Assembly (NCBI RefSeq): GCF_016107325.1
Contig: NZ_RCVT01000001.1
Coordinates: 930,001 to 994,000 of the forward strand
Direction of reading: 5' to 3'
Source: Sphingomonas sp. MA1305
GTDB lineage: Bacteria > Pseudomonadota > Alphaproteobacteria > Sphingomonadales > Sphingomonadaceae
Length of the DNA: 64,000 nucleotides
Below, piece by piece: positions 1 to 64,000 of this stretch (the stretch's first letter is position 1; each line of letters opens with the position of its first letter). A program made the translations under genes and the position numbers. The notes under the pieces are model-generated. The model did no database searches and was not told where the DNA came from. It saw nothing but the letters and a program-made list of their open reading frames with translations.

Positions 1-1219
<1,219 letters not shown>

Positions 1220-1223
<4 letters not shown>

Positions 1224-1471
1224 CGGACGACCGCGCCGATCTGATGCTGGAGATCTTGAAGCGGGTCCAATCGGACCTCTCGCTCATGCGACGCGAGCAA
1301 ACCTCGCTGTCCACGCGCCTGCTCGCGATGGAAGATCATCAGCGCGGTATCATCACCTCGCTGCAAGGCGTCGTGACGTCCATCCATGGCGTCGAAGTCG
1401 ACGTGGCTCATTTGAAGGATCGCGTCGATCGGATCGAGCATCGGCTCGGCCTCCGCGATACGGAACACTGA
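1220..1471 (+). CDS. Small coiled-coil protein inserted between nuoF and nuoG
   Basis: An 83-residue ORF with a GTG start that overlaps the nuoF stop (GTGA). It ends one base before the nuoG ATG at 1473. It is charged, with no membrane segment or cysteine. Hydrophobic residues recur with heptad-like spacing ([16 protein letters not shown] near the start, [15 protein letters not shown] near the end), which predicts an almost wholly helical, probably coiled-coil protein. Similar short coiled-coil proteins of unknown role are common in alphaproteobacteria, so the fold alone gives no function. Tight coupling to nuoF and nuoG argues that it is translated. It could be an accessory or assembly factor of complex I, or a passenger. 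Function is not recognised. Confidence 0.75.
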
Positions 1472-1472
1472 T

Positions 1473-3488
1473 ATGCCGAAGCTTAAAGTAGACGGGATCG
1501 AGGTCGAGGTGCCGCAGGGCGCGACGGTCCTCCAGGCATGCGAAGCCGCGGGCAAGGAAATCCCGCGCTTCTGCTATCACGAGCGCCTGTCGATCGCCGG
1601 CAATTGCCGCATGTGCCTGGTCGAGGTGAAGCCCGGGCCGCCGAAGCCGCAGGCGTCGTGCGCGCTGCCCGCCGCCGACAATCAGGAAGTGTTCACCACC
1701 ACGCCGATGGTGAAGAACGCGCGCGAAGGCGTGATGGAATTCCTGCTGATCAACCATCCGCTCGACTGCCCGATCTGCGATCAGGGCGGCGAATGCGATC
1801 TGCAGGATCAGTCGATGGCCTATGGCAAGGGCCATAGCCGCTATACCGAGAACAAGCGCGCGGTGACCGAGAAGTATATGGGTCCGATCGTCAAGACGAT
1901 CATGACCCGTTGCATCCAGTGCACCCGCTGCGTGCGGTTCGCCGAGGAGGTTGCCGGCGTCGAGGAGATCGGCGCGATCTACCGCGGCGAGGACATGCAG
2001 ATCACCTCCTACCTCGAACAGGCGGTGACCAGCGAGCTGAGCGGCAACGTCGTCGATTTGTGCCCGGTCGGGGCGCTGACCAGCAAGCCCTATGCCTATG
2101 AGGCGCGGCCCTGGGAGCTTCGCAAGACGCTGACCATCGACGTGCAGGATGCGGTTGGCACCAACATCCGCCTCGACAGCCGCGGCCGGCAAGTGCTGCG
2201 CTGCGTCCCGCGCATCAACGAGGACGTCAACGAGGAATGGGCGCACGATAAGACGCGCCATCACGTCGACGGGCTGATCCGCCGCCGGCTCGACCGCCCC
2301 TATGTGCGGCGCGACGGCAAGCTCGCCCCGGTCAGCTGGGACGAGGCGTTCGCAGTCATCAAGGAGCGCGTCGGAGCAGCCGGATCGAACGTCGCGGCGG
2401 TGGCCGGCGACCTGGTCGATTGCGAGACGATGTATGCCGCCAAGGCGCTGCTCGCCAAGCTCGGCTCGACCAAGCTGGAAGGCCGGCAGACGGGCATGGA
2501 TTATGATGTGTCCAGCCTGGCGGCGGTCAATTTCAACACGACGATCGCGGGCGTGGAGCAGGCGGACGTTATCCTGCTGGTCGGCACCAATCTCCGCTGG
2601 GAAGCGCCGCTGATCAACACGCGGATCCGCAAGGCGATCAAGAAGGGCGCCAAGGTCTTCGCGATCGGCCCCGAGACGGAGCTGACGTACAAGGCCGAGT
2701 GGCTCGGCACCGATCTGTCGCTGCTTGGCGGCCTGCCCGAGGCCGCGGCGAAGGCGTTCACCGACGCCAAGGCGCCGATGGTGATCGTCGGCGGCGGCGC
2801 GCTGAAGGGCGGCCATGGTGCGGCACTGGCGTTCGCCAAGCAGTACAACCTCGTCCGCACGCTCGAGAACGGCAGTGCCTGGAACGGCTTCAACGTCGTC
2901 CATATGGCCGCGAGCCGGATGGGCGGCTTGATGCTCGGCTATGCGCAGCAGGGCGGCATCGCCGATGTCGCGGATGCGGGCGTCACCTTCTTCCTCGGCG
3001 CCGACGAGGTCGACTTCACCAAGTTCGGTGGCTTCAAGGTCTATGTCGGCCATCACGGCGATGCCGGCGCGCATCATGCCGACGTGATCCTGCCGGGTTC
3101 GACCTATGCCGAGAAATCGGGCACCTGGGTCAATACCGAAGGGCGCGTGCAGCGTGGCGAGCGCGCGGTGTTCGCGCCGGGCGACGCGCGCGAGGATTGG
3201 ACCATCTTCCGCGCCCTGTCGGAAGTGCTGGGGGCGACCTTGCCCTTCGACAGCCTGGCCGGGTTGCGCGAGGCGATGGCGACCGAGGTGCCGGCGCTGC
3301 GTCATCCCGGTCTGGTGACGTTCGAATGGAACCCGCCGGCGCTCGACGCGACCGGGCAGGGCGATCTCGCCGGCTATCCGATCAAGGACTTCTATCTCAC
3401 CAACGCGATCTGCCGCGCCAGCCCGACGATGCAGCGCTGCTCGGCCGAACTGGTCCATGGTGAAGCGTTCGCGGAGGCGGCGGAGTGA
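1473..3488 (+). CDS. nuoG: NADH-quinone oxidoreductase subunit G
   Basis: A 671-aa iron-sulfur subunit of the complex I peripheral arm that carries electrons from NuoF towards NuoI. The N-terminal 2Fe-2S ferredoxin domain has Cys34, Cys45, Cys48 and Cys63 ([15 protein letters not shown], then a later Cys). Next come the [19 protein letters not shown] segment, the N5 histidine region, and the CIQCTRC plus [11 protein letters not shown] cluster ligands. The remainder is a molybdopterin-oxidoreductase-like domain without a molybdenum site, as expected for NuoG. The extra N7 cluster cysteines of E. coli-type NuoG are not apparent, which is normal for the alphaproteobacterial/mitochondrial form. 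The stop abuts the ATG of a small membrane ORF at 3488. Confidence 0.98.
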
Positions 3489-3727
3489 TGGCCGGCGTGT
3501 CTGTCTTCGTGGTTCGCGTCAGCGTGCCGGTGCTGCTGGCCATCGCCGTGATCAACGTCCTTGGATCGCTGATCATGGTGGCGACCGCTCGCACGGGTAT
3601 GCCGGGTGGCCTGCTGTTCGCCCTTTCCGCGGCATTGAGTTCCGCGTTGGTGCCCTTCATTGCCGCCGCGGTCCTGGCGCGCTTCGACGGATGGTTTTCG
3701 CTTTGGGCGGGGAGCAAGGCCCAATGA
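3488..3727 (+). CDS. Small two-helix membrane protein between nuoG and nuoH
   Basis: A 79-residue hydrophobic ORF. Its ATG overlaps the nuoG stop by one base (TGATG), and a GTG three bases upstream is an alternative start. It ends in a TGA that overlaps the nuoH ATG (ATGA). Two hydrophobic helices are visible, about residues 5-28 ([20 protein letters not shown] and on) and 38-62 ([20 protein letters not shown] and on), followed by an amphipathic aromatic tail ending [14 protein letters not shown]. It matches none of the 14 core subunits. Coupling on both sides strongly suggests that it is made in step with the membrane arm. It could be a lineage-specific accessory subunit or an assembly protein; that is inference. 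Confidence 0.8.
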
Positions 3728-4773
3728 CCAATTTCTTCAACACCACCGTCGGCCTGCCCTATGGCTGGGCGTGGTTCGTCGCGACCGTGGTCGGCATCTT
3801 GGTCATCGCGCTGCCGCTGATGCTGGCGGTGGCGATGATCATCTACGCCGATCGTAAGATCTGGGCGGCGATGGCGCTGCGCCGCGGTCCGAACGTCGTC
3901 GGGCCGTTCGGCCTGCTCCAGTCGTTCGCCGACGGCCTCAAGGTCTTCCTGCAGGAGACGATCATCCCGTCGGCGGCGAACCGCGGCCTGTTCCTGCTCG
4001 CGCCGATCATCACCTTCACTGTCGCGTTGATCGTCTGGGCGGTGGTGCCGTTCGGGGCGGGGGTGGTGGTGTCCGACATCAACGTCGGTCTGCTCTACGT
4101 GCTCGCCGCCTCGTCGCTCGGCGTCTATGGCATCATCATCTCGGGCTGGGCATCCAACTCGAAATACCCGTTCTACTCGGCGTTGCGCGCCGCGGCGCAG
4201 ATGGTCAGCTACGAAGTCGCGATCGGCTTCGTCCTGATCACCGTCGTGATGTGGGCGGGCAGCTTCAACCTGTCGTCGATCGTGATGGCGCAGCAGAATC
4301 TGTACGGCCTGCCGATCAACGGCTTCGTGCTCAATCCTTTGCTGTTCCCGATGTCGGTGGTGTTCCTGATCTCCGGCATGGCGGAGACCGGCCGTGCGCC
4401 GTTCGACCTGACCGAGGCGGAGAGCGAGCTCGTCGCCGGCTATCAGACCGAATATAGCTCGATGAGCTTCGCGCTCTTCTGGCTCGGCGAATATGCCAAC
4501 GTGCTGCTGATGTGCGCGCTCAACGCCACCCTGTTCTGGGGCGGCTGGCTGCCGTTCTTCAATTTCGCGCCGTTCACCTGGGTGCCGGGCGTCATCAACC
4601 TGCTGATCAAGATCCTGATCTTCTTCTTCATCTTCAGCTGGGTGAAGGCGACGGTGCCGCGGTACCGCTATGACCAGCTGATGCGGCTGGGCTGGAAGAT
4701 CTTCCTGCCGCTGTCGCTGTTCTGGGTGTTCCTGGTGTCGGGCGTGCTGATGTGGATGCGCGTGCCGGCGTGA
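3724..4773 (+). CDS. nuoH: NADH-quinone oxidoreductase subunit H
   Basis: A 349-aa membrane subunit that forms the quinone-binding junction between the two arms of complex I. The start [15 protein letters not shown] is at 3724, overlapping the preceding small ORF by ATGA; the frame stays open further upstream, but that stretch is antiparallel-free shadow of nuoG and the small ORF. The family signatures are clear: the early loop [20 protein letters not shown] and the conserved acidic loop [21 protein letters not shown]. About eight hydrophobic helices are present. The stop overlaps a GTG that opens a 43-codon ORF. Confidence 0.98.
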
Positions 4774-4901
4774 ACCGGGTGAATGCCTTCATCCTGCGGG
4801 CGGGGCTCGACCCCGCGGCAGTCAAGCGCCGCGCCTTGGGCGGCGTGATCATCGGATTGACGGTCGTGGCCATCGACCGGGTTATGGGGTTTGGATCGTG
4901 A
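4770..4901 (+). CDS. 43-residue single-helix ORF between nuoH and nuoI
   Basis: A very short ORF that starts at GTG 4770, overlapping the nuoH stop (GTGA). It ends in a TGA at 4899-4901 that overlaps the GTG start of nuoI (GTGA). The peptide begins [20 protein letters not shown] and ends [11 protein letters not shown] basic N-terminal half precedes one hydrophobic helix ([13 protein letters not shown]). A chance ORF that exactly bridges two genes with 4-base overlaps at both ends is unlikely, so it is probably translated. No family is recognised. It could be a small accessory subunit, an assembly peptide, or simply a translational bridge that keeps ribosomes loaded between nuoH and nuoI. Confidence 0.65.
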
Positions 4902-5383
4902 GCGTCGCACAGATCGTCAAATCGTTCACGCTTTGGGAGTTCGTGAAGGCGCATGCCCTCACGCTGAAGTATTTCTTCAAGCCCAAGGCGACGATCAACT
5001 ATCCGTTCGAGCGGAATCCGGTCAGCCCGCGCTTCCGCGGCGAACATGCGCTGCGCCGCTATCCGAACGGCGAGGAACGCTGCATCGCGTGCAAGCTGTG
5101 CGAGGCGGTGTGTCCGGCGCAGGCGATCACGATCGAGGCCGAGCCGCGCGACGACGGCAGCCGCCGCACGACGCGCTACGACATCGACATGACCAAGTGC
5201 ATCTATTGCGGCCTGTGCCAGGAAGCCTGCCCGGTCGATGCGATCGTCGAGGGGCCGAACCTCGAATTCTCGACCGAGACGCGCGAGGAGCTGATCTACG
5301 ACAAGGCCAAGCTGCTCGACAACGGCGACCGTTGGGAGCGGGCGATCGCGGCGAACCTTGCCGCCGATGCGCCGTACCGTTAA
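4898..5383 (+). CDS. nuoI: NADH-quinone oxidoreductase subunit I
   Basis: A 161-aa ferredoxin-like subunit with two 4Fe-4S clusters (N6a and N6b) that bridges NuoG to the terminal cluster and quinone site. Both motifs are complete: C62, C65, C68 and C72 in [12 protein letters not shown], and C101, C104, C107 and C111 in [12 protein letters not shown]. The start is GTG at 4898, overlapping the stop of the preceding 43-codon ORF. The length is normal for alphaproteobacteria. A 45-base gap with a strong AAGGGGG ribosome-binding site precedes nuoJ. Confidence 0.98.
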
Positions 5384-5428
5384 TGCGCGCCGCGTCGATT
5401 ATCCGGGCTTAAGGGGGCCGACCGAATC

Positions 5429-6040
5429 GTGATCCAGGCTCTTGCCTTCTACCTGTTCGCCATCATCGTGATCGGCTCGGGTGCGATGACCATCTCGTCG
5501 CGCAACCCGGTCCATTCGGTGATGTGGCTGATCCTCGCCTTCTTCAACGCCGCGGGTCTGATGATCCTCGTCGGGGCGGAATTCATCGCGATGCTGCTCG
5601 TCATCGTCTATGTCGGCGCGGTCGCGGTGCTGTTCTTGTTCGTCGTGATGATGCTCGACATCGAGGTGGCGCAGATGCGCGCCGGCTTCGCGCGTTATCT
5701 GCCGCTCGGCCTGGCGCTGGCGGTCGGCCTGGCGGCGGAGATCATCATCGCGGTCGGCGCGTGGAGCGCGGGCGGGGTCAAGCTGTCGCAGCGTATCGCG
5801 CCGATCGACGGAACGGTGCCCAACATCCAGGCGATCGGCAATCTGCTCTACACGCGCTATCTGTTCGTCTTCGAAGGGGCAGGATTCGTGCTGCTCGTCG
5901 CGATGATCGGCGCGATCGTGCTGACCCATCGCCAGCGCGGCGGGGTACGGGCGCAATCGCCCTTCCGCCAGATCGCCCGCCGTCCCGAAGACGCGACGCG
6001 CAACGTCCAGCCGCCGGTCGGCGAGGGGGTCCAGCTGTGA
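5429..6040 (+). CDS. nuoJ: NADH-quinone oxidoreductase subunit J
   Basis: A 203-aa membrane-arm subunit with about five hydrophobic helices. It starts at GTG 5429 ([20 protein letters not shown]). It contains the characteristic segment [19 protein letters not shown], then [21 protein letters not shown], the helix with the pi-bulge region typical of NuoJ. A polar C-terminal tail runs from about residue 170. Its TGA overlaps the GTG of nuoK. It takes part in coupling quinone reduction to proton translocation (family knowledge). Confidence 0.97.
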
Positions 6041-6345
6041 CCATCGGTCTTATCCATTACCTGGTCGTCGCGGCGATCCTGTTCACCATGGGGGTGCTGG
6101 GCATCTTCCTGAACCGCAAGAACCTGATCGTCATCCTGATGGCGATCGAGCTGATCCTGCTGGCGGTGAACATCAATCTCGTCGCCTTCTCCGCCTTCCT
6201 GCACGATCTGGTCGGGCAGGTGTTCGCGATGTTCGTGCTGACCGTCGCCGCCGGCGAGGCCGCGATCGGGCTGGCGATCCTGGTGATCTATTTCCGTGGC
6301 CGCGGCACGATCGCGGTCGACGACGTCAACCGGATGAAGGGGTGA
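6037..6345 (+). CDS. nuoK: NADH-quinone oxidoreductase subunit K
   Basis: A 102-aa subunit with three membrane helices. The start is GTG 6037, overlapping the nuoJ stop (GTGA); an upstream extension of the same frame is only a shadow of nuoJ. Conserved membrane glutamates are visible in [17 protein letters not shown] and in [17 protein letters not shown]. These residues belong to the proton-transfer path in this family. The nuoL start follows after 7 bases with an overlapping AGG ribosome-binding site. Confidence 0.97.
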
Positions 6346-6352
6346 TCGGCAG

Positions 6353-8533
6353 GTGACGTCTATCCTGTTCATTGTATTCCTGCCGCTGCTCGCAGCGGCA
6401 GTCGCCGGGCTCGGCAACAAGGCGATCGGCTTCGGTCCCGCCAAGTTGGTGACCACCGGCGCGCTGTTCGCCTCGTGCCTGCTCAGCTGGCCGATCTTCC
6501 TCGGCTTCCTGTCGGGCGCCAACACCGCGACGGTGGTGCCGGTGTTCGAATGGATCGCCAGCGGCGACATGAACGTCGCCTGGTCGCTGCGCGTCGACCA
6601 GTTGACCGCGATAATGCTGGTGGTGATCACCACCGTGTCGGCGCTCGTCCACCTCTATAGCTGGGGCTATATGAGCGAGGACCCGGACCAGCCACGCTTC
6701 TTCGCCTATCTCTCGCTGTTCACCTTCGCGATGCTGATGCTCGTCACCGCGGACACTTTGGTGCAGATGTTCTTCGGCTGGGAAGGCGTCGGCCTCGCCA
6801 GCTACCTCCTCATCGGCTTCTGGTTCCGCAAGCCGAGCGCCAATGCCGCAGCGATCAAGGCGTTCGTCGTCAATCGCGTCGGCGACCTCGGCTTCATGCT
6901 CGGCATCTTCGGCACCTTCCTGGTGTTCGGCACCGTGTCGATCCCGGCGATCCTCGCCGCCGCGCCCAACATGGCGGGCTCGACGATCGGCTTCCTCGGC
7001 TTCCGCGCGGATACGATGACGGTGCTGTGTCTGCTGCTGTTCGTCGGCGCGATGGGCAAGTCGGCGCAGCTCGGCCTGCACACCTGGCTGCCGGACGCGA
7101 TGGAGGGCCCGACCCCGGTGTCGGCGCTGATCCATGCGGCGACGATGGTCACCGCGGGCGTGTTCATGGTGTGCCGCCTGTCGCCGATGTTTGAAATGTC
7201 GCCGACCGCGCTGCACTTCGTCACCTTCATCGGCGCTGCGACCTGCCTGTTCGCCGCGACGGTCGGCATGGTGCAGACTGACATCAAGCGGGTCATCGCC
7301 TATTCGACCTGTTCGCAGCTCGGCTATATGTTCTTCGCCGCCGGCGTCGGCGCCTATGGCGCGGCGATGTTCCACCTGTTCACCCACGCCTTCTTCAAGG
7401 CGTTGCTGTTCCTCGGTGCGGGCTCGGTGATCCATGCGATGCACCACGAGCAGGACATGCGCTATTACGGCGGCCTGCGCAAAAGCATCCCGCTGACCTT
7501 CTGGGGCATGATGATGGGGACGCTGGCGATCACCGGCGTCGGCTTGCCCGCGCTGTTCGGCAATCCGCTGGCCTTCGGCTTCGCCGGCTTCCATTCCAAG
7601 GACGCGATCATCGAGGCGAGCTGGGCGGCAGGCGAGCCGGGCGTGTGGTTCGTCGGCGTGCTCGTCGCGGCGATCACCAGTTTCTATTCGTGGCGGCTGA
7701 TGTTCCTGACCTTCTGGGGCACGCCGCGCTGGGCCGCTTCGGAGCATATCCAGCACGCGCTGCACGACGCTCATGGGCACGACGCCCATGGCCACGGCCA
7801 TGACGATCATGCCCGCGATGCGCACGGCCACGGCGATCATGCACACGACGCGCATGGCCATGACTCGCATCATCCGAGCGAGGCCCATGCCAATCCGGCG
7901 CAGGCCGAGGACTCTGGCGACCGGCCGTCGGAACATGGCCCGGCGCAGCAGGATTTGCCTGCCGGCACCGGCGGCTATCATCCGCACGAGAGCCCGCTGG
8001 TCATGCTGATCCCGCTGATCGTCCTGTCGATCGGCGCGATCGCGGCCGGCTTCGTCTTCCACGGCTTCTTCATCGAGCCGAGCGCGGGCGAGAGTTTCTG
8101 GAAGGGTGACATCGCGTTCCGCGAGCATCTGATGCATGCGATGCACGGCGTGCCGACGCTGATCAAACTGTCGGCGACGATCGCGATGCTGCTCGGGCTG
8201 GTGACCGCCTGGTATGCCTATCTCAAGGCGCCGAGCTTCCCCAAGGCGGTGTCGGACCAGTTCCGGATCCTCTACCGCTTCCTGCTCCACAAATATTATT
8301 TCGACGAGCTGTATAACCTGCTCTTCGTCCGCCCCGCCTTCGCGATCGGCCGCCTGCTGTGGCACCGCGGCGACGAGAAGACGATCGACCGGTTCGGGCC
8401 GAACGGCTCGGCCTGGGCGGTGCAGCTCTCCAGCCGGATCGCCGGCCGGCTTCAGAACGGATATGTCTATACCTATGCCTTCGTCATGCTGATCGGGCTG
8501 ACCGCGGCCGTTACCTGGGCGATCGCGAAATGA
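6353..8533 (+). CDS. nuoL: NADH-quinone oxidoreductase subunit L with a His-rich loop
   Basis: A 726-aa antiporter-like proton-pumping subunit that starts at GTG 6353. The Mrp-type core is evident: [17 protein letters not shown], the helix [21 protein letters not shown], the segment [16 protein letters not shown], and the long C-terminal lateral helix region ending at the last transmembrane helix. About residues 469-508 form a histidine/aspartate-rich low-complexity insert made of repeated HAHGHD-like units (nt about 7757-7875), followed by a Pro/Glu/Asp-rich linker to about residue 545. This sits between the antiporter core and the C-terminal helices. The rest is a normal NuoL. The stop overlaps the nuoM ATG. 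Confidence 0.98.
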
Positions 8534-10059
8534 GCGGCTTTCCCATCCTCTCGCTGATGCTGGCGGTCCCGGCGATCGCCGCCAGCGCCTGCCTGTTCCT
8601 CAGCCCGCAGGGCGCGCGGATGACGGCGCTGGTCGCGACGCTGATCGACTTCGCGCTCGGCGTGCTGCTGTGGACCAGCTACGACATCGGCGGCGCGCAG
8701 TGGCAGTTCGTCGAATACCAGCCGGTGTTCGGTCGCTTCGCCTGGGCGCTCGGCATCGATGGCTTCGCGCTGCTGCTGATCATGCTCAGCGTCTTCCTGA
8801 TGCCGATCTGCATCGGCGCGAGCTGGCGTTCGGTGACCAATCGCGTGCCGGAATATATGGCGGCGTTCCTGTTCACCGAGGTGCTGATGATCGGCACCTT
8901 CGCGGCGCAGGACCTGTTCCTGTTCTACATCTTCTTCGAAGCCGGCCTGATCCCGATGTTCCTGATCATCGGCATCTGGGGCGGGGTGAACCGCATCTAC
9001 GCGTCGTACAAATTCTTCCTGTACACGCTGCTTGGTTCGGTCGTGATGTTCATCGCCATGCTCTACATGGCGCGCGCGGCGGGGACGACGCGCATCCCCG
9101 AGCTGATGGCGTACGACTTCCCGGCGCATGTCCAGACCTGGCTATGGCTCGCCTTCTTCGCCTCCTTTGCGGTGAAGATGCCGATGTGGCCGGTGCACAC
9201 CTGGCTGCCCGACGCGCACGTGCAGGCGCCGACCGCGGGTTCGGTGATCCTGGCGGGCGTGCTGCTCAAGCTCGGCGGCTACGGCTTCCTGCGCTTCAGC
9301 CTGCCGATGTTCCCGGAGGCGTCGGGCCAGCTCGCCTGGCTGATCTTCCTGCTGTCGGGGATCGCGGTCGTCTACACCAGCCTCGTCGCGCTGGTGCAGT
9401 CGGACATGAAGAAGCTGATCGCCTATAGCTCCGTGGCGCACATGGCGATCGTGACCATCGGCCTCTATGCCTTCAACCGGCAGGGGATCGAGGGGGCGAT
9501 GATCATGATGCTCAGCCACGGGCTGGTGTCGGGCGCGCTGTTCCTGTGCGTCGGCGTTATCTATGACCGCCTGCACACCCGCGAGATCGCGCGCTACGGC
9601 GGCCTGGCGATCAACATGCCGCGCTATGCCCTGTTCTTCCTGTTCTTCACCATGGCGTCGATCGGCCTGCCGGGGACCAGCGGCTTCGTCGCCGAATTCC
9701 TCAGCCTGATGGGCACGTATCAGATCTCGACCTGGACGGCTTTGGTCTGCACCACCGGCATCATCCTCGGCGCGGCCTACATGCTCTATTTGTACCGCCG
9801 CGTCGTGTTCGGCGAGATCAAGTCGGAGGACGTCCGGGAAATGCAGGATCTGTCGGGGCGTGAGCTCTGGCTGCTCGCGCCGGTCGCCGCGGTCGCACTC
9901 TGGATGGGCGTCTATCCGGAAAGCTTCATGGCGCCGATGCGCAAGGATGTCGGGGTGCTGCTCGCCCGCATCGATCGCGCGGCGCCGCCGAGCGACTCCA
10001 AACCCACCGCCGGCAAAGCTGCCGCGCCTGTTCATGTTGCAGCCGAGGGCGCGCACTGA
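8530..10059 (+). CDS. nuoM: NADH-quinone oxidoreductase subunit M
   Basis: A 509-aa antiporter-like membrane subunit of complex I. The start ATG 8530 overlaps the nuoL stop (ATGA). Family features are the conserved glutamate helix [18 protein letters not shown], the motif [19 protein letters not shown], the lysine segment [14 protein letters not shown] and [14 protein letters not shown]. About fourteen hydrophobic helices are present, and an alanine/proline-rich cytoplasmic tail follows residue 480. The stop shares a base with the nuoN start (TGATG). Confidence 0.98.
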
Positions 10060-11504
10060 TGGATTACGCCGCGAATCTCGCCATGACGCTGCCCGAGGTG
10101 ATCCTCGGGGTCGGCGCCATCGTCCTGATGCTCGTCGCCGCCTGGGGCGGGCAGGGTTCGACCCGCGCCATCTCCTGGGCCGCGGTGGCGATCCTCGCCG
10201 GTGCCTGCGTCGCGGTCGCCGGTCCCGCCTCGGGTGGCGGGGTCGCGTTCGACGGCCTCTACCGCGCCGATGCCTTTGCCGGCTTCGCCAAGCTGTTGAT
10301 GTTCCCGGCCGCGGCTATCGCCATCCTGATGGCGCCGGGCTTCTTCCAGCGCACCAGCGGTGACGATCTGCGCCCGGAATATCCGGTGCTGATCCTGCTC
10401 TCCGCCGCGGGCATGGGCATGATGGTATCGGCGGCCGACCTGCTGACCCTCTATGTCGGCCTCGAGCTGCAGAGCCTCGCGGCCTATGTGCTCGCCAGCT
10501 TCATGCGCCGCGACTCGCGCTCGGCGGAAGCCGGCCTGAAGTATTTCGTGCTCGGCGCGCTGGCGAGCGGCATCCTGCTCTACGGCATCAGCCTGGTCTA
10601 TGGCTTCGCCGGTACGACGCTGTTCGACGGCATCGCCCAGGCCTATGCCGGCCCGCGCTCGCTGGGTCTGATCTTCGGCCTGGTGTTCGTCTTCGCCGGC
10701 CTGGCGTTCAAGATGTCGGCCGTGCCGTTCCACATGTGGACGCCGGACGTCTATGAGGGCGCGCCGACCCCGGTCACCGCCTTCTTCGCCTCTGCGCCCA
10801 AGGTGGCGGCGCTCGGTCTCGCCGTGCGCGTCGGGGTCGAGGCGATGGGCCCGGCCACCGACCAGTGGCGCCAGATCGTGATCTTCGCGGCGCTCGCCTC
10901 GATCATCCTCGGCGCGGTCGCGGCGGTGGGGCAGACCAACATCAAGCGGCTGCTCGCCTATTCGTCGATCAACAACGTCGGCTTCGCGCTGATCGGCCTG
11001 GCGGCCGGCACACCGACCGGCGTCTCGGCGGTGCTGGTGTATCTCACCATCTATGTCGTGATGACGCTGGGCTCGTTCCTGATCGTGCTGCAAATGCGCG
11101 ACGCCGACGGCCAGCCGGTCGAGAGCATCGCGTCGCTCAGCGGCCTGTCGCGGACCCGTCCGGGCCTCGCCTTCGCGCTGATGATGTTCATGCTCAGCCT
11201 CGCGGGCATCCCGCCGCTGTTCGGCTTCTATGCCAAGTTCGCGGTGTTCGACGCGGCGATCGCGGCGGGGCTCTTCCCGCTGGCGGTGATCGGTTACGTC
11301 GCCTCGGTGATCGGCGCCTATTACTATCTGCGCGTCGTCAAGACGATGTACTTCGACGAACCGGCGCCGGCATTCGGCCCGAGCGACAGCAAGCTCGAGG
11401 GCGGCCTGATCGTCGTCACCGCGGCGTTCATTTCGCCGCTCGGCTATCTGCTGATCGCGCCGCTGACCGCCTGGACCACCGTCGCCGCGCAGGCGCTGTT
11501 CTGA
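10059..11504 (+). CDS. nuoN: NADH-quinone oxidoreductase subunit N
   Basis: A 481-aa antiporter-like proton-pumping subunit, the last nuo gene of the operon. It shows GLELQSLAAYVLASFMRRD, FKMSAVPFHMWTPDVYEGAP, the lysine segment NIKRLLAYSSINNVGFAL and GIPPLFGFYAKFAVFDAA, all typical of NuoN. It is linked to nuoM by a TGATG junction. Its stop lies inside the first codons of the biotin ligase gene, so transcription almost certainly continues into birA. Confidence 0.98.
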   Translation: MDYAANLAMTLPEVILGVGAIVLMLVAAWGGQGSTRAISWAAVAILAGACVAVAGPASGGGVAFDGLYRADAFAGFAKLLMFPAAAIAILMAPGFFQRTSGDDLRPEYPVLILLSAAGMGMMVSAADLLTLYVGLELQSLAAYVLASFMRRDSRSAEAGLKYFVLGALASGILLYGISLVYGFAGTTLFDGIAQAYAGPRSLGLIFGLVFVFAGLAFKMSAVPFHMWTPDVYEGAPTPVTAFFASAPKVAALGLAVRVGVEAMGPATDQWRQIVIFAALASIILGAVAAVGQTNIKRLLAYSSINNVGFALIGLAAGTPTGVSAVLVYLTIYVVMTLGSFLIVLQMRDADGQPVESIASLSGLSRTRPGLAFALMMFMLSLAGIPPLFGFYAKFAVFDAAIAAGLFPLAVIGYVASVIGAYYYLRVVKTMYFDEPAPAFGPSDSKLEGGLIVVTAAFISPLGYLLIAPLTAWTTVAAQALF

Positions 11505-12202
11505 CGATCCGCACCGTCGTCGAGACGGGGTCGACCAACGCCGACCTGCTCCACCTCGCGTCGCTGGGCGCGCGCGAGGGGGAGTGGCTCCGCGCCGAGC
11601 TGCAGACTGCGGGCCGTGGGCGGCAGGGCAGGGCGTGGCAATCGCCCGCCGGCAATCTCTACGCCAGCACCTTGGTGCGGCTGCGCCCTGGCGACCCGCC
11701 GGCGCCATCGCTGGCGCTGGTCGCTGCAGTGGCGTTGCACGCGGTGCTCGCGCGGCATCTGCCCGGCCGGGCGATGCTGAAATGGCCCAACGACGTGTTG
11801 GTCGACGGAGCCAAACTGTCCGGCATCCTGCTGGAACGGAGCGGCGATGCGGTGGTGATCGGCATCGGCGTCAACGTCGCCCACCACCCCGATCTTCCCG
11901 ACCGCCGCACCACCAGCCTCGCGGCGGAGGGCGCGCCGCTCGATGCGGCATCGCTAATCGAGGAACTCGCCGAGGCGGTGGCGCGCTGGCTCCAACGGTG
12001 GCGGGGCGAAGGCATCGACGCGATCCGCCGCGCCTGGCTCGCCGCGGCGCATCCGGTCGGCACCGCGCTCAACGTCCGGCTGCCGGATGGCGGGGCGATC
12101 GACGGGATCTTCGACGGCCTCGACGCCCATGGCGCCCTGGTGGTGCGCTTGGCCGATGGCGAACGGCGTGTCATGCACGCGGGCGACGTGTTTCTGCTGT
12201 AA
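11501..12202 (+). CDS. birA: Biotin--[acetyl-CoA-carboxylase] ligase, probable CTG start
   Basis: A 233-aa biotin protein ligase that activates biotin with ATP and attaches it to biotin carboxyl carrier proteins. Visible are ETGSTNADLL (substrate/ATP site), AGRGRQGRAW (the GRGRxGR loop), LKWPNDVLVDGAKLSGIL and VIGIGVNV. There is no N-terminal helix-turn-helix, so this is the monofunctional, non-repressor type. No ATG, GTG or TTG exists in frame close before the ETGSTN motif. The only sensible start is CTG at 11501, which would overlap the nuoN stop as CTGA. ATC at 11507 is a weaker alternative. Conserved sphingomonad order nuoN-birA-coaX supports the call. Confidence 0.93.
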   Translation: MTIRTVVETGSTNADLLHLASLGAREGEWLRAELQTAGRGRQGRAWQSPAGNLYASTLVRLRPGDPPAPSLALVAAVALHAVLARHLPGRAMLKWPNDVLVDGAKLSGILLERSGDAVVIGIGVNVAHHPDLPDRRTTSLAAEGAPLDAASLIEELAEAVARWLQRWRGEGIDAIRRAWLAAAHPVGTALNVRLPDGGAIDGIFDGLDAHGALVVRLADGERRVMHAGDVFLL

Positions 12203-12249
12203 CGATAATCTGGCGGCAGCGGCCGCGCACAAGGGGATGAGGCGGAGCG

Positions 12250-13032
12250 ATGCTGCTCGCGATCGATGCCGGTAACACCAATGTCGTCTTCGCCCTGATC
12301 GAGGGGCGGGCGATCCGCGGCCGCTGGCGGATCGCCACCGATCCGCGCCGCACCGCAGACGAATATGCCGTCTGGCTGAGCCAGTTGCTGGCGCTCGAAG
12401 GCTTCGCGCGCGAGGATGTGACGCAGGTGATCGTCGCCACCGTCGTGCCGCGCGCACTGCACAACCTGCAGGTGCTGAGCAGCAAATATTTCCGGACGGA
12501 GGCGTTGATCGCCGGTCGGGCGCCGGTCGAATGGGGCATCGCCCTCGACGTGGACGAGCCGCAGAATCTCGGCGCGGATCGTGCGGTCAATACCATCGCG
12601 GCGCATGAGCTGCATGAGGGCGACCTGATCGTCATCGATTTTGGTACGGCGACGACGTTCGACGTCAGCGATTATCGCGGCGCGTACAAGGGCGGGATCA
12701 TCGCGCCGGGAATCAACCTGTCGCTCGACGCGCTGGTCAGCGCCGCCGCCAAGCTGCCGCGCATCGCGATCGAGGCGCCGGCGTCGACCAGCGTGATCGG
12801 CCGCAACACCGTCAGCCAGATGCATATCGGCATCTTCTGGGGCTATATCGCGATGATCGAGGGACTGGTCGCGCGGCTGAAGGCGGAGGTTGGCCGGCCG
12901 GTCAAGGTGATTGCCACCGGCGGCCTTGCCGTGCTGTTTGAGCAGCATACCGACGCGTTCGACGTGGTCGAGCCGGACCTGACGATACAGGGGCTGGCGA
13001 TCATGGCTGAAAGAGCCCATATCCCATCCTGA
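12250..13032 (+). CDS. coaX: Type III pantothenate kinase
   Basis: A 260-aa CoaX-type enzyme that phosphorylates pantothenate in the first step of coenzyme A synthesis. The phosphate-binding start [16 protein letters not shown], the GADRAVN segment, [10 protein letters not shown] and [15 protein letters not shown] are all family hallmarks. An ATG at 12250 follows a GAGGCGGAG ribosome-binding site. It is unrelated in sequence to CoaA. It stands between birA and RNase J, a common alphaproteobacterial arrangement. Confidence 0.96.
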
Positions 13033-13087
13033 CGCGCTCGCGCCGTTCTGGCCTGGCGGGCGCCCAGAAATTCACCGAAAGATATTG

Positions 13088-14728
13088 ATGACCCCCAAGA
13101 ATAACGAATTGCTCTTCTGCGCGCTCGGCGGCTCGGGCGAAATCGGCATGAACGTCAACCTCTACGGCCATGCCGGCAAGTGGCTGATGGTCGATTGCGG
13201 CGTGACCTTCGCCGATGCCGCCTATCCTGGCATCGACATCGTGCTGCCCGACCTCGCCTTCATCGAGGACCGCCTCGACGATCTGGTCGGCATCGTGCTG
13301 ACCCACGGGCACGAGGATCATATCGGCGCCTTGCCCTATCTGGCCGAGGATCTCGGCGTGCCGCTCTATGCGACGCCGTTCACCGCCGGGCTGATCCGCG
13401 GCAAGCTGGAAGAGGAGGGCAATGCCAATCGCGTCAAGCTGCGCATGGTGCAGCCGGGCGGGTCGGAGCAGATCGGCCCCTTCAACGTCCGCTTCGTCGA
13501 GCTGTCGCACTCGATCCCCGAGCCCAACGCGCTGGTGATCGAGACGGCGGCCGGCCGCGTCTTCCACACCGGCGATTGGAAGCTCGATCCCAATCCGGTG
13601 ATCGGCCGGCCGACCAGCGGCGAGGCGCTGAGCGCGATCGGCGACGAGGGCGTCGACGTGCTGGTGTGCGATTCGACCAACGTGTTCAACGATACCGCCT
13701 CCGGCTCGGAATCGTCGGTGCGCCGCGGGCTGGCGGAAACGATCGCCAAGGCGCCCGGCCGCGTGCTGGTCACCACCTTCGCCTCCAACGCCGCGCGCCT
13801 GCACACGCTGGGCGAGGTCGCGCGCGAGACGGGGCGCAAATTGTGCGTCACCGGCCGCTCGCTCGACCGGATTTTGAAGGTCGCGCGCGCCTGCGGCTAT
13901 CTGAAGGACTTTCCGGAGACGGTCGATCCCGAGACGGCGATGCGACTGCCCAAGAACAAGGTTCTGATCGTCGCCACCGGAGGCCAGGGTGAGCCGCGCG
14001 CGGCGCTGGCCCGCGTCGCCGACGGCAGCCACACAATCAAGCTCGACGAGGGCGACACCGTCATCTTCTCGTCCAAGCAGATCCCCGGCAACGAGATTGC
14101 GATCGGCAAGATCCAGAACACGCTCGCCGCCAAGGGCGTGCGGATGGTCACCGAGCGGCAGGCGCATGTCCACGTCTCCGGTCACCCGGGGCGCCCGGAA
14201 CTGGCGCAGATGTACGGCTGGATCCGCCCGACGACGTTGGTGCCGGTCCATGGCGAGATGCGCCATATGATGGAGCATGCCCGCTACGCGCAGTCGCAGG
14301 GCGTCAGCCAAGCGATCGTGCAGAGCGACGGCGACATCGTCCGCCTGCTGCCCGGCGCGCCGCAGAAGCTTGGCCATGCCGGCGTCGGGCGCCTGGTGCT
14401 CGACGGCGACGTGATCCTGCCCGCCGACGGATCGACGATCAACGAGCGGCGCAAGCTGGCGATCAACGGCCAGATTTCCGTCGCCGTCGCGATCGATCGC
14501 CAGGGCCGCGGCATCGGCCGGCCGCAGGTACGCGTGCAGGGCGTGCCGGTCGAGGAGGACCGCGTCGCCTTCGTCGAGGATGCGGCGGCCGCTGCGGAGG
14601 AAGCGCTGAACGGCGGCAAGCGCGAGATCGAGAAGCGGCGCGAGGACATCCGCCTGGCGGTACGCCGCGTCGCGACGCGCTGGACCGGCAAGAAGCCGAT
14701 CGTCGACGTGCTGATCGTCCAGGCCTGA
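13088..14728 (+). CDS. rnj: Ribonuclease J
   Basis: A 546-aa metallo-beta-lactamase/beta-CASP ribonuclease that processes and degrades RNA (5'-3' exonuclease and endonuclease activity in the family). The N-terminus reads FCALGGSGEIGMN. The zinc motif HGHEDH starts at residue 73, with later ligands in the SHSIPEPN and FHTGDWK segments. The beta-CASP part includes VHVSGHPGRPEL and VPVHGEMRHM. ATG 13088 is preferred to an immediately preceding TTG. Length and motifs are complete. Confidence 0.96.
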   Translation: MTPKNNELLFCALGGSGEIGMNVNLYGHAGKWLMVDCGVTFADAAYPGIDIVLPDLAFIEDRLDDLVGIVLTHGHEDHIGALPYLAEDLGVPLYATPFTAGLIRGKLEEEGNANRVKLRMVQPGGSEQIGPFNVRFVELSHSIPEPNALVIETAAGRVFHTGDWKLDPNPVIGRPTSGEALSAIGDEGVDVLVCDSTNVFNDTASGSESSVRRGLAETIAKAPGRVLVTTFASNAARLHTLGEVARETGRKLCVTGRSLDRILKVARACGYLKDFPETVDPETAMRLPKNKVLIVATGGQGEPRAALARVADGSHTIKLDEGDTVIFSSKQIPGNEIAIGKIQNTLAAKGVRMVTERQAHVHVSGHPGRPELAQMYGWIRPTTLVPVHGEMRHMMEHARYAQSQGVSQAIVQSDGDIVRLLPGAPQKLGHAGVGRLVLDGDVILPADGSTINERRKLAINGQISVAVAIDRQGRGIGRPQVRVQGVPVEEDRVAFVEDAAAAAEEALNGGKREIEKRREDIRLAVRRVATRWTGKKPIVDVLIVQA

Positions 14729-14741
14729 CCGGAGGAACGCC

Positions 14742-15029
14742 GTGCGCTGGACGTCGATGCTCGCGATCTACGTCCTGTTCTGGGCGTTCTCCGTCTTCCT
14801 GGTGCTGCCCTGGGGCGTGCGGACGACAAGAGAGGCGGGGGGCGAGCACGTCCCCGGCCAGGCGGAAAGCGCGCCGCATGAATTCCACCTCGGCCGGCTG
14901 GTCGTCCGGGTGACGATCGTCGCGACGATCCTGTTCCTGCTGTTCGTCGCCAATTACGAATTCGGCTGGATCACGCCGCGGATGCTCGACCTGTTCAATC
15001 CCGACGAGGTCTATCTCAACGCCGCTTAA
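14742..15029 (+). CDS. DUF1467 family membrane protein
   Basis: A 95-aa protein with two hydrophobic helices (residues about 5-27 and 52-75) separated by a polar loop after LPWGVRTTREAGG. The N-terminal helix followed by LPWGVRT is the signature of the DUF1467 family in alphaproteobacteria. A GTG start at 14742 follows the RNase J stop by 13 bases with a GGAGGAA ribosome-binding site, so the two are cotranscribed. Function is unknown; the location is the cytoplasmic membrane. Confidence 0.85.
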   Translation: MRWTSMLAIYVLFWAFSVFLVLPWGVRTTREAGGEHVPGQAESAPHEFHLGRLVVRVTIVATILFLLFVANYEFGWITPRMLDLFNPDEVYLNAA

Positions 15030-15123
15030 CCACCTATTCGGTAACGGATATTTTCCGGATTGGCGCTTGCCGGCAGTGTCGTCCCGGCGCTAGCGGCAGC
15101 CACCGTTCGGAGTATCGCTCGCC

Positions 15124-15279
15124 GTGAACCAGACCTGCCTCAACACGCTCGACCTGCTCCACCGTGCGCTGGGATTGATGGACGATGCCGGCATGGCGCT
15201 GATCGCGGCGCAGATCGCCACTGCGATCGACGAATTGGAGCGGCAGCCGCATTGCCACGGGCTGCCGCCGCTGTTCTGA
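15124..15279 (+). CDS. Small helical ORF (51 aa), unknown function
   Basis: A short ORF with GTG at 15124. Its middle predicts two amphipathic helices (LNTLDLLHRALGLMDD and LIAAQIATAIDELER), ending with a Cys/His-containing tail QPHCHGLPPLF. It reads like a compact helical-hairpin protein, not random out-of-frame GC-rich sequence. No clear ribosome-binding site is visible; the nearest purine-rich stretch, CGGAG, is about 10 bases upstream. It lies in the gap between the DUF1467 gene and the convergent coiled-coil gene. No function is recognised, and a chance ORF cannot be excluded. Confidence 0.5.
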   Translation: MNQTCLNTLDLLHRALGLMDDAGMALIAAQIATAIDELERQPHCHGLPPLF

Positions 15280-15304
15280 GCCTACCGGCGGCAGATCGCC
15301 CGAA

Positions 15305-15322
15305 CCCCGGCCTGGCCCGGGG
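15305..15322. terminator. GC-rich hairpin between convergent genes
   Basis: Perfect 6-bp inverted repeat CCCCGG / CCGGGG around a 6-base loop. It lies in the 51-base gap between the 51-aa ORF and the convergent 15,331-17,610 gene. There is no T-tract. Position suggests a bidirectional transcription stop; structure alone is weak evidence in GC-rich DNA. Confidence 0.35.
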
Positions 15323-15330
15323 CGGCCCGG

Positions 15331-17610
15331 TCAGCGCAACCGCTCGATCGCCTGGGCGAGGGCGACATACAGCTTGCCCATGTCCGACGACAGCAGCGTG
15401 ACGCCGAGCGGCGACCCGTCGCGCTGCGCCAGGATCGTGCGCAGCATGCTTTCGAAATCATGGATGTACCGGTTCACCGCCTCGCGGAAGCTGGCATCGT
15501 CGTCGTAGAGGCGCGCGATCTCGCGCGCGTCGCCGGGTTCGAGGATGCGCACGGCGCGGCGGGTGAACACGCCGCGATCGCCCTTCAGATAGGCGGCCCA
15601 GGCACTGTCGCTGACATCGGGTGCGAACGCCTTGGTCACGTCGATCGCCGCCGAATTAAGCGACTCGATCAGCAGCGAGGCGCGTCGCGCGAAGCTGTTG
15701 CGCTCGGCCTCCTCGCGGTCCTGGCGTGCGTCTTCGATCCGCGTCTCGACCAGCGCGGTGCTGTCGAGGATCGTCTGCACCTGCGCGGCAAGCCGTTCGG
15801 TGGCGCGGGTCGCTGCATCGACCGCGCTGTCGGTGGCGTCGGCGATCGCACGCACCTGCCGCTCCACGGTGTCGCTGGTGGCGCGACGCATCGCGTCGGC
15901 GCTGGCCTGTTCGAGCGCGTCGGCCGCCTCGGGGATGACGGAGGCGAGCGTATCGCGCGCACGGTCCGCCGCGGTCGCCGCCGTGTCGCGCACCCGCAAC
16001 AGGGCATCGACCAGCCGCGGCGCCGCTTCTTCCGCGAAACGGTGCGTCCGCTCGATCGTCTCGTCGACCATCGTGCCGAGCGCGTCGGCCTTGTCGCGGC
16101 CTTCGTTGAGCGTCTGCAGCAACCCTTGCGACAGCTGGTCGAGCGTGCGGCGCTGATCGGCGATGACGCCGGCGATCGCCTCGATCGCGTCATGCGTGCT
16201 TTCCGCGGCGGTGACGAGCGCAAGCAGTTCCGGCTTGGCGGCGACGACGACCTGCTTGCTCGCGGTGATCTTGCCATCGAGCCGGGTCAGCGCCTCTGGC
16301 AGGGTTTCGTCGATCTCGCGCGCCGCGGCGTCCAGCGCGATCAGCAGCGATTCGGTGGTGCCGATGGTCTTGGTCGCCATCGCCTCGCCGGTGCGCAGCG
16401 CCTCGGTCATAGCATCCGCCGATCCGCCCAGCGCGCTGATCGAGGCGGCGAGCATCTGCGTCCGCTCGACCCCCTGGCCGTGCAGCGCGTCCAGCCGCTG
16501 CTCGACGCGATCGACCTCCGCGTCGATGACCACGAGCATGTCGTCGCTGGCGGTGCGATGCTGGTCGAGCCGGGCGACGACGCGGTCGATTACATCCTCG
16601 ACCGCGGCGATCCGCTCGCCGAGCGCGTCGGCGCTGTCGCGCGCGGCGCGGTCGAGTGCGGCCTGATTGGCGTGGAGCATCGCCAGCATCGCCTCGCCCT
16701 GCGCAGCGATGCCCTTGCGCGCCTCGTCGACCGCGTCGGCGGTGCGCCCGAGCAGGGCGTCGACCTCGCCCGACATTTCACTCGTCACCGCCTCGAGGCG
16801 GGCGCCCGCGGTCTCGCTGGTCGCCTCCATCCGGGCGAGATGCGCGGCGAGCCGCTGTGCCGCGCCGCCGGCGATCAGATCGGCTTCGCGCCCGCGATCG
16901 ACCAGCGCGGCAAGATGGCCTTCCAGCGCGGCGGCATGCGCACCGGCGGTCAGGCCGCTCGCTTCGAGCAGGCGCCCGGCCTCCAGGATTTCCGACTGGG
17001 CGCGGGGTAGCGAGGCGAGCAGCACCCCGACGTTCGCCTGCGTCGTCGTCGCGGCGTCGGACAGGGAGCGGGCATGCGCTTCCGCCTGCTGGATCTCATC
17101 GCCAATGCCCCGCCCGATCGCCGCCAGCCGCTGGGTGGCGGCATCGCCCATCGTGCTCAGCGTGGTGATCTGTTCGGCGAGCATCTGACGATTGACGTCG
17201 AGCGAGCGCGATAGCACGCCCACCGTGCGCTCCAGGCTTTCCGCCTCCGCTCGCATCGCCCGGGCGGTGTCGCCGAACCGGCGCGCCTCGGCGCGGCTAG
17301 TGCGCAGCGCGAGCAGGCAGACGATGCCGATCAGCGCCGGCACGCTGGCCAGCGCGGCGATCAACTGGACCAGCGCCACCGGCTGCAAAAGGCCAAGATC
17401 GTCGCGGACCAGCCACAGCATCGCACCGAGCCACACCAGGCTGAGCACGGTCGCACCGGCGGGCAGAATCCAGCGTCGTGGGGTCGGCTCCGCCCCCACC
17501 GGCAATGTCCAGGCGGCATTGTCAGACAGGTCGAGCGTATCATGAGCCATGGCGGCGCCCTCGTCATAGCGGTTGGTGCTGCCGGCCTTCGCCCGCATGT
17601 CGACGATCAT
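15331..17610 (-). CDS. Large two-helix membrane protein with long coiled coil (TipN-like architecture)
   Basis: About 759 aa. After a polar N-terminus there are two membrane helices (about residues 49-68 and 76-102), then some 530 residues of Ala/Glu/Arg/Leu-rich helix with no proline breaks, predicting a long cytoplasmic coiled coil. A distinct C-terminal domain follows (SLLIESLNSAAIDVTKAF, later REAVNRYIHDFESMLRTIL and LLSSDMGKLYVALAQAIERL). ATG 17610 has an AGGGGG ribosome-binding site 5 bases upstream. GTG 17616 and ATG 17550 (MAHDTLDL, also with a fair site) are alternatives. The layout resembles the Caulobacter polarity factor TipN, but homology is not shown. It is divergent from the Hpt-like gene at 17,711, with a shared 100-base gap. 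Confidence 0.85.
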   Translation of the reverse strand: MIVDMRAKAGSTNRYDEGAAMAHDTLDLSDNAAWTLPVGAEPTPRRWILPAGATVLSLVWLGAMLWLVRDDLGLLQPVALVQLIAALASVPALIGIVCLLALRTSRAEARRFGDTARAMRAEAESLERTVGVLSRSLDVNRQMLAEQITTLSTMGDAATQRLAAIGRGIGDEIQQAEAHARSLSDAATTTQANVGVLLASLPRAQSEILEAGRLLEASGLTAGAHAAALEGHLAALVDRGREADLIAGGAAQRLAAHLARMEATSETAGARLEAVTSEMSGEVDALLGRTADAVDEARKGIAAQGEAMLAMLHANQAALDRAARDSADALGERIAAVEDVIDRVVARLDQHRTASDDMLVVIDAEVDRVEQRLDALHGQGVERTQMLAASISALGGSADAMTEALRTGEAMATKTIGTTESLLIALDAAAREIDETLPEALTRLDGKITASKQVVVAAKPELLALVTAAESTHDAIEAIAGVIADQRRTLDQLSQGLLQTLNEGRDKADALGTMVDETIERTHRFAEEAAPRLVDALLRVRDTAATAADRARDTLASVIPEAADALEQASADAMRRATSDTVERQVRAIADATDSAVDAATRATERLAAQVQTILDSTALVETRIEDARQDREEAERNSFARRASLLIESLNSAAIDVTKAFAPDVSDSAWAAYLKGDRGVFTRRAVRILEPGDAREIARLYDDDASFREAVNRYIHDFESMLRTILAQRDGSPLGVTLLSSDMGKLYVALAQAIERLR

Positions 17611-17710
17611 GAACACCCCCTGATAGTGGCGGGGAACTTAGCCAGCTTTGCTCCGTCGACAAAGCGAAACCGCAACGAAGCGTTAAGCGGTGCCCCGCTA
17701 GGGTCGGTTC

Positions 17711-18001
17711 ATGGCCTATGACCCCGGAGCGATCGATGCGACCCTCACCGCGGCGGTGGGCGATGCGCCCGCGCTGATCGCGGAACTGCGCGTCGCCTTC
17801 GTCGAAAGCGCCGACAGCGCGGTCCAGGCGCTGGAGCAGGCACAGAGCGATGCCGAATGGCGCGATGCCGCGGCGCGGTTGACCGGTCTGGCGGCGAGCT
17901 TCGGCGCGGTGCGCCTGATGGCGATGGCCAACCGGGCGGCGACCCTGCCGCACGATGCGCCGACGCTGGCCAAGCTGAAGCGCACCGTCGCGCGCCTCTG
18001 A
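17711..18001 (+). CDS. Hpt-like protein lacking the phospho-acceptor histidine
   Basis: A 96-aa all-helical protein with the length and pattern of a single histidine-phosphotransfer (Hpt) domain: an acidic N-terminal helix, then AARLTGLAASFGAVRLMAMA, which aligns with the usual AHTLKGSSANLGA motif. The residue at the phosphorylated histidine position is alanine (residue 55, codon 17873-17875) and the following lysine is threonine. It therefore cannot act as a classical phosphotransfer protein. It may bind partners as a pseudo-Hpt. It is the first gene of a + strand series that ends in an equally unusual kinase-like gene. Assignment to the Hpt fold is by pattern only. Confidence 0.75.
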   Translation: MAYDPGAIDATLTAAVGDAPALIAELRVAFVESADSAVQALEQAQSDAEWRDAAARLTGLAASFGAVRLMAMANRAATLPHDAPTLAKLKRTVARL

Positions 18002-18064
18002 TCGCAGCAAAAAGCACGCGCACGACCCTAGCCAGCGGGAACGCCAGCGCATAACAGCGGCCGG

Positions 18065-19246
18065 ATGCTCGCCGGCCTTCTCTTTGCCCTGCACGATGCG
18101 GACGACCGGCCGACGATGCTGACGGCGACCCTGCCGTTCGGCGGGGTGACGCTGATCGAATATCAGGCGCGGTTGCTCGTCGCCGCGGGTGCGTCGCAAC
18201 TGGTCATCGTCGTTGCCCGACTGACCCCGGAACTGCTCGGCGCGATCAACCGCATCGGTCGCCGCGGGATCGCGGTCGACACCGTCCGCACCGCCGCCGA
18301 AGCCGCCGAGAAGCTGCATCCCCTGGCACATGTCGTGATGCTTGCCGACGGCCTGACGACCACCGAGGAGATGATCGGCGCCTTCGCCCAGCCGGGCAGC
18401 GACGCGCTGCTCGTCGTGCCGGAGGATGCGGCGCCGCCGGGCTATGAACGCGTCGGCGGCGGCATGGTCTGGGCGGGCATCGCGCGGCTGGAGGCTCGGC
18501 GGGTTGCCGAACTTGCCGCCTTGCCGCGCGACTATGACGTGCCGTCGACGCTGGTCCGGCTGGCGGCGCAGGCGGGGGCGGTCAACCTGCTGCTGCCGCA
18601 GCCCGCGATGCGCGCCGGTCATGCGATCGGTCATGGCGGCGCAGCGTTGGAGGCGCGGGGGCGTGCGGTCCTGTCGGCGATGGTGGCGGGGCGCAGCGGT
18701 TGGTTCGACCGCTTCGTCGTCGCCCCGATCGCCCGTGCGCTGATTCCCGTGCTGGTGCCGCGCAGCATCCCGGCCTTGGGTGTTGCCGCTGGTGGCGGCG
18801 CGCTCGGCCTGATCGCGCTGGCGTCGATCTGGTTCGGTCATCCGGTCATCGGCTTGGGTCTCGCTGTGCTCGGCGGGATCGGCGTGGCACTGGCGAGCGT
18901 GCTCGCCGATCTGCGCGACGACGCCGGCATGGCGCGCGGTCTGGCCGCGGCGGCGCTCGTGCTGCCGGCACTGACCGCGCTGCTCTACGGCGATGCCGAG
19001 ATGCGGCGCAGCGCGGAGGGCGCGACGCTGGCCCTGGCTTTTGCGCTGCTGCTCGTCGCGGCGCTCGGCGAGCGCGCGATCGGCCCCGCGACGCGGCCGA
19101 GCTGGTGGGGCAGCGCGCCCGCCTATCTGGTCGTGTTGCTGGCCGGGGCGATCGTCGCCGCGCCGACATTGGGCCTCACCGCGGCGACGCTCTATGCCGG
19201 CGCCACCGCGGCGGCCGCGATCGAACGCCTGCGGCGCCAGCCTTAG
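18065..19246 (+). CDS. Degenerate nucleotidyltransferase / CDP-alcohol phosphotransferase-like fusion
   Basis: 393 aa. Residues about 1-180 look like a sugar-phosphate nucleotidyltransferase Rossmann domain (VTLIEYQARLLVAAGASQLV, then HVVMLADGL). The N-terminal glycine-rich GxGxR...PK signature is replaced by FALHDADDRPTMLTATLPF. Residues about 215-393 contain five or six hydrophobic helices. Their order after GWFDRFVVAPIARAL resembles the membrane part of CDP-alcohol phosphatidyltransferases, but the metal-binding DGxxAR...GxxxD motif is absent (LADLRDDAGMARG in its place). The overall layout recalls inositol-phosphate cytidylyltransferase/phosphotransferase fusions. Catalysis by either half is doubtful. 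Location would be the cytoplasmic membrane. Confidence 0.7.
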   Translation: MLAGLLFALHDADDRPTMLTATLPFGGVTLIEYQARLLVAAGASQLVIVVARLTPELLGAINRIGRRGIAVDTVRTAAEAAEKLHPLAHVVMLADGLTTTEEMIGAFAQPGSDALLVVPEDAAPPGYERVGGGMVWAGIARLEARRVAELAALPRDYDVPSTLVRLAAQAGAVNLLLPQPAMRAGHAIGHGGAALEARGRAVLSAMVAGRSGWFDRFVVAPIARALIPVLVPRSIPALGVAAGGGALGLIALASIWFGHPVIGLGLAVLGGIGVALASVLADLRDDAGMARGLAAAALVLPALTALLYGDAEMRRSAEGATLALAFALLLVAALGERAIGPATRPSWWGSAPAYLVVLLAGAIVAAPTLGLTAATLYAGATAAAAIERLRRQP

Positions 19247-19283
19247 CTCGCTCTTAACGACATAGCGGCTAGGCGCCAGAACC

Positions 19284-20354
19284 ATGACGGTCGAGCCGGA
19301 TCCCCCGCACAGCCCCACGCCGGATGCGCGCCTTGCTGCCGCGCGCCGCCTGGCGGCGCAGGCGGACGGGCGGCTGGGCGCGACGATCGTCGATTTCTTC
19401 CTGCCCGACGACGCCAGGCTCGACGAGCGGACGCGGCTGGCGCTCGGCCAGACGCTGGCCGGTGCGGTCCGGGCGATCGAAACGGACATCCGCCACCACG
19501 CGGCGCGGCTGCTGGCCCCGCGCGGCGCAACGATGCCGGCGGCGGCGGATGTGCTGCGTCGCCTGTCGCGCGCCGGCTTATTGCGCGACCGTGCGCTGAT
19601 CGATGAATTGCTCGGCCAGGTGCGCTGCGATCAGATCGCCGAGGCGCTGGTGCCCCAGGTCGGTGGGCCGGATCAGCCGAGTCTGCTGATCCGTCTTGCC
19701 CAAGTCGACGATGGCGTCGTCGCGACCGCCGCCCGCGCGCTATTGGCCGCCGAGGCGCAGCGCCGTGCGGCGGTCGAGCAGGAGCGGGTGCTGCACGGCA
19801 CGCTGCCGGCGGCGCTGCATCGGCAATTGGTCTGGTGGGTCGCTGCCGCAGTGCGCGAGGCACAAGCGGACGATGCTGCCCTCGATCAGGCGGTGGTCGA
19901 GGCCGCGCAGCGCAATCTCGCGGCGCATGACGAGACGCAGCGGCCGGAAGCGGCGGCGATGCGGCTGGCGATGGCGATCGACGCGCGGCCCGACGAACTT
20001 GGCCCCTTGCTGGTCGATACGCTCGGCGATCGGCGCCTGCTCCTCTTCATCGCCGTGCTCGCCCGCGCGACCCGGCTCGATTTCGTCGCCACGCGGCAGA
20101 TCGTGGTAGAACCGGAGGGGGATCGCCTGTGGCTGGCGCTGCGCGCGATCGACCTCGATCGGGCGACGATCGCCCGCATCGCGCTGGCGCTGGCGGATGC
20201 CGATCCTCGCCGCGACATCGAGGCGTTCGCGGATGCGCTCGACGCGATCGTCGCCGTACCGGTGGAGAGCGCCCGCGCAGCGCTGGCGCCGCTGACGTTG
20301 CATGCCGAATTGCGCGTGGCGATCGATGCCCTGGCGCGGGAGGGCGCGCGATGA
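19284..20354 (+). CDS. DUF2336 domain-containing protein
   Basis: A 356-aa soluble, almost entirely helical protein rich in Ala, Arg and Leu. Repeating helical pairs (for example ADVLRRLSRAGLLRDRALIDELL and SLLIRLAQVDDGVVATAARAL) give a HEAT-like appearance typical of DUF2336 proteins, an alphaproteobacterial family of unknown function. It starts at ATG 19284. Its stop overlaps the ATG of the kinase-like gene (ATGA), so the two are translationally coupled and probably work together. No enzyme motif is visible. Confidence 0.75.
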   Translation: MTVEPDPPHSPTPDARLAAARRLAAQADGRLGATIVDFFLPDDARLDERTRLALGQTLAGAVRAIETDIRHHAARLLAPRGATMPAAADVLRRLSRAGLLRDRALIDELLGQVRCDQIAEALVPQVGGPDQPSLLIRLAQVDDGVVATAARALLAAEAQRRAAVEQERVLHGTLPAALHRQLVWWVAAAVREAQADDAALDQAVVEAAQRNLAAHDETQRPEAAAMRLAMAIDARPDELGPLLVDTLGDRRLLLFIAVLARATRLDFVATRQIVVEPEGDRLWLALRAIDLDRATIARIALALADADPRRDIEAFADALDAIVAVPVESARAALAPLTLHAELRVAIDALAREGAR

Positions 20355-21694
20355 GACCGGGCACCATGCGCGACCCGATCGTCGTTCAGGGCACGCTCGA
20401 CCGCGACGGCCGGCTGCTCGCCGCCGATCCGGCGCTGCTGACGCTGAACGCGGCGGCGGGGGGCGAGATCGGCATGCCGCTCGCCATCGCCCCGATTGCG
20501 GCGGTGGCACGGCTGGCGCAGCGGCTCGGCGTGCCGGTGACGCGGCAGGTCACCGTCGCCGATCCGGAGGCCGACCTGATCCTCTCGGTCCGGGCCGAGC
20601 CGACGGTCGACCAGTTGCGCCTCGTCACCACCGGCTGGCAGGAGCGCCCCGGGGCCATTCCGGCGACGGCGGAGGCGGTGCCCGTGGCCGGCGCCGATGA
20701 TCTCGCCTGGGAAACCGACGGCGGCCTGCACCTCACCTTCGTCGCGCATGACGGCGCGGCCCGCTACGGCGTCGACCCGCAGGCCTTGCTCGGACAGCCG
20801 CTGACCGCGATGTTCGCGCTCGACGCGGATCGCGACGGCGCGATGCCGATCCTCGATGCGGTCGCCCGCCGCCGCTGGGACGGGGTGCAGCCGGCCCGGC
20901 TGCGCCAGGGCGATGTCGCAATGCTGCTCAGCGCCACCATACGCCGGGACGCCGCCGGCGGCATGGCCGGGCTGATCGGCGTGGCGCGCCCCGTCATCAC
21001 CGCACCGACGGCAGCGCGCCCGTCCTTGACGCCCGGCTTCACCCGCGGCCTCGACCGCGCGTTGCGCAGCCCGCTGGCGAAGATCATCGCCCATGCCGAC
21101 ACGATTCATGCGCAGGCGGAAGGCCCGATCCAGGCGGACTATGCCGATTATGCCTCGGACATCGCCAATGCCGGCCGGCATCTGCTTGGCTTGGTCGACG
21201 ATCTGGTCGATCTCGCCGCGGTCGAGCGGCCGGATTTTGCGCTCACCACGGAGCCGATCGACATGGCCGACGTCGCGCGCCGCGCCGCGGGGCTGCTGTC
21301 GGTCAAGGCAGCCAATGCCGATGTCGCGATCGCCCGGCCGCTGGCGGAGGCGTCGGTGCCGGCGCTGGGCGATTTTCGCCGTGCCTTGCAGATCCTGGTC
21401 AATCTGATCGGCAATGCCGTCCGCTATTCGCCGCCGGGCGGAGTCGTCACGGTCACCGCCGCGCGGGTCGGCACAATGGCCGAAGCGGTGGTCGCGGATC
21501 AGGGCAAGGGCATCGCGGGCGACGATCAGGCGCGCATCTTCGAAAAGTTCGAGCGGGTCGACCCCAGCGAGCCGGGCGGCAACGGCCTCGGCCTCTATAT
21601 CGCGCGGCGGCTGGCGCGGGCGATGGGCGGCGACCTGACGGTGGCGAGCGAGCCGGGCGAGGGTGCGACCTTCACCCTGACCCTGCCGGCCTGA
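20351..21694 (+). CDS. Sensor histidine kinase-like protein with arginine in place of the H-box histidine
   Basis: 447 aa, no membrane helix. There is a PAS-like N-terminal part (about 1-215), then a DHp-like pair of helices and a C-terminal HATPase_c domain. The H-box reads LDRALRSPLAKIIAHAD where SHELRTPL is usual; the acceptor position is Arg236 (codon 21056-21058). The ATP-binding domain looks intact: N-box NLIGNAVRYS (N351, N355), G1 box DQGKGIAG (D383), F-box IFEKFERV and G2 box GNGLGL (410-415). It should bind ATP but not autophosphorylate on the usual histidine. It starts at ATG 20351, overlapping the DUF2336 stop; ATG 20366 is an alternative. The 3' end faces the gltA gene pair. Confidence 0.85.
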   Translation: MRPGTMRDPIVVQGTLDRDGRLLAADPALLTLNAAAGGEIGMPLAIAPIAAVARLAQRLGVPVTRQVTVADPEADLILSVRAEPTVDQLRLVTTGWQERPGAIPATAEAVPVAGADDLAWETDGGLHLTFVAHDGAARYGVDPQALLGQPLTAMFALDADRDGAMPILDAVARRRWDGVQPARLRQGDVAMLLSATIRRDAAGGMAGLIGVARPVITAPTAARPSLTPGFTRGLDRALRSPLAKIIAHADTIHAQAEGPIQADYADYASDIANAGRHLLGLVDDLVDLAAVERPDFALTTEPIDMADVARRAAGLLSVKAANADVAIARPLAEASVPALGDFRRALQILVNLIGNAVRYSPPGGVVTVTAARVGTMAEAVVADQGKGIAGDDQARIFEKFERVDPSEPGGNGLGLYIARRLARAMGGDLTVASEPGEGATFTLTLPA

Positions 21695-21701
21695 TCGCCG
21701 C

Positions 21702-21908
21702 TCAACGCCGCGGCAGGCGGCGGGCGACCAAGATCAGTAACAAGCCCAGGACCGTGACGGCGCTGCCACGGTCGGCCCAGATCCGCTGGTCGAGCATGAA
21801 GCTCGACTGCGGCCAGTGAATGTACCCCAGTCCCTGGCCGATCCACAGCGCACCGGTGAGCGCCAGCAGCACGCCCACCGCCACCAGGATCGGCCGGAGA
21901 CGGCGCAT
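21702..21908 (-). CDS. Small membrane protein coupled to citrate synthase
   Basis: 68 aa. Its ATG shares a base with the gltA stop (TGATG). There are two hydrophobic helices: PILVAVGVLLALTGALWIG near the N-terminus and SAVTVLGLLLILVARRL at the C-terminus. A short loop GYIHWPQSSFMLDQRIWADR joins them, and the ends are arginine-rich. No family is recognised. The tight junction implies co-translation with gltA. It ends 7 bases from the convergent kinase-like gene. Confidence 0.7.
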   Translation of the reverse strand: MRRLRPILVAVGVLLALTGALWIGQGLGYIHWPQSSFMLDQRIWADRGSAVTVLGLLLILVARRLPRR

Positions 21909-23191
21909 CAGCGCTGCGCCAGCGGGACGTAGCTGCGCTGCGTCGGGCCGGTGTAGAGCTGACGCGGGCGGCCGATCTTCTGATCCGGATCGGTGATCAT
22001 CTCGTTCCACTGCGCCACCCAGCCGACGGTGCGGGCGAGGGCGAACAGCACGGTGAACATCTCCGTCGGGAAGCCGATCGCCGACAGGATCACGCCCGAG
22101 TAGAAGTCGACGTTCGGGAACAGCTTCTTCTCGATGAAATAATCGTCGCTGAGCGCCAGTTCCTCGAGCCGCAGCGCGGTCTCGAACAGCGGGTCGTTGA
22201 CCTTGAGCGCGTCGAACACCTCGCGCACGGTCTTCTGCATCACGGTCGCGCGCGGATCGTAGTTCTTGTAGACGCGGTGACCGAAGCCCATCAGGCGGAA
22301 CGGATCGTTCTTGTCCTTGGCGCGGGCGATGAACTCGGGGATGCGCTCGGGCGTGCCGATCTCGCGCAGCATGTTGAGCGCCGCCTCGTTGGCGCCGCCA
22401 TGCGCCGGACCCCACAGGCAGGCGATGCCCGCCGCGATGCACGCGAACGGATTGGCGCCCGACGAACCGGCAAGGCGGACGGTCGAGGTCGAGGCGTTCT
22501 GCTCGTGATCGGCATGGAGGATGAAGATTCGGTCCATCGCCTTCTCGACCGCCGGGTTCACCTCATAGGGCTCGGCCGGCACGCCGAACGTCATGCGCAG
22601 GAAATTGCCGGTGTAGCTCAGCGAATTGTCCGGATAGAGGAACGGCTGGCCGACGCTGTACTTGTGCGCCATCGCAGCGATCGTCGGGATCTTCGCGATC
22701 AGCCGGTGCGAGGCGATGGTGCGCTGCACCGGATCGTGGATGTCGGTCGAATCATGGTAGAAGGCCGACAGCGCGCCGACCACGCCGCACATGATCGCCA
22801 TCGGGTGCGCGTCGCGACGGAAGCCGCGGAAGAAGGCGGCCAGCTGCTCGTGCACCATCGTGTGGCGGGTGATCGTGCCGGTGAAGGTGTCGAGTTCCTC
22901 GCCCGACGGCAGCTCGCCGTTGAGCAGGAGGTAGGCGACCTCCATGAAGCTCGACTGTTCGGCCAGCTCGCCGATCGGATAGCCGCGGTGCAGCAGCACG
23001 CCCTCGTCGCCGTCGATATAGGTCAGCGCCGAGCGGCACGACGCGGTCGAGGTGAAGCCGGGATCATAGGTGAAGGCGCCGGTCTGCGCGTAGAATTTGC
23101 GGATGTCGACCACGTCCGGGCCGACCGAACCCGACATGACCGGGTATTCGAACTGCTTGCCCTCCAGGGCGACTGTCGCGTTGTCGGTCAT
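21908..23191 (-). CDS. gltA: Citrate synthase
   Basis: A 427-aa type II (hexameric-family) citrate synthase that condenses oxaloacetate and acetyl-CoA at the entry of the TCA cycle. Catalytic regions are plain: [34 protein letters not shown] and [13 protein letters not shown] (active-site histidines and aspartate region). An ATG at 23191 follows an AAGGAC-type site. It lies 17 bases downstream of the gltX stop in the same direction, so the two may be cotranscribed. Confidence 0.98.
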
Positions 23192-23208
23192 GTCAGTGTC
23201 CTTCCTAA

Positions 23209-24642
23209 TCAGACTGTCATCCGGTCCGCGATCCGGCCGAGGCTTTCCTCCTTGCCGAGAAGCGCGAGCACGTCGAAGATGCCGGGCGAGGTTTTACGCC
23301 CGGTGAGAGCGGCGCGAAGCGGCTGGGCGACCTGGCCGAGCTTGACGCCCTGGCCGTCCGCCACCTGCCGTACCGCTGCTTCGGTCGTGTCCTGATCCCA
23401 CTGCTGCACTGCGTCAAGCGCCGTGTGCAGCTGCGCAAGCAGTTGCGGCGCGGTACCGCCGAGCAGGTCCGCCGCGGCCTGATCCAGGTCGAGCGGCCGG
23501 TGCGCGAAGAGGAACCGTGCGCCCTCCGCGAGCTCGTTGAGATTGGCGGCCCGTGCCTTCAGGAACGGCATCGCCTGCGTCAGCAGCGGTACCGCCGCCT
23601 CGCCATAGCCGCCGATGCCGGCGACCAAGGCGGCGAGCCGCGCATCGTCGGCCGCCCGGATATAATGGCCGTTGAGGTTCTCGAGCTTCTTGAGGTCGAA
23701 GCGGGACGGGCTCTTGCCGACGCCGTCGAGGTCGAACCAGGCCACTGCCTGTTCGCGGCTGATGATCTCGTCGTCGCCATGTCCCCAGCCCAGGCGCAGC
23801 AGATAATTGTCGAACGCCTCGGGCAGGATGCCCAGTTCGTCGCGATAGGCCTCGATGCCGACCGCACCGTGCCGCTTCGACAGCTTGGCGCCGTCGGTGC
23901 CGTGGATCAGCGGAATGTGGGCGTAGACCGGCTCCGGCCAACCCATCGCGCGATAAATCGGCAGCTGACGGAAGGCGTTGTTGAGGTGATCGTCGCCGCG
24001 GATGACGTGCGTCACGCCCATGTCATGATCGTCGACGACCACGGCCAGCATATAAGTCGGTGTACCATCCGAACGCAGGAGGATGAGATCGTCGAGCTCG
24101 GCGTTCTGCACCGTCACCGATCCCTGGACGCGATCCTCGATCGTCGTCGCGCCCTCGCGCGGGGCACGCAGCCGGACCACATAGGGCTCGCCCTCCGGAT
24201 AATCGGTCCGGTCGCGCCATGGCGAGCGGATCCGCAGCGGCCGCTTCTCGGCCTGCGCCGCCTCGCGCTGCGCGGCGATCTCCGCCTGCGTCATGTAGCA
24301 GCGATAGGCATTGCCGCTCGCCACCATCTGATGCGCCACCTCCGCATGGCGATCCGCCCGCGCGAATTGAAAGACGGCGTCGCCGTCCCAGTCGATGCCG
24401 AGCCAGGTCAGACCGGCGAGAATCGCGTCGATCGCCGGCTGGGTCGAACGGACGCGGTCGGTATCCTCGATGCGCAGCAGGAAGGTGCCGCCGTGATGGC
24501 GTGCGAACAGCCAGTTGAACAGCGCGGTGCGCGCGCCGCCCAGGTGCAGATAGCCGGTCGGCGAGGGCGCGAAACGGGTGACGACGGCCTTGCCCGTCGC
24601 TTCGGAAATGCCGTTCGCGTCGTGATCCGATGATGCGCCCAA
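23209..24642 (-). CDS. gltX: Glutamate--tRNA ligase, probable TTG start
   Basis: A 477-aa class I aminoacyl-tRNA synthetase that charges tRNA-Glu. The HIGH-type motif is [19 protein letters not shown] and the KMSKS-type motif is KLSKRHG. The frame is open to an ATG at 24702, but an AAGGAG ribosome-binding site lies 9 bases before TTG 24642 (protein then begins near [12 protein letters not shown]). That choice also avoids running through the divergent comEC start. Alternative starts are ATG 24702 and GTG 24681. The C-terminal anticodon-binding part is complete. Confidence 0.95.
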
Positions 24643-24667
24643 CCGCGCCTGCTCCTTACGGTTCGAG

Positions 24668-26899
24668 ATGATGGCTGTCACAGCCGGGGCGGCCCCTAGC
24701 ACGCGCCTTCCGCGCCTTCAAATCCCGCCACCCGTCGCCGACGCGGCGATAGGCCCGCGGATCGAGCGGTGGCTGGAGGCAGAACGCGACCAATTGCCCC
24801 TATGGCTGCCGGTCGCGCTCGGCGGCGGCATCGCCGCCTGGTTCGTCCTGCCCGACCCGCGGCACTGGCTCGCCACCCTTAGCGCGCTCGCCGCCATCGC
24901 GCTGGCGGCGCTCACCGCCGGCCGCGGCGATCGGGCGAGCCGGGCGATCGGCATCGGCGCGGCGGTGGCCATGCTCGGCCTCGGCCTTGCCTGGTGGCGG
25001 GCCGAGCGGGTCGCCGCGCCCGTCCTCGCGCGGCCGGCGGTGGTGCGCGTGACCGGGACGATCGAACAGGTCGAGCCGCTGCCGGCGCGGGGCCTCGTCC
25101 GGCTGACCGTCTCGCCTTTTCCGGCCAGCGGCCTGCCGAAGCGACTGCGGGTCAATGTCGATGCAGCCGCGCTGCCACAGGGCGCAGCGGCCAGCGCGAC
25201 GGTGACGCTGACCGCGCGGCTGATGCCGCCGCCCTCCGCTGCCGTGCCCGGCGCCTATGATTTCGCGCGGGTCGCCTGGTTCGCCGGCATCGGCGGCACC
25301 GGCCGGGCCTTCGGGTCGGTCGCGCAGCGCGGCGGCGACGGCGGCGGGTCGTGGCGGGCGATGCTCACCCGGCACATCACCGATCGGCTGGAGGGCAGTC
25401 GCGGCGGCATCGCCGCGGCACTGGCGACCGGCGACGAGGGTGCGATCACGCAAGACGATTCGGATGCCATGCGGCGGGCGGGGCTGGCGCATCTGCTGTC
25501 GGTCAGCGGCCTGCACATCACCGCGGCGGTGGCCGCGACGATGCTGCTGGTGATGCGGCTGCTCGCGCTCTGGCCGTGGCTGGCGCTGCGCGTCGGCCTG
25601 CCGCTGGTTGCCGCAGCGGCAGGCGCCACGGCGGCGATCGGCTATACCCTGCTGACCGGCAGCCAGGTGCCGACGATCCGGTCCTGCGTTGCGTCGCTGC
25701 TCGTGATCGGCGCGCTCGCTTTGGGGCGGCAGGCGATGACGCTGCGCTTGGTCGCGGCCGGCGCCGGCGCGGTCCTGCTGATCTGGCCGGAGGCGCTGGT
25801 CGGACCGAGTTTCCAGCTGTCTTTCGCCGCGATCGGCGCGATCGTCGCGCTGCACGAGCATCCGCGTATCGCCGCCGCCTTTCTGGCGCGCGACGAACCG
25901 CGCTGGCGCCAGCTGGCACGATCGCTCGCCTCTTTGCTGCTGACCGGGTTCGTCGTCGAGGCGGCGTTGCTACCGATCGCCGTCTACCATTTCCACAAGG
26001 CCGGCCTGTACGGCGCCATCGCCAATCTCGTCGCCATCCCGCTGACCACCTTCGTCGTCATGCCGCTCGAGGCGCTGGCGCTGCTCTGCGATCTCGCCGG
26101 GCTCGGCGGACCTGTGTGGTGGCTCGCCGATGGGTCGCTGCGCTTCCTGCTCTGGCTGGCGCATCGCGTCGCAGCGCTGCCGGGCTCCGCCACCGCAATC
26201 GCGACGGTGCCGACCGGCGCCTTCGCCTTGTGCGTGCTCGGCGGGCTGTGGCTTGCTTTGTGGCGGACTCCGCCGCGCTGGTTGGGTATGCTGCCGCTCG
26301 TCCTGGGTTGCGGCTGGATCCTGATCAGCCCGCCGCCCGATCTGCTGGTGACAGGCGATGGCCGGCATCTGGCGGCGCGCACCCGTGACGGCCTGTCGAT
26401 CCTGCGCGACCGCGCCGGCGATTATACACGGGCGATGTTGAGCGAGACGGGCGGTGTCGACGGAGAGCCGGCCTTCCTCGCGGACAGCCCTGCGGCCAGA
26501 TGCTCGCGCGATGCCTGCACCGTGGTGCTAGACCGCGACGGGCGCCGGTGGAGGGTGCTGGCGACACGGAGCCCCTATCCGCTGCCCTGGCCGACGCTGA
26601 TCGCGGCATGTCGGCAGGCGGATATCGTGATCAGCGAACGGCGGCTGCCGCGTGGTTGCACGCCCCGCTGGCTGAAGCTCGATGGGTCGGTGCTGGCGGA
26701 GACGGGCGGGGTGGCGGTGACCCTCGCCACGCGCCGGGTCGTCACCGTGCGCCAATCCGGCGACGCCCACCCTTGGCTGCATCCGCCCGTCGCACGCCCG
26801 GCCGCAGTGGTGCTGTATCGACCGGACTGGAGCGGCCGGAACATCGCGACGCGATGTCACGGTGGCGGCTGCCGTTACCCGCGTGACCTATTGCCATGA
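24668..26899 (+). CDS. comEC: ComEC/Rec2 family DNA-uptake channel protein
   Basis: A 743-aa polytopic membrane protein. An N-terminal DUF4131-type region with two to four helices and a soluble OB-like part is followed by the Competence domain, recognised by the segment [19 protein letters not shown] and [20 protein letters not shown] soluble C-terminal domain (about 545-743) contains paired cysteines (CSRDACTVV) and corresponds to the reduced metallo-beta-lactamase-like tail. The usual HxHxDH signature is not seen. The family carries DNA across the inner membrane in transformation. ATG 24671 is an equally good start. It is convergent with lexA. Confidence 0.92.
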
Positions 26900-27219
26900 C
26901 AAGACGTCGTCGCCGACGAACGCGTTACGCTGACGAGCCGAGACCCGAGAAACCCACCGGCTACTGACGGAGGCCCACGCCGCGACTTTGGCCTCGCTAC
27001 ACGATTGCACACCTGTGGATCCGGGCTGTCCCCACGTCACAGGCGCTGACCGACCCGGACGCCGCGTCTGCCATTGCAAAGCCCATCGGCCGTCGATCGG
27101 TGGCATCGTACGACCGAAACAAGCCCCACCAATGGCGGGGAATGCGACCTAGCGTCTGTCCCAAACTGGGACATTCCAGCCGTTTGCTTGTCACTGCCTC
27201 CCAGACGGACGCGGGAATC
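26900..27219. other. 320-base intergenic region between convergent comEC and lexA
   Basis: No convincing gene is seen. Two short - strand or + strand ORFs cross the region, but they have no ribosome-binding site and no protein-like composition. Two hairpins lie near the lexA end: an imperfect CCCCACC/GGCGGGG stem at 27124-27140 and a perfect TGTCCCA/TGGGACA stem at 27157-27173. They may stop transcription from both sides. Confidence 0.6.
27157..27173. terminator. Perfect 7-bp palindrome with 3-base loop downstream of lexA and comEC
   Basis: TGTCCCA, loop AAC, TGGGACA. It lies about 47 bases past the lexA stop and 257 bases past comEC. It has no T-run, so it is an atypical intrinsic terminator. 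A protein-binding operator is the other reading, although no gene starts nearby. Confidence 0.35.
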
Positions 27220-27915
27220 TCAATCGTAACGCCGCAGGATGCCCGACAGCTTGCCCTGCACCCGCACGATGTCCGGCGTGTAGCGCTGCGGTTCGTACGC
27301 CCGGTTGGCCGGATCGAGGCGGATCATCGCACCTTCCCGGCGGAAGTATTTGAGCGTCGCCTCGCTCTCCTCGATCAGCGCGACGACGATCTCGCCATCG
27401 CGAGCGGTTTCGGTCCGGCGGATCAGCGCATAGTCGCCGTCGAGAATGCCCGCCTCGACCATCGAATCGCCGGACACTTCGAGCGCATAATGCTCGCCTG
27501 AGCCGAGCAGCGCGGCGGGTACCGCGAGCATCGAACTGCCCTCGAACGCCTCGATCGGCACGCCGGCCGCGATCCGGCCATGCAGCGGGATCTCGACCAC
27601 GTCGTTCGCCGGCTGCGGTGCCGGGCGCACGTTGCCGCGTGCCGCAGGGGCAGGGGCAGGCACGGATGCGGCCGCCGCAGGCGCTGCCTTGCGCTCGGGC
27701 CGCTCCGGCATGCGGAGCACCTCCAGCGCCCGCGCCCGATTGGGCAGACGGCGGATGAAATGTCGTTCTTCCAGCGCGCTGATCAACCGGTGCACACCGG
27801 ATTTGGACTTGAGGTCGAGCGCTTCCTTCATTTCCTCGAACGACGGGGAAATGCCGGTTTCCTCCAGCCGATCGTTGATGAAGCAGACGAGCTCGTGCTG
27901 CTTGCGCGTGAGCAT
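27220..27915 (-). CDS. lexA: LexA repressor
   Basis: A 231-aa SOS-response repressor and self-cleaving protease (S24 family). The N-terminal winged helix starts [20 protein letters not shown]. An alanine/proline-rich linker covers about residues 75-104. The cleavage bond is Ala117-Gly118 (RIAAGVP). The catalytic pair is Ser151 (SGDSMVEAG) and Lys189 (ATLKYF). ATG 27915 has AAGGA 7 bases upstream. Its own promoter region carries three SOS half-sites, showing autoregulation. The gene is the last of the trpG-to-lexA direction, separated from moeA by 58 bases. Confidence 0.97.
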
Positions 27916-27934
27916 TGGGCGGTCCTTCCCGTCA

Positions 27935-27960
27935 GAACAGACGCGGAACTTCTAGGGAAC
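27935..27960 (-). promoter_or_regulatory. LexA operator: three phased GTTC half-sites
   Basis: On the - strand the sequence is GTTC-N7-GTTC-N7-GTTC, with half-sites at 27957-27960, 27946-27949 and 27935-27938. Each pair matches the alphaproteobacterial SOS box GTTC-N7-GTTC exactly, giving two overlapping boxes. It lies 20-45 bases before the lexA ATG, inside the moeA-lexA gap. Confidence 0.9.
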
Positions 27961-27973
27961 GGACCGGCGCTCG

Positions 27974-29152
27974 TCAAGCGATCATGAGGATTTCTGCCGA
28001 GTCGCCCGTCTGCGCGGCCGGGGCGCCGGCGGGGCGGACGATCAAGCAATGCGACCGCGCCAACGTCAACAGCATCGAACTGTCCTGTATGGTCGACGCA
28101 TATGCGCGGCCTTCGCGAAGTTCGGCGCGCAGATAGTCGGTGCGGCCGCCGTTCGCCGGCAGACTTTCGCCGAGGATCGTGCTGGTCGTGCGCGGCAGCG
28201 GGTTCCGGGCGCCGGCGAGATGCGCGATCACCGGCCGCACGAACAGCGTCGCGGTGACGAAGGCCGAGACTGGATTGCCCGGCAGGCCGAGCACCAGCGC
28301 CGCGCCGATCCGGCCGGCCATCATCGGCTTGCCCGGCCGCAACGCGATGCGCCAGAAATCGATCGCGCCGCCGGCGGCCTCCAGCGCCGGCCGGACGAGG
28401 TCGTGGTCGCCGACCGACGCGCCGCCGGTGGTGACGATCAGGTCGGCGTCGACGCCGGCGAAGGCATCGCGCAAGGTGACGAGATCGTCGGGCAGGATGC
28501 CGAGGTCAACGATGTCGATCGGCAGGTCGGCGAGCATCGCCGCCAGCATCGCGCGGTTGGACTCCGGCAGGGCGTCACAACCGGCGCTGCCTGGCTCGAC
28601 CAGTTCGTCACCGGTGGCGCAGAGCGCGACGCGGATGCGGCGGCGGACGGGGATCGTGCCGAGACCGCCGGTCGCCGCGACGGCGAGACGCGCCGGGGTG
28701 ATCCGCTCGCCGGCGGGAATCAGCACGTCGCCCGCGTCGAAGTCGAGGCCGCGGCGGCGGACGTTGCGGCCCAATGTGCCGGGGCCTTCGCCGGTCAGTC
28801 GGACCGCCACGCCATCGGCTGCGACCTCCTCCTGCACTATCACCGTATCGGCACCGGCCGGCATGGTCGCGCCCGTGAAGATACGCACCGTCTCGCCGGG
28901 TGCGACGGATGCGGCGAACGGGCGCCCGGCGGCGCTCTCGCCGATCAGCGTCCAGGGGCCGGGAAGGTCGGCATGGCGGATTGCATAGCCGTCCATCGCC
29001 GACAGGTCGCTTGCCGGTTGCGTCCGCCGTGCCAGGACATCGTCCGCCGCCCAGCGGCCATGTGCCGCGGCCAAGCCGACCCTCTCGGTCGCCACCGGCG
29101 CAGCCAAAGCGAACAGCCGCGCCTGCGCCTCCGCGATCGGCAACAGGCTCAT
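27974..29152 (-). CDS. moeA: Molybdopterin molybdenumtransferase
   Basis: A 392-aa enzyme that inserts molybdate into adenylylated molybdopterin. Visible are [45 protein letters not shown], the MoCF domain motif [11 protein letters not shown] and [10 protein letters not shown]. The start ATG overlaps the moaC stop (ATGA). It is grouped with moaC between trpC and lexA, an order common in alphaproteobacteria. Full length. Confidence 0.96.
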
Positions 29153-29619
29153 GCGGCGTGCCAGTCGCCCGAGGCACCGCCCGATTTTGCGAGCAGGCGA
29201 ATATTCTCGATCGTCATGCCGCGATCCATCGCCTTGGCCATGTCATAGACGGTGAGCAATGCCGTCGAGACGGCGGTCAGCGCCTCCATCTCGACCCCGG
29301 TCTTGCCGTCGGTCGCGGCGGTCGCGGTGGCGGTGATGCCGTCGTCGCCAATCTCCAGATCGAGCGTGACCTTGGTAAGGGGCAGGGGGTGACAGAGCGG
29401 GATCAGCTCCGCGGTCTTCTTCGCCGCCATGATGCCGGCAATGCGCGCGACGGCGATCACGTCGCCCTTCTTGGCCAGCCCGTCACGAATCGCGGCGAGT
29501 GCGTCGGCGGCGATCCGGATGCGGCCGCTGGCGGTCGCATCACGCTGGGTCGGCGTCTTGCCGCCGACATCGACCATATGCGCGGCGCCGCTCGCGTCGA
29601 GGTGGGTGAGGCGGCTCAC
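29149..29619 (-). CDS. moaC: Cyclic pyranopterin monophosphate synthase
   Basis: A 156-aa enzyme of molybdenum-cofactor synthesis that forms cyclic pyranopterin monophosphate after the MoaA step. The GTG start at 29619 overlaps the trpC stop (GTGA). Family signatures: [59 protein letters not shown] and [13 protein letters not shown]. The longer open frame upstream is a shadow of trpC. Confidence 0.96.
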
Positions 29620-30395
29620 GCCACCAGCGCCTGCACCGCGGCGGTCAGATCGTCCTGCCGCATCAGTGATTCGCCGATCAGGAAGCAATGCACGCCACGC
29701 GCCGCCAGCGCGTCGAGATCGGCACGGCCCGACAGGCCGCTCTCTGCGACGAAGGTGCAATCCTTGGGTGCGCGATCGACCAGCGCGAAGGTCCGCGTGA
29801 AGTCGACGGTGAAGTCGTGCAGGTTGCGGTTGTTGACGCCGATCAGCCGCGATTTCAGCTTCAGCGCGCGATCGAACTCCGCGTCGTCATGGACCTCGAC
29901 CAGCACGTCCATGCCGCAGTCCATCGCGCTCGCCTCGATCTCGGCCATTTGCGTGTCGTCGAGGGCGGAGACGATGATCAGGATCGCATCGGCGCCGATC
30001 GACCGCGATTCGGTCGCCTGCCACGGGTCGACCATGAAGTCCTTGCGGATCACCGGCAGGTCGCAGGCGGCACGCGCCGCGATCAGATCGTCGTCGCACC
30101 CCTGGAACCACTGCTCGTCGGTCAGCACGGACAGGCAGGCCGCGCCGCCGGCGGCATAGGCGCGGGCATGGGCGGCGGGATCGAAATCGGCACGGATCAG
30201 TCCCTTCGACGGACTGGCCTTCTTGATCTCGGTGATCAGGGCATGGCCGGGCGTGGCGTCGAGCGCGGCGCGGAAGCCGCGCGGGCGCGACACGGCGGCG
30301 ATCCGGGCTTCCAGATCGGCGAGGCTGATCGTCGCCTTGCGTGCGGCGACTTCGGCGCGCTTGGTTTCGATGATGCGGGACAGGATGGTGGTCAT
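29616..30395 (-). CDS. trpC: Indole-3-glycerol phosphate synthase
   Basis: A 259-aa TIM-barrel enzyme of tryptophan synthesis that closes CdRP to indole-3-glycerol phosphate. It shows [57 protein letters not shown] and [11 protein letters not shown], all active-site segments. It is monofunctional (no fused TrpF). It overlaps trpD upstream and moaC downstream by 4 bases each. Confidence 0.97.
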
Positions 30396-31387
30396 CGGTA
30401 GGCGATCCAGCGGTCGAGCAGCGCTGAAGCGCCGCCGTCGTCAAGAAGTTGGGCGGCTGCGCGCGCACCTGTGGCAAGATCGTCGCTATGCCCGGCGACG
30501 ATCAGCGCCGCGGCGGCGTTGAGCAGCACCGCGTCGCGATAGGCCCCCGCCTCGCCGTCAAGCAGGCGGCGCAGCGCGGCGGCATTGTAGCTGGGATCGC
30601 CGCCACGCAGCGCCGCGAGCGGGTGGCGCGGCAGACCGGCGTCTTCGGGCACGATGCGCTGCGGCAGTTTCGCGGTGCCGATCGAGACGGCGAGGCTGGG
30701 GCCCGCGGTCGACAATTCGTCCAGCCCCTCCTCGCCGGCGATCACCGCCGCCGCCTCGGTGCCGAGCTGGTCGAGCGCCTCTGCATACAGGCCGGCGTAA
30801 TCGGGTCGCGCGATGCCGAGCAGCTGGCGGGTGACGCGGGCCGGATTGGCGAGCGGACCCATCAGATTGAAGATCGTCCGCTTGCCGATCCGCCGCCGGA
30901 TCGGCGCAATCCGCTTCATCGCCGGGTGGTGATTGGCGGCAAACAGGAAGGCGATGCCGAGGTCGGCGAGGCTGCCCTCCGCGCTTGCGCCGGCGACGTC
31001 GAGGTCGAGGCCCAAAGCCTCGAGCGTGTCGGCCGCCCCTGCCTTGGAGGAGGCGGCGCGGTTGCCATGTTTGGCGACCGGTACGCCGCACGCCGCCACA
31101 ACCAGTGCGACCGCGGTGGAGACGTTGAGCGTGTGGTGGCCGTCGCCGCCGGTGCCGCAGACGTCGATCGCGCCGGCGGGGGCAGCGATCGGGATCATCC
31201 GGGCGCGCAGCGCGCGTGCCGCCTCGGCGATCTCGAGACTGGTCTCCTCGCGATCAGACAGGGCGAGCAGGAAGGTGCCGATCGCCTCGTCATCGGCATG
31301 GCCGTCGAGGATATCGGCGAACGCCTGGCGCGCACTTTCGTGCGACAGTGGCGTCGACGGATCGGGCAACGGTGCAACGGTGGTCAT
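30392..31387 (-). CDS. trpD: Anthranilate phosphoribosyltransferase
   Basis: A 331-aa enzyme that transfers phosphoribose from PRPP to anthranilate. The PRPP-binding loop [20 protein letters not shown], the [21 protein letters not shown] segment and [13 protein letters not shown] are conserved. It starts at ATG 31387, overlapping the trpG stop, and its own stop overlaps trpC. Complete. Confidence 0.97.
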
Positions 31388-31968
31388 GCCGTTGCCTTGG
31401 TCGCGATGCCGGCGCTCTTCAGGAAATTGGCAAGCATCGCATGGCCATGTTCGGTGGCGATGCTTTCCGGATGAAACTGGACCCCATGGATCGGCAGCTC
31501 TTCATGGCGGAAGCCCATCACATGGCCGTCGTCGGCACGGGCGTTGACGACCAAGGGAGCGGCCACGTCGTTGACGATCAGACTGTGATACCGCGTCGCG
31601 GTGAAGGGCGAGGGTAGTCCCTCGAACAGGCCGGTGCCGTCATGCAGCACAGGCGACGTCTTGCCGTGCATCAGGCCGCCTCGCTCGACGCGGCCGCCGA
31701 AATGCTGGCCGATCGCCTGATGGCCCAGGCAGACGCCGAGCAGCGGCCTCTTCGCCTCCGCGCAGGCAGCGACGAGGTCAAGGCTGACCCCGGCCTCGTT
31801 CGGCGTGCACGGTCCCGGCGAGATCAGGAAGGCCTGCGCACCCGAGCTCAAGGCCTGGCCGGCGGACATGGCATCGTTGCGCACCACCTCGACCTCGGCG
31901 CCCAACTCCATCAGATAATGGACGAGGTTCCAGGTAAAGCTGTCGTAATTGTCGACGACGAGGATCAT
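31384..31968 (-). CDS. trpG: Anthranilate synthase component II (glutamine amidotransferase)
   Basis: A 194-aa class I glutaminase that supplies ammonia to TrpE; some members also serve aminodeoxychorismate synthase. Catalytic Cys80 lies in [15 protein letters not shown], with His166 and Glu168 in [15 protein letters not shown]. The start [15 protein letters not shown] at 31968 is preferred to longer upstream extensions. It heads the trpG-trpD-trpC-moaC-moeA run. The partner trpE is 606 bases away beyond an oppositely oriented gene. Confidence 0.96.
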
Positions 31969-32113
31969 CGCCCCGCCATAGCCGATGCCTCGCCCCGTGC
32001 AACGGTGTTGCATCGCGGCAATCCTGCGGCAATCTGTACCCTCGTAAGGAAGCGCGACGCGCCGGGAGCCGAACAGCCGTGCCGGACGTTGGTTTGCGCA
32101 AAGGAGACGATTG

Positions 32114-32542
32114 ATGTTCCGCCCGTTGCTGATCGCCGCGCTGATCGCCATGCCTGCCGTCGCGGAAGCCCAGACCGCCAGTTCCCCTGGCTCCGCGGAG
32201 CAGGCCGAGAGCGGTCAGCCGCCGCAGCGCGTGCGCAGCGTGACGCTGCGCCAGGGCGAGCGCTGCCCGCGCAGCAGCAGCACCGAGATCGTCGTCTGCT
32301 CGACGCTCGATCAACCCTATCGCATTCCTAAGGAATTCCGCGACAGCGGACCGATCCCCGCGCAGAATCAGAGCTGGGTCAACCGCACCCAGACGATGGA
32401 TCAGGTGAGTCGCGTCGCCGGGGGCCTGCCCGACACCTGCTCGGTCGTCGGCACCGGCGGCCAGAGCGGCTGTGCGCTTGCGACCAACCGTCAGTGGCTG
32501 GCGGAGGAGAAGGCACGGCGCGCGGGCGAAGTGGCGCCCTGA
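32114..32542 (+). CDS. Small secreted protein of unknown function
   Basis: 142 aa with a clear signal peptide ([20 protein letters not shown]). The mature part has [26 protein letters not shown], a Cys-containing EIVVC...YRIPxxxR pattern that I associate with small exported sphingomonad proteins, and a second Cys pair ([12 protein letters not shown]). Disulfides are likely in the periplasm. AAAGGAG lies 9 bases before ATG 32114. It is the only + strand gene inside the - strand trp block. Function unknown. Confidence 0.8.
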
Positions 32543-32573
32543 TTGGACGGCTCTGCCTGACCGCCTCGGTCCG

Positions 32574-34085
32574 TCACTGCCCGAAGCCGCTTTCGCCTGC
32601 GCGGCGGACCGCCTCGCGGGCGGCGGCGAGAATGGCACCCGCCTTGGCCTCACATTCGCGCTGCTCCGATTCGGGCACGCTGTCCGCGACGATGCCGGCG
32701 CCGGCCTGAGCGTGGATCATGCCGTCCTTGACCACCGCCGTGCGTAGCACGATGCAGGAGTCCATCGACCCATCGGGTGAAAAATAGCCGACGCCGCCGG
32801 CATAGGCGCCGCGCCGTTCGGGCTCGAGCTCGGCGATGATCTGGCAGGCGCGGACCTTCGGTGCACCCGATACGGTGCCGGCCGGGAAGCCCGCGAACAG
32901 CGCGTCGATCGAATCGCGGTCCGGATGCAGCCGGCCGACGACGTTCGAGACGATGTGCATGACATGGCTGTACAATTCGATGCCGTAACTCGCCGTCACT
33001 TGGACGGTGCCCGGCGCCGCGCTGCGGCCGACATCGTTGCGGCCGAGGTCGAGCAGCATGAGATGCTCGGCGCGTTCCTTCGGATCGGCGAGCAGGCTCT
33101 GGCGGTTCGCCTCGTCCTCCGCGCCGGTGCGGCCGCGCGGGCGGGTGCCGGCGATCGGACGGATCGTCACCTCGCCGTCGCGGACGCGGACAAGAATTTC
33201 GGGGCTGGAGCCGATCAGGGCAAAGCCGGGCAGGTCGAGATGGTAGAGAAAGGGCGACGGATTGATCCGCCGCAGACTGCGGTACAATTCGAACGGGGGT
33301 AATTCGAAAGGGGCGGAGAAGCGTTGCGCCAGCACGACCTGGAAGATGTCGCCGGCACGGATATAGTCCTGCGCCCGCAACACCATCTGTTCGTACTGCG
33401 CGGGTGGGATCGCCGGCGTATAGGCCGGTTCGGGAAGCTCGTCGCGGACCGGGGCGGGTAGGGGCGTATGGGCCAGCCTTGCCTCAATATCGTCGAGCCT
33501 GTCCTGCGCCGCTGCGATCATCGTCTCGCTGTCACCCTGACCCGGCCACAGGGGTGCGACGAAGAAGAGCGTATCGGCCAGCCGGTCGAAGACGAGGATA
33601 ATCGTCGGCCGCACGAACAGCATGTCGGGCAGACCGAGCGGATCGGCCGCCTGTTGCGGCAGCCGCTCGACCAGGCCGATCGTCTCGTAGCCGAAATAGC
33701 CGACCAGACAGGCGAGCGCCGGCGGCAGTCCGGCCGGGACCTCGCCGCGGCATTCCTCGATCAGCGCGCGGAGCGCCGCCAGCGTCGTAGACGCCGAGGG
33801 CTCGAAGGCCGTGCGATCGGTTGCCCAGTGGCGATTGACCTCGGCCGCGTCACCGTACGCGCGGAACACGAGATCGGGAGCCAAGCCGATCAGGCTGTAG
33901 CGGCCGCGGGTCGCGCCGCCCTCGACCGATTCGAGCAGATAGTCGCCGCGCCCCGGCTCGATCAGGCGCAGCGCGGCGGCCACGGGCGTCTCGGTGTCGG
34001 CGACGCGGCGGCGCCAGATGAAGCCCGGACGGCCGGCGTCGAGCGCAGCCCGCGCGGCGGCGATGGCGGCCGTCTGCTCGCTCAC
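32574..34085 (-). CDS. trpE: Anthranilate synthase component I
   Basis: A 503-aa chorismate-using enzyme of tryptophan synthesis. The feedback-binding N-terminal part contains YLLESVEGGATRGRYSLIG. The catalytic half shows GDIFQVVLAQRFSAPFELPP, GSSPEILVRVRDGEVTIRPI, AGTRPRGRT, LMLLDLGRNDVGRSAAPGTV and PAGTVSGAPKVRA. The GTG start at 34085 follows the ppiD-like stop by a single base, so the pair should be cotranscribed. It is separate from trpGDC. Confidence 0.97.
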   Translation of the reverse strand: MSEQTAAIAAARAALDAGRPGFIWRRRVADTETPVAAALRLIEPGRGDYLLESVEGGATRGRYSLIGLAPDLVFRAYGDAAEVNRHWATDRTAFEPSASTTLAALRALIEECRGEVPAGLPPALACLVGYFGYETIGLVERLPQQAADPLGLPDMLFVRPTIILVFDRLADTLFFVAPLWPGQGDSETMIAAAQDRLDDIEARLAHTPLPAPVRDELPEPAYTPAIPPAQYEQMVLRAQDYIRAGDIFQVVLAQRFSAPFELPPFELYRSLRRINPSPFLYHLDLPGFALIGSSPEILVRVRDGEVTIRPIAGTRPRGRTGAEDEANRQSLLADPKERAEHLMLLDLGRNDVGRSAAPGTVQVTASYGIELYSHVMHIVSNVVGRLHPDRDSIDALFAGFPAGTVSGAPKVRACQIIAELEPERRGAYAGGVGYFSPDGSMDSCIVLRTAVVKDGMIHAQAGAGIVADSVPESEQRECEAKAGAILAAAREAVRRAGESGFGQ

Positions 34086-34086
34086 G

Positions 34087-36039
34087 TCAGTTGCCGGCGC
34101 CCTGACCGGCGCCGGTCAGCGCGCTGCGGACGCGGGCTAGCGCGCCGGTGTCGGTCTTCACGCCGACCTCCTTGCGCACCGCGCGGGCGAATTCGTCGAC
34201 ATATTCGCGGCCGACGATCCGACCGAGCTCCTGGCGCGTGCCCTGGATCAGTTGCGTGTTGCCCTTGGCGTCGCCGGGCGTGATGCGGTCGAGCTTGACG
34301 ACCAGCCAGCCGGCACGGTTCGGCGCCTCGAGCAGCTTGGCGGTGCCCTGCACCATGCTGAACAGCAGCACGAGGCCCGGCTGCGCCCCGCGCGGATTGG
34401 ACGCGAGCTGGCCGCGGCTCGCGGTGATCGGCTGGCTCGGCGGCAGCGTCCGTCCGGTACCGGCCAGCGCCTGACCGAGCGGCGTGCCGCGATTGACCTT
34501 GGCGAGGACGTCGGCGGCGATCGCGCGCGCGGCGGCGCGGGCCTTGTCGGCGCGGATGTCGGCGACGACCGCGTCGCGTACCTGCGCGAGCGGACGCGGC
34601 GAGGCGCCGACGACGCGGCTCAGCGCGACGACGGCGAAGCTGCCATCCTGGCCGACCGGCACGAGCTGCGCGGGATCGCCATCCTGCATCTGGAAGGCGG
34701 CGGCGACAATCGGTGCCAAGGCGGGATTGGCCGGCGTCGCGGGGGAGTCGGGGTCGGTGCCGTTGGCGAGCAGCGCCGGCGTCTGCTGTGCCGCCAGTTT
34801 CTGGTCGGCCACCGCCTCGTCGAAGGTCGCATTCTTGGCAAGCGCGTCGTCGAGCGCGTCATGCGCCGCACCGAGCGCCTGTTGCAGTTTCTGCTTGGTC
34901 AGTTCGGCAACGATTTCGGGCTTGGCCTGCTCCAGCGTCTTGCCTGGCACCTGAACGACATTGTCGACCCGCGCGACGATCCAGCCGAGCGTGCCACGCA
35001 CCGGCCCGACGACTGCGCCCTTGACGGCGCCGAAGACCGACGTGGCTGCGGCTGCGCCGGACGCGCTCGTATAGGCGTCCTTGGTCAGACCAGTCTGCGT
35101 CAGCGGTTCGAGGCCGGCGGCGCGTGCTGCATCGGCAAGCGGCGTTCCGGCCTTCACCTTGGCCGCCAGAGCGTTGGCGCCGGCCTGATCAAGGACGACG
35201 ACCTGCGTCACGTCGCGCTTTTCGGTTGCGGCGAAACGGGGCCGCTGCTGCGCATAGGCCTGAGCGATCTCCTGATCGCTCGGCGTGCTTCGGCTCTTGA
35301 CCGTATCGGCGTCGACGCGGGCGTAGCGGACGACGCGTCGTTCCGGCACGGTGTAGCGCGCGATGTTGCGACGATAAGCCGCCTGGATCTCGGCATCGGT
35401 CGGGGCGGCGCCGGTCGCCATGGCGGCGGCGGGAATGAAGCCGATCTGCCCCTCGCGCTTCTCCAGCAGGATCGAGGCATATTGCAGCGCGACTTGCTGG
35501 GGCAGCTGGGTTGCGCCCTGCGTTGGCAGGATCAACTGCTGCGACATCAAGTCGCGGGCGATGTCGGTCCGCACCTGAGCATCGGTCAGGCGACGCTGCG
35601 ACAGCAATTGCTGGTAGATGGCGGGATCGAACTGGCCGTTCGGCCCGCGCAGGCCGGGGATGCTGGCGATCTGGCCGTCGACCGCGCGCTTCGAGATGAC
35701 CATGCCCTGCTTGTGGCCGAATTCCTCGAGCGCAAGCGTGTTGACCAGGCGGTCGAGCACGCCCTCTAGCCCGCCCTGGGCCAGAAAGGACGGCATGGTG
35801 ATCGTCGGCTGCTGCTGGCGGACCCCTTCCAGCTCGCTCTGCATCCGGCTTTCGAGGTCGGCGGTGGTGACGCTCTGGCCACCGACCTTGACCACGGTAT
35901 TGCCGGTCAGCCCGCCGCCGCCCGTGCGCAGCCCGGTGACGTCGCCGGCCGCAAAGGCGAGCGCGATGATGCCGAGCACGATGAAGGTGACGATGACGCC
36001 GGCCTTGGAATTGATGATCCGGCGAAAGAAGCTGAGCAT
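34087..36039 (-). CDS. PpiD-like peptidyl-prolyl isomerase / periplasmic chaperone
   Basis: A 650-aa membrane-anchored folding factor. It starts MLSFFRRIINSKAGVIVTFI with one transmembrane helix (about 14-32) and a SurA-type chaperone region (residues about 45-200). A parvulin-like domain follows around 250-370 (RDVTQVVVLDQAGANALAAK and on), and a second helical/parvulin-like part extends to the C-terminus. Such proteins help outer-membrane and secreted proteins fold after Sec export. It is divergent from tpiA across 125 bases. The name ppiD is by architecture only. Confidence 0.88.
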   Translation of the reverse strand: MLSFFRRIINSKAGVIVTFIVLGIIALAFAAGDVTGLRTGGGGLTGNTVVKVGGQSVTTADLESRMQSELEGVRQQQPTITMPSFLAQGGLEGVLDRLVNTLALEEFGHKQGMVISKRAVDGQIASIPGLRGPNGQFDPAIYQQLLSQRRLTDAQVRTDIARDLMSQQLILPTQGATQLPQQVALQYASILLEKREGQIGFIPAAAMATGAAPTDAEIQAAYRRNIARYTVPERRVVRYARVDADTVKSRSTPSDQEIAQAYAQQRPRFAATEKRDVTQVVVLDQAGANALAAKVKAGTPLADAARAAGLEPLTQTGLTKDAYTSASGAAAATSVFGAVKGAVVGPVRGTLGWIVARVDNVVQVPGKTLEQAKPEIVAELTKQKLQQALGAAHDALDDALAKNATFDEAVADQKLAAQQTPALLANGTDPDSPATPANPALAPIVAAAFQMQDGDPAQLVPVGQDGSFAVVALSRVVGASPRPLAQVRDAVVADIRADKARAAARAIAADVLAKVNRGTPLGQALAGTGRTLPPSQPITASRGQLASNPRGAQPGLVLLFSMVQGTAKLLEAPNRAGWLVVKLDRITPGDAKGNTQLIQGTRQELGRIVGREYVDEFARAVRKEVGVKTDTGALARVRSALTGAGQGAGN

Positions 36040-36164
36040 GAAGTGGCCGATCGTCCCTGGACAGTAGTGAGACGGCTTTAGGGGGACGACGGCTTGCCAT
36101 CAAGCGCGCGGCGCGCCATCGCCGGCCGACATAACGATAGCGACAGAACAGACAGGGGGATCCG

Positions 36165-36914
36165 ATGACGATGCGGCGCAAGCTGGTGGCGGGCAATTGG
36201 AAGATGAACGGGTCGCTGGCCAGCCTCGGCGAGCTCGACGCGATCGCCGCTGCCGCGGGCGAGGCGGCGACGGTCGATGTCGCGGTCGCGGTTCCCTTCA
36301 CCCTGATCGCCCCGGCGGCGCAGCGCGTGCCGGGGCTGGCGATCGGCGCCGAGGATGTGCACGAGGCGGAGAATGGCGCGCATACTGGCTGCGTCTCCGC
36401 CGCGATGGTGCAGGAGGCGGGCGCCCGCTTCACGATCGTCGGCCATTCCGAACGCCGCGCCGATCAGGGCGAGACCAGCCACGATGCCTGGGCCAAGGCG
36501 GCGGCGGCGCGGCGGCAGGGACTGCAGGTCATCTCCTGCTGCGGCGAGACGGAGGCGGAGCGCAACGCCGATCGCGCCGAACGCGTGGTGCAGGCGCAGA
36601 TCGAGAAATCGGTGCCCGATCATGCGGACGGCAGCTGGTTCACGCTCGCCTATGAGCCGCGCTGGGCGATCGGCACCGGCCGGACCCCGACGCTGGACGA
36701 AATCGCGGCGATCCACGCCATCGCTCGCGCCAAGCTGCGCATGCTGGTCGGCGACGCCGCCGACGGCATCCGCATCCTCTACGGCGGTTCTGTGACGGGC
36801 GACAATGCCGGCGCGATCCTGGCCTGTCCCGACGTCGACGGGGCGCTGGTGGGTGGCGCCAGCCTGACCGCCGCGAAGTTCGTGCCGATTATCCGCGCCG
36901 CCGCCGCCGTCTGA
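36165..36914 (+). CDS. tpiA: Triose-phosphate isomerase
   Basis: A 249-aa glycolytic TIM barrel that interconverts dihydroxyacetone phosphate and glyceraldehyde 3-phosphate. Catalytic residues are Lys13 (AGNWKMNGS), His94 (IVGHSERRADQGE) and Glu164 (LAYEPRWAIGTGRTPT). The phosphate loop YGGSVTGDNAG is present. AGGGGG lies just before ATG 36165. Complete. The usual secG neighbour is absent; a TonB-like gene follows. Confidence 0.97.
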   Translation: MTMRRKLVAGNWKMNGSLASLGELDAIAAAAGEAATVDVAVAVPFTLIAPAAQRVPGLAIGAEDVHEAENGAHTGCVSAAMVQEAGARFTIVGHSERRADQGETSHDAWAKAAAARRQGLQVISCCGETEAERNADRAERVVQAQIEKSVPDHADGSWFTLAYEPRWAIGTGRTPTLDEIAAIHAIARAKLRMLVGDAADGIRILYGGSVTGDNAGAILACPDVDGALVGGASLTAAKFVPIIRAAAAV

Positions 36915-36963
36915 GCGGCCGGTCAGCGTTGCGAAAGGCGATCGGCGTCATCATCTCGTCGTG

Positions 36964-37722
36964 ATGGCGGTGCCGGAACAACGCTTTAGGGAACGCGCGG
37001 GTGCGGCGGCGCTGACCGCCCTGGTGGTCGGTGCGCTGGGGGTCGTGCTGCTGCGCGGCCTCGGCGCGCCTGCTCTGCCGGCGGTCGTGCAGGATGGGCT
37101 GGCGACCTTCGCCGTACTGCCCGATCCGCCGCCGCCCCCGCGGATCGTGCCGCCGCCGCGCAAGGTCAACCGGCCGAGCGGCAAGGCATCACCGCCGAAC
37201 TTGCGTTCCAAGGCGACGGAAGTGACCGCGCCCGTACCGATCATCGCCACCGTGCCGCCGCCGATCATCGTCGCGCCATTGCCCAATATCGGCGCGCAGG
37301 CGACGTCCGGTGCGTCCGACCGGCGCGGTCCGGGCACGGGGGCGGGCGGCATCGGCAACGGCAATGGTGCAGGCGGCGACGGGGATGGTGACGGCAGCGG
37401 CTGGGAACGGACGCCGGTGTTGATCCGCGGCGACGTCAAGGGTCGGGACGTGCCGGCCTGGGCGCTGGAGCAAGGCTTCCACGGCGTCGTCCGGATGCGG
37501 TACCGTGTCGGCGTCGACGGCCGCGCCACCGGCTGTCGCGTCGTCGGCAGCAGCGGCAGCGCGGAAATCGATGCGATCACCTGCCGCGCGGTTGAGACGC
37601 GCTTCCGCTACCGGCCGTGGCGCGATGCCGATGGCCGAGCGGTGCCGTCGACGGTGCTGCGCGACCAAGAATGGGACATCCCCGGCGACGACGAACTCAA
37701 TGCCCGGCGTAACGGCTCTTGA
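36964..37722 (+). CDS. TonB family energy-transducer-like protein
   Basis: 252 aa. One membrane helix lies near the N-terminus (AAALTALVVGALGVVLLRGL). A periplasmic proline-rich stretch follows (PDPPPPPRIVPPPRK), then a Gly/Asp-rich linker (about 105-145) and a TonB C-terminal domain (GVVRMRYRVGVDGRATGCRV, later ETRFRYRPWRDADGRAVPS). TonB proteins transmit proton-motive force to outer-membrane receptors; two such receptors occur in this window. GTG 36961 immediately upstream is an alternative start. No ExbB/ExbD genes are adjacent. The 3' end overlaps the convergent aminopeptidase gene by 26 bases. Confidence 0.85.
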   Translation: MAVPEQRFRERAGAAALTALVVGALGVVLLRGLGAPALPAVVQDGLATFAVLPDPPPPPRIVPPPRKVNRPSGKASPPNLRSKATEVTAPVPIIATVPPPIIVAPLPNIGAQATSGASDRRGPGTGAGGIGNGNGAGGDGDGDGSGWERTPVLIRGDVKGRDVPAWALEQGFHGVVRMRYRVGVDGRATGCRVVGSSGSAEIDAITCRAVETRFRYRPWRDADGRAVPSTVLRDQEWDIPGDDELNARRNGS

Positions 37723-39088
37723 GCAGCTGGTAGCAGGCGCGCAGGCCATAAGCGTCGCCGCCCTTCGGCCGGCCGGGCTTCCCAGCAGGGCGCCAGGCGA
37801 AGACGTCCATATGCGCCCAGGCGGTGCCCTTGGGCACGAAGCGGCGCAGGAACAGCGCGGCCGTGATTGCCCCTGCAAAGCCGCCGTCGGGCGCGTTGAC
37901 CAGATCGGCGATGTCCGATTTCAGCATCTCGTCATAGCCGTCCCACAGCGGCAGGCGCCACAACGGGTCATAGAGCGCTTCCCCGGCAGCGAGCAGATCG
38001 CCCGCCAGCGCGGCATCGTCGGTAAAGAGCGGCGGCAGATCGGGGCCGAGCGCGACCCGCGCAGCGCCGGTCAGCGTGGCGAAGTCGAGGATCAGTTCCG
38101 GCTTTTCCTCACCCGCGCGGGTTAGCGCGTCACCCAGGATCAGCCGGCCCTCGGCGTCGGTATTGGTGTTCTCCACCGTCAGGCCAGCCCGGCTGCGCAG
38201 CACGTCGCCGGGGCGGAAGGCGTTGCCTGCCACCGCATTCTCGACCGCCGGGATCAGCAGGTGCAACCGCACCGGCAGCCGCGCCGCCATCACCAGCCCG
38301 GCCAGTGCGATCGCATGGGCGGCGCCGCCCATGTCCTTCTTCATCAGCCGCATGCCGGCCGACGGCTTGAGGTCGAGCCCGCCGGTATCGAACACCACGC
38401 CTTTGCCGACGATGGCTACCCGTGGATAACCGGCATCGCCCCATTCCAGTTCAATCAGCCGGGGCGCGCGCTCCTTGACCGCGGCCTGGCCGACGGCGTG
38501 GATCATCGGATAGCCGGTCGCCAACGCCTCGCCGCGCGTCACCGTGACCCGGCCGTGATGTTCGCGCCCCAATGCCTCGACCGTGGCTTCGAGTTCCGCC
38601 GGGCCGAGATCGGAGGCGCCGGTGTTGACCAGGTCGCGGACGGTCGCGGTCGCCGTGGCGAGGCGCACCGTCTCGTCGATCGCCGCCGCTTCGGTGGTCA
38701 GCAGGACGCGAGCGCCGGCCTCCGGCGCGCCGCTGCGGTAGCGGTCGAAGCGATGCTGAGCGAGCAGCCAGCCGAGCCCCGCCGCGCCGACCTCGCCGGT
38801 CGCCAGCCGATAGGTCCCCGCCGGCAGCGTCGACGCCAGCGATGCGATCCGCCAGGGTGAATCAAGGGCTTCGTTGCAGACGAGCAGCATCGCCCACTCG
38901 TCCGCCGCCTCGCCGGGCAGCACCGCCCGGTCGCCGGCCTTGCCGGTCAGGCCGTGCGCCGCCACCGCGGTGCGGACCCGGACCGGCTGGTGGGACAGCC
39001 AATCGGCATAGGCATCGGGGTGGACGACATGGATCGCCCGCGCGGTCTGGCCGCGATCCGGCTGCAGCAGCGGCGCAAAATCGATCAT
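37697..39088 (-). CDS. Leucyl aminopeptidase family protein (M17)
   Basis: A 463-aa cytoplasmic dizinc aminopeptidase. The metal/active-site segments are IVGKGVVFDTGGLDLKP, MKKDMGGAAHAIALAG and the signature NTDAEGRLILGDAL. The N-terminal macro-like domain is present but divergent, as in the PepB-like subgroup. Its start overlaps the stop of the upstream serine hydrolase (ATGA). It probably degrades N-terminal residues of peptides; the substrate is not readable. Confidence 0.93.
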   Translation of the reverse strand: MIDFAPLLQPDRGQTARAIHVVHPDAYADWLSHQPVRVRTAVAAHGLTGKAGDRAVLPGEAADEWAMLLVCNEALDSPWRIASLASTLPAGTYRLATGEVGAAGLGWLLAQHRFDRYRSGAPEAGARVLLTTEAAAIDETVRLATATATVRDLVNTGASDLGPAELEATVEALGREHHGRVTVTRGEALATGYPMIHAVGQAAVKERAPRLIELEWGDAGYPRVAIVGKGVVFDTGGLDLKPSAGMRLMKKDMGGAAHAIALAGLVMAARLPVRLHLLIPAVENAVAGNAFRPGDVLRSRAGLTVENTNTDAEGRLILGDALTRAGEEKPELILDFATLTGAARVALGPDLPPLFTDDAALAGDLLAAGEALYDPLWRLPLWDGYDEMLKSDIADLVNAPDGGFAGAITAALFLRRFVPKGTAWAHMDVFAWRPAGKPGRPKGGDAYGLRACYQLLKSRYAGH

Positions 39089-40482
39089 TGTGCAGGGCTC
39101 ACCAGAAACTGTTCAAACGGCTGGCCGACGCCGGGCAGCGCGAAGGTCGCGATCGACAAGGTGCGGTCGGGATAGGTGACGCGGAAGCCGCGATAGACGA
39201 AGCCGCCACGCAGTCGCGCGCGGCCCACCTGGGTGAAGCCGGTCGGCTCGCCGAGCGGCGTCAGGCTGGTGCGGTAATCCGCTTGCGCCGCCGGGGTGAA
39301 ATAGAAATTGGCGTCTTCGGTCAGCAGCGCGCGATCGAGCGTGCCGCCGCGCAGCTGGTCAAACACTTTGCGCGCCTGCGTCAGCGCCTCGGCATCGCCG
39401 GGAATGGCGGCGGCGGGGGCCGGCAGCACCACCTTGGCGATGCCATTGGCGATGCGGGATTGGGCGTCGGCGAACCAGGCGTTGGTCAGCACGACGATGG
39501 CCGCCCGATCCTTCGGATAGACGATGTTCTCCGACAGGAAGCCGACCGCCTCGCCGCCGTGCTCGACGATCGGCCGGCCGTCGCGCACGCCGACGTCGAC
39601 ACCCAGGCCGTAACCGGTGCCGGAGCCGTCGTTCAGCTTGACCTCCGTTTCCTGCGCCTGCCAGTCGTCAGCCGGCAACAGCGAGCGGTTGATCCGCGCG
39701 ACGTCCCATTTCGCCAGATTCTCAGCGCTCATCGCCAGCTCACCGGCGGCATAGAGCCAGCCGGGCGCGGCGGGAGTCTCGACACGGACCGGGCCGAGCG
39801 CATAGCGCTTGTACCCCTGGGGGAAGCCTGGCCCGACCGCCTTGTCCTGGTCGATCGCGCGAATGCCAAGCGGCGCGAAGACGTGCTGCTGCAGGAACGC
39901 CAGCAGCGGCTGTCCCGACACCTTCTCGACGATCATGCCGGCGACGACATAGCCGGTATTGGAATATTGCCATTGCGCGCCGGGCCGGAAGTCGAGCCGC
40001 TCCGATCCCCAGCGCCGGACGATCTCGCCCGGCGTGACCGGCGTCGCCATCGCCTTGAAGCTATAATCCTGCGGCCAATAGTCGCGCAGGCCGGACGTGT
40101 GGCTGAGCAGCTGGCGAATGGTGATCCGATCGCCCTCGGTCACGCCGGAGACGTATTTGCTGACCGGGTCGTCGAGCTTGAGCTTGCCCTCGTCCTCCAG
40201 CAACAGGATCGCCGCGGCGGTGAATTGCTTGGAGATGGAGGCGATCTGATACATCGCCTTCGGATCGGCGGTCCCGGCCGTCTCCGATTGCTTGCCATAG
40301 GCCTTGGCCAGCACGATGCGGCCATCGCGTACCACGGCGACCGAGGCCGAGGGCACGCCCGTGTCGCGCAGCGTGTCGGCGACGATCTTCTCGATCTTCG
40401 CGCTTTCGTCGGGGGTGAGCGCTTGCGCGAGGGCGGGGGCGGGCGCCGCGACGAGGGCGGCGACGATCAGGCTACGAAGCAT
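39085..40482 (-). CDS. Secreted serine hydrolase of the beta-lactamase/AmpC-like family
   Basis: 465 aa with a signal peptide (MLRSLIVAALVAAPAPALAQ). The penicillin-binding fold is shown by Ser82-x-x-Lys85 (QIASISKQFTAA), the tyrosine motif YSNTGYVVAG and the HGG motif IVEHGGEAVGF. These correspond to class C beta-lactamase, esterase EstB or D-aminopeptidase relatives. Residues 345-465 are an extra C-terminal lipocalin-like domain. It acts in the periplasm. Coupled to the M17 aminopeptidase gene, so a peptide or peptidoglycan-fragment role is plausible but inferred. Antibiotic resistance should not be assumed. Confidence 0.9.
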   Translation of the reverse strand: MLRSLIVAALVAAPAPALAQALTPDESAKIEKIVADTLRDTGVPSASVAVVRDGRIVLAKAYGKQSETAGTADPKAMYQIASISKQFTAAAILLLEDEGKLKLDDPVSKYVSGVTEGDRITIRQLLSHTSGLRDYWPQDYSFKAMATPVTPGEIVRRWGSERLDFRPGAQWQYSNTGYVVAGMIVEKVSGQPLLAFLQQHVFAPLGIRAIDQDKAVGPGFPQGYKRYALGPVRVETPAAPGWLYAAGELAMSAENLAKWDVARINRSLLPADDWQAQETEVKLNDGSGTGYGLGVDVGVRDGRPIVEHGGEAVGFLSENIVYPKDRAAIVVLTNAWFADAQSRIANGIAKVVLPAPAAAIPGDAEALTQARKVFDQLRGGTLDRALLTEDANFYFTPAAQADYRTSLTPLGEPTGFTQVGRARLRGGFVYRGFRVTYPDRTLSIATFALPGVGQPFEQFLVSPAQ

Positions 40483-40548
40483 CGCGGCACGGAACCAGAA
40501 AGCGGCCGTGCGCGCAATGGCGACTTTGTTAACCGTAAGTCCCGCGTG

Positions 40549-41877
40549 TCAGGTGGCGGGTACGCCGTACAGGTCGTGCTCGTCCGCATCCTCGATCACC
40601 ACCGGCACGATATCGCCGGCCGCGAGATGGGCGGCATCGCGCAGGAAGACCTGGCCGTCGATCTCCGGCGCATCCGCCTGGCTGCGGCCCGTCGCGCCCT
40701 CGTCGCCGACCTCGTCGATGATCACGGGCAGCGTGCGACCGATCTTCGCCTTCAGCTTGGCGGCCGAGATCGCCGCGGTCTTTTCCATGATCCGGGCGTA
40801 GCGTTCTTCCTTGACCTCTTCCGGCACCGGATCGGGCAAAGCGTTGGCCGCCGCACCCTCGACCGGTTCGAAACGAAAGGCACCGACGCGGTCGAGCTGC
40901 GCTTCGTCGAGCCAGTCGAGCAGATAGTCGAAATCCTCCTCCGTCTCGCCGGGGAAGCCGACGACGAAGGTCGAGCGGATCGCGATATCCGGGCAGATTT
41001 CGCGCCATTGATGGATGCGCTGCAGCACCTTGGCGTCGTTGCCCGGGCGCTTCATGCGCTTGAGCACCGACGGCGCAGCATGCTGGAACGGAATGTCGAG
41101 ATAGGGAAGCACCAGCCCCTCCGCCATCAGCGGAATGACCTGGTCGACGTGCGGATAGGGGTAGACGTAGTGCAGCCGCACCCACGCCGCGATCCGGCCC
41201 AGTTCGCGCGCCAGATCGGTCATGTGCGGCACGACCTCGCGGCCCTGCCACAGCCGCGGCTCCTTACGGATGTCGATGCCATAGGCGCTGGTGTCCTGGC
41301 TGATCACCAGCAACTCGCGGGTGCCGGCGGCGACCAGTTTCTCCGCTTCACGCAGGATCGCGTCGGGGCGGCGGCTGACGAGGTCGCCGCGCAGGCTCGG
41401 GATAATGCAGAAGGAGCAGCGGTGATTGCAGCCCTCCGAAATCTTCAAATAGCTGTAGTGCCGCGGCGTCAGCTTCAGGCCAGCGTCGGGGATCAGATCG
41501 AGGTAGGGCGACAGATTGGCCGGCGCCGCGGCATGCACCGCCTCGACCACCTGCTCATATTGATGCGCGCCGGTGACGGCGAGCACGTCGGGGAAGCGGG
41601 CGCGGATCGCCTCGGCTTCCTTGCCCATGCAGCCGGTGACGATGACGCGGCCGTTTTCCTTGATCGCTTCGCCGATCGCCTCCAGGCTCTCTTCCTTGGC
41701 GGAATCGAGGAAGCCGCAGGTGTTGACCAGCACGACGTCGGCGCCGGCATAGTCGGCGGACATCTGATAGCCGTCAGAGCGGAGCTGGGTCAGGATGCGT
41801 TCGCTGTCGACCAGATTCTTCGGACAGCCGAGCGACACCATGCCGACCCGCGGCGGGAGAGGAAGTTTCGTTGCCAT
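40549..41877 (-). CDS. rimO: Ribosomal protein S12 methylthiotransferase
   Basis: A 442-aa radical-SAM methylthiotransferase that modifies an aspartate of ribosomal protein S12. The N-terminal cluster cysteines sit in [27 protein letters not shown] and VTGCMGKEA. The radical-SAM motif is [18 protein letters not shown], and a TRAM domain ends the protein. The start [12 protein letters not shown] at 41877 is chosen over a longer upstream frame. It lies 46 bases downstream of the receptor gene in the same direction. Confidence 0.96.
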
Positions 41878-41923
41878 GGGAGGCCCGCGCACATAGTCGA
41901 AGCGCGCAGACTTTTCCAGATGC

Positions 41924-44362
41924 TCACCAGCTGGCGGTAATGCCGAGCCGGACGTTGAGTGGACGCGGCGGCGTCGTCTGGTCACGCATCGCCAGCCTGA
42001 AAGGGTTGCCGTAGGCGAAGCGGCTGGTCGCCGTGTCGGTCAGATTGTCGACGCCAAGCGTCGTATCGAGATTGCGCCAGCGCAGGCCGGCGGAGACGCC
42101 GAGGCTCCAATAGCGGCCCTGGCTGACATCGAGCAGATCGCCCGTGCCCAGCACCGATCGGCCGACGTAAGCGGCGGTCGCGCCGATCCGCGGCCGCCAC
42201 ATCGCATCCCGGTTCCAGGCATAGGCGATGGCGGCATTGCCGGCGAGCGGCGGCGTGTCGGGCAGGCGGCGATTGGCGAGGCGAGATTGATCCGCGATCT
42301 CGCCGGACACCCGGTTTTCGGTGTAGAGCAACGCGCCGGTCAGCGACAGGCCGGCGATCGGCACCCAGTCGGCGGTGCCCTCCACCGTATGGATCACGGC
42401 GTTGCCGATGTTGCTGGTGTAGGGCGCGCCGCGCCGGTTGATCAGATCGGCCTGGATGTCGCGCCAGAAGGCGGTCGAGACACTCGTCGACAGGGCCAGG
42501 CCGGTGGTGCCGCTGCGCAGGCGGCGCAAGCCCAACTCGCCGGTGACGATTGAATCGGGTTTGTAGTTCGCTACCCGGCCGATCCCCTGCGCCACGGCAA
42601 GGCCGCCGGTGCGGAAGCCGGTCTGGAAGCGCGCGAAGGCGGCCAGACGCGAAGCCAGCCGGTAGGAGAGGGCGACGGTCGGATCGAAGCGCAGGGTCGA
42701 CCGGCCGCGGATGAAGCTGCCGCCGCGCGGTGTGCTCGAGGGTTCGCCATCGACCCGCGCCGCGGTCCAGCGCAGGCCGGTGGTGAGGGCCAGCGCCGGC
42801 GTGACGGGAAGGGTCGCCTCGCCGAACACCGAAGCCTGTCGGGTGACGTTGCTGACGCCGACGATGTCCGCCTCGCGGCCCTGCGCCTCGACCGAACGGC
42901 TGAGGATCGACTTGTCGCTGATCAGCGTGTAGCCGACCAGCCACTGCCGCCCGTCCGGCAGCGCGCGCGACAGGCGGGCCTCCTGCGACAGCAAAGTCTT
43001 GGCATTCTGGGCATGATAGCGGGTCGGCAACGCGCGCGGGGAGGGCGCGGTCGCGTCGAACGTGTCCGCCGTCGTCAGCCGCGCCGCACCGGCGGAGACG
43101 AACAGCGCCAGGCCGCTCTCCCAATCGTGGGTCGCCACCAGCCGTCCGAACAGAAACTGGCTGTCGAACGGCTGCGCGACGAGGGCGGCATGCGCAAGCG
43201 GACCGAAGGCGGGCTCGGCATATTGGCCGTCGCGGGCATGAATCGTCTGGATCGCGCCGCTGGCATCGATCCGCCAGCCACCATCCGGCTGCCAGCGTCC
43301 GGCCAAACGGCCGCCGTCGGTACGGACCGCGTTGGTGTCGGCGAGGCGGCGCCGGGGATCGTCGATATAGCCGCCGTCCCGCGCGACATAGCTGACCGCG
43401 CGCAGGCCGAGCGTGTCCGTCACCGGAACGTTGAGCATCGCCGCCAGATCGGCGCCGGGCATACCATGCGCCGTCGCGACCAGCCCGGCCGCCACCATCC
43501 CGCCAGCGCGACGCAGGTCGGGTGCGTTGGTGGTCAACCGCACGACGCCGCCGATCGCACCGGCGCCGTACAGCGTGCCCTGCGGCCCCTCCATCACTTC
43601 GACGCTGGCGATGTCGTAGAGGCGCAAGCCGGGATCGGCCCCGGACGCGTTGAGCTGGACATCGTCCAGATACACGCTGGCGGTCGATTGCGTCGTGCCC
43701 GCGAAGCTGCTGTCGGCGATGCCGCGGATGAACAGCTTGTTGCGGCCCGGGCCGAGCTGCGTGCTCTGGATCACCGGCATGGTGCGCGACAGATCGGTGA
43801 CCTCGCCGACCCCGCCATTGGGCAGGGTCGGCCCGCCGAGGGCGAGCGTCAGGCTGCCGGGATAGCGCAGCAGCGGCACCGGCTGTTTGCTGGCGGTGAC
43901 GACGATATCGTGGCCGGCGGCATCGGTCGGCTGCGGGTGATAGGCGGCACGCGCCGCCTGGCGCCGCGCCACCATCTGCGGCGTGCGACGACGCACGATG
44001 CGGAAGCCGCCACCGCGCGTCGGCTCCGCCTTGAACACGGTGCCGGCCAGCATCGCCGCCAGCGCCCGGCGCAGCGGCATCGGGCCGCTGAGCGCGCGCG
44101 TCCGGATCGCGTGCAGCCCCGGTTCGGTGCTGATGATCTCGACCCCGCTCGCCACCGCCAGCGCGGTCAGCGCGCGATCAAGCGTGGTGGCGGGAATGGC
44201 GACCGGCACGTCGCGCGGTGCCGCGGCAATCACTGGCGCGGCGACAGTCAGTAGGCCGGCCAATATGGGGAAAGTGACGGTACGGACGCCGACTAGGCGG
44301 CGACGGCGCAGCTCAGCGGGCGGAAACCGCCTCGCCAGCCAATATCCATGTGTCGCCGTCAC
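41924..44362 (-). CDS. TonB-dependent outer-membrane receptor with N-terminal STN signalling domain
   Basis: 812 aa. After a signal-like hydrophobic stretch (about 27-49), residues 50-125 form a secretin/TonB short N-terminal (STN) domain ([20 protein letters not shown]). A TonB box follows ([10 protein letters not shown], about 151-160), then a plug ([40 protein letters not shown]) and a beta-barrel ending in RLGITASW. With the FecR and FecI-type genes just upstream it forms a cell-surface signalling receptor: substrate binding would activate the sigma factor. The ligand is unknown; ferric siderophores are the common case. The proposed ATG lies 50 bases inside fecR. Confidence 0.93.
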
Positions 44363-45251
44363 GCCGCCACGTCGCCCCGATCAGATCGGCCAGATGCGGA
44401 ACGTCCCGATCGGCAATCCCCGTCATCGCGATCATGCCCGTAAAGGGCCTTTCGGACAAGTCCGCGGCCAGCGACAGCCGGAAACCGTACAGACGCGCCA
44501 GCCGTTCGGCGACACGGCGCAGCGGCACCGCATCGAAGCTGAGGCGACCCGTGCGCCAGTCGCCGACCGAGGCCGGCGACACCTTGCTCCGCGCGATCTG
44601 CCCGCTGGCGACGCTGGCCGCGTCACCGGCGGCAAGGACGACGCGGGCATCCGTCGGGGCGAGCATCACCGATCCCTCGGCCACCGCGACATCGGTCCGT
44701 TCGCCGGTCCGCGCGACGTTGAACACGGTGCCGAGATCGCGCACGGCGAGGTCGCCGGCTTGAAGCGTGAACGGCGCCTCGGCATTGTGACGCACATGCA
44801 GCGTCACCTCGCCCGCCTCCAGCGAGGCCATGCGGGTGTCGCCATGGTCGAGACGCAGGCGGCTGCCGCCGCTCATCTCGATCCGGCTGCCGTCGGCCAG
44901 CGCGACGGTGCGCCGCTCGCCCGCCTTGGTGGCAACGACATAGCTGGAATCTGTCGTGGTGCCGGCGAAATTGGTGGCGAGGACGGCCAGCGTCGCGGCG
45001 ACCGCTGCGCCGCCGCCCGCGATCCAGCCCCATCGCCGCCGTGGGGCGACAATGGGCATATCGTCGTTCGCCGCGCGCAGATCCTGCGGCGGCGGAAACC
45101 GGGCGACGTCGATCAGCGCGTCGAGCGACGCGACCTGGTCGAACGCCTCGGCATGCGCCGCATCCGCCTCAAGCCAGAGGGTGAATTCCTCCCACTCGGC
45201 GTCGGTCATCTCCGCCTGGCGCAGATGCCAGTGGATCGCCGTGTCGATCAT
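44313..45251 (-). CDS. FecR-type anti-sigma factor
   Basis: About 312 aa. An N-terminal DUF4880 sigma-binding part (HWHLRQAEMTDAEWEEFTLW) is followed by one membrane helix (about WGWIAGGGAAVAATLAVLA), then a periplasmic FecR domain (AGERRTVALADGSRIEMSGG, later GTVFNVARTG) that contacts the receptor's STN domain. ATG 45251, 10 bases after the sigma gene stop, is chosen. GTG 45290 and GTG 45272 are alternatives that overlap the sigma gene. The 3' end overlaps the receptor start. Confidence 0.9.
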   Translation of the reverse strand: MIDTAIHWHLRQAEMTDAEWEEFTLWLEADAAHAEAFDQVASLDALIDVARFPPPQDLRAANDDMPIVAPRRRWGWIAGGGAAVAATLAVLATNFAGTTTDSSYVVATKAGERRTVALADGSRIEMSGGSRLRLDHGDTRMASLEAGEVTLHVRHNAEAPFTLQAGDLAVRDLGTVFNVARTGERTDVAVAEGSVMLAPTDARVVLAAGDAASVASGQIARSKVSPASVGDWRTGRLSFDAVPLRRVAERLARLYGFRLSLAADLSERPFTGMIAMTGIADRDVPHLADLIGATWRRDGDTWILAGEAVSAR

Positions 45252-45261
45252 CGTCTCGCGG

Positions 45262-45819
45262 TCAATCTGCACGATCCACGCCCTTTCCACTTCCTAGACG
45301 ACGCGGTCCCGGATGATCCTCATCGACTTGCTGCAGGCGGTCGTGAATTATTCGATAGGCGCGCTGCAGCAGCTTCTCGACGCCACTGACGCTGATCTCC
45401 AGCGTTTCGGCGATGGCGCGCTGCGGCTGGCCCTCGATGCGGAACATGCGCAGGGCGGTCGCCATGCGTTCGGGCATGTCCGCGATCGCCGCCTCGACGA
45501 CGCGCCACTGGCTGCGCGCGACCAGCTGCCGCTCCATGTCCGGCAGTTCGTGGGCCGCCGGCTGCGTCTCCAGCCAGGCGGCGTCGCGGGCGGTGCGCCG
45601 GCCGCTGGCAATGCGGCGGTCGGTGGCGAGATTGGCGGCGATACGGTAGAGGAAGGCGGCGGGTTGGGCGACCGGCTCGGCGGCCAGCCGGTCGAGGCGC
45701 AGCCACATGTCCTGCAGCACGTCTTCCGCATCGTCCCGACTGGCGAGCCGTGCGGTCAGCATCCGCAACAGCATCGGCCGTTGCGTGAGGAAGATCCCGC
45801 GAAGCCCATTGTCCGACAA
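45262..45819 (-). CDS. ECF RNA polymerase sigma factor (FecI-like), TTG start
   Basis: A 185-aa two-domain sigma factor. Region 2 shows RLASRDDAEDVLQDMWLRLDRL and region 4 the helix-turn-helix GQPQRAIAETLEISVSGVEKLLQRAYRI. TTG 45819 with AGGA 6 bases upstream gives a typical length; no ATG or GTG start is available before region 2. It is expected to direct transcription of the downstream receptor under FecR control. Paired order sigma-fecR-receptor supports this. Confidence 0.93.
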   Translation of the reverse strand: MSDNGLRGIFLTQRPMLLRMLTARLASRDDAEDVLQDMWLRLDRLAAEPVAQPAAFLYRIAANLATDRRIASGRRTARDAAWLETQPAAHELPDMERQLVARSQWRVVEAAIADMPERMATALRMFRIEGQPQRAIAETLEISVSGVEKLLQRAYRIIHDRLQQVDEDHPGPRRLGSGKGVDRAD

Positions 45820-45859
45820 AGTCTATCCTGCTCCCGCTCGCGTCGCGCCCCGCGGGGGA

Positions 45860-46663
45860 TCAGGCCGGATAGCTGAGCCCCTGCACAGCAGCCATGTCGG
45901 CGATCGACGCGGCTTGCAAGGCCGCTGCCTCGCGCGGGCGCGCATCCGCGATCGCGTCGCCATTGCGCCGGCCCGCGCCGGGATGGCACATGACAAGATG
46001 CATGTCGCCCGGCCGGCGCAGGAACTTTGGCAGCATCACGTTGTAATTGCTGGCGAAATCATAATGACCGGCAAAGCCGCGGTTGCAGCGCAGACGATGA
46101 CGGGCGGCGTCGCGCCGCAGTCCTCGGCAATGGTAGGCGCTGCCGATCGCCTTTCCCGGAAAGGGACGCGCCAGCATCGCGGGCAACGTGTCGGTACAAT
46201 CGCGCACCCATGCTTCGGGCGCGCGGCGGGCGGTTTCGGCAAGCACCACGTCGCGGATGCCGGTCAGCGCATGGCTATGCTGATGGCCGTCGACGAAGGC
46301 CGGCGGGCGGCCCAGCACGCCGATGAACGCATCGAACTGCGCCCGCACCTCGCGCGCGATTTCATCCAGGGCGACGAGATGACGCGCGGCCAGCCGGCAC
46401 AGCGGATCGATTTCCGGCAGCACGCCGTCCGGTGCGGTTTCGGGCATCGCGGTCAATGGCGTCTCGCCGGTCAGCGTCAGGTGCAGGCCAACCTCGGCAT
46501 GCGGCGGCAGGTCGCGCAGCAGCTCGGCATCCTCCGCCCAGCCCGGCATCACGGTCATGCAGCTGGTGGCGTTCAGCTTGCCTGCGGCGAGAAGCTGGAC
46601 GATCGTCTCGCTGGTGCCCCGCGAGAAGGCGAAATCGTCAGCACACAGGATGAGTCGTGGCAA
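45860..46663 (-). CDS. YdjC/ChbG/HpnK-family carbohydrate deacetylase
   Basis: A 267-aa metal-dependent deacetylase of N-acetylated sugars or glycolipids. The metal and catalytic motifs are LILCADDFAFSRGTSE (Asp pair) and FVDGHQHSHAL (histidines), with MVMCHPG-like LVMCHPGAGRR near the end. TTG 46663 has GGAAGG 8 bases upstream and keeps the essential ADD motif; no other start does. It overlaps the 3' end of the glycosyltransferase gene by 26 bases, so both enzymes probably act on the same glycan. Sub-family (HpnK versus ChbG) is not resolved. Confidence 0.9.
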   Translation of the reverse strand: MPRLILCADDFAFSRGTSETIVQLLAAGKLNATSCMTVMPGWAEDAELLRDLPPHAEVGLHLTLTGETPLTAMPETAPDGVLPEIDPLCRLAARHLVALDEIAREVRAQFDAFIGVLGRPPAFVDGHQHSHALTGIRDVVLAETARRAPEAWVRDCTDTLPAMLARPFPGKAIGSAYHCRGLRRDAARHRLRCNRGFAGHYDFASNYNVMLPKFLRRPGDMHLVMCHPGAGRRNGDAIADARPREAAALQAASIADMAAVQGLSYPA

Positions 46664-47510
46664 AGGCCGGGCCTTCCAGATCGTGATAGGCGCGCTCGCG
46701 GATCTTGTTGCTCAACAGGCGCCGGCGCTGCAACCGTGTGGCGAGGAAATTGTAGAAAAACCAGCTGCCTGCCCACGGCGCCGTGGCGGAATAGACCAAG
46801 CGTTCGAAGAGCGTCCAGCGGATCGATTCGCGGTCGCGTTCGCGGGGCGACGGCATGCACCACAGGTCACGCGAATAGAGCATCCCGCCCTGCGTCATCG
46901 TGCGGTGGATCACCTCGTGATCCTCGAGGATGAACGGCCAGATGTCCGGGTCGAAGCCGCCCGCGGCGCGCAGTGCGGCGACATCAAATGCCTGGCCAGC
47001 ACCACCGGCATGGCACTGCCGCGGCAGCGCGCGGGCGGCCGAGAGAATCTTGCGCGCCTCGGCATCCAGTGCGGCCTGATCGGCACCGGGCGCCACGAAA
47101 TAGGCGCCGGCGACGACGCATCCGTCACGTCGCAGCAGCCGCTCAGCCTCCGCGAGATAATGCGGCGGGTAGAGCGTGTCGGCGTCGCAGGTGGCGACGA
47201 AGCGGGTACGGACCCAGCCGAGGCCGGTGCGCAGCGCGGCGACCTTGCCGGCCCGGCGTTCGGTGACGACGATCGCGTCGAGGCCGTGGCGGTCGATCGC
47301 GGCACGGGCGACATCGGCGCTGCCGTCGGTCGAGCCGTTGTCGACCAGGATCAGCGTCAGCGGCACGGTCTGTGCGGCGATGCTGGCGATCGTGTCGGCC
47401 AGCAAGGCGGCTTCGTTGAAGAAGGGGATCAGGACGGTCCAGGCGGGTGTCGCCCGACGGACCCAGCCTTCGCTGGCAAGACCGACATCCTGATCGAAAT
47501 TCAAGTACAT
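46638..47510 (-). CDS. Family 2 glycosyltransferase
   Basis: A 290-aa GT-A inverting glycosyltransferase. It shows VLIPFFNEAALLADTIASI, LVDNGSTDGSADVARAA, the metal-binding CDADTLYPP, GAGQAFDVAALRAAGGFD and the catalytic-base motif ILEDHEV. There is no membrane helix with certainty; a hydrophobic patch near 250 may touch the membrane. The donor and acceptor cannot be read. It is followed by the deacetylase and is divergent from a membrane glycosyltransferase gene. Confidence 0.92.
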   Translation of the reverse strand: MYLNFDQDVGLASEGWVRRATPAWTVLIPFFNEAALLADTIASIAAQTVPLTLILVDNGSTDGSADVARAAIDRHGLDAIVVTERRAGKVAALRTGLGWVRTRFVATCDADTLYPPHYLAEAERLLRRDGCVVAGAYFVAPGADQAALDAEARKILSAARALPRQCHAGGAGQAFDVAALRAAGGFDPDIWPFILEDHEVIHRTMTQGGMLYSRDLWCMPSPRERDRESIRWTLFERLVYSATAPWAGSWFFYNFLATRLQRRRLLSNKIRERAYHDLEGPAFATTHPVC

Positions 47511-47721
47511 GCCACGTTCCCGCTGGCGGCTCGCTCAACCGGACCGTCCCCACGGTCCGAGCGACATCCGCTATCTCGCCCGTGATCAAGACGATGCCGA
47601 TCCACAGTTCCCGCAGCGGTTCAGATTAAAAAATCCTTTCCGACGGTTAGGCGGCGACAATCGGACGAAGACAGCTGAGATCGCCCATGACCGCCGCCCG
47701 CTGCTACGCTACCGGGCGGCC

Positions 47722-49209
47722 ATGACGGCTCACCATTCTTCTGCGCCCGCTGCCGCGTCCCCCCGATCGGGCGGCGCGATCGTTTTCCTGTGGCTGCTCG
47801 CCGCCGGCGTCGCGATCCGCTGTCGGGACTTTGGCAATCCGGTGATTCACGTCGACGAGCAATATTATCTGCTGGTCGGCAGCCGGATGCTGCAGGGCGC
47901 CGTGCCCTATATCGATCTATGGGATCGCAAGCCGGTCGGCCTGTTTCTGATCTTCGCCGGCATCCGGCTGATCCCGGGCGATCCGATCCTGGTCTATCAA
48001 CTGGTCGCGACGCTGTTCGCGGCGGCGACGGCCTGGTTGGTGACGGCCGGCGGGCGGCGTCTCGGCGCGACGTCGGCGGGCGCGCTGGCGGCGGGGGTCG
48101 CCTACATTCTCTGGCTGTCGCTGCTCAGCGGGCGGGGCGGTCAGTCGCCGGTCTTCTACAATCTGTTCACCGCGGCCGCGGCGGTGCTGACGCTGCGGCT
48201 GCCCGATCTGGCGCGGCGCGCGCGGGTCGGCGCGATCGTCGTCAACGGTTCCGCCGCATGCCTACTCGCTGGGTTGGCGATCCAGACCAAATATACGCCG
48301 GTGGTCGAGGGGGCGTTCTTCGGTCTCGTCCATCTCTGGTATGGCCGGCGTGCCGGTGGATCGCTGCTCCAGATCGTTGGGGCGGCCTTGCTCTGGGCGG
48401 TGCTTGGCCTGATGCCGACCCTGCTCGTCATCCTCGCTTATTATTGGCGCGGCTCGGAGGTGTTCGCCGCCTTCTGGTTCTCCAACTTTGCCTCGATCGC
48501 GCTGCGGCGGGGCTATCCCGCGGCCAAGATCGCCGCGCGCCTCGCCGGGACGGGCGCGCAGCTGCTCCCGTTCATTCTGTGCGCGATCGTCGCCTGGCGC
48601 CGGCGCCCGCGGACCGACGCAACGCTGATCGCCTTCGGCTGGCTGGCGGCGGCGCTGGTCGCCTTCGCCATGATCGGCGCCTTCTTCGATCATTATGCGC
48701 TGCCGTTGATGATCCCGCTGGCGATGGTCGCGGCGCCGGTGCTCGGCCGGCATCGCGGTGCGATCGTCGCCCTGCTCGCCTACGGCCTGATCCTGTTCGT
48801 CGCCCGGGTGGCGTTCGTGCCGACCGACGCCCCATCGGCTCGGGCCGTGGCGCAGGTCATGCGCCGTTATGATGGGGACGGCTGTCCCTTCGTCTTCGCC
48901 GGCGATTCGGTGCTCTATCTGCTCGCCGACGCCTGCACGCCGACGCCCTATGCCTTTCCGTCGACCCTCGCCTACGAGCCCGAGCGTGGCGCCACGGGGA
49001 TCGACGAAGCGGCGGAGGTCGGACGCATCCTCGCCCGTCGGCCGCCGGTGATCGTCACGATGGACGAACCCTTCGCGCCGTGGAACGCGGACAGCGAGCG
49101 GCAGGTCGCGGCGACCCTGCGGGCGGACTATCGCCTCGTGTTGCGGGCGCCTCGCGAGGACGGTCATCTGCTGGCCTATGTGCGCCGGGATCGGCTTGCG
49201 GTGCGGTGA
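47722..49209 (+). CDS. GT39/ArnT-like integral membrane glycosyltransferase
   Basis: 495 aa with about ten to twelve hydrophobic helices. The first large periplasmic loop has the Asp-Glu motif and following pattern VDEQYYLLVGSRMLQGAVPY and DLWDRKPVGLFL, typical of polyprenyl-phosphate-dependent transferases (PMT/GT39/GT83). A soluble C-terminal periplasmic part follows residue 390. It probably moves a sugar from a lipid carrier onto a surface glycan or lipid. The 211-base divergent gap to the family 2 enzyme holds an AT-richer stretch near 47,627-47,640 that may contain promoters. Confidence 0.88.
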   Translation: MTAHHSSAPAAASPRSGGAIVFLWLLAAGVAIRCRDFGNPVIHVDEQYYLLVGSRMLQGAVPYIDLWDRKPVGLFLIFAGIRLIPGDPILVYQLVATLFAAATAWLVTAGGRRLGATSAGALAAGVAYILWLSLLSGRGGQSPVFYNLFTAAAAVLTLRLPDLARRARVGAIVVNGSAACLLAGLAIQTKYTPVVEGAFFGLVHLWYGRRAGGSLLQIVGAALLWAVLGLMPTLLVILAYYWRGSEVFAAFWFSNFASIALRRGYPAAKIAARLAGTGAQLLPFILCAIVAWRRRPRTDATLIAFGWLAAALVAFAMIGAFFDHYALPLMIPLAMVAAPVLGRHRGAIVALLAYGLILFVARVAFVPTDAPSARAVAQVMRRYDGDGCPFVFAGDSVLYLLADACTPTPYAFPSTLAYEPERGATGIDEAAEVGRILARRPPVIVTMDEPFAPWNADSERQVAATLRADYRLVLRAPREDGHLLAYVRRDRLAVR

Positions 49210-49277
49210 ACCGTGTTGCGGGTCGCACCGGACGGCGTCGTCTATGATAGGAATGCAGCCGCCCTCGGAGCCTTGTC

Positions 49278-49805
49278 GTGACCCCGACCTTCAGCCTCAG
49301 CTTCGCCGCCTCGCTCCTGTTCACCGCGCTAGTCGCCGTTGAGCCGACGGCGGGGCAGCCGGTCGGCGATGATGCCGCCATCTGCCGCACCGGCCACGGC
49401 CCCGCGGTGCAGGTCAATGTCGAAGGACTGAAGGATCGTCGCGGCCAGATGTGGCTCGAACTCTATCCCGCCAACGAGGCCGATTTCCTCAAGGACGACA
49501 CCGAACTCGCCGCGTCGGGCAAGACGTTCCGGCGGACGCGCGCGACCCCGCCGAGCACCGGCCCGTTCGCAATGTGCGTCCAGCTGCCGCGCGCCGGCCG
49601 CTATGCGCTGCTGCTGCGGCACAACCGCACGGGCAAAGACAAATTCTCCATCTGGAATGACGGCGTCGGCCTCCCGGGCAATGGGACGATTGGCCGCTCG
49701 CGACCGCCCTTTTCACAGGCTCTGGTGGATGCCGGCGACGGGGTCACCGTCACCACCATCCGGGTCCAGTATCTGCGCGGCATCGGCGGCTTCAAACCGC
49801 TCTGA
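49278..49805 (+). CDS. DUF2141 domain-containing secreted protein
   Basis: A 175-aa exported protein. The GTG start at 49278 is followed by a signal peptide (LSFAASLLFTALVAVEPTAG). The mature beta-rich domain reads VQVNVEGLKDRRGQMWLELY, GRYALLLRHNRTGKDKFSIW and NDGVGLPGNGTIGRSRPPF, the DUF2141 pattern. The family has no assigned biochemical role. It is convergent with the phosphatase gene. Confidence 0.85.
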   Translation: MTPTFSLSFAASLLFTALVAVEPTAGQPVGDDAAICRTGHGPAVQVNVEGLKDRRGQMWLELYPANEADFLKDDTELAASGKTFRRTRATPPSTGPFAMCVQLPRAGRYALLLRHNRTGKDKFSIWNDGVGLPGNGTIGRSRPPFSQALVDAGDGVTVTTIRVQYLRGIGGFKPL

Positions 49806-49811
49806 GAACGC

Positions 49812-49827
49812 GGGCGGCCGACCGCCC
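49812..49827. terminator. GC hairpin between convergent DUF2141 and phosphatase genes
   Basis: Perfect 6-bp stem GGGCGG / CCGCCC with a 4-base loop, filling most of the 30-base convergent gap. No T-run. Position favours a two-way transcription stop. Confidence 0.4.
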
Positions 49828-49835
49828 CAACCCTG

Positions 49836-51056
49836 TCAGCGCTGCACCGCCAGCGCGGTGGCGAATTGCTCGGCGCTGCACAGGCCGTTGATGCCGCGGG
49901 CGCTGCAGCCGGCGATCGGCAGTACGGCGACATAGGGTGACGCCTTGCCCGTCAGCGCGGTCAGGTCGCGGATCTGATCCACCGTCTGCGATCGATAGAG
50001 GGCGCGGACATAGTGCTTTCCCGACCGGTCGGTGAGCCGCTCGAACACGATGGCACCGCCCGGGCTGGGATCGTCCGTGGCCAAACCGGGCACCTGCCAG
50101 TGGAGATCGAGCAGGCCACCGAGGCTGGCGACATTCGTGTCATGCCCCGACAACATCGTGATGACCGCACCGTCGGGTTTGGTGATCGCGTCGGCGATCA
50201 GCGGGGCGATCAGCGCAAGATTGGCGCGGGTGACATAGCTGGGCCGCGCCAGCAGCCGGAATTCGACCGCGTGGAATTCGGAGAGCGACGCGATGTCCCC
50301 CGCCGTGGCGCGACCCCAGCCGACCTGCGGCATCGACTTGTCCTCGGCATATTCGAGCAGCAGGATCTGCGCTGCGGTCGAGGCGCGGTCGAGCGTACCG
50401 GTCAGTTTCGGGCGCTTGCCCGGTCGTGCGGGCGCCAGGTCGGATGGTCCGCTGGCGGCGACGCCGCAGTCCGGCTTGGCCCGCTGGCACAGGATCGTGT
50501 CGAGCCGTTCGATCAACGGAGCGAGACGGCGCTCTTCCGCCGCAATCCCGCCGGGCCCCGCCGCGGCGAGCACCGCCTTGCGCGCGGCCTCTGCGTCGAA
50601 CGTGGTCGCCCGCTCGTCGATCGGCGAGAAGATCGGGTCCGCCACGTCCTGAGGGCGATGCTCCGTGGTGATGGTACAGCCGGGCACGAGCGCGGCGGCA
50701 TAGTGACGTGCCGTCTCGATCGTGCGTTGGTCGCTGTCGGCGACGATCCGCACCTTGGGACAGCCGGAGCGCGCGAGCAGTCCGAGCGCCGTCCAGGCGG
50801 TGCGATCGTAACCGCCGACGCGCCGTATCGCCGCAGCACCGTGCGGCGTCAAATAGCCCGGGGCGACCGGCCAGTCCGGCCAGCGCTCGATCGCGGTGCC
50901 GGCGGGCATGGGCGGTGCCTTGGTCGGCGGCCGGACGCCGTGTCGCATCAGCATCACGACGCGATCGACCCGCAATCCGGCCGGTACCGCCGGCTCACGC
51001 GCCAGTGTCGGCGTCGCCGCGAGTAGGGCGCCTGCCAGAAAAATCGTCTTCGTCAT
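49836..51056 (-). CDS. Histidine acid phosphatase (AppA/Agp-like, phytase-type)
   Basis: A 406-aa periplasmic phosphatase. A signal peptide (MTKTIFLAGALLAATPTLA) is followed by the catalytic motif VMLMRHGVRPPTKAPP. The proton-donor motif SGHDTNVASLGGLL lies in the C-terminal half, and several cysteines are likely in disulfides. This family releases phosphate from phytate, glucose-1-phosphate or other esters; substrate is inferred only. The start 51056 is 13 bases downstream of the receptor stop, so the two form an operon. Confidence 0.93.
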   Translation of the reverse strand: MTKTIFLAGALLAATPTLAREPAVPAGLRVDRVVMLMRHGVRPPTKAPPMPAGTAIERWPDWPVAPGYLTPHGAAAIRRVGGYDRTAWTALGLLARSGCPKVRIVADSDQRTIETARHYAAALVPGCTITTEHRPQDVADPIFSPIDERATTFDAEAARKAVLAAAGPGGIAAEERRLAPLIERLDTILCQRAKPDCGVAASGPSDLAPARPGKRPKLTGTLDRASTAAQILLLEYAEDKSMPQVGWGRATAGDIASLSEFHAVEFRLLARPSYVTRANLALIAPLIADAITKPDGAVITMLSGHDTNVASLGGLLDLHWQVPGLATDDPSPGGAIVFERLTDRSGKHYVRALYRSQTVDQIRDLTALTGKASPYVAVLPIAGCSARGINGLCSAEQFATALAVQR

Positions 51057-51069
51057 CGCCAACCCTCTC

Positions 51070-53679
51070 CTAGAAGTGCAGCTGAGCGCCCCAGCGGAAG
51101 CTGTAGCCGTAGCGTTCGCGCTCGACCAACAGCGGCTTGGCGCCGATGAACCGCCGCCACGGCGCATCGGTGAGATTGAGCGCTTGGCCGAAGAAGGTCA
51201 GCTGCGGCGTCACCTCGTAGCTGACGTTGGCATCCAGTTGGCCGTTGGTGTCGGTATATTGGTCGGTGGCCGCCGTCGTGCCGAGCGTGTCGAGATATTT
51301 CGAGCGGAACGAATAGGCGGCGCGGATCGCGACGCCGTATTTCTCGTAGAAGACCTGCGCCGTGCCGACGTCGCGCGACTGGAGGAACAGCGGGAAGCGT
51401 CCGCTGCGGCCACCGGGAATATTGCCCTCCCCGTGGCCGGTGATGTGCGCATAATTGGTGGCGATGCCGAAGCCATCGAGCACGCCGGGCAGGAACGTGA
51501 AGCGGACCTGCAGGTTCGCCTCAAAACCCTGCAGCACCGCGCTGTCGACGTTGGTCGCCTGCGTCACCGTCACGCCGGTCAGTGCCTGGCCGGCATAGGT
51601 GCCGTTCACGTTGATCGTCGAGCCGGTGTAGATCGGATCGTCGATATGCTTGTAGAAATAGCCAAGCGAGATCAGGCCCTGACCCGGCAGGTAATATTCG
51701 ATCGCGCTGTCGAGATTGACCGCTTTGTACGGCTGTAAATTGGGATTGCCGAGCGTCACCGTATTGGGCGACGTCGTCTGGTCGATCAGCGCATAGGGCG
51801 CGAGGTCGGGATAATTCGGCCGGCCGAGCGACGTGGTCGCCGCGGCGCGGACGATCAGCCCGTCCGTCACCTCCCATTTGGCGTTCAGGCCCGGAAACCA
51901 ATTGGTGTAATTCTTCGACCCGAACGCATTGTAATCGCTGTTGAGCGCCGTGTTGGCCGTGATCAGCTTGCCCTTGGTGCGGTCCTGCGTGTGCTCGACG
52001 CGCACGCCCGGCACGAGGGTCACTGGGCCGAGATGCGCAGTCACCATCGCATAGCCGGCCCAGATCTGCTCGTGCACGTCGTAGTCGTTGGCGAGGCTGT
52101 TGGCGCGGCTGGACGCGATATTCGCGGTGATAATGCCGGGGTTCGCCGCGATATAGGCTTGCGCCGTGTCATAGCCGACGCGAACCGGGAAAGTGTAGCG
52201 ATCGTAGAAGCTCGTGTCGCCGAGGTAGGAGACGTTGGCGAGCGTGAAGGTGCGCCCGCTGGTCAGCCCATAGGTCAGGTAATCGCGATCGTTGGTCTTG
52301 CGCCGGTCGAGATATTTGACGCCCAGCTTGATCGCGCTGTCGCTGCCGACGGACAAGGGCAGGGTGAGGTCGGCACGGCCCTGCCACAAGGTTTCGACCG
52401 CGTTGCGATAGTCGTAGTTGACACTGTTGAGGCCGTAGGCGGTCTGATTGGCGTTGGGCTGCACCGTCGGGATGAAATTGTAGGGCGTGTCCGACACGTC
52501 GTAATTGACAGTGAGGGCGCTGCCGCCCGTCCGGAAATTGTATTCGGAGCGCAGTGGATCGCGCTTCTGTGCGCGCGTCCAGGCGCCGGCGATGTCGAGT
52601 GCGGCGTCGCCGAAGCGGAAGTTGCCGCCGCCCTGCACCGACTTGGTGTTGTCCACCTCCTGTCGGCGTCGCACGCGCTCGCTGCCGCGGCCGCGGAACG
52701 TGCCCGTCGTCGCGCTGTTCGCGGTGACCGCCGATTCGTTGTCGATGATGAACTGGTCGCGCGTTTCGTTGTCGTCGAAGCGCGATAGCGTGCCGCGCAG
52801 GAACAGCTTCACCGCATCGGTTGCGTGCCAGTCGAGATTGAGCACCACGCCCTTGCGCGTCCGCACGAGATTATAGTCGCGCAGGCCCGCCTGGTCGGGC
52901 AGCAGCACGCTCGGCACCGTCGATCCGGCGGCCGTCCTTACCGATCGCCAGTTGGTCGACCCCTGGAAATTCTCTGATTCGATCGGCCGACGCGAATAAT
53001 TGACCGATAGCACTGCGCCGAACTGCTCGTCGCGGCCGAAGCGGCCCCCGACCTGGACGTCGCCCTCGTACGGATGCTCGCCGTTGAGGTGGAACGAGCC
53101 GTATTGCACCCGCGCGTCGGCGAACAGCGGTGCCTTGCGGTCGAAGGCGGTGAGCGTGCGGATGTTGACCTCGCCGCCGATCGCATTGGCGTCCTGGTCG
53201 GGGGTGAGCGACTTGGTGACGATCACCGAATTGATTAGCGCCGAAGGGATGTCGTCGAGCTTGACCTGCCGCCCGTCGGGTTCGGGGGCGGGCAGCGTCA
53301 GGCCGTTGAGCACGACGTTGACGAGGTTCGGATTGACGCCGCGGATGATGACGTAGCGGCCCTCGCCCTGATCATTGGCGACCGATAGACCGGGCAGGCG
53401 GCGCACCGCCTCCGCGACATTCTGGTCGGGTAGCTTGCCGACGTCGTTGGCATAGAGGGCCTCGACGACATTGTCCGCTTGCCGCTTGGCTTCGATCGCC
53501 TTCTTCTCGCCCTGCGCCGTGCCGACGACGACGATGTCGGCATCGGTCTGTACGTCCGCTTGCGCCGCGTCCTGCGACGAGGCGGTGTTGCTGGCGGCGG
53601 GCGCCTCCTGCGCCGCGGCAGCGGTGGCAACGAACATGCCAAGCGCGGAGGCGCCGGCGAGCAACCGATGAAGTGTCAT
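51070..53679 (-). CDS. TonB-dependent receptor paired with histidine phosphatase
   Basis: An 869-aa outer-membrane active transporter. ATG 53679 has GGGGGAAG upstream; a signal peptide ends around AATAAAAQ (residue 24). A TonB box-like DADIVVVGTAQ is present. The plug has KLPDQNVAEAVRRLPGLSVA, YVIIRGVNPNLVNVVLNG and DANAIGGEVNIRT. The barrel ends in an aromatic residue (RWGAQLHF). The plug style matches the large Xanthomonas/Caulobacter receptor class. There is no STN domain. It precedes the phosphatase gene in the same operon, suggesting import of the phosphatase's substrate or product. Confidence 0.95.
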   Translation of the reverse strand: MTLHRLLAGASALGMFVATAAAAQEAPAASNTASSQDAAQADVQTDADIVVVGTAQGEKKAIEAKRQADNVVEALYANDVGKLPDQNVAEAVRRLPGLSVANDQGEGRYVIIRGVNPNLVNVVLNGLTLPAPEPDGRQVKLDDIPSALINSVIVTKSLTPDQDANAIGGEVNIRTLTAFDRKAPLFADARVQYGSFHLNGEHPYEGDVQVGGRFGRDEQFGAVLSVNYSRRPIESENFQGSTNWRSVRTAAGSTVPSVLLPDQAGLRDYNLVRTRKGVVLNLDWHATDAVKLFLRGTLSRFDDNETRDQFIIDNESAVTANSATTGTFRGRGSERVRRRQEVDNTKSVQGGGNFRFGDAALDIAGAWTRAQKRDPLRSEYNFRTGGSALTVNYDVSDTPYNFIPTVQPNANQTAYGLNSVNYDYRNAVETLWQGRADLTLPLSVGSDSAIKLGVKYLDRRKTNDRDYLTYGLTSGRTFTLANVSYLGDTSFYDRYTFPVRVGYDTAQAYIAANPGIITANIASSRANSLANDYDVHEQIWAGYAMVTAHLGPVTLVPGVRVEHTQDRTKGKLITANTALNSDYNAFGSKNYTNWFPGLNAKWEVTDGLIVRAAATTSLGRPNYPDLAPYALIDQTTSPNTVTLGNPNLQPYKAVNLDSAIEYYLPGQGLISLGYFYKHIDDPIYTGSTINVNGTYAGQALTGVTVTQATNVDSAVLQGFEANLQVRFTFLPGVLDGFGIATNYAHITGHGEGNIPGGRSGRFPLFLQSRDVGTAQVFYEKYGVAIRAAYSFRSKYLDTLGTTAATDQYTDTNGQLDANVSYEVTPQLTFFGQALNLTDAPWRRFIGAKPLLVERERYGYSFRWGAQLHF

Positions 53680-53791
53680 GATCTTCCCCCAGGGCCGCAC
53701 CGCGGCGGCCGATGCCGCGCGCTACGAAGGGAGCAGGACAATTTGGTGAAGTATCGATTACCTATTTGTGACGACGTCGTGCGGCCACGCC

Positions 53792-56185
53792 TCAGGCCGG
53801 CGGTTGGGGCTCCGCTGCGCTGCCGACGATCTCCAGCTTCTGCGGCACGGTGCCGATGTCGATGCCGCGTTCGCGAAAGGCGCGCAGCAGGGTGAGCAGG
53901 ATCGCGCTGCGGGCTGGATAGGCGGCCCGCGCGCTGGCGACATGTGCGAAACAGTTGAACAAGATACGGTCGTTGGCGATGCCGTCGACGAAGGCGGCGG
54001 GGGCGGGCGCGTCGAGCACCGCCGGCTCGGCGGCGAAGGTCTGCAGCACCAGCGTGCGCACCGCATCGGCATCGGTGCCGAGCGGCACGGAGAATTGCAG
54101 CTGGATGCGGCCGAGCGCGTTGCTCAGCGTCTTGTTGAGCACCGATTTGGTGATCAGTTCGGAATTGGGGACGATCAGCGTCGAATGGTCGGCCAGCTCG
54201 ATCTCGGTCGAGCGGACGCTGATCCGCTTGACGTCGCCCTCGTCGGTGCCGACGCGGACGAGGTCGCCGATCTTGATCGGCCGTTCGGCGAGCAGGATCA
54301 GGCCGGACACGAAATTCTGTGTGATCGCTTGCAGGCCGAAACCGATGCCGACCGACAGGGCCGAGAGCAGCAGCGCGATCCGTTCCACCCCGATGCCGAG
54401 CGAGGCGAGGGCCCAGATCACCGCCAGCGCGACACCGACGTAGCGGGCGATCAGGCTGACCGAGTTGCGGCCCGAACCGTCGAGATCGGTGGTCGGCAGG
54501 TAGCGGCCTTCCAGCCACCCCATGAAGGCGCGCACCAGCGCCAGGCCGACGAACATCACCGCCAGCCCGCGCAGGATCGCCCAGGGCGATATCGCGACGC
54601 CGCCGACCTGGACGCCCTGCGCCAACACGCCGATGCGGCCGAAGATCGCCGACAGGCCGGCCCCGGCCCCGAACGGGGTCAGCAGCATGCCGATCGCCAA
54701 TATCGCGATGACCAACCGCAGCACACCCGACAGCAGCACGCCGAACTGGTCCACCGCACTGCCGCGAATGCCGAGGCCGGCAACAAGGGTGGTGCCGAGC
54801 GGACTGTCACGGCGGAACAGGCTGGTCGACAGGTCGTCGACCGCAGCCATCAGCAGATAGACGCTACAGCCCAGCACCGCCGCCCAGGCGATCATCTGCG
54901 CCATCAGCAGGCTGAGACTGATGTAGCCGAGCAGCAGCGCCGCCAGCGCGACGGCGACCACGATCCAGGCGAAGAGCGTCGCTGCGGCCAGGCCGGCGCG
55001 GGTGCCGGTGCTGCCCTGGTCCGGCGTGCCGGCGCGGCGGGCGCGCAGCCGGGCGACGACCAGCAGGGTCGCGACGATCAGCAGCAGGTGGATCAGCGCC
55101 TCGCCCGCCTGGGCGGCGATCTGCGCCGCACCGCTGGCGCCGACTGCGGTGTTGAACGCCTGCAGCATCAGGCTGAGGAAGGCGACCAGCGCGAGCAGGC
55201 GGGTCAGCGGTCGCAGGCCGTTGGCGGTGTCGTCGTCGAGCGGGGCGATCCGCCACGACGGCTGGCCGCGCATCAGCCAGGCGCCGAAGATCGCCATGGT
55301 GAAGCCGGTGAATCCGGTCGCGCCGACCAGGGCGTCGAGCAGGCCGCTCCAGCGCTGCGGCAACAGGCCGGACCAGCGCAATCCCTGGACGAAGGCGGCG
55401 GCGGCGAGCGTCGGGAACAAAGTACCGATCAGTACCCGCAGCATCGCATTGGCGGAGCGGCGGACGCGCCGGCCGGGCGCATCCTCGATCAGCATCCGCT
55501 GCACCGCCGCGCGGGCCGCGAGCCGTGCGGGGAAGAGCAGCACCAGCGCGAGCAGCGCACCGGCGAGGGCATGCCAGGGCAGGCCGCCGCGCCATTGCGC
55601 CCGGACCTGCAACGACCCCTGCGACAGGAACAGCTCGATGCGGCGCAGGTCGCGCGGCAGATTGACGATGATCTGGCGCCAGAAGTCCGGCGAGACGGGC
55701 GAGGGGGCCTTGGCGGTGAAGCGCTCGCTGAGCTCCTCCGCCTGGCTGCGATCCATCTCGGCGAGCAACTGCTGCGCCTCGACGGCGAGCAGATGGCCGC
55801 GCTTGACCGCGGCGTCGAGCACGCTGCGCTGTTGGGTAAGGCGCAGCCGCTGGCTGTGGATGTCGGGCGCCTCGCCGCCGGCGGCGGGGGCAGGGCCGAG
55901 CTGGGCGATGCGGGCGTCGAGCAGGGCGCGTTGCTCGTCGAGCTGGTCGGCGGCGCTTTGCGCATTCTGCTGCGCGCCGCTGGCGCGGTCGCGCAGCGCG
56001 CGGACATCGGCCGGATCGACGCGTGAATCGAGCGCCCGATCGACGGCATGGACGTCGTCGCCCGCCGCGGCGATCTGGCGGGTCAGGTCGGCGGGAGTCG
56101 GCACCTGCGCCGTGGCGAGCGCCGGCATGCAGAGCAGCAGCAGCGCGATCAGGCGCGAGGCGATCGGAAACGGCGGACGCGGCAT
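53792..56185 (-). CDS. DUF3772-containing mechanosensitive channel (MscS family)
   Basis: About 797 aa. Signal peptide (ASRLIALLLLCMPALATAQ), then a periplasmic coiled-coil DUF3772 region (about 25-170), roughly ten membrane helices, and the MscS pore and beta domain near the C-terminus (LSALSVGIGFGLQAITQNF, PIKIGDLVRVGTDEGDVKRI, TLIVPNSELITKSVLNKTLS). It opens under membrane tension to release solutes (family role). ATG 56185 is chosen; GTG 56209 is possible. It follows glcB in the same direction after about 30 bases. Confidence 0.93.
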   Translation of the reverse strand: MPRPPFPIASRLIALLLLCMPALATAQVPTPADLTRQIAAAGDDVHAVDRALDSRVDPADVRALRDRASGAQQNAQSAADQLDEQRALLDARIAQLGPAPAAGGEAPDIHSQRLRLTQQRSVLDAAVKRGHLLAVEAQQLLAEMDRSQAEELSERFTAKAPSPVSPDFWRQIIVNLPRDLRRIELFLSQGSLQVRAQWRGGLPWHALAGALLALVLLFPARLAARAAVQRMLIEDAPGRRVRRSANAMLRVLIGTLFPTLAAAAFVQGLRWSGLLPQRWSGLLDALVGATGFTGFTMAIFGAWLMRGQPSWRIAPLDDDTANGLRPLTRLLALVAFLSLMLQAFNTAVGASGAAQIAAQAGEALIHLLLIVATLLVVARLRARRAGTPDQGSTGTRAGLAAATLFAWIVVAVALAALLLGYISLSLLMAQMIAWAAVLGCSVYLLMAAVDDLSTSLFRRDSPLGTTLVAGLGIRGSAVDQFGVLLSGVLRLVIAILAIGMLLTPFGAGAGLSAIFGRIGVLAQGVQVGGVAISPWAILRGLAVMFVGLALVRAFMGWLEGRYLPTTDLDGSGRNSVSLIARYVGVALAVIWALASLGIGVERIALLLSALSVGIGFGLQAITQNFVSGLILLAERPIKIGDLVRVGTDEGDVKRISVRSTEIELADHSTLIVPNSELITKSVLNKTLSNALGRIQLQFSVPLGTDADAVRTLVLQTFAAEPAVLDAPAPAAFVDGIANDRILFNCFAHVASARAAYPARSAILLTLLRAFRERGIDIGTVPQKLEIVGSAAEPQPPA

Positions 56186-56215
56186 GGCGGCGACTGCTTG
56201 CCGCGACACGGGCGG

Positions 56216-58321
56216 TCAGGGCAAGAGCGTATCAGCCTGCCGCGGCGCATCCGCCGCCTTGCGCTGCGCCCGGAAGCGGTGGAGCAGCGGTTCGGTATAG
56301 CCATTCGGCTGGTCGACGCCCTCGAGGACCAGCGCGCGGGCGGCCTGGAAGGCGATGCTGCCGTCCGGATCGGGTGCCATCGGCCGGTAGAGCGGATCGC
56401 CGGCGTTCTGGGCATCGACCTTGGCTGCCATGCGGCCCAGCGCTGCCTCGACATCGGCGATGCCGGCGACGCCGTGGCGCAGCCAGTTGGCGATATGCTG
56501 TGAGGCGATGCGCAAGGTGGCGCGGTCCTCCATCAGGCCGACGTCGTGGATGTCGGGCACCTTGGAGCAGCCGATCCCTTGGTCGATCCAGCGGACGACA
56601 TAGCCGAGGATGCCCTGGGCATTGTTGTCGAGTTCGCGTTCGACCTCCTCGCGCAACCAGTTGCGGCCGGTGGCGAGCGGCGGGGTCAGCAGCGCGTCGA
56701 GGGGGGCAATGGCTTCCGCGGTGCGGGCGCGCTGGCGGTCCGCCACATCGGTCCGGTGGTAATGGGTGGCGTGCAGCGTCGCGGCGGTGGGCGAAGGGAC
56801 CCAGGCGGTGGTCGCGCCGCTCTGCGGGTGGGCGCCCTTTTGGGCGAGCATGTCCGCCATGCGGTCGGGCGCGGCCCACATGCCCTTGCCGATCTGGCCG
56901 CGGCCGCCGAAGCCGCAGGCGAGGCCGATCTGGACGTTGCGATCCTCGTAGGCGGCGATCCAGGCGCTGGTCTTCATCGCCGCTTTCGGGATCACCGGGC
57001 CGGCGTGCATGGCGGTGTGGATCTCATCGCCGGTGCGGTCGAGAAAGCCGGTGTTGATGAAGACGATGCGGTGGCGCAGCGCGGCGATACAGGCGGCGAG
57101 GTTGGCGCTGGTGCGGCGCTCCTCGTCCATCAGGCCGACCTTGATCGTGTGGCGGGCGAGGCCGAGCAGGTCCTCGACCGCGTCGAACAGCCGGTCGGTG
57201 AACGCCGCCTCCTCCGGGCCATGCATCTTCGGCTTGACGATATAGATCGAGCCGGCGCGGCTGTTGCGGCGGGGACCGCGGAGATCGTGGAGCGCGATCA
57301 GGCTGGTGACGGCGGCGTCGAGGATGCCCTCCGGTGCTTCCGAACCGTCGGCGAGGCGCACGGCGGGGGTGGTCATCAGATGGCCGACGTTGCGGACGAA
57401 CAGCAGGCTGCGGCCGGGCAGGGTCAGCGGGGTGCCGTCGAAGCCGGTGTAGCGGCGGTCGTCGGCGAGGCGGCGCGTCAGGCTGCGGCCATTCTTCTCG
57501 AACTTCGCGCACAGATCGCCGCGCATCAGGCCGAGCCAATTGGCGTAAGCGGACACCTTGTCCGGTCCGTCGATGGCCGCGACCGAATCCTCGAGGTCGC
57601 AGATCGTCGTCACCGCGCTTTCCAGCACCACGTCGGCGATGCCGGCGGGATCGTCACGGCCGATCGGATGGTCGCGGTCGATCACCACCTCGATATGCAG
57701 GCCGTGGTGGCGGAACAGCAGGACCTTGTCGCTTCGCGCGACGAAGGCGTTCGGGTCGGCGAGGATCGGATCGCCGGTCAGCGTCGCCCAGGAGCCGTCG
57801 GCGAGCGGCAGCGCCTCGTCGAGGAACGCCTTGGCCCATGCGATCACCGCCGCGCCGCGGACGGGGTCGTAGCCGCCGCCGGCCGCGGCGCCGGGGATTG
57901 CGTCGCTGCCGTAGAGCGCGTCGTAGAGGCTGCCCCAGCGGGCATTGGCGGCATTGAGCAGGAAGCGGGCATTGAGGATCGGCACGACCAGCTGCGGTCC
58001 GGCGATCGCGGCGACCTCGGCATCGACACCCTGCGGATCGATCGTGAAGGGGTCGGGTTCGGGCCGGCAATAGCCGATTCCGCGCAGAAAGCCTTCGTCG
58101 GCGCTGGCACCAGATCGATAGCGCGCATCGATCGCGGCCTGCAGCCGGTCGCGCTCGGCGAGCAGCGCGCGATTGTCGGGCGTGAAGCGCGCGAACAGGT
58201 CGGCGAGGCCGTCCCAGAAGGCGCCGGGTGCGACACCGCTCCCGGGCAGCGCCTCCGATTCGAGAAAGGCGACGAAGCCGGGATCGACCTGCAACCCGGC
58301 GCGCGCGACCATCGACAACAT
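56216..58321 (-). CDS. glcB: Malate synthase G
   Basis: A 701-aa glyoxylate-cycle enzyme that condenses glyoxylate with acetyl-CoA to malate. The length is that of isoform G. Active-site regions include [68 protein letters not shown]-like [15 protein letters not shown] and [21 protein letters not shown] 58321 follows GGGAGG by 4 bases. No isocitrate lyase gene is in the window. Divergent from a LysR regulator. Confidence 0.97.
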
Positions 58322-58400
58322 GGAACCTCCCTCGTTCAGCGATGCCGAGCATAGTGTCGCGGCAACTTGTGCGGTAGGGGCGAAGATGTTGAAGCTCCTG

Positions 58401-58413
58401 TTCCATTAAGGAA
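58401..58413. promoter_or_regulatory. Candidate LysR-type T-N11-A operator
   Basis: Dyad TTCC-N5-GGAA, exactly a T-N11-A box, in the 95-base gap between glcB and the lysR gene. It lies 3 bases before the lysR ATG and overlaps its AAGGAA ribosome-binding site. Binding there would suit autorepression. The match is short and could be chance. Confidence 0.4.
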
Positions 58414-58416
58414 ACA

Positions 58417-59358
58417 ATGCCGCTCGATCCCGACTATGATCTCTTCGCACTGGTCGCCGAGGCGGGCAGCCTGTCGGCGGCGGCGCGGGCGATTGGCATC
58501 TCGCCGGCGATGGCGTCGAAGCGGCTGGCGCGGCTGGAGCAGCGGCTGGGCGTGCGGCTTGTGCACCGGACGACGCGGCGGCTGGTGTTGACCCCAGCGG
58601 GCGCGCAGTTCCGCGACGATTTGATCCCGGTGCGCGCCGCGGTGCGCGAGGCGGAGGCGCGGATCGCGGGGGAAACGGCGGCACCCGCCGGCCGGCTGAC
58701 GGTGAGTGCGCCGACGTCGTTCGGGCGGTTGCATCTCGCACCGCATCTCGGCTCGTTCCTGCGCGCCTATCCGGCGGTGGCGCTGCGCATCGATCTGGAC
58801 GACGGCTTTGTCGATCTGGCGTCGGCGGGGGTCGACGTGGCGATACGGATCGCGCCGTCGGTCAGGCCGCCGCTGGTCGGCCATCGGCTGGCGACGAGTC
58901 GGCGCGTGCTGTGCGCGGCGCCGCGCTATCTTGCCGAACGGGGTGTGCCGACGTCGATCGATGCGCTCGCCGCGCACCGCCTGCTGGCGGCGGACGGGCA
59001 GATGCCCTGGCGGCTGGTCGCGCCCGGTACGGCGGCGACGATCGACCGACCGAGCGCGGTGGCGACCAATTCGAGCGAGATGGTGCGCGAACTGGCATTG
59101 GACGGTGCGGGCATCGCGCTGCGGTCGATCTGGGACGTCGGCGACCTGCTGGCGGAGGGGCGGCTGGTGCGGGTGCTGGTGCCGTGGGAGGGGTCGACAG
59201 ATTCGGCGGTCCATGCCGTCCACCTGCCGGCGCCGCGAGTGCGGCCGGCGGTGGCGGCGTTCGTCGACTTCATGCAGTCGCGGATCGATCCCGACGGCTG
59301 GGCTTTGCCACCGGCGGCGGTGCCTGACCGGTCAGCTCCGCCCCCGCATCCCGCTTGA
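58417..59358 (+). CDS. LysR family transcriptional regulator
   Basis: 313 aa. The N-terminal winged helix is DLFALVAEAGSLSAAARAIG with ISPAMASKRLARLEQRLGVR, then RTTRRLVLTPAGAQF. The effector-binding domain starts near residue 90 (GRLTVSAPTSFGRLHLAPHL) and matches the CrgA/DmlR-like subgroup. It is divergent from glcB, so glcB and its own gene are likely targets, but the effector is unknown. The last 89 bases overlap the convergent MFS gene. Confidence 0.95.
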   Translation: MPLDPDYDLFALVAEAGSLSAAARAIGISPAMASKRLARLEQRLGVRLVHRTTRRLVLTPAGAQFRDDLIPVRAAVREAEARIAGETAAPAGRLTVSAPTSFGRLHLAPHLGSFLRAYPAVALRIDLDDGFVDLASAGVDVAIRIAPSVRPPLVGHRLATSRRVLCAAPRYLAERGVPTSIDALAAHRLLAADGQMPWRLVAPGTAATIDRPSAVATNSSEMVRELALDGAGIALRSIWDVGDLLAEGRLVRVLVPWEGSTDSAVHAVHLPAPRVRPAVAAFVDFMQSRIDPDGWALPPAAVPDRSAPPPHPA

Positions 59359-60853
59359 ACCGGGCGTTGACCAGCACCGCGCACAGCGAGATCGCGGTCA
59401 CCGTCCAGAAGGCGACGGAAAAATCGGGGAAGGCAGGGCGCAACCGGCCGCTCCACGCCATCGACGCGTGCAGCGCCGTGGCGCCGGCGCAGATGCCGAG
59501 CGACAGCATCAGCTGCTGGAAGGTCGAATAGAAACTGGTCGCCGCGCTCATCCGTGCCTTGTCGATCTCGTCATAGGCGATCGTATTGTAGGCGGTGAAC
59601 TGAAACGACATCAGGAAGCCGGAGACGACCAGCACGGCGAACACCGCCCACAGCGGCCAGTCGCTGCGGAAGAGGCCGCAAGTGGCATAGGCGAGCGTGC
59701 CAAGCACGCCCATGACGATCAGGCTGTTGCGGAAGCCGAAGCGGGCGAGAATGCGGCGGGCGACGCCCTTCATGCCGAACGAGCCGATCGCGCCAGCGAC
59801 GGTCATCGCGCCGCTCTGCGCCGCCGACAGGCCGAAGGCGAGCTGCATCATCAGCGGTAACAGGAAGGGCTGTGCGCCCTGGGTGATGCGGGTCAGCGAG
59901 CCGCCGATCACCGAGAGGCGGAAGGTCGGCACGCGCATCAGCGCGACATCGAGGATCGGGTGGGCGGTGCGCTTGGCATGGCGCAGGTAGAGCGCGCCGG
60001 CGATCGCCCCGCCGGCGATCAATGTCGCGGCGAGACGCCCCTCGCCGCTGCGGCTCGCCATCTCGAACCCCATCAGCAGGCAGCCGAGCGCGATACCCGA
60101 CAGCACGAAGCCGGCCGGATCGAAGGGGTGAGGGCGATCCTCGCGAATATCGGCGATGAACCGGCCGACCAGCCAGATGCCGGCGATTCCGATGGGCAGG
60201 TTGAGCCAGAAGATCCAGCGCCAGTCGAGATAGGTGACGATGAAGCCGCCGAGCGGCGGACCGACGATCGGGCCGATCAGCGCCGGCATGATCAGCCACG
60301 ACATCGCCGACACCATGTCGCGCTTGGCGACCGAGCGGAGCAGCACGAGCCGGCCGACCGGCATCATCATCGCGCCGCCGATGCCCTGCGCGAAGCGGGC
60401 GACCGCCATCAGCGGCAGGGTCGGGGCGAGACCGCAGGCCAGCGAACCGGCGACGAATAGTCCGATTGCGGCGCGGAACACGGTGCGCGCGCCGAACCGG
60501 TCGGCCATCGTACCGGAAGCGGGGATGAACATGGCGAGCGCGAGCAGATAGGAGGTGAGCGCGATGCTCATCTCCGGCGCGCGCACGCCGAAGTCGCGGG
60601 CCATCGTCGGCAAGGCGGTGGCGAGCACGGTGGCGTCGAGATTCTCCATGAACATCGCCGTGGCGATGATCAGCGCGACCGTGCGGTAGTTGCGGATCGG
60701 GACGACGCCGTCGTCCTCGTCGCGGGTCTGGGCGATGGCGTTGCCGGCGGGCACGATGCCGTCGCGCACCTCCGCGTTGACGGAGGCGATGCCGCGCCGG
60801 CGCGGGCGCAGATACTGGCGGGGATCGAGAGCGCTGGGGAGATGGAACTGCAA
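59270..60853 (-). CDS. MFS drug/metabolite exporter (DHA2, EmrB/QacA type)
   Basis: Up to 527 aa with about 14 membrane helices. Motifs: ENLDATVLATALPTMARDFG (motif D1), GTMADRFGARTVFRAAIGLF (motif A), ARFAQGIGGAMMMPVGRLVL (motif B) and GPIVGPPLGGFIVTYLDWRW (motif C), a proton-coupled antiporter. The start is uncertain: TTG 60853 gives the full frame; in-frame GTG codons at 60769 and 60754 give shorter N-termini that still keep helix 1. The C-terminal tail (LTGQAPPPVAKPSRR) is read antisense to the end of the LysR gene. Substrate unknown. Confidence 0.93.
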   Translation of the reverse strand: MQFHLPSALDPRQYLRPRRRGIASVNAEVRDGIVPAGNAIAQTRDEDDGVVPIRNYRTVALIIATAMFMENLDATVLATALPTMARDFGVRAPEMSIALTSYLLALAMFIPASGTMADRFGARTVFRAAIGLFVAGSLACGLAPTLPLMAVARFAQGIGGAMMMPVGRLVLLRSVAKRDMVSAMSWLIMPALIGPIVGPPLGGFIVTYLDWRWIFWLNLPIGIAGIWLVGRFIADIREDRPHPFDPAGFVLSGIALGCLLMGFEMASRSGEGRLAATLIAGGAIAGALYLRHAKRTAHPILDVALMRVPTFRLSVIGGSLTRITQGAQPFLLPLMMQLAFGLSAAQSGAMTVAGAIGSFGMKGVARRILARFGFRNSLIVMGVLGTLAYATCGLFRSDWPLWAVFAVLVVSGFLMSFQFTAYNTIAYDEIDKARMSAATSFYSTFQQLMLSLGICAGATALHASMAWSGRLRPAFPDFSVAFWTVTAISLCAVLVNARFKRDAGAELTGQAPPPVAKPSRRDRSATA

Positions 60854-61019
60854 CGGACGGAAATTTCCCTGACGGTGGCGGAGCCCGAACGGCCGGCTCT
60901 CCCGGGAGGTTGCGTCGTCTGTCGCGGCGGTGAGGGGGATATAGGGAAGGTCGGGTGACTTATCGAGAGGCGATCGCGGTTCGCCGCATTCACGATTTCA
61001 GCGGGAGGCGCTACGGACG

Positions 61020-61093
61020 TTGTGCTGCGTCGCGAGCCCCCTCCGTCAGCGCTGGCGCGCTGCCACCTCCCCGCGAGCGGAGAGGAATGGTGT
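61020..61093. repeat. 74-base intergenic repeat, copy 1
   Basis: Nearly identical to 61163-61236 (about 7 mismatches in 74). It contains CGAGCCCCCTCCGTCAGCGC and a hairpin core CCTCCCCG-N4-CGGAGAGG, imperfect in this copy. Composition and intergenic place suggest a dispersed REP-like element. Confidence 0.8.
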
Positions 61094-61103
61094 TGGACGG
61101 CAA

Positions 61104-61124
61104 CCCTCCCCGACACGGGGAGGG
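61104..61124. repeat. Palindrome between the two repeat copies
   Basis: Perfect 8-bp stem CCCTCCCC / GGGGAGGG with loop GACAC. A second short hairpin, ACCGCC-GCA-GGCGGT, follows at 61127-61141. Both belong to the same repetitive block and may fold together with the flanking copies. Confidence 0.75.
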
Positions 61125-61162
61125 GGACCGCCGCAGGCGGTGGAGGGGGGTGTCCGCGGGCG

Positions 61163-61236
61163 TTGCGCTGCGTGGCGAGCCCCCTCCGTCAGCGCCGGTG
61201 CGCTGCCACCTCCCCGCGAGCGGGGAGGATCGGTGT
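61163..61236. repeat. 74-base intergenic repeat, copy 2
   Basis: Second copy of the element at 61020-61093, 143 bases downstream in the same orientation. Its hairpin core is perfect: CCTCCCCG, loop CGAG, CGGGGAGG (61209-61228). Confidence 0.8.
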
Positions 61237-61239
61237 CAG

Positions 61240-61260
61240 GCCCCTCCCGCCGGGAAGGGC
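61240..61260 (-). terminator. Stem-loop just past the outer-membrane protein gene stop
   Basis: On the - strand GCCCTTCCC, loop GGC, GGGAGGGGC forms a 9-bp stem with one G-T pair, starting 10 bases after the FadL-type gene stop. No T-run follows. It may end that transcript or be part of the repeat block. Confidence 0.45.
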
Positions 61261-61269
61261 CTTCCGGAC

Positions 61270-62589
61270 TTAGAAGCCGACGTGGGCGCCGAGAGAGAAG
61301 ACCAAAGCATGGGCGTTGGTCAGCGTGCCGTTGGTCAGCACCGGCGTCTGCGCGGCGGTGCCGGCATAGGCGGCGGTCACACGGTCGATCGACGCATCCT
61401 TGAAGTCGACGTAGTTGCCGGCGAAGTCGATGCCGATCCGCGGCGTCAGCTGGAAGGTGCCGCCGGCACCGTAGTTCCAGCGGTCCGCGTCGGGCACGCG
61501 TGCGTCGCGCAGACCGTTCTGGGTCGGCGTGTTGGCATGCTGCACACCGGCGCGCAGGGTCAGCGCGGGCGAGACCATATAGTCGAAGCCGCCGGCCTGG
61601 CTCCAGCTGTCGCGGTAGTTCTCCGGCAGCGCGACGTTGAGCGGCGAGCCGAGGCGGATCGCGTCGAACTTGCTCCAGTTATAGCGCACGATCTGGGCGT
61701 TGAAGGTCAGCGGCGAGGCGAGCTTGAAGCGGCCCGAGACGATCGTCTGCGCCGGCGTGTAGAAGGTCGCCTTCAGGTCGGAAAGCGTCGCATTCTGGCC
61801 GGCGAGCGGGCCGACCAGGCCGCTGATCGTCAGATCGCCGGTCAGCGTGTGCTTGATCCGGGACTTGTAGCTGACGCCGATCGTCGCCCAGCTGTTGTGC
61901 ATCTGCATGCCGGCCGACCAGCCGAGATCCCAGCCGTCGCCTTCCAGCTTCTGGCGCCCGTCGGTCGTCGAGGTCAGGTTGGGCAGCGCGTTGCCGAGGC
62001 TGGCATAGACGTGCTCGACATTGACGCCGCCGCCGATGCGCAGCCAGTCGGTCGGCGCGATCGCCAGGCTCGGCTGCAGGTCGATCGTCTGCAACTTGGT
62101 GCGCAGTGCGCTGTAGCGGGTCCAGCTGGTCGGCGCATAATCGGTGGTGAAGCTATAGGGCGAGGTAACGGCCAGGCCGACCGCGACCTTGTCGCCGAAC
62201 GGCACCGCGACCGCGCCCGACGGCAGCACGCCGTTGTTGATCGGGTCCTTGGCGCTCTGGTCGCCGCCGACCGGGCGGTAATTGGCCGGATTGGCGCAGC
62301 TCACCCCCGCCGGGCGGCAGATCACCGTGCCGTTGTTGTTGACCCAGCCCTTGGGCAGGATCACCGCGGCCTGGATCGCCGCTTCGGCGCGGTCGATACC
62401 GGCGATCGACGCCGGATTCCACCACAGCGACTGCGCGCCGGTATCGGCGCCCTCGCCCGAAAAGGCGCGACCGGCGCCGCGGGCGGACTGTTCCTGAAGG
62501 TAGAAGGCCTGGGCGTGCGCGGCGGCGCTCCAGCCGGCCGAGGCGAGCAAAGCGGTGGCGGTCAGCGCGACCTTGTTACGCAGAGACAT
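61270..62589 (-). CDS. FadL/OMPP1/TodX family outer-membrane transport protein
   Basis: 439 aa. Signal peptide (MSLRNKVALTATALLASAGW, cleaved near AHAQA). The mature N-terminus AFYLQEQSARGAGRAFSGEG with later SLWWNPASIAGIDRAE (the NPA motif of the FadL hatch) is diagnostic. The rest is a beta-barrel ending in FSLGAHVGF. It imports hydrophobic compounds such as long-chain fatty acids. An acyl-CoA dehydrogenase gene in the same direction lies two genes upstream, consistent with fatty-acid use. ATG 62589 has AAAGGG upstream. Confidence 0.93.
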   Translation of the reverse strand: MSLRNKVALTATALLASAGWSAAAHAQAFYLQEQSARGAGRAFSGEGADTGAQSLWWNPASIAGIDRAEAAIQAAVILPKGWVNNNGTVICRPAGVSCANPANYRPVGGDQSAKDPINNGVLPSGAVAVPFGDKVAVGLAVTSPYSFTTDYAPTSWTRYSALRTKLQTIDLQPSLAIAPTDWLRIGGGVNVEHVYASLGNALPNLTSTTDGRQKLEGDGWDLGWSAGMQMHNSWATIGVSYKSRIKHTLTGDLTISGLVGPLAGQNATLSDLKATFYTPAQTIVSGRFKLASPLTFNAQIVRYNWSKFDAIRLGSPLNVALPENYRDSWSQAGGFDYMVSPALTLRAGVQHANTPTQNGLRDARVPDADRWNYGAGGTFQLTPRIGIDFAGNYVDFKDASIDRVTAAYAGTAAQTPVLTNGTLTNAHALVFSLGAHVGF

Positions 62590-62624
62590 GGTAATACCCT
62601 TTGGTTGTCATCGAAAAAGAGGGA

Positions 62625-63041
62625 TCAGCGCAGGCGCGTCCAGGTCTGCGTCTTGCAGAGCGGGACGAAGATGCAGCCGCGCACCTTGAGCGTGTTGGCG
62701 TCGATCGGGGTGACGGTGGCCTTGTAGGTCTTGCCCTCGTCGGCCTTGTAGATCGAACCGCCGGTCCAGGCGTCGCCGTCGGCCTTGAAGCCGCTGAGCA
62801 GCAGCAGCCCCTTGAGCGGGCGGTTGCGCAGCTTGGGGTCGGAATTCTTGGTGTCCTTGAGGTCCGGCTGGGTGCGCAGCAGTTCGGAGGTGACGAGGCG
62901 GCCGCAGATCGACGGACCGCAGCGCTGGATCTCGACCACGCCGCCGCGCGTCTCGGTCTTCCAGGTACCGATCGCGGAATCCGCAGACGGGGCGGCGGCC
63001 GGGGCGGCGGCGAGCAAGGCGCCAAGCAGAAGCAGGGACAT
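62625..63041 (-). CDS. DUF2147 domain-containing secreted protein
   Basis: 138 aa with a signal peptide (MSLLLLGALLAAAPAAAPSA). The mature domain begins IGTWKTETRGGVVEIQRCGP and includes SICGRLVTSE and VRGCIFVPLCKTQTWTRL, the DUF2147 pattern, a small beta-barrel found in periplasmic proteins. Four cysteines could form two disulfides. It lies 35 bases upstream of the FadL-type gene in the same direction; cotranscription is likely. Function unknown. Confidence 0.88.
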   Translation of the reverse strand: MSLLLLGALLAAAPAAAPSADSAIGTWKTETRGGVVEIQRCGPSICGRLVTSELLRTQPDLKDTKNSDPKLRNRPLKGLLLLSGFKADGDAWTGGSIYKADEGKTYKATVTPIDANTLKVRGCIFVPLCKTQTWTRLR

Positions 63042-63241
63042 GATGAAACTCCTCTCCGGACATTGCCCCCGCTAACAGCCGCGGGGGCGAACAGTGACCT
63101 TGGTCCTGGACGCCGCATGCTTGCGATCGTCTTACCGGCACGCCACGTCAGTCGATCGACCTAATGGCGAGCCGGCTGCCCTATACGGCAGTCACCGGCC
63201 GGCCTAGTCGCGGTGGCGGCGCTGTCAACCCTGCAAAACCG

Positions 63242-64000
63242 TCAGAATGCCTCCAGTTCCAGAGCCATGGTCGAACGTTTGCCGGTCTTGATCGCGAGAA
63301 AGGCCGCGGTCGCCTGCGGCAGGATGCGGTCGAAGAAGAAGCCGGCGGTGGCGAGCTTGGCCCGATAAAAGGCGGCGTCGTCGCTGCCCTCGGCGAGGCG
63401 GTCGGTGGCGATCTTCGCCGCCTTGAGGAAGCAATGGCCGATACCGACCAGGCCCATCAGGCGCAGATAGTCCGTGGCGGCGGCGCCGGCCTCCTCCGGG
63501 TCCTTCATGCCCTTTTGCGCGATCGTCGCGGTCGACAGCTGCAACGCGCCGAACGCCTGCTGCAGGCCGGCGGTCATGCCGGCGAGCGCCTTGTCGGGCA
63601 CGCCCGCCATCTGCTCGCACAAATTGGCCACGGCGTGGAAGAAGGGGCGGAGCTGGCGACCCATGTGCGCGGGCATCTTGCGTCCGACGAGGTCGAGCGC
63701 CTGGACGCCGTTGGTGCCTTCATAGATCTGGCAGATGCGCGCATCGCGGACGAACTGCTCGACGCCGGTTTCGCGGATATAGCCGTGGCCGCCGTGGATC
63801 TGGACGCCATGGTTCGCCGCGTCGAAGGCGAGGTCGGTGAACAGCGCCTTGACCACCGGGGTGACGAGCGCGACGAAGTCGGCGGCGCGCTGGCGCAGCT
63901 CGGGATCGTCGGCGTGCTTTTCCGCATCGAGCGCGCGGGCGGCCCACTGGCCGAGCATGCGGCACCCTTCCGCATAGGCGCGCATCGTCATCAGGCTGCG
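63242..64000 (-). CDS. Acyl-CoA dehydrogenase, C-terminal part (cut by window end)
   Basis: The frame runs off the window at base 64,000, so only the last 252 residues are seen. The segment VQIHGGHGYIRETGVEQFVRD with ICQIYEGTNGVQALDLVGRK is the FAD-binding C-terminal motif of acyl-CoA dehydrogenases. A following extra helical extension (about 110 residues ending TMALELEAF) is the AcdA/DUF4873-like C-terminal domain found in large medium/long-chain enzymes. The enzyme makes the first oxidation of fatty acyl-CoA. A 200-base gap with no gene separates it from the DUF2147 gene. Confidence 0.93.
   Translation of the reverse strand, partial: RSLMTMRAYAEGCRMLGQWAARALDAEKHADDPELRQRAADFVALVTPVVKALFTDLAFDAANHGVQIHGGHGYIRETGVEQFVRDARICQIYEGTNGVQALDLVGRKMPAHMGRQLRPFFHAVANLCEQMAGVPDKALAGMTAGLQQAFGALQLSTATIAQKGMKDPEEAGAAATDYLRLMGLVGIGHCFLKAAKIATDRLAEGSDDAAFYRAKLATAGFFFDRILPQATAAFLAIKTGKRSTMALELEAF

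Follow-up and report, generated by a model that had tools for sequence, protein, structure and literature searches.

The locus described here raises the question of what a histidine-kinase-like protein does when the histidine that should accept the phosphate has been replaced and the ATP site has been kept. We analysed one 64,000-nucleotide stretch of DNA from Sphingomonas sp. MA1305 (positions 930,001 to 994,000 of contig NZ_RCVT01000001.1; hereafter the window), in which the gene for such a protein, its domains and its neighbours are arranged as follows:

15331..17616, minus strand: long divergent protein, coiled-coil by look, with two hydrophobic stretches near the N-terminus
17711..18001, plus strand: Hpt-like protein of 96 residues, with Ala55 at the phosphotransfer His site; three genes upstream of the kinase
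18065..19246, plus strand: nucleotidyltransferase-like protein, hydrophobic in its C-terminal half, for which Pfam gives a weak MobA-like match
19284..20354, plus strand: DUF2336 protein (Pfam), the ancestral neighbour of the kinase
20351..21694, plus strand: gene of the putative pseudo-histidine kinase, 447 residues, ATG start
20384..20647, plus strand: first PAS-like domain, residues 12-99, from the strand/helix order in the AlphaFold model
20702..20992, plus strand: second PAS domain, residues 118-214, with a Pfam PAS_4 match over 123-215
21032..21223, plus strand: DHp two-helix hairpin, residues 228-291, from Pfam HisKA, the AlphaFold model and fold matches
21053..21076, plus strand: H-box DRALRSPL, residues 235-242, from the alignment with SHELRTPL kinases
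21371..21688, plus strand: HATPase_c (CA) domain, residues 341-446; the N, G1, F and G2 boxes are all intact

The kinase-like gene, which starts with ATG, overlaps the end of the DUF2336 gene before it by 4 nucleotides, and its closest named loci are those of Sphingomonas (S. aquatilis and S. liriopis), with 68% identity. The 447-residue protein contains no 19-residue stretch with the hydrophobicity expected of a membrane helix. The AlphaFold monomer model, which took 48 relatives as input, has a mean pLDDT of 91.5; the best fold matches of its kinase core are HK853, DivL and other histidine kinases, and the modelled DHp and CA domains together gave Z scores of 22.3 against HK853, 22.0 against DivL and 19.6 against RetS. 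Based on the DHp hairpin of the model, the protein probably dimerises. In Pfam scans HATPase_c scored 93.3 bits in the window protein and HisKA 22.4 bits, which is below the cut-off of 26.9; among the 48 family members scanned, HATPase_c was found in all 48 and HisKA in 38. The PAS models matched few of the same 48 proteins (PAS_4 six, PAS_9 five and PAS three), and the first PAS-like domain of the window protein has no Pfam match.

To follow the H-box across relatives, we aligned 168 distinct sequences, of which 12 are ordinary kinases and 156 are of the window's kind. The latter set includes the window protein and consists of 77 sequences from 35 genus groups and 79 named records, mostly of Sphingomonas. 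In agreement with the initial annotation, the alignment with SHELRTPL kinases puts Arg236 (nucleotides 21056-21058) at the phospho-His position; Ala237 occupies the Glu position and Ser240 the Thr position. The acceptor His is absent in 155 of the 156 sequences of the window's kind. Position 236 is occupied by Arg in 46, Lys in 33, Pro in 21, Ala in 17, Gln in 16 and Gly in 8 of them, and by Asp (5), Thr (3), Glu (3), Val (2), Asn (1) and His (1) in the others; Tyr occurs in none of the 156. The +1 residue (237) is acidic in no sequence and Ala in 126, the +4 residue (240) is Thr in 29, and the +7 Asn is also lost and varies. In the ordinary relatives, His, Glu and Thr stand at positions 236, 237 and 240 in 12 of 12. 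Because position 236 varies in this way, Arg236 is ruled out as a functional replacement for His, and a special role of the arginine is not supported. With the His missing from 155 sequences and an acidic +1 residue from all 156, it is near certain on these alignments that the protein can no longer autophosphorylate in the known way, as had been proposed from the single sequence.

A survey by Bourret and colleagues gives the His as missing in 722 of 76,471 HisKA domains, or 0.9% (PMC12632262). Set against that proportion, its absence from 155 of 156 sequences is more than chance. Losses of the His are rare but known; what is unusual here is that the loss runs through a whole family, that the ATP site is intact and that a His-less Hpt is encoded nearby.

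We read 32 further loci, namely 30 from family genomes with mostly weaker matches together with L182 and L183, none of which duplicates any of the 156 over the last 150 residues. The His is absent in 21 of them, eight are ordinary SHELRTPL kinases (four of genus g86 and one each of g57, g53, g13 and g8), and three carry a His. These three loci (L277, L278 and L280) all belong to genus g25 and carry Ser in the +1 and Pro in the +4 position, and in L130, a fourth genome of this genus, the acceptor site is Arg; hence a His stands there in 3 of the 24 further members, in genus g25 alone. The sole His among the 156 is that of L064, from an uncultured sphingomonad, whose H-box reads DHALRAPL, so that none of the four exceptions has the +1 Glu or the +4 Thr. 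The expectation that no member of the whole group would have a His was therefore borne out for 155 of the 156 sequences and does not extend to L064 or to the three g25 loci, nor to the ordinary kinases of basal genera, which do have it. In both g25 and L064 the His looks like a further residue sampled at a free site, for g25 because the genus is nested inside the H-less side of the tree described below; a regained acceptor is a conceivable alternative for both.

The ordinary and the H-less sets were named after the H-box had been seen, so the contrast between the two sets alone would be circular. Trees computed without the eight H-box columns make the split independent of the H-box. Both trees were rooted at the midpoint, with bootstraps that had yet to converge; read with this in mind, the first placed the 39 rows of the reduced H-less set on one side with a support of 98/100, and the second placed 45 H-less rows and the four genus g25 rows on one side with 100/93. 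In the second tree g25 fell inside the H-less side, with 99/85 for the set that contains it, and the H-less L289 lay outside the group on a long branch, where its placement is unsure. The first tree also included nine matches from a profile search of genomes without a strong match (described below): L182 joined the H-less set, L183 grouped with ordinary kinases from the same order, and the other seven fell elsewhere, among other kinases.

The gene neighbourhood indicates where the group came from. An ordinary SHELRTPLN kinase adjoins DUF2336 in every one of 20 Sphingomonadales loci, of which 19 were searched with the L163 DUF2336 protein and the last is L163 itself; in other alphaproteobacterial orders, such a kinase stands beside DUF2336 in 9 of 20 loci, read with only about 1.5 kb of flank each. 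Where the H-boxes of ordinary Sphingomonadales kinases were read, His, Glu and Thr are kept in 20 of 20 loci. Ordinary kinases beside the same DUF2336 gene represent the ancestral state and reveal the descent of the pseudo-kinase: judging from sequence and gene order, it is an old DUF2336-linked kinase whose phosphate chemistry was lost within the Sphingomonadaceae. Near the ordinary pair, flgK/flgL-like genes (named by eye) were seen at three of the five listed loci, L163, L161 and L169, the last of which has the flgL-like gene only; these neighbours hint at an ancestral link to motility.

While the H-box decayed, the ATP pocket did not. Asn351, Asn355, Asp383, Gly385, Gly387, Phe397, Gly412 and Gly414 are all present together in 156 of 156 sequences, and the N, G1, F and G2 boxes are thus as intact across the group as the initial annotation had found them in the window protein. 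Seven columns that are invariant in the 12 ordinary kinases have no majority residue in the 156 (231, 232, 236, 240, 243, 364 and 447), of which the first five cluster around the H-box; the residues that at least 95% of the 156 share with all 12 ordinary kinases are packing residues and those of the ATP boxes. Other positions have switched and are conserved on either side, for example Arg244 (Ala in the ordinary kinases), Arg402 (Gln) and Tyr416 (His), which is the pattern expected from a new binding role. The gene is under purifying selection, with dN/dS values of 0.045-0.311 for the whole gene and 0.040-0.254 for DHp and CA in 15 hand-picked pairs, and these low values argue for a function. 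The prediction that such a protein could still bind ATP is supported in that the DHp and CA fold and ATP binding should remain; binding of ATP by the kinase-like protein is likely.

By these features the protein is best classed as a pseudo-histidine kinase in the broad sense, with a kinase fold kept by descent and kinase functions predicted to be lost, and its output is most likely protein contact. We have good, though not full, confidence in a more specific reading, namely a PAS-controlled, ATP-binding pseudo-histidine kinase that acts by protein contact, as DivL does. The DHp domain has been stripped of the phospho-acceptor His, the catalytic Glu and the phosphatase Thr, and the CA domain has been kept by selection. 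The PAS domains would sense a signal and the CA domain the nucleotide, and a conformational change would be passed through the DHp/CA surface to a bound partner, no phosphate being moved. Candidate partners are another kinase, a response regulator, the Hpt-like protein or the DUF2336 protein.

An unlikely alternative is that the protein is still a kinase, whose CA domain now phosphorylates a different acceptor, namely a Ser, Thr, Tyr or Asp in the same or in some other protein. GHKL-fold kinases with other acceptors exist, such as SpoIIAB and pyruvate dehydrogenase kinase, and ATP boxes complete in 156 of 156 sequences go beyond the need of a pure scaffold. The group-specific conservation of Arg244, Arg402 and Tyr416 would also fit, as would Asp283, which is present in 133 of the 156 and replaced by Asn in 11 of the 12 ordinary kinases. 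Asp283 is, however, only the nearest approach to a group-specific acceptor: in the alignment of the 156, the DHp domain has no Ser, Thr, Tyr or Asp that at least 90% of the H-less group share and that is not equally conserved in the ordinary kinases, which argues against the suggestion that another residue of the same protein is phosphorylated. Moreover, SpoIIAB-type kinases have a catalytic Glu at the N-box position four before the equivalent of Asn351; all 156 sequences, like all 12 ordinary relatives, have Gln there.

That the gene lost its role together with its catalytic residues and is now eroding is quite unlikely, although single lineages do show such signs. An ATP-box residue is also lost in 4 of the 32 further loci (L182, L291, L292 and L294), the frames of L168 and L166 are short (341 and 354 residues), and the kinase-like gene of G137 (L274, genus g69) contains one in-frame TGA. 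G192 lacks the DUF2336 gene as well as the kinase gene, whereas its Hpt-like, NTP-like and coiled genes stay; no kinase-like match was found in G192 or G370, both of genus g69, in which the gene seems to be in the course of being lost. Against erosion of the family as a whole stand the complete ATP boxes of the 156 sequences, the low dN/dS and a match at E <= 1e-42 in 199 of 249 family genomes, at least eight of the 199 being ordinary kinases. A profile search of 25 genomes without a strong match found one at E <= 1e-35 in 17 and none in 8, and therefore some lineages live without the gene. A sequencing error or a fresh pseudogene is ruled out separately, by the low dN/dS and by the fact that, among the matches listed, an internal stop occurs in G137 alone.

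It is very unlikely that the protein serves a response-regulator partner by docking to it and keeping some phosphatase activity. The +4 Thr is used for the phosphatase activity of HisKA proteins, and since it is kept in 29 of the 156 sequences, the phosphatase half of the proposal is improbable. The docking half agrees better with the conservation of the DHp surface below the H-box, where Arg239 is kept in 152 of 156 sequences (and is also common in ordinary kinases), Arg244 in 144, and Ile245 and Ala249 in all 156; the same surface in DivL is reported to bind DivK~P (PMC4211667). A protein that docks and catalyses nothing would itself fall under the protein-contact reading. Finally, a hidden acceptor is barely credible, since His248 (the His of IIAHAD, named in the initial annotation as a possible acceptor and ruled out here), despite lying on the same helix, is His in 15 of the 156 and Asn in 109, with no His anywhere in DHp helix 1 in 106, and since His277 of the second helix, although invariant in 156 of 156, is equally so in the 12 ordinary relatives, whose acceptor is a different His, and thus looks structural.

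The plus-strand order of Hpt-like, nucleotidyltransferase-like, DUF2336 and kinase genes recurs, with gaps, in Sphingomonas and related bacteria; after the kinase, on the opposite strand, comes a gene that by eye resembles citrate synthase. By an in-group DUF2336 profile, which was made from loci where tblastn had found DUF2336, a DUF2336-like reading frame lies directly upstream of the pseudo-kinase in 141 of 161 loci and overlaps the kinase start in 127, and up to 20 loci have the pseudo-kinase with no recognisable DUF2336. The genome of the window has one match to the DUF2336 family. Only 10 of 30 genomes were matched by the Pfam DUF2336 model, which indicates that the upstream gene has far diverged in part of the group. 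Our literature search found no paper with the word DUF2336, and for fitness screens of Sphingomonas there was no useful paper among the matches listed.

The nucleotidyltransferase-like protein (18065-19246, plus strand) evolves fast and is found near the locus in most relatives; 9 of 34 members of its family have the weak MobA-like Pfam match. The coiled-coil-looking protein (15331-17616, minus strand) is also linked to the locus in most relatives, and could be a candidate polarity factor. One record, L042, is titled Arthrobacter sp. TPD3018; for all five genes compared it matches at the same positions and with the same rounded identities as S. aquatilis L038, and it is probably a mislabelled Sphingomonas.

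The Hpt-like protein has likewise lost its phosphotransfer residue. The His of the HxLKG motif is absent in 102 of 104 distinct relatives (profile E <= 1e-10, few gaps) and present in L256 and L265, and the rest of the motif is mostly kept. The His is present in L241, L242 and L243, three weaker relatives outside that cut whose genomes encode the ordinary kinase. The survey gives the His as missing in 90 of 10,312 Hpt domains (PMC12632262). Pfam Hpt was matched by 23 of 40 Hpt-like members at E <= 0.01. The model of the window protein is a helix bundle with a pLDDT of 92.4; in a Foldseek search the top three rows and five of the first ten were Hpt proteins, with TM scores up to 0.75 and all with E >= 0.4, and most of the 50 rows were other four-helix bundles. 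A partnership between the Hpt-like protein and the pseudo-kinase is a suggestion only, because in several groups the Hpt-like gene does not adjoin the kinase and in others it lies elsewhere in the genome. Rather tentatively, the cluster might be a whole signalling unit that works without histidine phosphate, in which an ATP-reading pseudo-kinase and a His-less Hpt act through nucleotide-dependent binding alone. On that reading the two proteins, both derived from a phosphorelay and both retained over a long time, might signal to each other or to a shared partner, which is a similarly speculative proposal.

Few pseudo-histidine kinases have been described, the foremost being DivL, and the locus appears to add another family, which spans 35 genus groups of one bacterial family. 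Its ordinary ancestor is alive in further genera of that bacterial family beside the same neighbour, and the two forms provide a natural before-and-after pair for asking what use a kinase core has without phosphate transfer and why its ATP pocket is selected. The His-less Hpt in the same cluster strengthens the case beyond what either protein would do alone. Among the matches listed in our search for pseudo-, degenerate and His-less kinases, nothing on this family was found in titles and the starts of abstracts.

The ordinary DUF2336-associated kinases of alphaproteobacteria, which represent the ancestral state, share the gene pair and the core with the window kinase but keep SHELRTPLN. RetS and NifL are kinase-like regulators that act by protein contact; they likewise use a kinase-like core for contact, and the NifL-NifA complex is among the fold matches of the window kinase, whereas the sequence matches of RetS to it are ordinary for the fold. 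ChpT, Spo0B and PhyT keep the His and have lost ATP binding, so that the window kinase, with the His lost and the ATP site kept, is the mirror image of the ChpT/PhyT type. These three proteins, which serve as phosphotransferases, are described as kinase-derived, with a degenerate catalytic part (PMC5898713).

The closest comparison is with DivL of Caulobacter (PDB 4q20), which is reported to have Tyr in place of the His, to bind DivK~P and to work in vivo without kinase activity (PMC4211667). Both proteins have PAS domains, DHp and CA, and in both the acceptor His is replaced and the other boxes are kept; DivL, with its boxes kept, is nevertheless reported to bind an ATP analogue weakly (PMC4211667). 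Arg553 of DivL, three residues after the Tyr, is given as required for DivK~P binding (PMC4211667), and the conserved Arg239 of the window kinase has the same offset. The two differ in that DivL has a conserved Tyr, whereas the window's group has a variable site and has also lost the +1 Glu and the +4 Thr. The window kinase is not the sphingomonad DivL, which is ruled out by the lack of Tyr in its group and by a separate DivL-like gene in its own genome (C1:1433386-1434048, minus strand), with the H-box SYELRTPL and 4q20 as best PDB match (E 5.6e-39). Given that separate gene, the window kinase would be the second pseudo-histidine kinase of this genome.
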